Assembly: GCA_017399555.1 (NCBI GenBank) | Contig: JAFQBW010000039.1 | Location: 1-33,625 of the forward strand | DNA from: Methanocorpusculum sp. | GTDB taxonomy: Archaea; Halobacteriota; Methanomicrobia; Methanomicrobiales; Methanocorpusculaceae | Direction: 5' to 3' | Length of the DNA stretch: 33,625 nt | In this document: piece by piece, positions 1 to 33,625 of the stretch | How positions within the stretch are numbered: the stretch's first letter is position 1 | Layout of the letters: each line of letters starts with the position of its first letter | Position numbers and translations under genes: made by a program | Notes under the pieces: generated by a model | Told to the model about the DNA's origin: nothing | The model's input: the letters and a program-made list of their open reading frames with translations, nothing else | Databases searched by the model: none

Positions 1-63
1 CCAACTCCACGCTATTAAGGAGGGCGTGGGCAAAAAGACAGACGCGCCGAGTATGCAGGCGAA

Positions 64-116
64 ATCCCGACGATTAGTCGGGATGAGCCGAAGACGAAGG
101 AGCGGCTGGTATTTTT
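64..116. other. Tandem stem-loops followed by oligo-T
   Basis: Two adjacent hairpins can be drawn. The first has a perfect 8-bp stem (64-71 with 77-84, 5-nt loop GATTA). The second has a 5-bp stem (86-90 with 103-107) and is followed by five T at 112-116. On the plus strand this could be the 3' end of a gene or structured RNA that begins left of the window. No coding frame is convincing across it. Confidence 0.45.
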
Positions 117-201
117 GTAGCCCGACGGAAAACCACTAAAATCCCAGAAACCCACCAAAACCAAAACTGACAGAAGCCCCGAACACAACAATCCTGATTG
201 C

Positions 202-244
202 CCTGCCGGAATAGGGCGACGCGATTAGCAGTCGCCCCGGCGGG
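202..244. other. Long bulged stem-loop in intergenic DNA
   Basis: Seven base pairs (214-220 with 231-237) cap a second seven-base-pair stem (202-208 with 238-244, one G-T pair), with a short 5' bulge between them. The loop contains CGATTAG, also found around the loop of the hairpin at 64-84. It lies downstream of arcS on the other side of that gene's oligo-T tract, so it is probably not the arcS terminator. Function unknown. Confidence 0.45.
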
Positions 245-271
245 CTGTCGAATCTCCCCCTCCTAAATTAC

Positions 272-280
272 AAAAAAAAA
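272..280 (-). terminator. Oligo-T terminator of the arcS operon
   Basis: Read on the minus strand, nine T follow the arcS stop codon immediately. There is no hairpin directly before it, which is the usual form of archaeal oligo-U termination. Confidence 0.6.
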
Positions 281-1903
281 TTATTTTCTGGTCTTTCTGA
301 CCTTCACCGCAACGCCGCGCTTTGAGGAAAGCATCTCCTGTGCCCCCATAGCCGCCTTGCCCGTTGCAAGATACCCGTCACCCTCAACCAAGACCTCATC
401 GCCTTCCCGGATACGCGGGTCACAGTCGGCAACTCCCGGTGCTAACACATCGCCCTGTGGAATAAAGCCCTCGCTGATTTTCACGCGGTATCCGCTAATG
501 CGTGCCCATCCCTCATGTGTCGGACGGATAAGACCGGTTGCAGGATCAGTCGTAAACAGCTGCGTCTTTTTCAGCAGTGCCTTCACCTGCGGATAGCGGC
601 CCTTTACAACCAGGCCCTTGGTATCCACATCCTCGCCGAACTGGAAGAGCATCGTTCCGTGGATGAAATCATTCTTCACCTTGCGGCATCCCTCAAGGGC
701 CGCATTCAGTGCCCGAAGCGACTCCTGCGAAAGCGGACGGTCATCATTACAGGTAATCTCCAGGGTAACGCCGGCACGCTTTGCCGCCTCCAAGGCAACA
801 GCTTTTGCTCCTCCTTCCAGGTGGCAGAGCACACGCTCGTAGCGGTGTTTTTCCAGATAGGCAGTCAGGAATCCGGTTAAGAGCTCCTGCTCCTCTAAAT
901 CCCAGTAGCCGGTAACCGGAACATCATAGTGTCCTGCCGGATACACCAGCTCCAGCTCACGCGGAACAACACCTAACGGGGAAGTCACAATCACTTCATG
1001 GGCGCGGGAATCAATAACCCGCATAAACATCTGGTGCGAGCGGGAAAGCGAATAGGGCTTTCTTGCCGCACACGGAATCAGCACACAGACATCCGACCGC
1101 GGGGGAACATAGCGGGAGACAAGGCGCTCCTCAAAGAGCGCAATCTCTCGGCGGAACATAGACTCGCCCGCGTTTGCCCTGAAGCGGGAGCTTCTGACCG
1201 CCGGGTAGAGACCGTCGAAAGCATCCGTTCTGTCCAGACGGCGGAGAATCTCCACCTGTTCCGGCTGCATGCGGCATCTCATCTCCATGTACTCGCGAAT
1301 CTGTCCGCGTTCAATCCAGAGACGGGCGTTTGCAATCTCCCGCTCCAAGGCAAGGCGGTTGTGGAGACCAAGGTCGCCTGCTCTGCATCCTTCGCATCCG
1401 CAGATACCCTTTTCCATATAGTCTGCTTCGAACTCGCCTTCGGTGGTGCAGAACTTGCCCTGAATCGTGCAGAGGTCAACGGCTGTGTAGTCGAACAGGT
1501 CGAATCCGCAGTAGATAAGCGATGCAACATTCGACGGCAGGGCTGACGCTGGAGCGTAGCGGGCAGCATCCGGACGGATTTTTGCATACAGCTTCTCGAG
1601 ATACTCCACATATCTGCGGGAGTCGGTTAAGGTGTTGTTCCAGTTCGCGAAGAGATACACGCCGGCATCCGCTGCGGCCTCTGCCTGCGGGTGAACCGCA
1701 GACGGTTCGCTTCCTGCTTCAAAGAAGCGTTCCGCATCCGAAGCTCCGGCAGAAAGCGGGAGGTTGGTAAATCCGCGTTCCGTAAGGGAGGGGAACAGCT
1801 CCTGCATATTGCAGACCGCAGGAGTCGAGAGAATGGTCTCGCCGTTTTTCAGAACACCAATACGGGCTAAGCCGTCACGCTTTCGAACGTCAAACACACT
1901 CAT
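281..1903 (-). CDS. arcS: Archaeosine synthase ArcS (TgtA2-like)
   Basis: This 540-aa protein is recognised as ArcS, which modifies preQ0 at position 15 of archaeal tRNA on the way to archaeosine (in archaea with the RaSEA partner it attaches lysine). The middle carries the family motif PCAARKPYSLSRSH, and the last ~80 residues look like a PUA RNA-binding domain (from GLIRPTHEGWARISGY to the basic end KVRKTRK). A Cys motif CGCEGC lies near residue 170. An in-frame ATG exists 48 nt further upstream, but the start at 1903 overlaps the tgtA stop as ATGA and leaves the natural N-terminus MSVFDVRKRDG, so it is preferred. It is the last gene of an AMMECR1-tgtA-arcS operon; no RaSEA gene is visible here. 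Confidence 0.9.
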   Translation of the reverse strand: MSVFDVRKRDGLARIGVLKNGETILSTPAVCNMQELFPSLTERGFTNLPLSAGASDAERFFEAGSEPSAVHPQAEAAADAGVYLFANWNNTLTDSRRYVEYLEKLYAKIRPDAARYAPASALPSNVASLIYCGFDLFDYTAVDLCTIQGKFCTTEGEFEADYMEKGICGCEGCRAGDLGLHNRLALEREIANARLWIERGQIREYMEMRCRMQPEQVEILRRLDRTDAFDGLYPAVRSSRFRANAGESMFRREIALFEERLVSRYVPPRSDVCVLIPCAARKPYSLSRSHQMFMRVIDSRAHEVIVTSPLGVVPRELELVYPAGHYDVPVTGYWDLEEQELLTGFLTAYLEKHRYERVLCHLEGGAKAVALEAAKRAGVTLEITCNDDRPLSQESLRALNAALEGCRKVKNDFIHGTMLFQFGEDVDTKGLVVKGRYPQVKALLKKTQLFTTDPATGLIRPTHEGWARISGYRVKISEGFIPQGDVLAPGVADCDPRIREGDEVLVEGDGYLATGKAAMGAQEMLSSKRGVAVKVRKTRK

Positions 1904-3348
1904 ACAATAACCTCGGCATCCGGGAAGGCTTCGCGGAATGCTGCCTCCCACTTCTGCGTTGTGGAGATGGTAACTTTAGTCTCCGGATTGGTTTCCAGAA
2001 GAGCCTTGAGACCGCGGATACCAAACTCCACCATGTACTCATCCCAGGTCGGCGGAATCTCTGCCTGACCTGCCGGGAAGGTTTCGGCAAGCTCATACGG
2101 GACAGGACCAAACGGCGGCTTGAAGTCTAAGACCTCCTCAAAGCGGGACGGCTTCGGACCGCCGGCAGATACCAGGACCTCAGGACCTAAGCTGATTCTT
2201 GGAATCATCTTGTGGTAGTTTGCGACCTCCGGTCTCAGGCAGGACTCGTTTCCGCGGTAGAAGAAGCGGCGCTTGCTTGCACGGTCGAACTTGGCAACCT
2301 CGTCGATTCTTTCCAGGAGTCTGCGGTATCCGTCGTAGAGTCTCGGGTGGGAACGGCAGCGTTCATCGACTAACTCAAAGAGGGTTCCCTCCTGTACGGC
2401 AGCACGCACGCGGGAAATCTCTGCCATAGTGACCGCTAAGTTGTGGTAGGCTAAGAGCTTCTGCTTGTCCGGAGACTTCTTGAGTTCTTCAACCGTGTGG
2501 CTTCTGCAGACCGGGCAGGCGCACGGAAGCTCGCTCATCTCATCGAGCTTGAGCGTTCCGGACGGAGTGATGTATCTTCCTTCCTTTGCATAGAGTGCGT
2601 ATGCTGCGGAGTCGAAGATGTCGCATCCGCAGGCAACGGCAAGAGCAAACATCGACGGGTGTCCGGCACCGAATAAGTGTACGCATGCTCCCGGGGCGAG
2701 ACCTTTCTTGGCGTCAATGATAACATCGACTAACTCGCGGTAGCGGTAGGCTTCCATTAACGGAACAACAGCGCCGACCGGGCAGTAGGTAAATCCCATC
2801 TCGGAAACTCTGCGTCCTGCCTCCTCGCGAAGGTCGCCGAAGACCGCACCCTGAACCGGGCCGGAGATTGGCGCATCATCGCCGAAGATTTCCTTTGCCT
2901 CCTTCATGCGGTCGAAGGTAATCTCCATCTGACGGATAACCTCCTCGCGTTCGGTGTCCGGGTGCGTCGGGATGTCGAGCGGGACCCAGATGTTGCTTCC
3001 AATCTGTTTCTGGAAGGCTAAGGTCTGCTCATTCGTGATGTCCACGCTTCCATAGACCGACATCTGGAAGGAACCGGAGTCCGTCATAATCAGGCCGTCG
3101 AAGCCTAAGACATCATGCAGTCCGCGGGTTTCCGCCTGCTCTCTGAACTCCTTGCTCTTGGAGAAGATGTAGGCATTCGTGATGATTCCTTCAACGCCCA
3201 TCTTCTTCATCTCGGCAGGCGGGATGATTTGCAGATGCGGGTTGACAACCGGGAGAAGTCCTGGGGTTTTCATCATCTTGTCGCCGGCCTTGAGTTTTCC
3301 AACGCGTCCGGCGATGTCTTTGTGGATTACTTCAAATGTTACTGCCAT
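1900..3348 (-). CDS. tgtA: tRNA-guanine(15) transglycosylase
   Basis: Archaeal TGT exchanges guanine 15 of tRNA for preQ0, the first committed step of archaeosine synthesis. The 482 aa show the TIM-barrel core with TDSGSFQMS (Asp90), the GPVQGAVFGDLR substrate pocket, the DIFDSAAYALYA segment that holds the nucleophilic aspartate in this family, and a zinc site CACPVCRSH. The protein is shorter than TgtA versions that carry a full set of C-terminal domains with PUA; here the recognisable PUA is in the next gene, arcS. The start lies 6 nt after the AMMECR1 stop and the stop overlaps the arcS start, so the three genes are probably cotranscribed and translationally coupled. Confidence 0.95.
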   Translation of the reverse strand: MAVTFEVIHKDIAGRVGKLKAGDKMMKTPGLLPVVNPHLQIIPPAEMKKMGVEGIITNAYIFSKSKEFREQAETRGLHDVLGFDGLIMTDSGSFQMSVYGSVDITNEQTLAFQKQIGSNIWVPLDIPTHPDTEREEVIRQMEITFDRMKEAKEIFGDDAPISGPVQGAVFGDLREEAGRRVSEMGFTYCPVGAVVPLMEAYRYRELVDVIIDAKKGLAPGACVHLFGAGHPSMFALAVACGCDIFDSAAYALYAKEGRYITPSGTLKLDEMSELPCACPVCRSHTVEELKKSPDKQKLLAYHNLAVTMAEISRVRAAVQEGTLFELVDERCRSHPRLYDGYRRLLERIDEVAKFDRASKRRFFYRGNESCLRPEVANYHKMIPRISLGPEVLVSAGGPKPSRFEEVLDFKPPFGPVPYELAETFPAGQAEIPPTWDEYMVEFGIRGLKALLETNPETKVTISTTQKWEAAFREAFPDAEVIV

Positions 3349-3354
3349 ATCTCT

Positions 3355-3915
3355 CTACTCGGTGAATATCTGTCCTTCGAAGGTTTTGATGATACAGTCG
3401 TCATCTTCCTCCCAGGATTTGTGGTACAGACCGGCTTTGACGCAGGTCTGGGAGAGGAACTCTTCCGCGTTCCAGTGGTATTCCTCTGCAACCTGGGGAA
3501 GAAGGAGGCCGGAACGGCTTCCAAGCGATGCGATGAGTCCGTGACGGCCAATTTCAATGTGTTTCGGGCGGTCTTCTGCGGGGCAGTCGAGAACCTCCGG
3601 TAACGTCAGGACGGTGACTTCAACGCGGACTGCGGATAACTCTTCTTCCCGCACCGGATAGAACCGCGGGTCCTGGGTGGCTGCGGCAACCGCTGCTTCC
3701 CGGATTGCTTCGCTTAAGGGGTAGGTCGGATACGGGAATCCAATACAGCCGCGAAGTTCTCCTGCCTGGGTTAAGGTAACGAACACTCCGCGGTTCTCGG
3801 CAAATATTTCCGGGAAGTCGAACTGCTTCGCTTCCGTATGCGTTACTGCCGCTTCCATGTATGCACGGGCTGCCGCAACAGCAAGCTTTCCTTCTTCTTC
3901 GGTTAAGAGGTGCAT
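3355..3915 (-). CDS. AMMECR1-domain protein
   Basis: The 186-aa product matches the AMMECR1 family across its length: N-terminal LLTEEEGKLAVAAARAY, the hallmark LRGCIGFPYPTYPL, then EAAVAAATQDPRF and a C-terminal part ending SWEEDDDCIIKTFEGQIF. The molecular role of the family is not established. An in-frame ATG 12 nt upstream (3927) is also possible; 3915 gives the family-like N-terminus MHLLTEEEG. It is the first gene of the operon with tgtA and arcS, which suggests a link with tRNA modification or translation (inference). An AACCAATAT element lies just upstream of the start. Confidence 0.85.
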   Translation of the reverse strand: MHLLTEEEGKLAVAAARAYMEAAVTHTEAKQFDFPEIFAENRGVFVTLTQAGELRGCIGFPYPTYPLSEAIREAAVAAATQDPRFYPVREEELSAVRVEVTVLTLPEVLDCPAEDRPKHIEIGRHGLIASLGSRSGLLLPQVAEEYHWNAEEFLSQTCVKAGLYHKSWEEDDDCIIKTFEGQIFTE

Positions 3916-4006
3916 TATGCTATACATATTGGTTCTCTTAAGGGAAGAAGTGCGCGGAAGAAGTGAAGGCACAAATCCTATTACCTTCTGCGCGAAACAG
4001 ATTCCT

Positions 4007-4333
4007 ATGACCAGTGTGATTATCCTTGAACCGGAACATCCTGCCGCATCTCCTGACACAGCCCGGATATCTTCCGTTCTGGAAAAGCTCCGCACTGCCG
4101 GATATGCTATATCCCGCCTGCCTGCCGCGTCTGCAGAAAATCCTGTGGTATCCCGTATTCTTGCACAGAAGGGAAATGCGGCTCTTCCCATAACGCTGGT
4201 GAATAATTTCCCGATGATAACCGGACGCTATCCCTCAAACGATGAACTCAAACAGATTCTTGCAGTGCCGGACGGCATTATCGAGCCGAAACACTGCGGA
4301 TGCTGCTGTATCGAGGGGTGCGGCTGTGAGTGA
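4007..4333 (+). CDS. ArsD-like thioredoxin-fold protein with Cys-rich tail
   Basis: The 108-aa protein resembles the metallochaperone ArsD over residues 1-90: VIILEPE at the start, ENPVVSRILAQKGNAALPITLV in the middle, and GRYPSNDEL near the end. The N-terminal cysteines used by ArsD to bind As(III)/Sb(III) are absent. Instead the last 13 residues, HCGCCCIEGCGCE, hold six cysteines. A TATA-like box around 3975-3983 is about 28 nt upstream of this ATG, so a leaderless start is plausible; the frame is open further upstream, but there it runs into the AMMECR1 start on the other strand. The 3' end overlaps the DUF5714 gene by 8 nt. Metal or redox-thiol handling is the best guess; the ligand is unknown. 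Confidence 0.7.
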   Translation: MTSVIILEPEHPAASPDTARISSVLEKLRTAGYAISRLPAASAENPVVSRILAQKGNAALPITLVNNFPMITGRYPSNDELKQILAVPDGIIEPKHCGCCCIEGCGCE

Positions 4334-5045
4334 TATCTGTCTTCTCTGCGGCTCTCCGCTCTTGTATCATGATACAGCCGAAGAGATGGTCTGCTCTGTC
4401 TGCGGGGAAAAATCCTTAGGCCATGCCCGCTGCGCGGCAGGGCACTATGTCTGCGACCGCTGTCATGCAGCCCCTGCCGAGTCTGCGGTGCGGGCGGTAT
4501 TTTCCCGCACGAAATCCGCAAACCCGGTGGAAATCGCGCAGGAGATGATGGCATCTCCCGCTGTCCATATGCACGGACCGGAACATCACTTCCTTGTAGG
4601 AGCCGCTCTTCTTGCGGCATACAAAAATGCCGGCGGAGAGGTGAATTGGGAGACCGCACTTGATGCGGTAATTTCCCGCGGTAAACGGGTTCCCGGCGGC
4701 TTTTGCGGAATGGCCGGAAACTGCGGGGCTGCGGTTTCCGCCGGCATTTTCCTTTCCGTTGTTCTCAAAACAACGCCGCTGTCCACTGACACCTGGGCTC
4801 TTGGGATGCGCCTGACTGCTGCCTGTCTGAATGCGGTTGCAGAACACGGCGGTCCGCGCTGCTGTAAACGGGATTCCTTTGCGGTTCTTACTGCGGCGTC
4901 TTCCTTCCTCAAACAGGAGCTTGGGATATCGCTTGCCGTGCCGGAGCGTATTGCCTGTACCTTCTCGGAAAAGAATGCTGAGTGTCTGAAAGAGTCCTGT
5001 CCGTACTTCTCTGACTCCTCTCATTTTATCTCCGAGGCACGCTAA
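4326..5045 (+). CDS. DUF5714 protein with zinc-ribbon N-terminus
   Basis: The 239-aa product has an N-terminal double zinc-ribbon-like region (CLLCGSP, CSVCGE, CAAGHYVCDRCH) followed by the DUF5714 core: HMHGPEHHFLVGAALLAAY, VPGGFCGMAGNCGAAVSAGIF, GGPRCCKRDSF and a C-terminal CLKESCPYF. The GTG start at 4326 is chosen because it follows a Shine-Dalgarno-like GAGGGGTG and overlaps the preceding stop; an upstream in-frame ATG at 4242 would lie deep inside the preceding gene. The many invariant-looking Cys and His suggest a metalloprotein, but the reaction is unknown. Coupling to the ArsD-like gene suggests the two act together. Confidence 0.8.
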   Translation: MSDICLLCGSPLLYHDTAEEMVCSVCGEKSLGHARCAAGHYVCDRCHAAPAESAVRAVFSRTKSANPVEIAQEMMASPAVHMHGPEHHFLVGAALLAAYKNAGGEVNWETALDAVISRGKRVPGGFCGMAGNCGAAVSAGIFLSVVLKTTPLSTDTWALGMRLTAACLNAVAEHGGPRCCKRDSFAVLTAASSFLKQELGISLAVPERIACTFSEKNAECLKESCPYFSDSSHFISEAR

Positions 5046-5059
5046 TATAGAATCCACAT

Positions 5060-5425
5060 ATGCACGGCGGTGAAGAGATTTTCAAATACAAACAGTGTAT
5101 CGTGCTTCGAACCGACTTAAAGATGAGCTGCGGCAAGATGTGTGCACAGGCGGCTCATGCTTCTATTGGTGCCTTTGAGAAGACCTCGCTTGCGGACAAA
5201 AAGGAGTGGATGCGCGAGGGACAGAAGAAGGTCGCCCTCAAAGCACCGGACGAACGCACCCTCTATGTCTTAAAGGCACAGGCGGAACTGTTAGGCGTTC
5301 CCTGCTCGCTTATCATTGATGCGGGTATGACGGAGATTCCGGCAGGTTCGGTGACTGCCCTTGGCATTGGCCCTGCAAAACGCGACATCATGGACAAAAT
5401 TACCGCTGACTTAAAACTCCTCTGA
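5060..5425 (+). CDS. pth2: Peptidyl-tRNA hydrolase, archaeal type
   Basis: Pth2 releases peptides from peptidyl-tRNAs that drop off the ribosome. The 121 aa carry the signature FKYKQCIVLRTDLKMSCGKMCAQAAHAS, followed by the TLYVLKAQAELLGVPCSLIIDAG and ALGIGPAKRDIMDKITADLKLL blocks; length is typical. The N-terminal MHGGEEI precedes the conserved core. It starts 14 nt after the DUF5714 stop and ends 1 nt before truD, so it is likely cotranscribed with truD and perhaps with the genes upstream. Confidence 0.95.
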   Translation: MHGGEEIFKYKQCIVLRTDLKMSCGKMCAQAAHASIGAFEKTSLADKKEWMREGQKKVALKAPDERTLYVLKAQAELLGVPCSLIIDAGMTEIPAGSVTALGIGPAKRDIMDKITADLKLL

Positions 5426-5426
5426 T

Positions 5427-6695
5427 ATGAGACCGTCACCATACGATAAAGAAACTGCTCTTGGAATCGGGTACTATGCCGCAGACTGTGCCGGAATCGG
5501 TGGAAAACTCCGGACTGTTCCAGAAGATTTCATCGTCGAGGAACTCCCGATATCCTTCACCAACACCGGGCCGTACACAATCTGCCGGTTAACGAAAAAG
5601 TCCTGGGAGCACCAGCACGCGGTTCGGGAGATTACAAACCGTCTGCATATCAGTCCGAAACGGTTCGGTTGGGCAGGTACCAAGGACCGGAATGCCGTAA
5701 CAACGCAGTATGTCTCGCTCTACGATGTGCCGAAGGAACAGGTTGAGGCGCTTTCGATAAAGGATATGGAAATTACGCCTGTTGCAACGCATCAGTTCTC
5801 GCTCGGTCTCGGAAATCTGGAAGGAAACCGGTTCCGCCTGACTCTTCGCGGATGCGAGGCGGAAAATCTCGCAGAAAAGACGGCAGAGATTACCGAGGCT
5901 GTCCGGGCGGGAATTCCGAACTACTTCGGTCTCCAGCGCTTCGGGGCACTGAAACCAATCACGCATAGGATGGGGTATCACATTCTGCGCGGGGAGTATA
6001 AGGAGGCGGTGAATCTCTATGTCGGCGATGCGTTCCCGTATGAGTCGGAGGAGATTCAGAAAGCCCGCGCCCGCTTCCGGGAAACCGGCGATGCAAAAGA
6101 GGCTCTGCATGATTTGCCGGTTCATCTTTCGTACGAGAGAATCATGCTCGACTCGCTTATGAAACAGCGTGAGGATTACGGGGCTGCTCTGCAGGCACTG
6201 CCGCCGAAGCTTCTTTCGATGTTTGTGTCCGCGTATCAGTCGTGGCTCTTTAATATGGCAGTTTCCGCCCGCTGTGCTGAGGGTACGCCGTTTACCGAGC
6301 CGCGGATTGGCGAGCATCTGATTTTTGCAAACGGCAGAGTTGACCGGGTGACGGAAAAGAATCTGCCGACTGCCCGTCAGCACATGAAACGCGGCCGGTG
6401 TTTTGTTGTCGGATGGATGCCGGGAAAAACGCTTCCGGTCGCACCAGGTCCGCTGGAAGAGGTTATGTTCTCTTTGATGGAGCAGGACGGAATTGCGCTT
6501 TCGGACTTTGATTCTGCTGCAGCATTTGTAAAAACGAATTATGACGGTTTCCACCGGAGAATTTCTCTGGAGGCTGATGTCACGGCAGAGGTTTTGGGAA
6601 CGGATGTTGTTCTTTCCTTTACGCTTCCGCCGGGACACTATGCAACAACGGTTGCCCGGGAATACATGCAGGCCGAGCCGGAATGTATGGTATAA
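5427..6695 (+). CDS. truD: tRNA pseudouridine(13) synthase TruD
   Basis: TruD-family enzymes isomerise U13 of tRNA to pseudouridine. The 422 aa contain the N-terminal DFIVEELP, the catalytic motif GWAGTKDRNAVTTQ with its aspartate, NYFGLQRFG, and the C-terminal LPPGHYATTVAREYM typical of the family; the archaeal insertion between the conserved blocks is present. It follows pth2 by one base. Its stop is 7 nt from the stop of convergent cobY, and its oligo-T terminator overlaps the cobY stop codon. Confidence 0.95.
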   Translation: MRPSPYDKETALGIGYYAADCAGIGGKLRTVPEDFIVEELPISFTNTGPYTICRLTKKSWEHQHAVREITNRLHISPKRFGWAGTKDRNAVTTQYVSLYDVPKEQVEALSIKDMEITPVATHQFSLGLGNLEGNRFRLTLRGCEAENLAEKTAEITEAVRAGIPNYFGLQRFGALKPITHRMGYHILRGEYKEAVNLYVGDAFPYESEEIQKARARFRETGDAKEALHDLPVHLSYERIMLDSLMKQREDYGAALQALPPKLLSMFVSAYQSWLFNMAVSARCAEGTPFTEPRIGEHLIFANGRVDRVTEKNLPTARQHMKRGRCFVVGWMPGKTLPVAPGPLEEVMFSLMEQDGIALSDFDSAAAFVKTNYDGFHRRISLEADVTAEVLGTDVVLSFTLPPGHYATTVAREYMQAEPECMV

Positions 6696-6696
6696 C

Positions 6697-6704
6697 TTTT
6701 TTTT
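6697..6704 (+). terminator. Oligo-T terminator of truD
   Basis: Eight T start one base after the truD stop codon, with a second T-rich stretch (TTTTC) just beyond. The tract overlaps the last codons of cobY on the opposite strand, so the two units terminate into each other. Confidence 0.55.
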
Positions 6705-7302
6705 ATTTTCTCAGGGACGCAAACATCTTTTCTGCGGCCGCGAGTTCTTCTCTGGTGTTTACATTAAACGCAAGTCCCGGCTCATGCAGAAGGACTGCTT
6801 CTTCCTCCTGCACATCATCGACCAGTGCGCCGGTTAAAATATTTAAGGCGCACGGGGTTGCCGCAACGCCGTTGATGGTTTCCCGGTAGCGGGGGAGCAT
6901 TCCGTACTCTTCGCAGAGGGAGATGGGAATCCAGGTGGAGCAGGCAGGTTTTCCGGAGGCGAAGTATGCTTCGCGGACGGTGTTTACGATGTCTGCTGTC
7001 AGGTAGGGGATATCAGCGGCCGCGGTAAACAGCGGTCCGTCCTCGCCGGAAAGGGCGACTGCTTCGCACATGTCCTCCACATAGCCAGCGCCTTCGGTGT
7101 CGATGAACTCAATGTCGTTTGCCCGGCAGAAGTTGCGGGTAAACGGTGTCTTATGCGAGGTCACGACGACCGGTTCGACGTCTGCTTCTGCAAATGCTTC
7201 TATTACCCGGGAGAGCATGGGGCGTCCGGCAACGGTTACCAGTGCCTTTTCGCCGAGCCGGAGCCGCGAGCCTTCGCCGCCTGCCAGAATCAGCGCAAGC
7301 AT
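6703..7302 (-). CDS. cobY: Adenosylcobinamide-phosphate guanylyltransferase
   Basis: CobY is the archaeal replacement for the guanylyltransferase of CobU; it transfers GMP from GTP to adenosylcobinamide phosphate before lower-ligand attachment. The 199 aa begin with the nucleotide-binding LALILAGGEGSRL and the conserved KALVTVAGRPML, followed by the AAADIPYLT acidic motif and GVAATPCALNILTG. No kinase domain is present, as expected for CobY. The start overlaps the 3' end of cobD by 13 nt, so the two are cotranscribed as cobD-cobY. Confidence 0.9.
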   Translation of the reverse strand: MLALILAGGEGSRLRLGEKALVTVAGRPMLSRVIEAFAEADVEPVVVTSHKTPFTRNFCRANDIEFIDTEGAGYVEDMCEAVALSGEDGPLFTAAADIPYLTADIVNTVREAYFASGKPACSTWIPISLCEEYGMLPRYRETINGVAATPCALNILTGALVDDVQEEEAVLLHEPGLAFNVNTREELAAAEKMFASLRK

Positions 7303-8279
7303 TCAGCCAGTGCCTCCAGAACACGGTGGTTCTTTTCCCGCGTCTCAACGGACACGCGGATACAGGTTGGAAGCGTAAACGAGGTGCAGTCACGCACTAA
7401 GATGCCGTGCGAAAGCATGGCATCCCTGACTGCAGACGCTTCGCGTCCGGTGTCTATAGTAATGTAGTTTACCTGCGACGGATAGCAGGAGACGCCAAGC
7501 TTTTCAAGCTCTTGCATGTACCAGTTCCGCTCTTCCGTAATTTTTGCCGCGGACTCTTTCAGCTCTGCATAATGGTCAAACGCGGCCATTGCATAGCATT
7601 CTGCAAACGCGTTCACGGTCCAGGGGGTTCTTGCCGTCTCGATTTTCTCAATCAGCTCAGGCTCTCCGAAGGCAAAACCGAAGCGGATTCCTGGCACCGT
7701 AAAGCATTTCGTAATCGAGCGCATCACAAACAGATTTTCCAAGCGAATATCGGATATGGACTCATCCCGCTCTGCAAGCTCCATGAATGCTTCGTCCACA
7801 AATAACAGGGAGCCGGCATCCTCTGCCTCTTCTGCATACTGCAGCATCTCAGCGCGCGGGGTTAAAATGCCGGTCGGATTGTTCGGGTTGCAGAGGAAGC
7901 GGATGTCGGCATCCGTGTTCTGGACAACCGTCTTTCCGGCAAGCCGGGCGGAAAGTCCGTACTCGCCGAATGTCGGCATATCAATTCTGCAGGTCTTGCC
8001 GTCGGTTACCTTGCAGAACACCCGGATAATCTCCGCCGAGCCGTTTCCCACACAGATTTCTTCCGTGTCTCTTCCAAACACAGAGGAGATTTTCTCCTTT
8101 AAGGCAGTGTAGGAGTCGTCCGGATATACTGCTAAATCTTCGTGGTTGTACGCGCAGGAAAATTCCGGGACGAACGGATTCATGCTCGCGCTCACATCTA
8201 AGAGAGATTCTCCGAAGATGCGGCGCATCTCCTGAATCTTTCCTCCGTGAACTACCTTCTTTGGAAATTCTGACGGCAT
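7290..8279 (-). CDS. cobD: Threonine-phosphate decarboxylase (CobD-like aminotransferase)
   Basis: A fold-type I PLP enzyme of 329 aa. CobD decarboxylates L-threonine phosphate to (R)-1-aminopropan-2-yl phosphate, the linker of the cobamide nucleotide loop. The N-terminal VHGGKI followed by LLDVSASMNPF is characteristic and separates it from histidinol-phosphate aminotransferase. Other motifs are CNPNNPTG, FVDEAFMEL, the PLP lysine in RSITKCFTVPGIRFGF, and the C-terminal CIRVSVETREKN. The ATG at 8279 is needed to include HGGKI. TATA-like sequences lie at about 8289-8297 and 8307-8314; the farther one gives the usual distance. Overlap with cobY supports a cobamide role. Confidence 0.9.
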   Translation of the reverse strand: MPSEFPKKVVHGGKIQEMRRIFGESLLDVSASMNPFVPEFSCAYNHEDLAVYPDDSYTALKEKISSVFGRDTEEICVGNGSAEIIRVFCKVTDGKTCRIDMPTFGEYGLSARLAGKTVVQNTDADIRFLCNPNNPTGILTPRAEMLQYAEEAEDAGSLLFVDEAFMELAERDESISDIRLENLFVMRSITKCFTVPGIRFGFAFGEPELIEKIETARTPWTVNAFAECYAMAAFDHYAELKESAAKITEERNWYMQELEKLGVSCYPSQVNYITIDTGREASAVRDAMLSHGILVRDCTSFTLPTCIRVSVETREKNHRVLEALAECLR

Positions 8280-8380
8280 TGCTTGCTTATATATTGGTTC
8301 TCTTCTCTCATATATCCTCTCTGTCTTACTTGTGTTATCTCAGATTTTCCCGTGATGCGGTCCATTCCTTCTGCGATAGC

Positions 8381-8390
8381 TTTATAATAT
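8381..8390 (+). promoter_or_regulatory. TATA box of the cdrS-ftsZ unit
   Basis: TTTATAATAT is the best TATA-like sequence upstream of cdrS. Counting about 26 nt places transcription start near 8411, so the 11-bp-phased array at 8424-8484 would lie in the transcribed leader, just downstream of the start site. Confidence 0.55.
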
Positions 8391-8423
8391 CATAAGTACA
8401 ATTATGTTTTGTCCAAAACAGGA

Positions 8424-8484
8424 TGTCAGCTAAATGTCTGATGTGCGTCAGCCAAGTGTCAGACAAATGACTGACGCATGTCAG
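8424..8484 (+). promoter_or_regulatory. Six TGTCAG-like hexamers at exact 11-bp spacing
   Basis: Hexamers begin at 8424 (TGTCAG), 8435 (TGTCTG), 8446 (CGTCAG), 8457 (TGTCAG), 8468 (TGACTG) and 8479 (TGTCAG). Every interval is exactly 11 bp, about one helical turn, so all boxes face the same side of the DNA; the spacer bases vary. The last box ends 12 nt before the cdrS ATG. This is the form expected for an operator that loads a cooperative array of ribbon-helix-helix dimers. Autoregulation by CdrS is inference. Confidence 0.75.
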
Positions 8485-8496
8485 ATTGGAGATATC

Positions 8497-8688
8497 ATGG
8501 ACCGAATTACAATCCGTTTACCCCCGCAGCAGGTTGAAATGCTGGAGAGACTGGTAGAAATTGGTGAGTTCCCCTCAGTTTCCGAAGCAGTACGTTATGC
8601 CGTGCGCGACTTCTTATCCCAAAAGAGTGACCGGATTTTACGGGACAGCGACTCAATCTCTACCTTTGACATGGGAATCAACTGTTAA
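8497..8688 (+). CDS. cdrS: Ribbon-helix-helix regulator CdrS
   Basis: The 63-aa product is almost only a ribbon-helix-helix domain: a beta strand [18 protein letters not shown] followed by two helices [19 protein letters not shown]. It matches CdrS, the small cell-division regulator encoded next to ftsZ2 in haloarchaea and conserved beside ftsZ in other Euryarchaeota. An in-frame ATG at 8434 would add 21 residues encoded by the TGTCAG array; the start at 8497 is preferred because GGAG lies 8 nt upstream and the domain begins there. ftsZ follows after 18 nt. Its likely targets are its own promoter and ftsZ. Confidence 0.85.
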
Positions 8689-8706
8689 TTCAGGGGTGTA
8701 CAAAAA

Positions 8707-9864
8707 ATGCAGAGTATTATTAACGAAGCACTGAAAAACGCAGAACTCGAAAAGGGTATGCAGACTACCTCCATCGTTGACGATGAGGACATGCTCGGAC
8801 AGCCGAGAATTGTCATCGTCGGATGCGGTGGTGCTGGAAACAACACTATCAACCGTCTCCACAACATGAAGGTTGGCGGAGCAGAGACTATTGCTATCAA
8901 CACTGACAAGCAGCACCTGGATATGATTCAGGCAGACAAGCGTGTCTTAATTGGAAAATCCTTAACCCGCGGTCTTGGTGCCGGAGGATTCCCGGATGTC
9001 GGACGCCGTGCAGCCGAGATGGCCCGCCCTACCTTAGAGGAGCTTTTAAAGGATGCTGACCTCGTCTTCGTCACTGCAGGTATGGGAGGAGGAACCGGAA
9101 CCGGCTCTGCACCTGTTGTTGCACAGATTGCAAAGGAGCACGGAGCAATTGTTATCGCAATGGTTTCCTATCCGTTCCAGGTTGAGCGTGCAAGAATGCT
9201 CAAGGCAGAAGACGGTCTTGAGGCAATGCGCCAGGCAGCAGATTCTGTTATCGTCCTCGACAACAACAGACTCAAGAACTTTGTTCCAAACCTCCCGCTC
9301 GGACAGGCATTCTCCGTCATGGATCAGATTATCTCCGAGACTGTTAAGGGTATCTCTGAGACCATCACTGAGCCGTCCTTAATCAACATCGACTACGCAG
9401 ATGTCCGTGCAATTATGAGCAAGGGCGGTCTTGCAGTTATGCTCATTGGAGAGTCCAAGCAGCAGAACAAGGCTGAGTCTGTCATCCGCGACTGTCTCGC
9501 ACACCCGCTTCTCGACATCGATTTCAGAGGTGCAACCGGCGGTCTGATTCACATCACCGGCGGCAACGACTTAACTCTGCACGATGCAGAAGAGATTGCC
9601 CAGCAGCTCACCTATGAACTTGACCCGCACGCAGATGTTATCTGGGGCGCACGCGTCAGAAAGGACTTTGAAGGCAAGGTCTCTGTTATGGCTATCATGA
9701 CCGGTATCCACAGCCCTCAGATTATCGGCGGAAGCTCTGAGCCGCGCGTTCTTGGAAGATCCCAGCCGCAGGTCCAGTCCTATTCTTCTCCATCACCGGC
9801 CTCTCACGCAAATCCGGAACCGATCCGTACCAGCGGAAACAACGGATTTGACTGGATTGTCTAA
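8707..9864 (+). CDS. ftsZ: Cell-division GTPase FtsZ (FtsZ2-like)
   Basis: The tubulin homologue that assembles the division ring. The 385 aa show [15 protein letters not shown], the tubulin signature [13 protein letters not shown], the NTDKQHLD segment and the T7-loop region [20 protein letters not shown]. The N-terminal [13 protein letters not shown] and the block [26 protein letters not shown] resemble haloarchaeal FtsZ2 more than FtsZ1, which agrees with the cdrS neighbour. After a Ser/Pro-rich linker (about 345-375) the protein ends in GNNGFDWIV, a probable partner-binding tail. A strong AGGGGTG ribosome-binding site precedes the ATG. Confidence 0.95.
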
Positions 9865-9969
9865 TCCCATAGTTCCACACAGTCACACTACATCAGTCAT
9901 ACACCAATATACACAGGATTCACACAATACAATAGTTTGGGAGACTACACCACTCCCTGACACCACCTT

Positions 9970-10036
9970 TATGCGAAGAAAGGAAGAGCTTCGCATACAC
10001 CCACCCCCGTTTTGGGGGGTGTCGGGTGCTGTTTTT
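9970..10036 (+). terminator. Double stem-loop and oligo-T after ftsZ
   Basis: A perfect 9-bp stem (9970-9978 with 9989-9997) is followed at once by a GC-rich hairpin (9998-10008 with 10015-10028, 3-nt bulge, 6-nt loop) and five T at 10032-10036. The second hairpin plus T tract looks like an intrinsic terminator for ftsZ. The upstream region 9865-9969 holds no gene. Confidence 0.6.
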
Positions 10037-10040
10037 ACAA

Positions 10041-10050
10041 TATATTTAAA
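10041..10050 (+). promoter_or_regulatory. TATA box for the coiled-coil gene
   Basis: TATATTTAAA directly after the ftsZ terminator is an excellent archaeal TATA box. The predicted start near 10071 leaves a leader of almost 200 nt before the TTG at 10265, unusually long for this window. The stretch 10071-10264 contains no convincing ORF and only small hairpins, for example a 6-bp stem in TGGTTTGGAAAAAACCA. Confidence 0.5.
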
Positions 10051-10264
10051 TTCTAATACCGCCTTTAATTATAGGAAAGTCGTACATCTGATGGTTTGGA
10101 AAAAACCAGCGTGATGGTAAACCGGTATGGGAGTCTGAATACACGTATTGAAAAGTTGAACTTGTTTTTCCTTCATTATTCAGTATTTTGTATTTCAAGA
10201 TGACCGCGCCGTAATTCCGTTTCACTGGAAACCCTCAGACGACTACTCAGGAAAGGTAAGAACG

Positions 10265-11152
10265 TTGACCGAAGATCTTGTCGAAAAGAGAAAAACACTT
10301 CTTGAACAGTCTGAAGAACACAAAGCAAAACGCAACGAGTTAAACGCACAGGCAAGCCAGTTCGCTCGCGAGAGAAACGAGTTAAACAATGCAACCCGCC
10401 AGTATGTCGAGGATGCACAGAAGAACAAGGAGCTGCGTGACCAGTCTAACCACGATGTTCAGGCACTGAAAGAGAAGAGAAACGAGTTAAACGACAAGGC
10501 AAATGCCCTCTTTGAAGAAATCGACGCACTCCGCGGCGAGCAGGGCGGAACTGCAGCAGCTGCAGCAGCACCGCACGAGAAGAAGCCGTCCGCAAAAGAT
10601 ATCCAGCGCCAGATTGACCAGCTCGAGGAGAAGCAGCAGACTGAACAGATGTCCAAGGAGAAGGAGAATGAGATTGTTGACAAGATCAAGCAGCTCAAGG
10701 CCGAACTCAAGGACCAGGAAGTCGAGCACGAGCAGAACAAAGAGGTTCGCACCCGCTTAGTTGAGGCACGCGAGTACAGAAAGCAGGCATCTGCAATGCA
10801 CGCAGAAGTTACCGAGAAGGCTGAGCTTGCACAGAAGCACCACGACTTAATGGTCGAGTGCTACAGAAAGGCAGACAAGTCACGCGAGGGAGCAGACGCA
10901 AAGCACAAGCAGTTTGTCGAGGCACAGGAAGCAGCAGATGCTGAGCACAAGAAGTTCATCGAGTGCCAGAAGCAGCTCCGCGACTACGATAAGGTTATCA
11001 CTGGTGTCCGCAACAAGCAGAAGAAGGTCAAGACTGTTAAAGAGAACAAGTCCGCACGCAAGGAAGCAGAGACTATCTTCAACGCTTTCAAGAGCGGAGG
11101 AAAGCTCACCACTGAAGACCTTTTAAAGCTTCAGCGCTCCAAGCTTATCTAA
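10265..11152 (+). CDS. Conserved archaeal coiled-coil protein (COG1340-like)
   Basis: The 295-aa protein is almost entirely charged, heptad-rich helix. Residues 1-85 repeat the pattern KRNELN (KRNELNAQAS, ERNELNNATR, KRNELNDKAN), which I associate with the archaeal COG1340 family, sometimes mislabelled as phosphoserine phosphatase. A short Gly/Ala linker (about 93-103) divides it from a second long coil, and the C-terminal 35 residues (AETIFNAFKSGGKLTTEDLLKLQRSKLI) look globular. No membrane segment or catalytic motif is seen. The start must be TTG: no in-frame ATG occurs until about residue 131, and AAAGGT lies just upstream. Function unknown; its position after cdrS-ftsZ is suggestive only. 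Confidence 0.8.
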   Translation: MTEDLVEKRKTLLEQSEEHKAKRNELNAQASQFARERNELNNATRQYVEDAQKNKELRDQSNHDVQALKEKRNELNDKANALFEEIDALRGEQGGTAAAAAAPHEKKPSAKDIQRQIDQLEEKQQTEQMSKEKENEIVDKIKQLKAELKDQEVEHEQNKEVRTRLVEAREYRKQASAMHAEVTEKAELAQKHHDLMVECYRKADKSREGADAKHKQFVEAQEAADAEHKKFIECQKQLRDYDKVITGVRNKQKKVKTVKENKSARKEAETIFNAFKSGGKLTTEDLLKLQRSKLI

Positions 11153-11156
11153 GTTC

Positions 11157-11187
11157 GAGAGAATTATTCTCTCAATCAATATTTTTT
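11157..11187 (+). terminator. Palindrome plus T-tract after the coiled-coil gene
   Basis: A perfect inverted repeat (8-bp arms around one base, 11157-11173) begins four bases after the stop and is followed within ten bases by six T. Further T-rich runs extend to about 11240. This probably terminates the coiled-coil transcript. Confidence 0.55.
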
Positions 11188-11242
11188 CCTTGGCTGTTTT
11201 TGTGTTTGTTTCTCAGGTGTTTCTTTTTCATGGTTTTGTATT

Positions 11243-11263
11243 CTGATATGGGGATTCGAACTC
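11243..11263 (-). repeat. Inverted partial copy of the tRNA-Glu 3' end
   Basis: The reverse complement of these 21 bases matches tRNA-Glu positions 11480-11500 (T-arm and acceptor strand) at 19 of 21 positions, including GTTCGAATCCC and ATATCAG. Similarity stops at both ends. No other part of a tRNA can be folded from the flanking DNA. It may be a remnant of site-specific integration or a decayed tRNA duplication. Confidence 0.6.
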
Positions 11264-11370
11264 ATGGTATGAATCATGCCGCGCCGGATTTTCCCGCGTT
11301 TGTATGGGTTGCGTATGTCTGTTGTAAAATACGCTGAATGCAGGCGATTTGTACAATTTTGAAACGCAAG

Positions 11371-11380
11371 GTATTTATGC
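11371..11380 (+). promoter_or_regulatory. TATA box of tRNA-Glu
   Basis: GTATTTATGC centred near 11375 would start transcription around 11401, giving a pre-tRNA leader of about 29 nt. That leader contains a 6-bp hairpin (11403-11408 with 11414-11419). Confidence 0.45.
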
Positions 11381-11429
11381 TCAGAAGTAGACTGTTATTG
11401 GCAGTTGTGTAAGACAACTAAGCATGTAG

Positions 11430-11502
11430 GCTGATATAGTGTAGAGGCCAATCATGCTGGCCTTTCACGCCAGCGACTCGGGTTCGAATCCCGATATCAG
11501 CA
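11430..11502 (+). tRNA. tRNA-Glu (anticodon UUC)
   Basis: The acceptor stem GCTGATA pairs perfectly with TATCAGC (11495-11501), with discriminator A at 11502. The anticodon stem CTGGC/GCCAG encloses the loop CTTTCAC with anticodon TTC. The T-arm CGGG-TTCGAAT-CCCG is intact and the D-arm contains GTGTAGAGGCCAATCAT, typical of archaeal tRNA-Glu. CCA is not encoded and no intron is seen. It is followed by a T-rich tract (CTCTTTTT). Confidence 0.95.
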
Positions 11503-11559
11503 CTCTTTTTCTGATTTCTTTAAACTAAAGCGAATGCGTTGTTCTTTTCTTCGATTTCT

Positions 11560-11574
11560 AAAAAAAAAAAAAAA
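11560..11574 (-). terminator. Oligo-T terminator of the RecU-like gene
   Basis: On the minus strand fifteen consecutive T follow the stop codon directly, with no hairpin. It is one of the two longest homopolymers in the window. Confidence 0.6.
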
Positions 11575-12036
11575 TTATTCTTCCGGCAGTCCGGCAGGCA
11601 GGCGGTAGCCTCCGGGAATCCGTTCCAGAACCACACACTCGCGAAATGCCTCAATAGGGATACTTGCCGCGGAGTCGAAGTATTCCAGAACCAGCTCCCA
11701 CGGCATCAGATATGCTTCATTTTTCTGCCCGCCGCGAAACTCCGCCGCCAGAAAACCCCGGCGTCCCGTATAGCTGATAAAACCCGAAATATTGTCAATC
11801 TGGTGGACACCGTCCTTGTCTTTGTGGAAGTTGCTCGAAAAAGACAGCCGCTTTCCCTTCAGCGACTTACACTCAATTGCCAGATAATATCCCGGCTCCT
11901 TTGAATCCACAATGATATCCACATACTGCGTATTAAACGTGGACTGCTTTAAGCGGTAGGCAAACCCGCGTTTCCGGTTCTCCGTAAAGAACCGGTTCAT
12001 GCACTGCACCATCTCCCGCTCAAAGCTGTTATTCAT
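11575..12036 (-). CDS. RecU-like PD-(D/E)XK nuclease
   Basis: The 153-aa protein carries the nuclease core QYVDIIVDSKEPGYYLAIECKSLKGKR: an Asp, then Glu-x-Lys on the next strand, as in PD-(D/E)XK enzymes. The following part, SFSSNFHKDKDGVHQIDNISGF and GRRGFLAAEFRGGQKNEAYLMPW, resembles the RecU / penicillin-binding-protein-related factor A family, which resolves Holliday junctions in Firmicutes. Archaea normally use Hjc, so an additional or acquired nuclease is likely. A TATATAT box abuts the ATG at 12036; at the usual distance transcription would start near 12017, so ATG 12012 (Met9, MVQCMNRFF) is a credible alternative start. It is divergent from the Fic gene. Confidence 0.6.
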   Translation of the reverse strand: MNNSFEREMVQCMNRFFTENRKRGFAYRLKQSTFNTQYVDIIVDSKEPGYYLAIECKSLKGKRLSFSSNFHKDKDGVHQIDNISGFISYTGRRGFLAAEFRGGQKNEAYLMPWELVLEYFDSAASIPIEAFRECVVLERIPGGYRLPAGLPEE

Positions 12037-12168
12037 TGAATATATATTGGGCGCGGTACGAGAAGAAGCAAACGGTTTTCCCGGCTCTTTCAAGTGACAA
12101 TTAATAATACCTATCTCAACCCACCTAATTAGCAGAAAAAACTGCCCGTCCCCGGCAGAATCCGACTC

Positions 12169-13026
12169 ATGAACACCAAATTCAAAATAGAACGACGCTC
12201 CACAAAAGGCGGAGACAAATATTACCTGGTCTATCCGGTTTCCACCACGAAACGCAGAACAAAAATCTCCCGCCTGATTAAAACCGGAGATGCCCCCACT
12301 CCTGCGGAATTCGACACCGCAGTTATTCAGCACACCGAAGAGTTTATCGCCCGTGCGGCAGACAAATATGCCGAACTCAGAACCGAAGAACTCACCTTCC
12401 AGTACATCCCGCCGTTTTTAGGAAAAGAGATTGAAAAAGCCCGCTATCTCCACGCATACTCCGTCTCCACCATCCCGGAAGACAAAAGAGAAGACTACGA
12501 AGACCTCTATGATGCAAAATACATCGCCGGAACTGCCGGACTCGAAGACATCTCTGCAGGCTCGGGAAAATTAACCCGGAACTACCGCCTGGTTCGCACC
12601 TGCCGGGAAACCGCGGGCAAAAAAGTCACGCCTGAGTTCATCCGGGAAATCCACAGCCTCATCCTCATGGAACTGCCGGAAGAGACCGGCGTCTTCCGCG
12701 AAGACGGCAATGCAGAACTCCGCCTCCAGATGATTCTGGACGAATATTACCAGAAGACTGATGCCGGATACTCCGTCTTTGAACAGGCAGTTCTCTTCCT
12801 CTACCGCTTCTTCATCGTCCACCCGTTCCCGACCGCAAACGGACTGGTGGGCCGCGAAATCTTCAACTTCCTGCTGGAATGCGGCGGCTATCAGAGAATT
12901 ATCTTCCCGTCTGAGTTTGCAAAACTGTATACTATGGCACTGGATTTCGGAGACAAAAAGGACTATCAGCGTATGGTAACCCTTTTTGCCTCCATCTTCA
13001 TGCGCCAGAATGTCAGAGTATTCTGA
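12169..13026 (+). CDS. Fic-domain protein with degenerate core motif
   Basis: Of 285 aa, residues ~160-265 form a Fic domain: ETGVFREDGNAEL, then VFEQAVLFLYRFFIVHPFPTANGLVGREIFNFLLECGGY in pieces that align to the classic helices. Compared with HPFx(D/E)GNGRxxR, the core reads HPFPTANGLVGR: catalytic His, Phe, Asn and final Arg remain, but the metal-binding acid is Thr and the first Arg is Leu. A TAGLED stretch near residue 123 may be a remnant of the (S/T)xxxE inhibitory helix. The N-terminal ~60 residues are basic (YPVSTTKRRTKISRL). Altered nucleotide chemistry or loss of activity are both possible. Its stop directly abuts the stop of the convergent dehydrogenase. Confidence 0.75.
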   Translation: MNTKFKIERRSTKGGDKYYLVYPVSTTKRRTKISRLIKTGDAPTPAEFDTAVIQHTEEFIARAADKYAELRTEELTFQYIPPFLGKEIEKARYLHAYSVSTIPEDKREDYEDLYDAKYIAGTAGLEDISAGSGKLTRNYRLVRTCRETAGKKVTPEFIREIHSLILMELPEETGVFREDGNAELRLQMILDEYYQKTDAGYSVFEQAVLFLYRFFIVHPFPTANGLVGREIFNFLLECGGYQRIIFPSEFAKLYTMALDFGDKKDYQRMVTLFASIFMRQNVRVF

Positions 13027-13965
13027 CTACACTCTGTTTTTCGGCGTTCCGTTAAGAAACGCCTGGATATTTTCAAACACCAGAACTGCCCGCTTCTGCA
13101 GTGCCTCCTTTGTAGCAAATCCTACGTGCGGGGCTGCAATGAGATTTCTCTCCTGCAGAAGCGGCAGGTCGGTTGAGAGCGGCGGCTCGGTATCGAACAC
13201 ATCAATACACGCTCCGGCAATCTGCTGATTCTGCAGGGCGGCTGTCAGTGCCGCGGAATCGACTACCGGCCCGCGGGCAGTGTTTATCAGAACCGCATTC
13301 TTCTTCATCAGACTGATATTTCCGGCATGAATCAGCCCGCGGGTTTCTTCGGTCAGCGGGACATGAAGCGAGACGATATCACACGCTGAAAGCAGCGTAT
13401 CCAAATCCGTATAGGTAACACCGGCGAGATCTTTTTTCGTCCGCGAGTATGCATAGGTCTCACAGCCGAATGCCTGCGCGATTGAAAGAACCCGCGTTCC
13501 AATAGCGCCGGTTCCAATCACGCCGAACTTTTTGCCCGCAAGCTCAAAACCAATTAAGCCGTCTTTGGTCTTTCCGGCACGCACTGCGCTATCGCATGCA
13601 GAAAGTCTCCGGTAGAAGGAAATCAGCATACCAAAGACCAGGTCGGAAACCGCGGCTGTCGAATATCCCGCACAGTTGCAGACGCAGATATCTCTTTTCC
13701 GGCACTCTGCAAGCGGGATATGGTCAACGCCGGTAAAGGCAACCGCAAGCATCCGCACGTTTTCCCATCCGGCAACCGCTTCTGCGGGAAGCGGCTGATT
13801 TGCGAGCACGATGATATCCGCATCCTTCCCGCGTCTGATAAGCTCCTCAGTATCACCGGTTCGCGATTCGAAGCACACAAGCGTTACTTCCGGCGAGAGG
13901 TTGGCGGCTAATGTCTCCAGCAGTTTTGTGTCAACCCCGATAGGTTCAATTACAGCGATTTTCAT
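13027..13965 (-). CDS. D-isomer-specific 2-hydroxyacid dehydrogenase
   Basis: An NAD(P)-dependent oxidoreductase of 312 aa that interconverts 2-oxoacids and D-2-hydroxyacids. The nucleotide site is KKFGVIGTGAIGTRV. The catalytic residues are visible as Arg in LINTARGPVVD, Glu in CIDVFDTEPPL, and His in APHVGFAT. The lack of a C-terminal ACT-type extension argues against phosphoglycerate dehydrogenase proper; glyoxylate/hydroxypyruvate or lactate-like substrates are possible. It is the last gene of an overlapping cluster: its start overlaps the exonuclease stop by 4 nt. Confidence 0.85.
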   Translation of the reverse strand: MKIAVIEPIGVDTKLLETLAANLSPEVTLVCFESRTGDTEELIRRGKDADIIVLANQPLPAEAVAGWENVRMLAVAFTGVDHIPLAECRKRDICVCNCAGYSTAAVSDLVFGMLISFYRRLSACDSAVRAGKTKDGLIGFELAGKKFGVIGTGAIGTRVLSIAQAFGCETYAYSRTKKDLAGVTYTDLDTLLSACDIVSLHVPLTEETRGLIHAGNISLMKKNAVLINTARGPVVDSAALTAALQNQQIAGACIDVFDTEPPLSTDLPLLQERNLIAAPHVGFATKEALQKRAVLVFENIQAFLNGTPKNRV

Positions 13966-14633
13966 TCTATCTCCTGTGTTGCGGCAAGCATACGCTCTGC
14001 AAGGAGCACCATCTCTTTAACCTCCCCTTCGCAGCGTGCGGCAATACCTGCATAGTCTTTCTCCTCCGCCATCTCCCAGACAACCTTTCCGGTTGGTTTC
14101 TTTACCCGTTCCGGGATGAAGGTATCTGCGAGTGCGTTATGCGTTCGGGGATAGAGGACCGGTTTGTTTGCGGGAAGAAACCCTATTCCGGCAACGGCTA
14201 AATCAACCACCCGGAATTTACAGACCGTCTCATAGATTTCATCTGCCGGTGCTACCTCATGCGCCAGACATTTGGCGAGGATACACGGCATATCAAACAT
14301 CGAGATACCGACTCCGGCGACCACGGACTCTGCCTGATGGGATTTTTTTACACTTGAGCGCCTGCGCATGCCGGAAAACAGCGCATAGATGGATGCGACA
14401 ACCTCTGCCTCGTCTCCTTCATCCCAGACCCAGTGGTGTTCAAATGCCGGACTTGTGAGCACCTCTCCGGTTCGCGGACGGGAGAGGTGAAACACGCCGC
14501 CAAGCAGCGTGTGCCCCTGTCGAAACGGATTGACTGCAAGCGAGGCTCCGGTCTTTCGCTTCCGGTCCGCCTCCGGAACATAGGCTTCGAGGTCAAAGAC
14601 CAGCAGTTCGGTTGAGAGGGGAAACTTCACCAT
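13962..14633 (-). CDS. DEDDh-type exonuclease-like protein
   Basis: The 223-aa product shows the spacing of a DnaQ-like 3'-5' exonuclease: DxE in LLVFDLEAYVP (Exo I), ISMFDMPCI (Exo II region) and HNALADT (Exo III, H-x4-D). It is not close in sequence to DNA polymerase proofreading subunits that I recognise and appears to be a methanogen-type family, so the substrate (DNA or RNA) is open. The start overlaps the marC stop by one base (TAATG) and the stop overlaps the dehydrogenase start by four, so translation is probably coupled. Confidence 0.65.
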   Translation of the reverse strand: MVKFPLSTELLVFDLEAYVPEADRKRKTGASLAVNPFRQGHTLLGGVFHLSRPRTGEVLTSPAFEHHWVWDEGDEAEVVASIYALFSGMRRRSSVKKSHQAESVVAGVGISMFDMPCILAKCLAHEVAPADEIYETVCKFRVVDLAVAGIGFLPANKPVLYPRTHNALADTFIPERVKKPTGKVVWEMAEEKDYAGIAARCEGEVKEMVLLAERMLAATQEIE

Positions 14634-15268
14634 TAAATCACCGACAGGGCAATCAAACCGAGAACACCGGTCCAGATGGTATGAACAGCGATAGCTGTCA
14701 AGAGCAGACCCATAATCTTGGAGAGAATGACAAGTACCGTCTCTCCCAGAATCTTCTTAATGACAGTGGAAAACACCAGAATCAGCCAGATGCACACCAG
14801 TGCGAGAAGGACCGCAATCAGCGTAATCACCAGGCCTTCCTGTGCACCGAGAATCATCACCGTCGTAATCGCTCCAGGGCCGCACATAATAGGTGTTCCA
14901 ATAATGACGCCGGCCATTGCCTTCTTGCCCACCCGGTCGGGGCTTGAGAGGCTCTTGTGCCCGGCAGAAGACCCTCCGATGTCAAGACCGAGCACAATCT
15001 GCAGACCGAGAATGAATAAAATCACACCGCCTGCGACCTTGAAGCTTTCCAGTTCAATTCCCAGTAAATCAAAGACAATGTCATTGAAGAACAGGAACGA
15101 CAGCATGAGCAGACCGGCGACAGCGGTCGCGATAAATGCCTGTTTGATGACCTCTGCCTTGTTCAGGTTCTGCGTCAGGTTGATGAACATCGAAACGGAC
15201 AGAAGCGGGTCTAAGATGATGAGCATCGTAAACCACGCGGAAAGTATGGGAAGGAGATATTCCATCAT
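14633..15268 (-). CDS. MarC family (UPF0056) membrane protein
   Basis: The 211 aa contain about six hydrophobic helices and the family blocks FTMLIILDPLLSVSMFINLT at the N-terminus, GGVILFILGLQIVLG, and IIGTPIMCGPGAITTVMILG. MarC proteins are inner-membrane proteins of unknown transport function; the original link to antibiotic resistance was not upheld. The gene overlaps the upstream membrane-anchored protein by 4 nt and the exonuclease by 1 nt. Confidence 0.9.
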   Translation of the reverse strand: MMEYLLPILSAWFTMLIILDPLLSVSMFINLTQNLNKAEVIKQAFIATAVAGLLMLSFLFFNDIVFDLLGIELESFKVAGGVILFILGLQIVLGLDIGGSSAGHKSLSSPDRVGKKAMAGVIIGTPIMCGPGAITTVMILGAQEGLVITLIAVLLALVCIWLILVFSTVIKKILGETVLVILSKIMGLLLTAIAVHTIWTGVLGLIALSVI

Positions 15269-15768
15269 GCCGCACGCTCAAGGTTTATAACAAATTCCTG
15301 ATTTGCAAGCTCTGCGTCCACCAGCCCGAGTTTATAGGGGTTCAGCGGGAAGGTAAGGGTTTTTCCGTTGCAGGAGACCGGGGTATGGGTACTTTCGATG
15401 AGTACGTCAAAGGAGTTTTCGCCTAAGTACTCCCATTTCGCCGGGGTATCGAAGACATGGTTTCCAAACATGGCAGAAGTTACCGTTCCGCTGAACTGTG
15501 CCGTTCCGTCTGCGTGTGCATCCGCATAGAAAACAACTGAGACCATGAAGGGAATACTGGATTTTCCAATCCATTTCCCGGTTATCAGTTCAGCGCCCGG
15601 TTTCATTTCCGGAATGGCTGCAGACTGTCCTGTCTGCGGTTTGGTATCGGTGACTCCGGAGAGTATTTCTATCTGCGGCAGTTCTTCGCCGACGTCTGCT
15701 CCGCCGAATGCTCCAAAAGAGATTACGGAGAGAAACGCCATTACGGCGGCAAACAAATCAAAACCCAT
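15265..15768 (-). CDS. Membrane-anchored or secreted beta-rich protein
   Basis: The 167-aa protein begins with a hydrophobic segment (residues ~4-22, LFAAVMAFLSVISFGAFGG) that may be a signal peptide or anchor, then a polar linker and a domain starting GKWIGKSSIPF. This domain aligns with the whole of the protein encoded at 15825-16154: G-W-G-x2-SIPF, F-x2-DG-A, EN-F, and NPY-(K/R)-(L/M)-G. No known family is recognised; the alternating pattern suggests a small beta barrel. The start at 15768 is kept because ATG 15741 would shorten the hydrophobic segment. It heads the MarC-exonuclease-dehydrogenase cluster. Confidence 0.7.
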   Translation of the reverse strand: MGFDLFAAVMAFLSVISFGAFGGADVGEELPQIEILSGVTDTKPQTGQSAAIPEMKPGAELITGKWIGKSSIPFMVSVVFYADAHADGTAQFSGTVTSAMFGNHVFDTPAKWEYLGENSFDVLIESTHTPVSCNGKTLTFPLNPYKLGLVDAELANQEFVINLERAA

Positions 15769-15824
15769 ACAATATACTCATCGCGGAAAGGTAAAAAAGA
15801 TTGGTATTCCGCAGACACCGGATA

Positions 15825-16154
15825 TTATCTCCGCTTCATTTCAAGCGGGATGTTCATATCATACCGCGGATTTTTTACTGCCCCCATCCGGTACGGGTTA
15901 ACGGTTGTTTTGATGACTCCGTTTGTCAGGATAAATTCCAGCTGATAGTCTCCGTACGTGCCGACAAAGCGGTTTTCCTCCGCGTGCCGCCAGCAGATGT
16001 CATCCGTACAGATTTTCAGGGAGTCTCCCAGAATCTTTACCATTCCGTCCGCCTCTGCTTTGCCGTCTTCATGAAAAATGATTGTGCACTCTCCGGAGGC
16101 AAGGAAAGGGATTGATTTTGTACCATACCATTCGCCGAGGATTTTCTTTTTCAT
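15825..16154 (-). CDS. Small beta-rich protein, paralogue of its neighbour
   Basis: The 109-aa product has no signal peptide. It begins KKILGEWYGTKSIPF, continues FHEDGKAEADG and EENRFVGTYGDY and ends with VNPYRMGAVKNPRYDMNIPLE, matching the C-terminal domain of the adjacent 15265-15768 product. The pair looks like a tandem duplication in which one copy carries a membrane leader. A TATA box (16177-16185) lies 27 nt upstream, so it probably has its own leaderless transcript. Function unknown. Confidence 0.7.
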   Translation of the reverse strand: MKKKILGEWYGTKSIPFLASGECTIIFHEDGKAEADGMVKILGDSLKICTDDICWRHAEENRFVGTYGDYQLEFILTNGVIKTTVNPYRMGAVKNPRYDMNIPLEMKRR

Positions 16155-16176
16155 GCAGTAGATAGGTTAACCTGCA

Positions 16177-16185
16177 GGTATAAAG
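16177..16185 (-). promoter_or_regulatory. TATA box of the 109-aa gene
   Basis: On the minus strand CTTTATACC is centred 27 nt before the ATG at 16154, the distance expected for a leaderless archaeal transcript. Confidence 0.5.
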
Positions 16186-16199
16186 GATTGCGGATGTTT

Positions 16200-16207
16200 A
16201 AAAAAAA
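16200..16207 (-). terminator. Oligo-T terminator of cofG
   Basis: Eight T on the minus strand lie 9 nt after the cofG stop codon and 15 nt before the next minus-strand TATA box. Confidence 0.55.
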
Positions 16208-16216
16208 GAGGAAAGA

Positions 16217-17188
16217 TCAGTTTCCGTAGACGCGCTTCTTTAACTCAAGCACAAGGGGCAGGATGCTTTCGTCAATCCACTCTGCCGTACAGTACTTTTC
16301 ATACACACAGAGACGCTCGGATACTTCGTATCCCGCAGCAATGGTTTTCAGTTCGTCCAGTGCCGGCCAGGGATGCTCCGGATTGATGTAGTCAATAGTT
16401 ACCGGAGAGACGCCGCCTAAATCATCCACGCCATAGCGTAACAGGCGTCCTGCGTCTGCCAGGTTTGGCGGAATCTGCACCGAGATGCTGTCCGGGAGAA
16501 TTTCGGCTGCAAGCTGCAGAGTATCTGCAACGGTATCAAGTGTGGCACCCGGAACATCCGCCATTTCTGTTCCCGGCTTCGGGCAGAAGTTCTGGATGAT
16601 AATCTCCTGAATGTGACCGTAGCGTTTCTGGATATCGGATACGACCTGCAGGGACTCGATTCTGTCCTCGCGGGTCTCACCGATACCTAACAGCAGACCG
16701 GTGGTGAACGGAATCTTCAGTTTTCCGGCGGTCTCAATCATTTCGATGCGGACAGCAGGATCTTTTCCCGGGCTGTGGCGGTGTGCCGGGATGTCGGCTG
16801 TTGTCTCAAGCATCAGTCCCATGCTTGCGGTAACCGTCCGCATCCGTGCCATCTCCTCCTCGTTGATAATTCCCACATTCGAGTGCGGAAGAATTCCTTT
16901 GGAGAGGGCATAGCGGCTCATATCATAGCAATAATCCAGAATTGTATCATAGCCGAACTTCTGCAGATGCGGGGTAAATCCGCGTTCCAGCTCCGGGCGC
17001 TCGCCGAAGGTAAAAAGCGCCTCCGTGCAGGAAAATGCCGCGCCCCGGTCTAAGGTTGCTTTCACCTCTTCCGGATTCATCACACATCCGTCTGCTACCG
17101 GCTCTTTGAACGAACAGTATCCGCAGGCGTTTCCGCAGACATGCGTCAGCGGCAGAAACACATTGCGGGAGAAGGTAATCTTCTTCAT
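16217..17188 (-). CDS. cofG: FO synthase subunit 1 (CofG, radical SAM)
   Basis: CofG works with CofH to make 7,8-didemethyl-8-hydroxy-5-deazariboflavin, the chromophore of coenzyme F420. The 323 aa carry the radical SAM cluster motif C18-x3-C22-x2-C25 (HVCGNACGYCSF), FGERPE, PHSNVGIINEEEM, TTGLLLGIGETREDR and the late conserved NLADAGRLLRYGVDDLGGVSPVT. Length fits the separate-subunit form of methanogens rather than fused FbiC. cofH is not in this window. The start overlaps a 60-aa membrane-protein gene by 4 nt. Confidence 0.97.
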   Translation of the reverse strand: MKKITFSRNVFLPLTHVCGNACGYCSFKEPVADGCVMNPEEVKATLDRGAAFSCTEALFTFGERPELERGFTPHLQKFGYDTILDYCYDMSRYALSKGILPHSNVGIINEEEMARMRTVTASMGLMLETTADIPAHRHSPGKDPAVRIEMIETAGKLKIPFTTGLLLGIGETREDRIESLQVVSDIQKRYGHIQEIIIQNFCPKPGTEMADVPGATLDTVADTLQLAAEILPDSISVQIPPNLADAGRLLRYGVDDLGGVSPVTIDYINPEHPWPALDELKTIAAGYEVSERLCVYEKYCTAEWIDESILPLVLELKKRVYGN

Positions 17189-17367
17189 TTACCCTCCGGA
17201 TATTTCCGGGACACATAAAAGACCGCGAAAGAAATCAGCAGGGAAATCACAGCAACTGCATAGAAGATTCCAACCTGGGAAAGAAGGCCAAGGATAGCGG
17301 CAAGAAATGCCGCGACCAGGAATCCGCGTGCCCAGCGTTCAAAGAAAATACGGAATGACTGCACCAT
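17185..17367 (-). CDS. Small two-helix membrane protein
   Basis: The 60-aa product has a basic N-terminus (FRIFFERWARG), two hydrophobic stretches (about residues 16-29 and 33-51) separated by a tight QVG turn, and a charged tail SRKYPEGK. No family is recognised. Its stop overlaps the cofG start as ATGA, so the two are very likely translated together; the ATG at 17367 is the only good start. Oddly, a membrane protein leads a soluble cofactor-synthesis gene. Confidence 0.6.
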   Translation of the reverse strand: MVQSFRIFFERWARGFLVAAFLAAILGLLSQVGIFYAVAVISLLISFAVFYVSRKYPEGK

Positions 17368-17400
17368 TTCTTATCTATATGGTGTAAGAGAACATCAAGT

Positions 17401-17408
17401 TTTATAAT
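17401..17408 (+). promoter_or_regulatory. TATA box of the cardiolipin synthase gene
   Basis: TTTATAAT is centred about 27 nt before the ATG at 17431. A purine-rich GAGAGGT sits directly against the ATG, too close for a Shine-Dalgarno site, so leaderless initiation is likely. Confidence 0.5.
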
Positions 17409-17430
17409 TCTGCGGGACATACAGAGAGGT

Positions 17431-18921
17431 ATGCTTGATGCAGTATTCTGGTCAATATTCGGCAATGCCTATATCCCAATAGCACTGCTGTTTCTTCTGC
17501 TGGATATTGCACTTTGTATTACAGTGGTTTTCCTGGAACGCAAGAATCCGTCGGTGGCACTTGCCTGGGTTCTGGCGTTTATCGTCTTCCCAATTATTGG
17601 TATTATTATCTACATGTTCTTCGGGCGGCACCTGTACGGTGCGCGTATCTTTTCAAAAAAGACCGAGGCGGATATTATGTACAAAAATATCGCCCGGGAA
17701 CAGCTGGAACGCTGGCATGAGTATCACGGAGAGACTCTGGATGCGGAAGGGTTTGAAAAGACCGCGGCCCTGCTGCTGAATGCCGACGACGCAATTTTTA
17801 CCGATAACAACAAGATTACGGTTTTTACCGACGGCGAAGAGAAATTTGCCGCTCTTTTTGATGCCATCCGCAGTGCAAAGCACCACATCCATATTGAATA
17901 CTTCATCATCAGAGACGATGACCTCGGACGAAAGATTGTAGCACTTCTGGCAGAAAAAGCGGCAGAGGGTGTGGAGGTCCGGGCAATCTTTGATGCCGCC
18001 GGAACATTTCGGATTCACAAGAAGAAGTTCTTCGGCGCAATCTGCCGTGCAGGAGGAGACGTGCGGATTTTCTTCCCGTTAAAGATTCCGTTCTTAAACA
18101 CCCGTCTGCACTTCAGAAACCATAGAAAGATTCTGGTGGTTGACGGCAGAGTTGGATTCATTGGCGGGTTTAACATCGGCGATGAGTATCTGGGCAAAGG
18201 CGGGATGGGATACTGGCGCGATACGCACCTGCGAATCGAAGGTTCTGCGGTCGCGAGTCTCCAGCGGCGGTTTGTTATGGACTGGAACTATGCGGCAAAG
18301 GATGCGCGGCTGTTTGTCTCTGCCGAAAGCGGAGAGTACTTCCCGGCAGAACTGATGGAAGAGCACGGAACGTCCCGCGTACAGATTGCCTCCTCCGGCC
18401 CTGACTCGCCGGACCGCGCAATCTACTCCGGATACATCAGTTTAATCGGGCAGGCGAAGGAGAGCATCTACATCCACACGCCGTACTTTATTCCGGATGA
18501 GGCGATGTACACCGCACTGCTGCTTGCCGCCCGCTCCGGAGTTGATGTGCGGGTGGTTATTCCCTGCAAGCCGGACCATCCGTTTGTCTATTGGGCAAAT
18601 CACTCGTATATTGGAGACCTTCTTGCGGCAGGGGTTCGGGGATACACCTACAACGACGGATTCATCCACAGCAAGGCTTCGGTCTTTGACGGCAAAGCGG
18701 CGACCGTTGGTACCGCCAACTGGGATATCCGCAGTTTCAAGCTGAACTTCGAGACAAACGCCTTTGTCTATGACCAGGAGATTTGCGAGAAGATGCGCGC
18801 TGATTTCTTAGCGGAACTGGAGACGAACTGTACGGAGATTACGCAGGAGATGTATGCAAACCGTTCTGTCCGGGTTCGGATAAGAGAAGGTGTCTCGCGG
18901 CTGATGTCTCCGCTTCTCTAA
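17431..18921 (+). CDS. cls: Cardiolipin synthase (phospholipase D family)
   Basis: The 496-aa protein has two N-terminal membrane helices (about residues 10-33 and 40-66, with the ERKNPSVALAWVLAF segment typical of bacterial Cls) and two HKD active sites: HRKILVVDGRVGFIGGFN and HSKASVFDGKAATVGTAN. It should join two phospholipid headgroups into cardiolipin-type lipids; an archaeal member from Methanospirillum hungatei is known to act on archaetidylglycerol. It is monocistronic and divergent from the small membrane gene and cofG. Confidence 0.9.
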   Translation: MLDAVFWSIFGNAYIPIALLFLLLDIALCITVVFLERKNPSVALAWVLAFIVFPIIGIIIYMFFGRHLYGARIFSKKTEADIMYKNIAREQLERWHEYHGETLDAEGFEKTAALLLNADDAIFTDNNKITVFTDGEEKFAALFDAIRSAKHHIHIEYFIIRDDDLGRKIVALLAEKAAEGVEVRAIFDAAGTFRIHKKKFFGAICRAGGDVRIFFPLKIPFLNTRLHFRNHRKILVVDGRVGFIGGFNIGDEYLGKGGMGYWRDTHLRIEGSAVASLQRRFVMDWNYAAKDARLFVSAESGEYFPAELMEEHGTSRVQIASSGPDSPDRAIYSGYISLIGQAKESIYIHTPYFIPDEAMYTALLLAARSGVDVRVVIPCKPDHPFVYWANHSYIGDLLAAGVRGYTYNDGFIHSKASVFDGKAATVGTANWDIRSFKLNFETNAFVYDQEICEKMRADFLAELETNCTEITQEMYANRSVRVRIREGVSRLMSPLL

Positions 18922-18986
18922 AGCGGATACTCTCCTGATTTTCTAAAGCCGGAAAAAAGAGTTATTGATTGTTCAAATATTTTTTT

Positions 18987-19004
18987 GAGAGAGGTTACTC
19001 TCTC
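18987..19004. other. Palindrome overlapping the nfnB-like stop codon
   Basis: A perfect 7-bp inverted repeat GAGAGAG/CTCTCTC with loop GTTA spans the stop codon of the minus-strand gene. Seven T precede it on the plus strand, where they may serve as the cls terminator. It is similar in sequence to the palindrome at 11157-11173. Confidence 0.4.
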
Positions 19005-20329
19005 AGTTTTGCATCAATTGCACGGGCTGCATCCTTTGCAGTTCCCATGGCTAAGATAACAGTGGCGGCACCGGTTGCGACATCTCCGCCTGCATAGACT
19101 TTGGCAATGGAGGTCTGACCGACTTCGTTTACGGTGACACTGCCGTTTCTGTTGCGGGCTAAGTCCGGCATCATGCGAAGCAGAAGCGGGTTTGGTCCCT
19201 GGCCAATTGCTTCGACAACAACGTCTGCTTCGACCACGAAGTTACTGCCTTCGATTTCCTTAATGGAGCTTCTGCCGTCCTCTCCTGGCTCTCCAATCTC
19301 CATCTTGACTGCCTCAACACCGCAGACTGCGTTGTTTTCACCAACGAATCTGACCGGGTTGGTTGCGGTCATGAAGGTGATGCCCTCCTCTTTTGCATGG
19401 CGGACTTCATCCAGACGTGCCGGCATGTCTGCCTCGGTTCTGCGGTACATGAGAGTAACGTCTGAACCCATGCGCTTTGCAACGCGGGCTGCATCCATAG
19501 CAACGTTTCCGCCGCCAATGACAACGACCTTCTTTCCGCGCTTGACCGGGGTGTCAAAGATTGGGAAGTTCTGTGCGCCCATTAAGTTGACACGGGTTAA
19601 GAACTCGTTTGCGGAGTAGATGCCCGGGAGGTTCTCGCCCTCGATTCCCATAAAGTACGGAAGGCCTGCACCGGTTCCAAGGAACACTGCATCATAGGAG
19701 AGAAGTTCTTCGACCGGAACAGAGCGGCCGACAACGTGGTTTGTCTTAATCTCGACACCAAGGCGCTTGACTGCGTCAATTTCTGCCTGCACGATGTCTT
19801 TTGGAAGACGGAATGCCGGGATACCGTACATGAGAACGCCTCCTGCTTCGTGGAGGGATTCAAAGACGGTGACTGCGTGTCCGAGGCGGGCAAGCTCTGC
19901 GGCGGCGGAAAGACCGGCAGGTCCTGAGCCGACAACGGCGACCTTCTTTCCTGACGGTTCTGCCGGAATCGGGCACTCGCGTTTCTCCTCAACATCTGCA
20001 ACGAAGCGTTCCAGGTGACCGATGGAAATCGGGTTTCCTTTCTTGCCTAAGATACAGACACCCTGACACTGGGTTTCCTGCGGACAGACACGGCCGCAGA
20101 TTGCAGGCAGCATATTGTCCTGCTTGATGATGGTAACAGCCTTCTTGAAGTCCTCTTCTGCGATTGCCTTAACGAATGCCGGAATATCGATTCCAACCGG
20201 ACATCCTTCAACACACTTCGGCTTCTTGCACTGGATACAGCGCTGTGCTTCTGCGACTGCTTCTTCTGCGGTAAATCCGAGGTCAACTTCACTGAAGTCG
20301 CGGATTCTCTCTTCTGCTGCTCTGTCCAT
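18995..20329 (-). CDS. NfnB/SudA/GltD-like FAD and Fe-S oxidoreductase
   Basis: The 444-aa flavoprotein belongs to the glutamate-synthase small-subunit family. The N-terminus holds two iron-sulfur cysteine sets (C31-x2-C34-x4-C39-x3-C43 and C78-x3-C82-x5-C88-x3-C92). An FAD site follows (VAVVGSGPAGLSAAAELARL, ~130) and an NAD(P) site (VVVIGGGNVAMDAARVAKRMG, ~270). Genomes often label it gltA, but no glutamate-synthase large subunit is nearby. Its partner at 20330-21184 makes it an NfnAB/SudAB-type complex, which transfers electrons between ferredoxin and NAD(P)H. The TAA of the partner touches this ATG (TAAATG). Confidence 0.85.
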   Translation of the reverse strand: MDRAAEERIRDFSEVDLGFTAEEAVAEAQRCIQCKKPKCVEGCPVGIDIPAFVKAIAEEDFKKAVTIIKQDNMLPAICGRVCPQETQCQGVCILGKKGNPISIGHLERFVADVEEKRECPIPAEPSGKKVAVVGSGPAGLSAAAELARLGHAVTVFESLHEAGGVLMYGIPAFRLPKDIVQAEIDAVKRLGVEIKTNHVVGRSVPVEELLSYDAVFLGTGAGLPYFMGIEGENLPGIYSANEFLTRVNLMGAQNFPIFDTPVKRGKKVVVIGGGNVAMDAARVAKRMGSDVTLMYRRTEADMPARLDEVRHAKEEGITFMTATNPVRFVGENNAVCGVEAVKMEIGEPGEDGRSSIKEIEGSNFVVEADVVVEAIGQGPNPLLLRMMPDLARNRNGSVTVNEVGQTSIAKVYAGGDVATGAATVILAMGTAKDAARAIDAKLRE

Positions 20330-21184
20330 TTAGTTCACCTTCCGGCATCTGCATTCGTGGTGTTCTTCGTGATATTCGAGGGACTGTTTTTCCTCGGCCA
20401 TATACATCCGCTGTCTTGCCATTAAATCGTCCCAGTCAACGATGTGGGCATCGAACTCCGGTCCGTCAACGCAGGCGAACTTCATCTCGCCGCCGACAGT
20501 AACACGGCAGGAACCGCACATGCCGGTTCCGTCGACCATGACCGGGTTTAAGGAGACGAAGGTCTTGATATTGTATGGGCGGGTAACCTCGCTTGTTACC
20601 TTCATCATCATGCCCGGGCCAATAATCCAGACTTTGTCAATCTTTCTGCCGCTTTCGCAGAGGTCTTTTAATGGTCCGCTGGCAAAGCCCTTGATTCCGT
20701 AGGAACCGTCATCAGTTGTGACATAGAGTTCGTCACAGAGTTCCTTCATATCGTCTTCGAAGATTAAGAGGTCCTTGGTTCTGGCGCCAATGATACCAAT
20801 AACATAGTTTCCGGCCTTCTTTGCCGCCTCGGCAAGAATCGGTGTACAGGCAACACCGACTCCTCCGCCGACGATGACCACAGTCTCGTTTCCTTCGGCG
20901 ATTTCGCTTGGACATCCGAGAGGGCCTACGACATCGCGCAGAACATCGCCTGCTTTTAAGGTGGAAAGGAGTTTGGTGGTGGTTCCAATAGCCATAAAGG
21001 CGATTCTGATGTTGTCGCCTTCAGTTCCCGAGATGGTCAAAGGAACACGTTCTCCTGCCCCGTCCGGGTGAATAATACAGAACTGTCCGGCTTTTGCGTT
21101 TCTTGCAACCTGCGGTGCATGAATCCACATCTCAAAGACTGCGTCAGAGAGAGCCTGTGCCTGAATTATAGTATATTCTTCCAT
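20330..21184 (-). CDS. NfnA/SudB-like ferredoxin-NAD(P) reductase subunit
   Basis: The 284 aa resemble dihydroorotate dehydrogenase electron-transfer subunits: an N-terminal FAD-binding barrel (GQFCIIHPDGAGERVPLTIS), a nucleotide-binding part (VVIVGGGVGVACTPILAEAAKKAG), and a [2Fe-2S] loop GTGMCGSCRVTVGGEMKFAC. A Cys-containing tail HHECRCRKVN ends the protein. It directly precedes and abuts the NfnB-like gene. Together they may perform flavin-based electron bifurcation as Nfn does; the physiological donor in this organism is not shown by the sequence. Confidence 0.85.
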   Translation of the reverse strand: MEEYTIIQAQALSDAVFEMWIHAPQVARNAKAGQFCIIHPDGAGERVPLTISGTEGDNIRIAFMAIGTTTKLLSTLKAGDVLRDVVGPLGCPSEIAEGNETVVIVGGGVGVACTPILAEAAKKAGNYVIGIIGARTKDLLIFEDDMKELCDELYVTTDDGSYGIKGFASGPLKDLCESGRKIDKVWIIGPGMMMKVTSEVTRPYNIKTFVSLNPVMVDGTGMCGSCRVTVGGEMKFACVDGPEFDAHIVDWDDLMARQRMYMAEEKQSLEYHEEHHECRCRKVN

Positions 21185-21210
21185 AATCTGTTCCTTTGAT
21201 ATTTGCAGGG

Positions 21211-21220
21211 TATGTATTGG
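21211..21220 (-). promoter_or_regulatory. TATA-like box of the nfn-like operon
   Basis: On the minus strand ACAACCAATACATACC contains a TATA-like core about 30 nt before the ATG at 21184, a normal distance. Related AACCAATA sequences occur before other minus-strand genes here. Confidence 0.4.
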
Positions 21221-21281
21221 TTGTACAGTACCTTAATGGTAGCGGAGATTTTTCTTTTTGTACCGCTTTTGGGGAATGTGT

Positions 21282-21296
21282 AAAAAAAAAAAAAAA
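21282..21296 (-). terminator. Oligo-T terminator of the ABC importer operon
   Basis: Fifteen consecutive T on the minus strand begin 19 nt after the stop of the binding-protein gene, without a hairpin. Confidence 0.6.
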
Positions 21297-21315
21297 GATA
21301 TGCGCCCCATCCTGC

Positions 21316-22305
21316 TTACAGCGCAGGATAGGTAATATTTTCGGTCTCGAATTTCGTTCCAAAGCGTTCGTTAAACTCGGCAAGCACTCCTTCCGGTGTT
21401 CTGTCGAACTTTATTCCCGGATACTGCATCTCAAACAAAGCAACTGCCGCAGCACATGCCCGCGGACCGTATGTCAGGTCATTTCTGATAAGCCAGACTT
21501 TGCCGTCCTCAACCGCAGACACCCGGTCAAATCCTCTGCGGGATTCAATCTCCTGCATGACCTCTTCGGCATTGTCCATAGTGTTTACCAGCTTGACGAT
21601 AATCTCCGGATTTGCGGTAACCACCCACTCATCCGAGAGCTTCTTTGCGCCGGCATCCTGCATAATGTTCTGCCCGAACGTCCAGGAAATCATCTGGCCC
21701 ATACCGGTATCCGTTCCCTGACCGTACCATGCCGTGTAGCTTTCCGCATAGATAGTGTGGTGTGTTGAGGCAAGCATGGAGGCCGCGTGGACCTCGTCCA
21801 TCACTTCGGTGTAGAAGTCTGCAATCTCTGCGGCAAGCGCTTCTTTTCCGACCAGTTTACCCATCTCTTTGATGTCGGACACCATCGTCTCCGGTTTCGT
21901 ACAGTCCACGTACACCACCGGAATACGGGATGCCGCAAGGACCTCCGCGTTCTTCGGCTTGGCATTGGCGTATGCGAGAACCACATCCGCCCCCATGGAG
22001 ATAAGATACTCCACATCCGGCTCGTTCCAGGCGCCGACAATCTGCGCATTCGGATACATCTTTGCCTGCTCGGCATTATTGGCAATCGACTGCGAGATGC
22101 CGACAACCCGGTCCGCTTCTCCTAACAGATAGAGAATCTCTCCCGCATTCGAGTTCAGCAGAACAATCCGCTCCGCTCCCTCCGGGATAACCGTCTTTGT
22201 CCCGTCGGTATTGGTAATCTCCATCCCTTCAATATCCGGGGAGACGCAGCCTGCCGTTGTCAGCATCAGTACAACGGCAAGCACTGCCCAGAATAATTTC
22301 TTCAT
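21316..22305 (-). CDS. Iron/cobalamin-type ABC binding lipoprotein
   Basis: The 329-aa product has a lipoprotein signal (MKKLFWAVLAVVLMLTTAGC, lipobox LTTAGC at about residue 20) and a class III periplasmic-binding fold: GAERIVLLNSNAGEILYLLGEADRVVGIS, DVEYLISMGADVVLAY, and the linker-helix region ESYTAWYGQGTDTGMG. The family carries ferric siderophores, haem or corrinoids; the substrate cannot be read. In-frame ATGs further upstream lie inside the ATPase gene; the start at 22305, one base after the ATPase stop, gives a proper signal peptide. It is the last gene of permease-ATPase-binding protein. Confidence 0.85.
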   Translation of the reverse strand: MKKLFWAVLAVVLMLTTAGCVSPDIEGMEITNTDGTKTVIPEGAERIVLLNSNAGEILYLLGEADRVVGISQSIANNAEQAKMYPNAQIVGAWNEPDVEYLISMGADVVLAYANAKPKNAEVLAASRIPVVYVDCTKPETMVSDIKEMGKLVGKEALAAEIADFYTEVMDEVHAASMLASTHHTIYAESYTAWYGQGTDTGMGQMISWTFGQNIMQDAGAKKLSDEWVVTANPEIIVKLVNTMDNAEEVMQEIESRRGFDRVSAVEDGKVWLIRNDLTYGPRACAAAVALFEMQYPGIKFDRTPEGVLAEFNERFGTKFETENITYPAL

Positions 22306-22306
22306 A

Positions 22307-23077
22307 CTAATATGATGGTTCGTAAGACAGAATAAATCTTCCTGTCTCCTTTTCCACAACCTCGGACTCGACGCCGTACACATCGCGGACTGCGTCAGCG
22401 GTCAGCACATCCTCCGGCTTTCCGTCTGCATAGATGGTGCCTTCCTTTACCAGAACAACCTGGTCTGCGTATCGAAGCGCCAGATTCAGATCATGCAGGG
22501 CGGCAATCATTCCCGAGTTGTTTTTGTGCACCACATCCTGCATCACGGAAAGCGTCTCCAGCTGATGCCGCAGGTCAAGTGAACTCGTCGGCTCATCGAA
22601 AAGGAAAAACTCCGGGTTCTGTGCGAGAGCACGGGCAATAAACACCCGCTGGCGCTGACCGCCGGAGAGTTCATTGACATACCGGTCTGCCAAGTCTTCG
22701 ATGTGCATCGTTGAAAGTGCCGCATCAACCGCTTCCAAATCCTCGTCTGATACCGACCAGCTCATGTAGGGGCGTCTGCCGATTAAAACCGTATCAAGAA
22801 CGGAGGTAAAGGAGGTGTAGTGGAAATACTGCGGTACATAGCCAATCATCTTTGCCCGCTCGGACTTGGAAACCTCGGCGATGTCGCGGTCATTTACCAG
22901 AATCCTGCCTCCTGCCGGCGGCAGAATGTCGGCGATGGTCTTAATCAGCGTGGACTTTCCCGAACCGTTCGGGCCGAGAAGGGCCGTTACCTTCCCGGAC
23001 TCGGTGGTAAAACTTACCTCATCTAAAACCGTGTGCGAGCCGTACTTCTGCGTCAGGTTCTCAACCGTGATTTTCAT
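22307..23077 (-). CDS. ABC importer ATPase, FepC/BtuD family
   Basis: The 256 aa show Walker A GPNGSGKST (~34-42), the Q-loop YVPQYFHYTSF, signature LSGGQRQRV, Walker B FFLFDEPTSSLD and the switch histidine in AALHDLNLALRYAD. These details match ATPases that energise iron-chelate and vitamin B12 uptake. Overlaps the permease by 4 nt and precedes the binding protein by one base. Confidence 0.9.
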   Translation of the reverse strand: MKITVENLTQKYGSHTVLDEVSFTTESGKVTALLGPNGSGKSTLIKTIADILPPAGGRILVNDRDIAEVSKSERAKMIGYVPQYFHYTSFTSVLDTVLIGRRPYMSWSVSDEDLEAVDAALSTMHIEDLADRYVNELSGGQRQRVFIARALAQNPEFFLFDEPTSSLDLRHQLETLSVMQDVVHKNNSGMIAALHDLNLALRYADQVVLVKEGTIYADGKPEDVLTADAVRDVYGVESEVVEKETGRFILSYEPSY

Positions 23078-24195
23078 GAGAGATACCTCCCGTGTCCTTT
23101 CGTGATTAAAAAGAGGAAGAAGATACCGCCGAGCACATACATAATCACCCCGACCGGAATCTCCACCGGCGCTAAAATCACACGGGCGACGGTGTCTGAA
23201 ATCAGGAGAATCAGCGCTCCCATCAGAGCGGATGCCGGAAGCAGATAGCGGTAGTCATTGCCAATCAGCATCCGGCAGATGTGCGGCGCCATGAGTCCCA
23301 CAAAGCCAATAATGCCGGTAAAGGCAAGGCAGGCGGAAGCGGCAAAGCTTACAATCAGCAGTCCGGTAATTCTGAACCGGTCCACATTGATTCCCAGATT
23401 CCGCGCTACATCATCCCCGCTCGACAAGGTGTTCAGATCCCATGCCCGGCGTTCAATCAGGAAGAAACAGAGCAGAACCACCGGCGTTAAAATGCAGACC
23501 GTCTGCCAGGTAGCGCCCCACATGCCTCCCATCATCCAGGTGACAATCTCGCGAAGCGCATCATCGTTTGAGACATACTTCAGTGCCAGAAGACCTGCCT
23601 GGAACAGGTATCCGATAACAACCCCGGCTAAGACCATTACCGCCTGCGAGGTCTGGCGGACACGGGAAATCATATAGACGATAATTACACTCAGCCAGCC
23701 GAACAGGAACGCGGAGAGAATCAGGAGCAGGGATTTTGTCGTAAACTCAAAGCCGAGAAATACTACCGAGCCGGCAAAAAATGCCCCGAACACCGCAGGT
23801 CCCAAGACAATCATAAGGGCAGCGCCGAATGATGCGGCAGAGGATAATCCAAGCGTAAAGGGGGAAACCAGGGGGTTTCTGAGCAGTCCCTGCATGACAG
23901 CGCCTGCGGCCGCTAAAGCAACGCCGGTCAGTACCGCAAGCAGGATTCTGGGCATGCGGAAGTTGAGAACAATATCAGCCGCCCCTTCTGGTGCGGAAAT
24001 CAGCGCGGGGAAGAGTGCGTTTCCAATCGCCAGTAAAACATCTCCCGGCGGGATGAAAACCGAACCGATTCCAAGCGCCAGAATCATGGAAAGAACCAGA
24101 AGCGCTGCGAGAATGAGAATCACCGTCATCTTCCGCTTCCGGACCGCGTGATACTTTCCGGCAGTTTTATTCATATTTTTTGCGGGGCTGCTCAT
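23074..24195 (-). CDS. ABC importer permease, FecCD/BtuC family
   Basis: A 373-aa polytopic membrane protein with about ten helices. Family blocks include RMPRILLAVLTGVALAAAGAVMQGLLRNPL, LGLSSAASFGAAL and, near the C-terminus, TGIIGFVGLMAPHICRMLIG. ATG 24174 (MNKTAGKYH) is an alternative start: the TATA-like AATTACTAC near 24208 fits it, while TTTAAAT near 24225 fits 24195. First gene of the importer operon. Proximity to cobD-cobY allows corrinoid salvage as one option, but about 15 kb separates them. Confidence 0.88.
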   Translation of the reverse strand: MSSPAKNMNKTAGKYHAVRKRKMTVILILAALLVLSMILALGIGSVFIPPGDVLLAIGNALFPALISAPEGAADIVLNFRMPRILLAVLTGVALAAAGAVMQGLLRNPLVSPFTLGLSSAASFGAALMIVLGPAVFGAFFAGSVVFLGFEFTTKSLLLILSAFLFGWLSVIIVYMISRVRQTSQAVMVLAGVVIGYLFQAGLLALKYVSNDDALREIVTWMMGGMWGATWQTVCILTPVVLLCFFLIERRAWDLNTLSSGDDVARNLGINVDRFRITGLLIVSFAASACLAFTGIIGFVGLMAPHICRMLIGNDYRYLLPASALMGALILLISDTVARVILAPVEIPVGVIMYVLGGIFFLFLITKGHGRYLS

Positions 24196-24319
24196 ATGTT
24201 AGTAGTAATTGGTTGTTGGAGCATTTAAACCCCTTAGTATGATTTTTTTGAACATACGTAAAACTCTAAGAACTCAGTCAGCGACCTTAATCATCTTCCA
24301 AGACAAATGATACAGTATA

Positions 24320-25324
24320 ATGTCTGTCGCAGTACTCAAAGATGCGCAGGAAAAAGCGGCTTCCCGTGAATATGAGGCCGCAGAAAACCTCTTCCGCGAA
24401 TATCTCAAAGAGAATGAAACCGATGCATCCGCATGGGCTGAACTTGGATATGTTCTCTTCAAACAGCAGAAACTCTACGAATCCGGCGATGCATATGCCG
24501 CGGCATATGATCTCGAGCCGGAGAACCCCAAATACATCAGTCTTCTGGCAAACGCGTTAGCAGAACTGCACCAGTTCGAAGAAGCAAAACTGCTCTTCGA
24601 GAAAGCCTCTGCGCTTTCGGATAACCCGCGCTGTCACATCCGTGTCGGTGATATGCTCGGTATGATGCAGAAGTTTGACGAGGCGCTGGTTCTCTACTCG
24701 CTTCTTGCATCCGACCACCCGGAAAATCCGTCTATCCAGAACCGTATGGTTCGCGTCTATGAGGCACTGGGAAGACCGGCAGATGCCGCAGCCGCCCTTG
24801 CCCGCGAGATGGAACTGCGCGAAAAGATTGTGCAGGAAGCACCAACAGCCAAAGACTGGCTGCTCTATGCAGATACCAAAGCACGCATGGCACTCTGGGC
24901 TGATGCAGAGGCCGCGTTCAGAAGTGCGCTTGCCTTAGAGGAGACCGCAGAGATTCACATGCGCATTGGCGCCGTGCTTGTTATGCAGAACAAGACCGAG
25001 GAAGGTCTTGCTGAGTTTGCAAAGGCCGCCGCCTTCGACCCGGAGGACTTTGCCTTCCTGCTGATGCAGGCTGATGTCTTAACCCGCCTCGAACTCTACG
25101 AGGAGTCGATTCACTATTACAGCAAGGCGCTGGAACTCAGAAGCGTGCATGCGGATGCCTGGGCAGGTATTGCCTATGATCTGCTGAAGATGGGAAAGAC
25201 CACAGATGCGAAGGCGTTCTTCGAGATGGCAAAAGCCTCCTCCTCTATCCGGGAACTTCCGTGGGCGGACAAGCTCCACAAGAGCGAGAAGACCAAAGCG
25301 CTTGACGAAGCTTTAAAGGAATAA
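24320..25324 (+). CDS. Tetratricopeptide-repeat protein
   Basis: The 334 aa are built from roughly nine TPR-like units throughout, for example ASAWAELGYVLFKQQKLYESGDAYAAAYDLEPENP and ADAWAGIAYDLLKMGKTTDAKAFFEMAKAS, each with the A/G-Y-A-P pattern. No signal peptide, membrane segment or extra domain is seen, so it is probably a cytoplasmic scaffold. It ends 2 nt before larB and may be cotranscribed with larB-nadM. The upstream gap from 24196 holds promoters for both directions. Confidence 0.85.
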   Translation: MSVAVLKDAQEKAASREYEAAENLFREYLKENETDASAWAELGYVLFKQQKLYESGDAYAAAYDLEPENPKYISLLANALAELHQFEEAKLLFEKASALSDNPRCHIRVGDMLGMMQKFDEALVLYSLLASDHPENPSIQNRMVRVYEALGRPADAAAALAREMELREKIVQEAPTAKDWLLYADTKARMALWADAEAAFRSALALEETAEIHMRIGAVLVMQNKTEEGLAEFAKAAAFDPEDFAFLLMQADVLTRLELYEESIHYYSKALELRSVHADAWAGIAYDLLKMGKTTDAKAFFEMAKASSSIRELPWADKLHKSEKTKALDEALKE

Positions 25325-25326
25325 GT

Positions 25327-26094
25327 ATGGATAAAATCCGCATTCTCCAGGCCGTGCAGGACGGCACGATGAGTGTTTCCGAAGCCGAAGCTCTGCTTGC
25401 AAAGCCGGCGGTCTCGAAGGTAGGAGACGTGGCAAATCTGGATTTGGAGCGGGCTTCCCGGTGCGGTATGCCGGAGATTGTGCTTGCCGAAGGAAAGGAC
25501 ACTGAGTCTCTGGTGCAGATTATGCACAATTTTGTCGGCGCTGCCGGACGCTGTGTTGCATCCAGAATTTCCCGCGAGCAGACCGAAGCGGTCTGTGCCG
25601 CTCTTCCCGCAGGCGTTACCGCAGAGTTTCGCGAGGCAGGAAATATTCTGATTCTCACCGACGGCACCATGCCTGCCCCGTCCGGCGGGAAGGTTGCCAT
25701 TCTGACCGCCGGAACGTCTGATATCCGCGTGGCAGAGGAAGCACGGGCTATCGCTGAGGAGATGGGAGCAGAGGTTGTAACCGCCTATGATGTCGGCGTT
25801 GCCGGCATTCACCGGCTGTTTCCGGCACTCGAAAAAGTATCCGGTGCGGATGTGTATGTGGTCTGTGCCGGACGCGAAGGAACCCTGCCTTCGGTTGTTG
25901 CAGGACTTGTTGACCGGCCGGTTGTCGGCGTTCCGGTTTCCACCGGCTACGGCTACATGGGCCAGGGGCAGGCGGCGCTTGCTTCCATGCTGCAGTCCTG
26001 TGCGGTGATTACCGTTGTCAATATTGATGCAGGATTTACCGCCGGCGCATTTGCGGCACGGACGGCGGCGTTAATTGCGGAGGGCAGAAAATGA
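25327..26094 (+). CDS. larB: Nickel-pincer cofactor synthesis protein LarB
   Basis: LarB carboxylates the nicotinate ring of nicotinic acid adenine dinucleotide and cleaves it to pyridinium-3,5-biscarboxylate mononucleotide, the first step to the nickel-pincer nucleotide of LarA. The 255 aa have the short N-terminal helical region ([19 protein letters not shown]) and a PurE-like C-terminal domain with [64 protein letters not shown] and the final NIDAGFTAG. larC, larE and larA are not in the window. It overlaps nadM by 4 nt (ATGA). Confidence 0.92.
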
Positions 26095-26600
26095 AACGCG
26101 GACTCTATGTCGGACGGTTTCAGCCGTTCCACAACGGACACAAGGCAGTAATTGACCTCCTCTGCGATGAGGTCGATGAGTTAATTATTGGTATTGGCAG
26201 TGCCCAGATGAGCCATGACATCCGCCATCCGTTTACGGCAGGCGAGCGGGTGCTGATGATTCAGCGGGTTTTAGCGGACGCAAAGATTCCGGTCTATATC
26301 ATCCCGCTCGAGGATATCAAGCGAAACGCCTTGTGGGTAGCCCATGTTGTCTCTATGGTCCCGCCGTTTGATGTGGTCTATACCTCAAACCCGCTGGTCA
26401 TCCGGCTGTTTACGGAAGCAGGATTCCGCGTTGAGTCGCCGCCCATGTATCAGCGCCAGGAGCTTTCCGGAACAGCGATCCGGCAGAAGATGCTGGAAGG
26501 CGGCGACTGGAAGCAGTATGTGCCGGAAAAAGTTGCCGCAGTGATTGAGTCCGTAGGCGGGGTAGAACGCATCCGTGATATCTCGCGGACGGATGAGTAA
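26091..26600 (+). CDS. nadM: Nicotinamide-nucleotide adenylyltransferase (NadM)
   Basis: The archaeal-type enzyme joins NMN (and usually nicotinate mononucleotide) to AMP from ATP to make NAD or deamido-NAD. The 169 aa have the nucleotidyltransferase motif [14 protein letters not shown], the [22 protein letters not shown] block that marks archaeal NadM, and the ISGTxIR-type motif ([10 protein letters not shown]). Translational overlap with larB is notable because the NadM product is the substrate class of LarB. Confidence 0.95.
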
Positions 26601-26619
26601 TAGATATTCTCACCGCCTC

Positions 26620-26626
26620 TTTTTTT
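26620..26626 (+). terminator. Oligo-T terminator after nadM
   Basis: Seven T lie 19 nt after the nadM stop, followed by the promoter region of the superoxide reductase gene. Confidence 0.5.
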
Positions 26627-26757
26627 GAATAAGTGCCTTTTGTCACCATAACCTTGGAGAAGATATTTCATCTTGTATAGGACAGATTGAAAACATATTC
26701 ATCTCTCTTTTACTCCATCATCAATACCGAAAACACTTCACTTACCCTGATACGAAT

Positions 26758-26766
26758 CTATTTATC
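26758..26766 (+). promoter_or_regulatory. TATA box of the superoxide reductase gene
   Basis: CTATTTATC is centred 28 nt before the ATG at 26790, consistent with a leaderless or nearly leaderless transcript. The gap 26627-26757 contains only a weak hairpin (AAGAT/ATCTT near 26660) and no gene. Confidence 0.5.
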
Positions 26767-26789
26767 CCGCCTCTTCCATAAAGTAAGGT

Positions 26790-27170
26790 ATGGCAAAAGC
26801 ACACAAAGCATACAAGTGCGACGCATGCGGAAACATCGTCTTTGTTTTAAACGCAGCCGCACCGGAAATCGAGTGCTGCGGAGCACCAATGACTGAGCTT
26901 GTCCCGAACACCGTTGACGCAGCAGTCGAAAAGCACGTCCCGGCAGTCGAGAAGACCGCAGACGGATTCAAGATTACCGTCGGCTCTGTCACTCACCCAA
27001 TGGACGCAGATCACTACATCCAGTGGATTACCTTCGTTGCTGATGACGGCATCACCTACCGCAAGTTCTTACAGCCGGGAGAGGCTCCGGAAATGATTAT
27101 CAAGACCGAAGCAAAAGGCGGAAAGGCATACGAATACTGCAATAAACACGGACTCTGGTCCAACCAGTAA
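26790..27170 (+). CDS. Desulfoferrodoxin-type superoxide reductase
   Basis: The 126-aa enzyme reduces superoxide to peroxide without making oxygen, suited to anaerobes. The N-terminal desulforedoxin domain keeps all four cysteines of centre I (C10, C13, C29, C30). Centre II residues are visible: E47-K48-H49 (EKHVP), H69 and H75 (THPMDADHYI), and the C-terminal YEYCNKHGLW with Cys117 and His120. It is a single-gene unit between its own TATA box and an oligo-T tract. Confidence 0.95.
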   Translation: MAKAHKAYKCDACGNIVFVLNAAAPEIECCGAPMTELVPNTVDAAVEKHVPAVEKTADGFKITVGSVTHPMDADHYIQWITFVADDGITYRKFLQPGEAPEMIIKTEAKGGKAYEYCNKHGLWSNQ

Positions 27171-27174
27171 TCCC

Positions 27175-27180
27175 TTTTTT
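27175..27180 (+). terminator. Oligo-T terminator of superoxide reductase
   Basis: Six T follow the stop codon after four bases. The convergent HAD gene ends 12 bases further on. Confidence 0.45.
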
Positions 27181-27192
27181 CCCGTACGCGGT

Positions 27193-27822
27193 TTACAATA
27201 CCCGGGACAGAATATCTTCCGGGATTTCTGCCGCGCAGAGCTTGTCTTTATCTTCCCACGAACCATACCACGCATGCATCGCGGAAATGCCGCAGGCACG
27301 GGCGGCCGCAACATCCTTTTTCCTGCTGTCTCCAACCATCAAAACCTCGGCGGCATCCATTTTCAGAAAATCCAGAACATGCGAAAACACCGCAGGCGAC
27401 GGCTTAATCTCCGCAAACGACTCCCGGACAAACACCGCATCGAAAAATCCGTCAAGCCCCATCAGAGAAAGCCTTGGATAGACCGAATGCCCGTCCGAGT
27501 TGGAAAGAACCACGAGGCGGATTCCCGCATCTTTGAGACTCTGCAGCACCTCCCGCATCCCGTCAAACTCGCGAAGACACTGCAGTTCCAGCATATAGTA
27601 GAGGGAAAATGCCTGCGATGCGGTTTTCTCATCGCCAAAAAAGTCTTTGAACTCACCCGGAAGAGAGGGGCGGTCACGGTTCAGCGGGGTAAAATGGAGC
27701 GTAAACTCCGTCCCGCAGAACAGGGAAACCGCATCTGCCGCGGCCTGTGCTGCCGCATGCAGATTATGCAGGGTGTTATCCATATCAAAGATAACTGCCC
27801 TGATGCCGGATGAGGTTGTCAT
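27193..27822 (-). CDS. HAD-superfamily hydrolase
   Basis: The 209 aa have all four HAD motifs: FDMDNTL (nucleophile Asp), VLSNSD, the lysine in EIKPSP and GDSRKKDV. The helical cap between motifs I and II is of the phosphoglycolate phosphatase/haloacid dehalogenase type. A phosphatase acting on small metabolites is likely; the substrate is not predictable. It has no close operon partner: the next upstream gene starts more than 1 kb away and ends 32 nt before it. Confidence 0.85.
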   Translation of the reverse strand: MTTSSGIRAVIFDMDNTLHNLHAAAQAAADAVSLFCGTEFTLHFTPLNRDRPSLPGEFKDFFGDEKTASQAFSLYYMLELQCLREFDGMREVLQSLKDAGIRLVVLSNSDGHSVYPRLSLMGLDGFFDAVFVRESFAEIKPSPAVFSHVLDFLKMDAAEVLMVGDSRKKDVAAARACGISAMHAWYGSWEDKDKLCAAEIPEDILSRVL

Positions 27823-27854
27823 TATCTTCTATTCGCCGTTTTGCAATATGATTC

Positions 27855-29015
27855 TTATCTCCGGCGAAGCAGGAAGGCAGCACCAAGACCGGCAAGGACT
27901 CCAAGGACTGGTGCCGGACTGGATGCGGTCTGTTCCGCGTTTCCGGTGGAGTACTTCAGCATCTCTGCATACTCTTCGTTAGATAACTCATAGTTGTAGA
28001 ACATGGCATAGAACTCCTTTACCTTCTCTTCCAGGTCATAGTCAAAGACATCCGGGTAGAAGATGTTTCCAAGCCAGAGGATGGAGATTAACCGGTGGGA
28101 TGCCGGCGGGTTGCCCATCCATGCCCAGGGGGCATCTGCCGGAGATTCGATAACTCTTCCTTCCTGTACGGCTGGAAGGGCTGCCCACATCTCGCTTCCC
28201 ATGATTTCGTTGTAGTAGTCATGGTCAAAGAGACCGGAACCGGAAACAATAATGTAGTCCGGGTTCATCTGGAAGATATCTTCCATTGTGTACTGGTCGC
28301 CGAGACCGCTTCCGGCAACAGCCTCCGGTGCGATATTGTCTGCGATGCCGTCTAAGATTTCTGCATGGTAGGAGTTGTGGCCTAAGAGGTTTACGGCATT
28401 TCCGTCAATCTTGGTGACATAGATGGCAGACACTTTGTCATCGCCGATTTTTTCCATGTTCTCTTCATACATCGAGACAATGCCGCCGAGATACTCAGCG
28501 AGTTCTTCTCCGCGCTCTTCCTGTCCAAGCATCTCGCCTAAGGTGCGGTAGGAGTCAGCGATACTGTCTAACGTGCTCTGGGTGATGAAGACAAACGGAA
28601 CTGACGTTTTTTCCTGGATATCGTCCATCTGTTCTGCCATGTTCTTCTTCGGTTCTCCTACATCAATGATGACGTCGATTCCGACCTTTTTGTCCATGGC
28701 GATGATTTCCTCCGGGTTCATCGTGGCTTTGGAGCCGAACATGCTTCCGGTGACCGGCAGATTATCTAAGCGGTCTGCAAGGAAGTGGCGTTCGCCTTCC
28801 TTTAAGGCACTGGAGATGGTAACGAAGTTTTCTTCACCGAAGGAGTAGAGCACAATCTGGGCAAGAGAGCCGGATGGTGCGACGTTGGTTACTTCTGCCG
28901 GGAGAAGGACCTCACGGCCTAAACTGTCAGTAAAGACTCGGTCTTCTGCTGCGGCTGTTCCGCAGAGGATGACTGCGGCAAGGAACAGGCAGAGGATAAC
29001 TGCTGTTTTTCTCAT
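27855..29015 (-). CDS. Orphan ABC binding protein with surface anchor tail
   Basis: The 386-aa protein has a signal peptide (MRKTAVILCLFLAAVILCGTAAAED), a ferric-chelate/metal binding fold (SLGREVLLPAEVTNVAPSGSLAQIV, IDVIIDVGEPKKNMAEQ, PDYIIVSGSG, PAVQEGRVIESPADAPW) and, after a Ser/Thr linker, a C-terminal SPAP motif, hydrophobic stretch and RRR end. That tripartite tail is typical of archaeosortase-processed surface proteins. No permease or ATPase is adjacent, unlike the lipoprotein at 21316-22305. Substrate unknown; metal chelate or cobamide are reasonable. Confidence 0.8.
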   Translation of the reverse strand: MRKTAVILCLFLAAVILCGTAAAEDRVFTDSLGREVLLPAEVTNVAPSGSLAQIVLYSFGEENFVTISSALKEGERHFLADRLDNLPVTGSMFGSKATMNPEEIIAMDKKVGIDVIIDVGEPKKNMAEQMDDIQEKTSVPFVFITQSTLDSIADSYRTLGEMLGQEERGEELAEYLGGIVSMYEENMEKIGDDKVSAIYVTKIDGNAVNLLGHNSYHAEILDGIADNIAPEAVAGSGLGDQYTMEDIFQMNPDYIIVSGSGLFDHDYYNEIMGSEMWAALPAVQEGRVIESPADAPWAWMGNPPASHRLISILWLGNIFYPDVFDYDLEEKVKEFYAMFYNYELSNEEYAEMLKYSTGNAEQTASSPAPVLGVLAGLGAAFLLRRR

Positions 29016-29084
29016 ACTATGTTGTTTGTCGGATTTAGATAAATATGTATGGAAAACTAGTAAAATAAATTAAATGAATTATAT

Positions 29085-29927
29085 TTACTCATTTCCAGCG
29101 GACCGTTTCAGAACCTGCTCCACTGCGAGCGTCAGCCGTTCCTTTACATCCAGCAGGTCTATCCACTGCTTTGGTACGGCCTCTATTCCGTAGAGCGCTC
29201 CGCACATCCCGCCGGAAATAGCGCCTATCGTATCAGTATCTCCGCCAAGCCGGCAGGCGCGGGACACTGCGTCAGTATAGCTTTCCGCATCGCGGAAAAT
29301 ACAGAAGGCACAGCGGGTTGCTTCCAGTGCATCCACCGACGGATAGAGTTCCCCGTTCAGATACTTTTCCGGGACGGCAGAAAGCACCTCTTCCTTCGAT
29401 GCTCCATGCAGGAGTGAATACACCGCAGAAGAGACTGCCGCACAGGCATCCTGCGCCTCACAGTCGATATGGGTAAACGCAGAAACCCTTCTTCCTTCTG
29501 CTGCCGCGGCCTCTGCTGAGACTGCTGTCAGACCTATTGGAAGCGTCCGCATTGCACTGCCGTTTGTTCTGCTTCCAAAAAGCCGGTCGGTAATTTTTGC
29601 GGCTTCGGTCAGGGAGCATCCCTGCTCCGCCAGCGATGCAAGGGTGCGGGTAGTGTTGCCGAAGGTCTTTGGACGGGCCCGGATTGTCTGAATCATCTTT
29701 GAAAAAAACAGCTCGCGGGAATAATACCCGGCATCCGCATAGGTCTCCAGGAGGACCAGCATCATCAGCGTATCGTCCGTCACTTCCCCTGCGGCAAGGG
29801 AAAACTGTCCGCCTCCGGTCATCTCCGGGATGCGGGAATCATCCGGCATCAGTCCTTCAAACGATGCACCGACTGCATCTGCCGCGGCCGCGCCGAAAAC
29901 AGCCCCGAAAACCCGTCCTCTGTCCAT
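29085..29927 (-). CDS. ADP-ribosylglycohydrolase family protein
   Basis: The 280 aa match the DraG/ARH family: the metal-binding GEVTDDTLMMLVL near the start and the paired GGDTDTIGAISGGMCGALYG near the end; FTHIDCEAQDACAAV lies in the middle. The family removes ADP-ribose from proteins (DraG reactivates nitrogenase reductase) or other molecules. ATG 29927 is preferred over the upstream GTG at 29942 because the TATA box centred near 29954 is 27 nt away. No ADP-ribosyltransferase or nif gene is seen nearby. Confidence 0.85.
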   Translation of the reverse strand: MDRGRVFGAVFGAAAADAVGASFEGLMPDDSRIPEMTGGGQFSLAAGEVTDDTLMMLVLLETYADAGYYSRELFFSKMIQTIRARPKTFGNTTRTLASLAEQGCSLTEAAKITDRLFGSRTNGSAMRTLPIGLTAVSAEAAAAEGRRVSAFTHIDCEAQDACAAVSSAVYSLLHGASKEEVLSAVPEKYLNGELYPSVDALEATRCAFCIFRDAESYTDAVSRACRLGGDTDTIGAISGGMCGALYGIEAVPKQWIDLLDVKERLTLAVEQVLKRSAGNE

Positions 29928-29945
29928 ACAGAAAAATAGCACTCA

Positions 29946-29963
29946 TTGTATTTAAATATACAA
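29946..29963. promoter_or_regulatory. TATA box inside an inverted repeat
   Basis: TTGTAT and ATACAA flank the six bases TTAAAT, forming an 18-bp inverted repeat that covers the TATA box of the ADP-ribosylglycohydrolase gene. A repressor bound here would block TBP; no regulator is identified. Confidence 0.4.
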
Positions 29964-30044
29964 TATAGGATTGAGACGCGCAATCGAAAAATCGCCAGAA
30001 TATTGCCGCAAATCAGAATCCGTCTGCAAATGGGAACATTCGGG

Positions 30045-30107
30045 TTTTCCCGGGAAAAAATCACAGGGAAAATCACAACTCAGATATAAACATACCGAGT
30101 TAGGTAT
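30045..30107. promoter_or_regulatory. Palindromes and TATA boxes upstream of UPF0058
   Basis: A perfect 14-bp palindrome (30045-30058, TTTTCCCGGGAAAA) and an inverted repeat ATACC-N6-GGTAT (30092-30107) surround a TATA-like AGATATAAAC (30082-30091). A second TATA-like TGTATAAG near 30130 is closer to the gene. The region 29964-30167 holds no gene. Confidence 0.35.
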
Positions 30108-30167
30108 ATCACAAACCCGCGCTGACATGTATAAGAACTATCACCATCACAATACTCAGGTGTAATC

Positions 30168-30437
30168 ATGCAGAAAGAAGAACTCCTCCACCTACACATG
30201 CTCATGGTACAGATTAAAAAATACTATGAATCTGTCTCCGGCAATACCGTCCCAACTGATGAATACGATGCATTATCCATCTCTCCAATACACATCCACA
30301 AAAACAAGAACGTCCACAGAGTTGCCCTCTTAACTCTGGGAAGTGAAATTGTTGCGCAGATGAAGGCAACCATGCCGGTCAAGAACGCACCGATTTCCGC
30401 AGAAACCCACGCTGACGCAATTCCGGCAGAACACTAA
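30168..30437 (+). CDS. UPF0058 family protein
   Basis: The 89-aa protein begins MQKEELLHLHMLMVQIKKYYES, the hallmark of the euryarchaeal UPF0058 family, followed by SISPIHIHKNKNVHRVALLTLGSEI. The sequence suggests two helices with no membrane segment or metal motif. AGGTG lies 6 nt before the ATG. Function unknown. It is separated from purD by an intrinsic-type terminator. Confidence 0.8.
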   Translation: MQKEELLHLHMLMVQIKKYYESVSGNTVPTDEYDALSISPIHIHKNKNVHRVALLTLGSEIVAQMKATMPVKNAPISAETHADAIPAEH

Positions 30438-30442
30438 TCATA

Positions 30443-30470
30443 AAAACCGGCTTCCGGTTTTCTTTTTTTT
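30443..30470 (+). terminator. Hairpin terminator after UPF0058
   Basis: A perfect 8-bp stem AAAACCGG/CCGGTTTT with a 3-nt loop is followed after one base by eight T. This is a bacterial-looking intrinsic terminator, clearer than any other in the window. Confidence 0.75.
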
Positions 30471-30521
30471 GAATCCTATTCGGTAAACATTTTTGACATA
30501 GTAAGGCCAACATATAGGGAT

Positions 30522-31814
30522 ATGAAAATCCTTGTTGCCGGAGGCGGCGGACGAGAACATGCAATCTGTGCAGCACTGTGTAGAAACAGCGATGTTGAAC
30601 TCTACAGTGTAATGGGAAAGAAGAACCCGGGAATCGCAAAACTTGCCCGTGAGGTTTTCCTCCACGCAGAAACCGATGTGGAAGCAGTTGTTGACTTCGC
30701 AAAACAGCACAATATCAAATACGCAGTAATTGGACCTGAAGCACCGCTGCAGGCAGGTCTTGCAGATGCTCTTGCAAAAGCAGGCATTGGATGTGTGGGA
30801 CCAAAGAAGGATGCAGCAAGAATCGAGACCGACAAGGGATTCTGCCGTGAACTGATGCAGAAGCACGGCATTGCCGGATGCCCGGGCTATAAGATTTGTA
30901 AAACCCCGGAAGAGGCGGCAGAATATATCCGCTCCTATGAAGGAGAGCTTGCCGTAAAACCAACCGGACTTACCGGCGGCAAAGGCGTCAAAGTCATGGG
31001 TGAACAGGTGGACCGGGATGGCGCTGTTGAATATGCCTTAACCCTCAAGGACCAGGAAATCATCTTAGAAGAGCGCCTGCTCGGCGAAGAGTTCACCTTA
31101 ATGGCCTTCACCGACGGAAAGACTCTTGTTCCAATGCCTCTTGTGCAGGACCACAAGCGTGCATTCGAAGGCGATGTCGGACCAAACACCGGCGGAATGG
31201 GTTCGTACTCTCTTGAGACCCACAAGTTCCCGTTCGTCTCCGACGCAGACTATGACGCGGCATTCACCATCATGAAAGAGACCGTTGCAGCCCTTGCCGC
31301 TGAGGGATGCCCGTACCAGGGAATTCTCTACGGTCAGTTCATGAACACCAGAGACGGCCCGAAGGTTATCGAGTTCAACGCACGCTTCGGCGACCCGGAG
31401 GCAATGAATGTCTTAACCCTTCTCGACGCTGACTTTGCCGTTATCGCCGAGCACATTGCAGAAGGCTGTCTTGCGGCAGAGGACGTCTCCTTCGCAAAGA
31501 AGGCAACCGTCTGCAAGTATCTTGTCCCGACCGGATACCCGGATGCACCGCACGCCGGAGACCCGATAACCACCGGAGCCGCAGACAATACTGTTCTCTA
31601 CTATGCAAACGTTGTGGAGAACAACGGTGTTTTAGAGACCATCACCTCCCGCACAATGGCATATGTCGGTGTCGGCGATTCTCTCGAGGAGGCGGAGAGG
31701 TATGCAGAGGCCGCATGTAAGAATGTCAGCGGAAACGTCCGCTACAGAAGCGATATTGGAACTGCCGCACTCTTTGCAAAACGCATTGCCCACATGGATG
31801 AGCTGAGGAAATAA
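30522..31814 (+). CDS. purD: Phosphoribosylamine-glycine ligase
   Basis: PurD makes glycinamide ribonucleotide from phosphoribosylamine, glycine and ATP, the second step of purine synthesis. The 430 aa begin [15 protein letters not shown] and contain the ATP-grasp blocks [50 protein letters not shown] and [15 protein letters not shown]. The start has no clear Shine-Dalgarno site; a CCAACATATA element lies just upstream. argF follows after 2 nt. Confidence 0.97.
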
Positions 31815-31816
31815 GC

Positions 31817-32731
31817 ATGAAGGATTTTCTCTCTATCTCTGACCTCACCCCTGAGGCATACGATGATATCTTAACCCTCGCCGCCCGGATGAAACGCCAG
31901 CGCTCCGCAGGTGTTCCGCATCCATATCTTGCCGGAAAGAACCTCGGTATGATTTTCGAGAAGGCATCCACCAGAACCCGTATCTCCTTCGATGTGGGAA
32001 TGCACGAGCTTGGAGGTTACGCTCTCTACTTAAACTCCAAAGACACCCAGCTCGGCCGCGGAGAGACGGTGCCGGATACAGCACGAGTAATGTCTCGTTT
32101 CCTGCAGGGTGTTATCATGCGTACCTATAAGCATGAGACGATTACCGAGTTTGCAAAATACGCCAGCATTCCGGTTATCAACGCATTATCCGACAAGGAA
32201 CACCCGTGCCAGATTATGGCTGACTCGTTAACGCTGAAGGAGAAGTTCGGCGAGTTAGACGGTCTTCGCATTGCCTGGATTGGCGACGGAAACAATGTGG
32301 CAAACTCTCTTATCATGGCCTCGGTGCAGACCGGCATGGAAATCGCGGTCAGCACGCCGAAAGGATACGAGCCGGACCCGGAGGCGGTTTCCTTTGCAAA
32401 AGAGAACGGCGGAAAGGTCGTGTTCTACGATGACCCGGTTGATGCGGTCAGCGATTCCCACGCAATCTACACTGACACCTGGATTTCCATGGGTGAAGAG
32501 GACATCAAGGATGAGAAGCTGAAGGACTTTGTCGGCTACCAGTTAAACATGGACCTGCTGAAGAAAGCTGCCGACGATGCGCTGGTTCTCCACTGTCTGC
32601 CGGCACACAGAGGCGAGGAGATTACGGATGATGTTATCGACTCACTGCAGAGCGGTGTCTGGGATCAGGCAGAGAACAGACTGCACGCCCAGAAGGCAAT
32701 CCTCGTCCGCCTGTTAAACCATGAACTCTGA
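31817..32731 (+). CDS. argF: Ornithine carbamoyltransferase
   Basis: ArgF converts ornithine and carbamoyl phosphate to citrulline in arginine synthesis. The 304 aa show the carbamoyl-phosphate site STRTRISFDVGM, the HPCQIMADSLTL block and the ornithine-binding HCLPAHRGEEI; domain lengths are normal. A cotranscript with purD and the aldolase gene is indicated by the 2-nt gap before and the 11-nt overlap after. Confidence 0.96.
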   Translation: MKDFLSISDLTPEAYDDILTLAARMKRQRSAGVPHPYLAGKNLGMIFEKASTRTRISFDVGMHELGGYALYLNSKDTQLGRGETVPDTARVMSRFLQGVIMRTYKHETITEFAKYASIPVINALSDKEHPCQIMADSLTLKEKFGELDGLRIAWIGDGNNVANSLIMASVQTGMEIAVSTPKGYEPDPEAVSFAKENGGKVVFYDDPVDAVSDSHAIYTDTWISMGEEDIKDEKLKDFVGYQLNMDLLKKAADDALVLHCLPAHRGEEITDDVIDSLQSGVWDQAENRLHAQKAILVRLLNHEL

Positions 32732-33266
32732 GACGCAGGCAGAGTTTACCCGTATTGGACGCCGGCTGTTTTCCGAGCACCTGGTCGGCGGCAACTTCGG
32801 CAATATGAGCAGACTCACGCCGGAAGGGTATTTCATTACCCGCACCGGTTCGTATCTCGATGCAGAGCCGGCAGAGCTGGTCTTAATGCCGAGAAACGGG
32901 AGAATGACGCCCGGGGCTTCCAGTGAATGGCGGGTACATACTGCGGTTTACAATGCAACGGAGCACGAGGCGGTCGTGCATGCCCATCCCCAGCATGCCG
33001 TAGCGCTTTCGCTTCTCTATGATACCATCCGGACCGTTGACAGCGAGGGACAGCTGTTCGCCTCGGAGATTCCGGTGGTGGAAGGTGCCTGCGGCTCGCA
33101 GGCATTAGCCGACGCGGTAGCTGATGCGCTCTGCACCTCGAAGGTTGTCATCGCCAAAGGCCACGGCACGTTTGCCGCGGGAAAGTCGCTGGATGAGGCA
33201 TATCTGTTTACCTCGCTTGCGGAACACTGCTGTAAAGTTCTGTATCTGTTAAAGACAATGCAGTAA
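32721..33266 (+). CDS. Class II aldolase/adducin family (fuculose-phosphate aldolase-like)
   Basis: The 181 aa carry GGNFGNMSRL (phosphate loop), the zinc ligands in VVHAHPQHAVALS and a third His in IAKGHGTFAAG; the catalytic acid is likely in TGSYLDAEPAEL or the following strand. Family members cleave sugar phosphates to dihydroxyacetone phosphate and an aldehyde. A related Methanocaldococcus enzyme makes lactaldehyde for the lactate part of F420, so a role in that pathway is possible. It overlaps argF by 11 nt. Confidence 0.8.
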   Translation: MNSETQAEFTRIGRRLFSEHLVGGNFGNMSRLTPEGYFITRTGSYLDAEPAELVLMPRNGRMTPGASSEWRVHTAVYNATEHEAVVHAHPQHAVALSLLYDTIRTVDSEGQLFASEIPVVEGACGSQALADAVADALCTSKVVIAKGHGTFAAGKSLDEAYLFTSLAEHCCKVLYLLKTMQ

Positions 33267-33272
33267 CCCTGA

Positions 33273-33312
33273 GGCTAAGCCGCAGGGCTTAGCCACTGGT
33301 TTCTGTTTTTTT
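33273..33312 (+). terminator. Hairpin and oligo-T terminator after the aldolase gene
   Basis: A perfect 9-bp stem (33273-33281 with 33286-33294, loop GCAG) starts 6 nt after the stop, and seven T follow at 33306-33312. It ends the purD-argF-aldolase unit. Confidence 0.7.
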
Positions 33313-33410
33313 ATTCTTCTAAGAGTATTCTGATGAGGTATTCCTCTACAATGAGGCATACCCATAGCAGATAGTATAGTGCCCGACGGATTAGGGGGTG
33401 GGAGAGGAGA

Positions 33411-33625
33411 TTAAGCAGACTCTCCGCCAAGCGCCGGAATAGTGTCCGCCCAGATCTCGACTGCGGCAAGCGTTGCGTCCTCTTCGAAGCCGTTGATGAG
33501 CATGTACTCTCTGGTGATGGTGACGGTGAAGGTGTCTTCTCCAAGAGAGCAGGAGAACTTGGCGCTCCAGGTGTCTTCGCTTTCGTCGCGGGAGGAACTG
33601 CCCCCGACTCCTGCGGCGGTTTCGG
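33411..33625 (-). CDS. Partial hypothetical protein, runs off the right edge
   Basis: On the minus strand one frame stays open from the window edge to a TAA at 33411, giving the last 70 residues of a protein. The fragment is acidic and beta-like: after a Gly/Ser stretch it reads DTWSAKFSCSLGEDTFTVTI, then TREYMLINGFEED and AVEIWADTIPALGGESA at the end. Third codon positions are rich in C and G as in the neighbouring genes. The N-terminus and family are not visible. Confidence 0.6.
   Translation of the reverse strand, partial: ETAAGVGGSSSRDESEDTWSAKFSCSLGEDTFTVTITREYMLINGFEEDATLAAVEIWADTIPALGGESA

Follow-up and report, generated by a model that had tools for sequence, protein, structure and literature searches.

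The window, by which we mean the whole stretch of 33,625 nucleotides of Methanocorpusculum sp. DNA that was analysed, contains a cdrS-ftsZ operon whose leader carries a tandem array of six 11-bp units. The features of this locus are as follows.

8381..8389, + strand: predicted TATA box TTTATAATA of the cdrS-ftsZ2 promoter (sequence-based prediction)
8407..8423, + strand: block TTTTGTCCAAAACAGGA, spanning and following the predicted transcription start, between the TATA box and the array (read by eye)
8424..8434, + strand: array unit 1, TGTCAGCTAAA (sequence and genus comparison)
8435..8445, + strand: array unit 2, TGTCTGATGTG (sequence and genus comparison)
8446..8456, + strand: array unit 3, CGTCAGCCAAG (sequence and genus comparison)
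8457..8467, + strand: array unit 4, TGTCAGACAAA, containing the full palindrome TGTCAGACA (sequence and genus comparison)
8468..8478, + strand: array unit 5, TGACTGACGCA (sequence and genus comparison)
8479..8489, + strand: array unit 6, TGTCAGATTGG, which extends into the ribosome-binding sequence (sequence and genus comparison)
8488..8491, + strand: GGAG, likely ribosome-binding sequence of cdrS (sequence)
8497..8688, + strand: cdrS, encoding a 63-aa ribbon-helix-helix (RHH) protein (Pfam RHH_1, PF01402, E 1.6e-06)
8707..9864, + strand: ftsZ, FtsZ2 type (Pfam Tubulin and FtsZ_C; blastp)

Transcription in the window is predicted, from sequence alone, to start at ~8411. The array begins ~13 bp 3' of this point, and its end reaches the ribosome-binding sequence. 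A preliminary description of this DNA had placed the array between the predicted transcription start and the ATG, which agrees with the predicted TATA box at 8381-8389 and the cdrS ATG at 8497. It had also named the RHH protein CdrS as the product of the first gene downstream, and the RHH_1 match bears this out. The FtsZ encoded in the window is 59-65% identical by blastp to four haloarchaeal FtsZ2 proteins encoded beside cdrS, and 41-46% identical to six FtsZ1 proteins. Within TTTTGTCCAAAACAGGA, the letters TGTCC are kept, as judged by eye, in 23/23 genus leaders that extend that far (the L024 leader is shorter); in the window they sit 14 bp from unit 1 and are therefore out of phase with the array.

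The six boxes read TGTCAG at 8424, TGTCTG at 8435, CGTCAG at 8446, TGTCAG at 8457, TGACTG at 8468 and TGTCAG at 8479, and direct reading confirms all five successive 11-bp intervals that had been described. Their joint score against TGTCAG is 32/36. The next-best six-box scores in the window are 21 on the forward strand and 24 on the reverse strand, and 300 Markov-1 windows, scored in both reading directions, gave a mean best score of 20.8 and a maximum of 25. A template-free repeat search over periods 7-13 also returned 32 at 8424 for the window, versus at most 28 in 60 null windows. The six-box array with its 11-bp step is thereby confirmed as a real feature.

The composition of the repeat was counted over six units in each of 24 genus leaders (144 units). 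Positions 1-4 are T in 102, G in 141, T in 116 and C in 144 units, and positions 6-9 are G in 126, A in 112, C in 100 and A in 87. The true unit is a 9-bp palindrome, TGTCWGACA (TGTC-W-GACA), plus 2 bp, with the consensus TGTCWGACAAA. The TGTCAG hexamer of the preliminary description is part of this palindrome. The spacers between hexamers, which had been called variable, are not free, since half of each palindromic site falls in them across the 144 units.

The array is found throughout the genus. cdrS was found in 24 of 25 genus genomes, the exception being ~70% complete, and the best six-box register at an 11-bp step scores 25-33/36 in 24/24 genus cdrS leaders, the window's included. This score forces six units on every leader; a separate run finder detected six units in 21/24 leaders and five in 3/24. 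Further afield, CdrS relatives were matched in 117/120 genomes of the order and in 198/294 sampled genomes of the phylum, where weak distant matches may include proteins other than CdrS.

From a subset of the CdrS-matched genomes, which are related and not independent, we compared 108 non-haloarchaeal leaders: 24 from the genus, 8 from the sister genus, 64 from other families of the order and 12 from further out. Sites scoring at least 7/8 against TGTCNGACA number 3.0, 2.25, 2.89 and 2.42 per leader in these four groups, against backgrounds of 0.01-0.03 in shuffled sequence and of 0, 0.375, 0.109 and 0 in a stretch farther upstream. Pairs of good sites are separated by a multiple of 11 bp in 311/326 cases over the 108 leaders (85/85, 12/12, 189/203 and 25/26 by group), where ~1 in 11 would be expected; such regular spacing is also a property of RHH tandem operators. 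The off-phase pairs, 14/203 in the wider order and 1/26 further out, count against an operator reading. At least one in-phase pair occurs in 21/24, 8/8, 59/64 and 9/12 leaders, which leaves 3/24, 0/8, 5/64 and 3/12 with no in-phase pair at the 7/8 threshold. Eight haloarchaeal cdrS leaders scored likewise had 0/1 pairs in phase. The preliminary description had named a lack of the phased boxes in relatives as evidence against an operator; we find the boxes kept in 24/24 genus leaders and in phase in the great majority of pairs.

The best run consists of six units in 52/108 leaders and of one to nine units in the others. Before cdrS in a distant family of the phylum (leaders L119 and L120), a run of nine units extends over ~97 bp. 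In 87/108 leaders the array is preceded by a TATA match of at least 7/8, with a median of 39 bp from the TATA centre to the first unit, in a scan that is blind to any TATA less than 60 bp from the ATG. Words resembling a Shine-Dalgarno sequence lie at most 20 nt from the cdrS ATG in 89/108 leaders. The array is a deeply conserved, operator-like element that joins a known regulator family to a new arrangement of sites.

On the methanogen side, this arrangement is nearly confined to cdrS. The genome of the window contains the two-unit pattern, at up to 3 mismatches, in 4 places, two of them within the array, versus 2 in the control; the genome scan proposed in the preliminary description thus turned up no second array. 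Across the genus, a scan at up to 2 mismatches gave a match in 23/25 genomes, and all but four places are at cdrS. The four are G003:C18:7862, G010:C13:34536, G017:C163:9647 and G018:C217:65, the last of which is identical in its letters to the array and lies near a contig end. In 20 methanogen-side genomes, GTCWGAC-N4-GTCWGAC occurs in 41 places, 22 of them at cdrS; the 19 others, sorted by hand, compare with 18 for the reversed control. Among the pairs scanned in these 20 genomes, sites are above background at cdrS only, although single units may occur at other loci.

Other division genes were searched for sites of at least 7/8 in 10 methanogen-side genomes. None precedes the ftsZ1 candidates (0/10) or the cetZ candidates (0/10), these labels having been assigned by score order, and sepF has one upstream site in each of 2/10 genomes; the cdrS-ftsZ2 positive control was recovered in 9/10. 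In the genome of the window, a single 7/8 site lies 47 bp before the farthest possible sepF start (L336, on G000:C37), and it is absent from the one other genus member examined. Two genomes from a single family of the order also have a two-unit site, with one mismatch, ahead of a small conserved gene (position 1501 in L295 and L296).

Paired units are distributed differently in haloarchaea. We scanned eight haloarchaeal genomes of one family; the cdrS regions of three members of this family best match named Halobaculum and Halorubrum. The paired unit at 11 bp, with at most 1 mismatch, is found in 69 places versus 3 in the control. In 17 genomes of the phylum that lack a CdrS match, 6 places compare with 9 in the control, which is no excess. 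The pattern therefore occurs with CdrS and not without it, as a CdrS operator would. Fifty-five loci around haloarchaeal paired sites (L228-L282) were read, and one member of each gene group behind the sites was checked with Pfam (7 proteins). A paired site precedes ftsZ1 in 6/8 genomes; these six proteins are FtsZ1, being 77-92% identical to one another and 44-51% identical to the four FtsZ2 proteins encoded beside cdrS. The genes identified behind paired sites at some of the other loci are sepF (2), cetZ (1), hisB (1), dacZ (1) and genes for DUF7139 (3) and DUF7093 (4) proteins.

Several of these genes are published targets. In Haloferax volcanii, ChIP-seq placed CdrS at 18 sites, for which a symmetric motif is given, and ftsZ1, dacZ and hisB are among the targets, whereas sepF and cetZ do not appear in the ChIP table in the available part of that report (PMC8406309). 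dacZ was located in 12/12 haloarchaeal genomes, and is preceded by two clean units exactly 11 bp apart in 2/12, by one clean unit in 2/12 and by none in 8/12; the two clean pairs are GTCTGAC at -62 and -51, and GTCTGAC at -69 with GTCAGAC at -58. TGTCWGACA pairs are accordingly present at published CdrS targets in relatives of H. volcanii, a correspondence established at the level of gene identity. The genes identified, for which 7 proteins were passed through Pfam, did not include the further ChIP targets panA, psmB, cdc48d or threonine ammonia-lyase; this, and the small number of clean pairs at dacZ, speak against CdrS as the reader. We predict that the genes behind two-unit sites (ftsZ1, sepF, cetZ, dacZ, hisB and those for DUF7139 and DUF7093 proteins) form a CdrS regulon.

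Haloarchaeal cdrS leaders have a related but altered element. Within 200 bp upstream of cdrS in 80 named loci, the best 80 of 284 found (L134-L213), GTAAGAC-N4-GTCTTAC, with an 11-bp step, is found in 64/80, GTAAGAC-N5-GTCTTAC, with a 12-bp step, in 14/80, and neither in 2/80. The common form keeps the 11-bp step, and its outer half-sites differ from those of the TGTCWGACA array. Since the one place where a second RHH protein, CdrL, was reproducibly found on Halobacterium DNA lies upstream of cdrS-ftsZ2 (PMC7439475), the GTAAGAC/GTCTTAC pair may be a CdrL site.

Several features suggest that CdrS reads the methanogen-side array. As at RHH tandem operators, the adjoining gene encodes an RHH protein (PF01402, E 1.6e-06), and CdrS is the sole match at E<=0.001 in its own genome. 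An alignment of 22 CdrS proteins, haloarchaeal ones included, shows no variation at ribbon residues R3, T5 and R7. An AlphaFold2 model of CdrS has a mean pLDDT of 76.7 and helices at 10-21 and 28-51. Compared with the PDB, this model had no match at E<=0.001, the best being a ParD RHH domain (E 0.61); a sequence-profile comparison ranks antitoxins of CopG/Arc/MetJ type (E 5.7e-08) first among solved chains, followed by NikR. The preliminary description knew of no described CdrS operator of such a form. CdrS does have a published H. volcanii motif (PMC8406309), and a description of the array itself was not found in the titles and abstract openings of the open-licence literature searched, from which other literature may differ. 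CdrS is most likely the binder of the array, because its ribbon is invariant, paired units occur at genes that are ChIP targets, and there is no excess of pairs in genomes without CdrS. The suggestion of CdrS as binder had been made in the preliminary description, and is strengthened by the RHH_1 match, the co-occurrence of sites with CdrS and the haloarchaeal targets.

RHH proteins often control their own operon. We consider it probable that the array is the operator through which CdrS represses cdrS-ftsZ2, a putative autorepression. Each 11-bp unit would be a symmetric site for one CdrS dimer, contacted by its two-stranded ribbon. With the units recurring once per helical turn, the six dimers would line up along the same face of the DNA, and adjacent dimers could bind cooperatively. 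As the array begins just 3' of the promoter and runs into the ribosome-binding sequence, a filled array would block initiation or early elongation. CdrS would then limit both its own amount and the amount of FtsZ2 made from the same transcript, a negative autoregulation that responds steeply. Computation shows the array with its symmetry, phase, conservation, near-uniqueness and location relative to the predicted TATA box; that CdrS is the binder, that each unit takes one dimer, that binding is cooperative and that it represses are what we infer. The stoichiometry may also be one CdrS dimer per TGTC half-site. Overall, the preliminary interpretation holds in its conserved, phased, operator-like array and its likely binder, and not in its account of hexamers with variable spacers.

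Repression is preferred over activation mainly because of the position of the array. CdrS might instead bind the array and activate or tune its own operon, by positive autoregulation or as a concentration-dependent switch. Published haloarchaeal CdrS is chiefly an activator, of ftsZ2 among others: in Halobacterium it activates ftsZ2, while ftsZ1 is independent of it (PMC7439475). In H. volcanii, most of its sites fall 41-110 nt upstream of starts, where activators bind, and the cdrS operon itself is absent from the 18 ChIP sites as given in the available part of the report (PMC8406309). The activating role on ftsZ2, the independence of ftsZ1, the location of the H. volcanii sites and the missing operon all count against repression. 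On the methanogen side, however, each of the 87 leaders with a clear predicted TATA box has the array 3' of it, and the array ends at the ribosome-binding sequence. Repressors typically bind at such a position, and we judge activation unlikely.

We think it quite unlikely that a DNA-binding protein other than CdrS reads the array. CdrL, which binds upstream of cdrS-ftsZ2 in Halobacterium, offers a precedent, but it is reported, in the available part of the source, from Halobacteria only (PMC7439475). Moreover, in haloarchaea the paired unit goes together with CdrS targets, and it is at background level in the 17 genomes without a CdrS match, and the array adjoins the gene of an RHH protein.

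The repeats might also work in the mRNA leader, as a hairpin that acts in attenuation or translation control. The window leader does fold better than shuffles (-37.5 kcal/mol, z -3.64), each of the 15 non-redundant genus arrays is more stable than its dinucleotide shuffles (z -2.0 to -5.5), and the energy of the window array is below that of all but 3.7% of chimeras. Palindromic units, however, fold by themselves. Real arrays have a mean of -20.1 kcal/mol, versus -20.0 for chimeras of units from different genomes (15 arrays, 1000 chimeras, P 0.43), and the predicted stems vary from genome to genome. Rfam gave no match at the gathering threshold for 8280-8720. A structured RNA leader is thus disfavoured, the set of 15 arrays being no more stable than the repeat units alone would make it, and we regard this function as very improbable. 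That the array codes for an N-terminal extension of CdrS is scarcely credible and was rejected. In its favour, the window has an ATG at 8434 that would extend the cdrS frame to an 84-aa ORF, and in 25/108 leaders this frame is open from -84 to the ATG. Against it, an in-frame stop interrupts the stretch in 83/108 leaders, the 11-bp period shifts the reading frame with every unit, and GGAG is properly spaced from the ATG at 8497.

Little is settled about how archaea adjust the amounts of their division proteins, and the experimental CdrS papers that we found are haloarchaeal. A defined, conserved operator provides a handle on the control of FtsZ dose on the methanogen side. It also offers a sequence rule for haloarchaeal CdrS sites, namely two TGTCWGACA units 11 bp apart. 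We tentatively raise the possibility, to which we give somewhat less than even weight, that the phased leader array represents ancestral CdrS control, in which steep local autorepression fixed the FtsZ2 dose. Haloarchaea would then have dispersed two-unit sites to places upstream of other promoters (those of ftsZ1, sepF, cetZ and dacZ), making CdrS global, with control of cdrS passing to an added CdrL. If this is true, CdrS shifted from a one-operon homeostat to a global division regulator. The reach of this regulator seems to have changed between local and global, while the ribbon with which it reads DNA stayed the same.

The array can be compared with several known RHH systems. Arc subsites follow one another at 11 bp, and MetJ recognises 8-bp palindromes in tandem. 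RelB is likewise an RHH repressor on adjacent subsites, and its relO consists of four hexads (PMC2812701). The RelB, Arc and MetJ operators differ from the array in having fewer subsites or another spacing, are bacterial or phage elements, and are unlinked to division genes. Another comparable system is Omega (ParB)/parS of plasmid pSM19035, where 7-10 contiguous short sites each take one RHH dimer and the arrays overlap promoters of Omega/parS's own genes (PMC9499535). The Omega units are, however, 7 bp long and non-palindromic, and serve partition (PMC9499535), whereas the array described here has 11-bp palindromic units before a division operon.

The CdrL site of Halobacteria resembles the array in that an RHH protein controls the cdrS-ftsZ2 operon (PMC7439475) and, if the GTAAGAC/GTCTTAC pair is this site, in the 11-bp step, seen in 64/80 named loci (the best 80 of 284). 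Unlike the long array, this putative site in the haloarchaeal cdrS leader is one pair with altered outer half-sites. The H. volcanii CdrS regulon has the same regulator family and the same ribbon residues, and its published targets (PMC8406309) ftsZ1, dacZ and hisB carry, in relatives, two units 11 bp apart. It differs in its dispersed two-unit sites upstream of promoters, with its own operon outside the 18 ChIP sites in the available part of the report (PMC8406309). On the methanogen side, by contrast, mostly six units stand together in the cdrS leader, and sites elsewhere are at background level.
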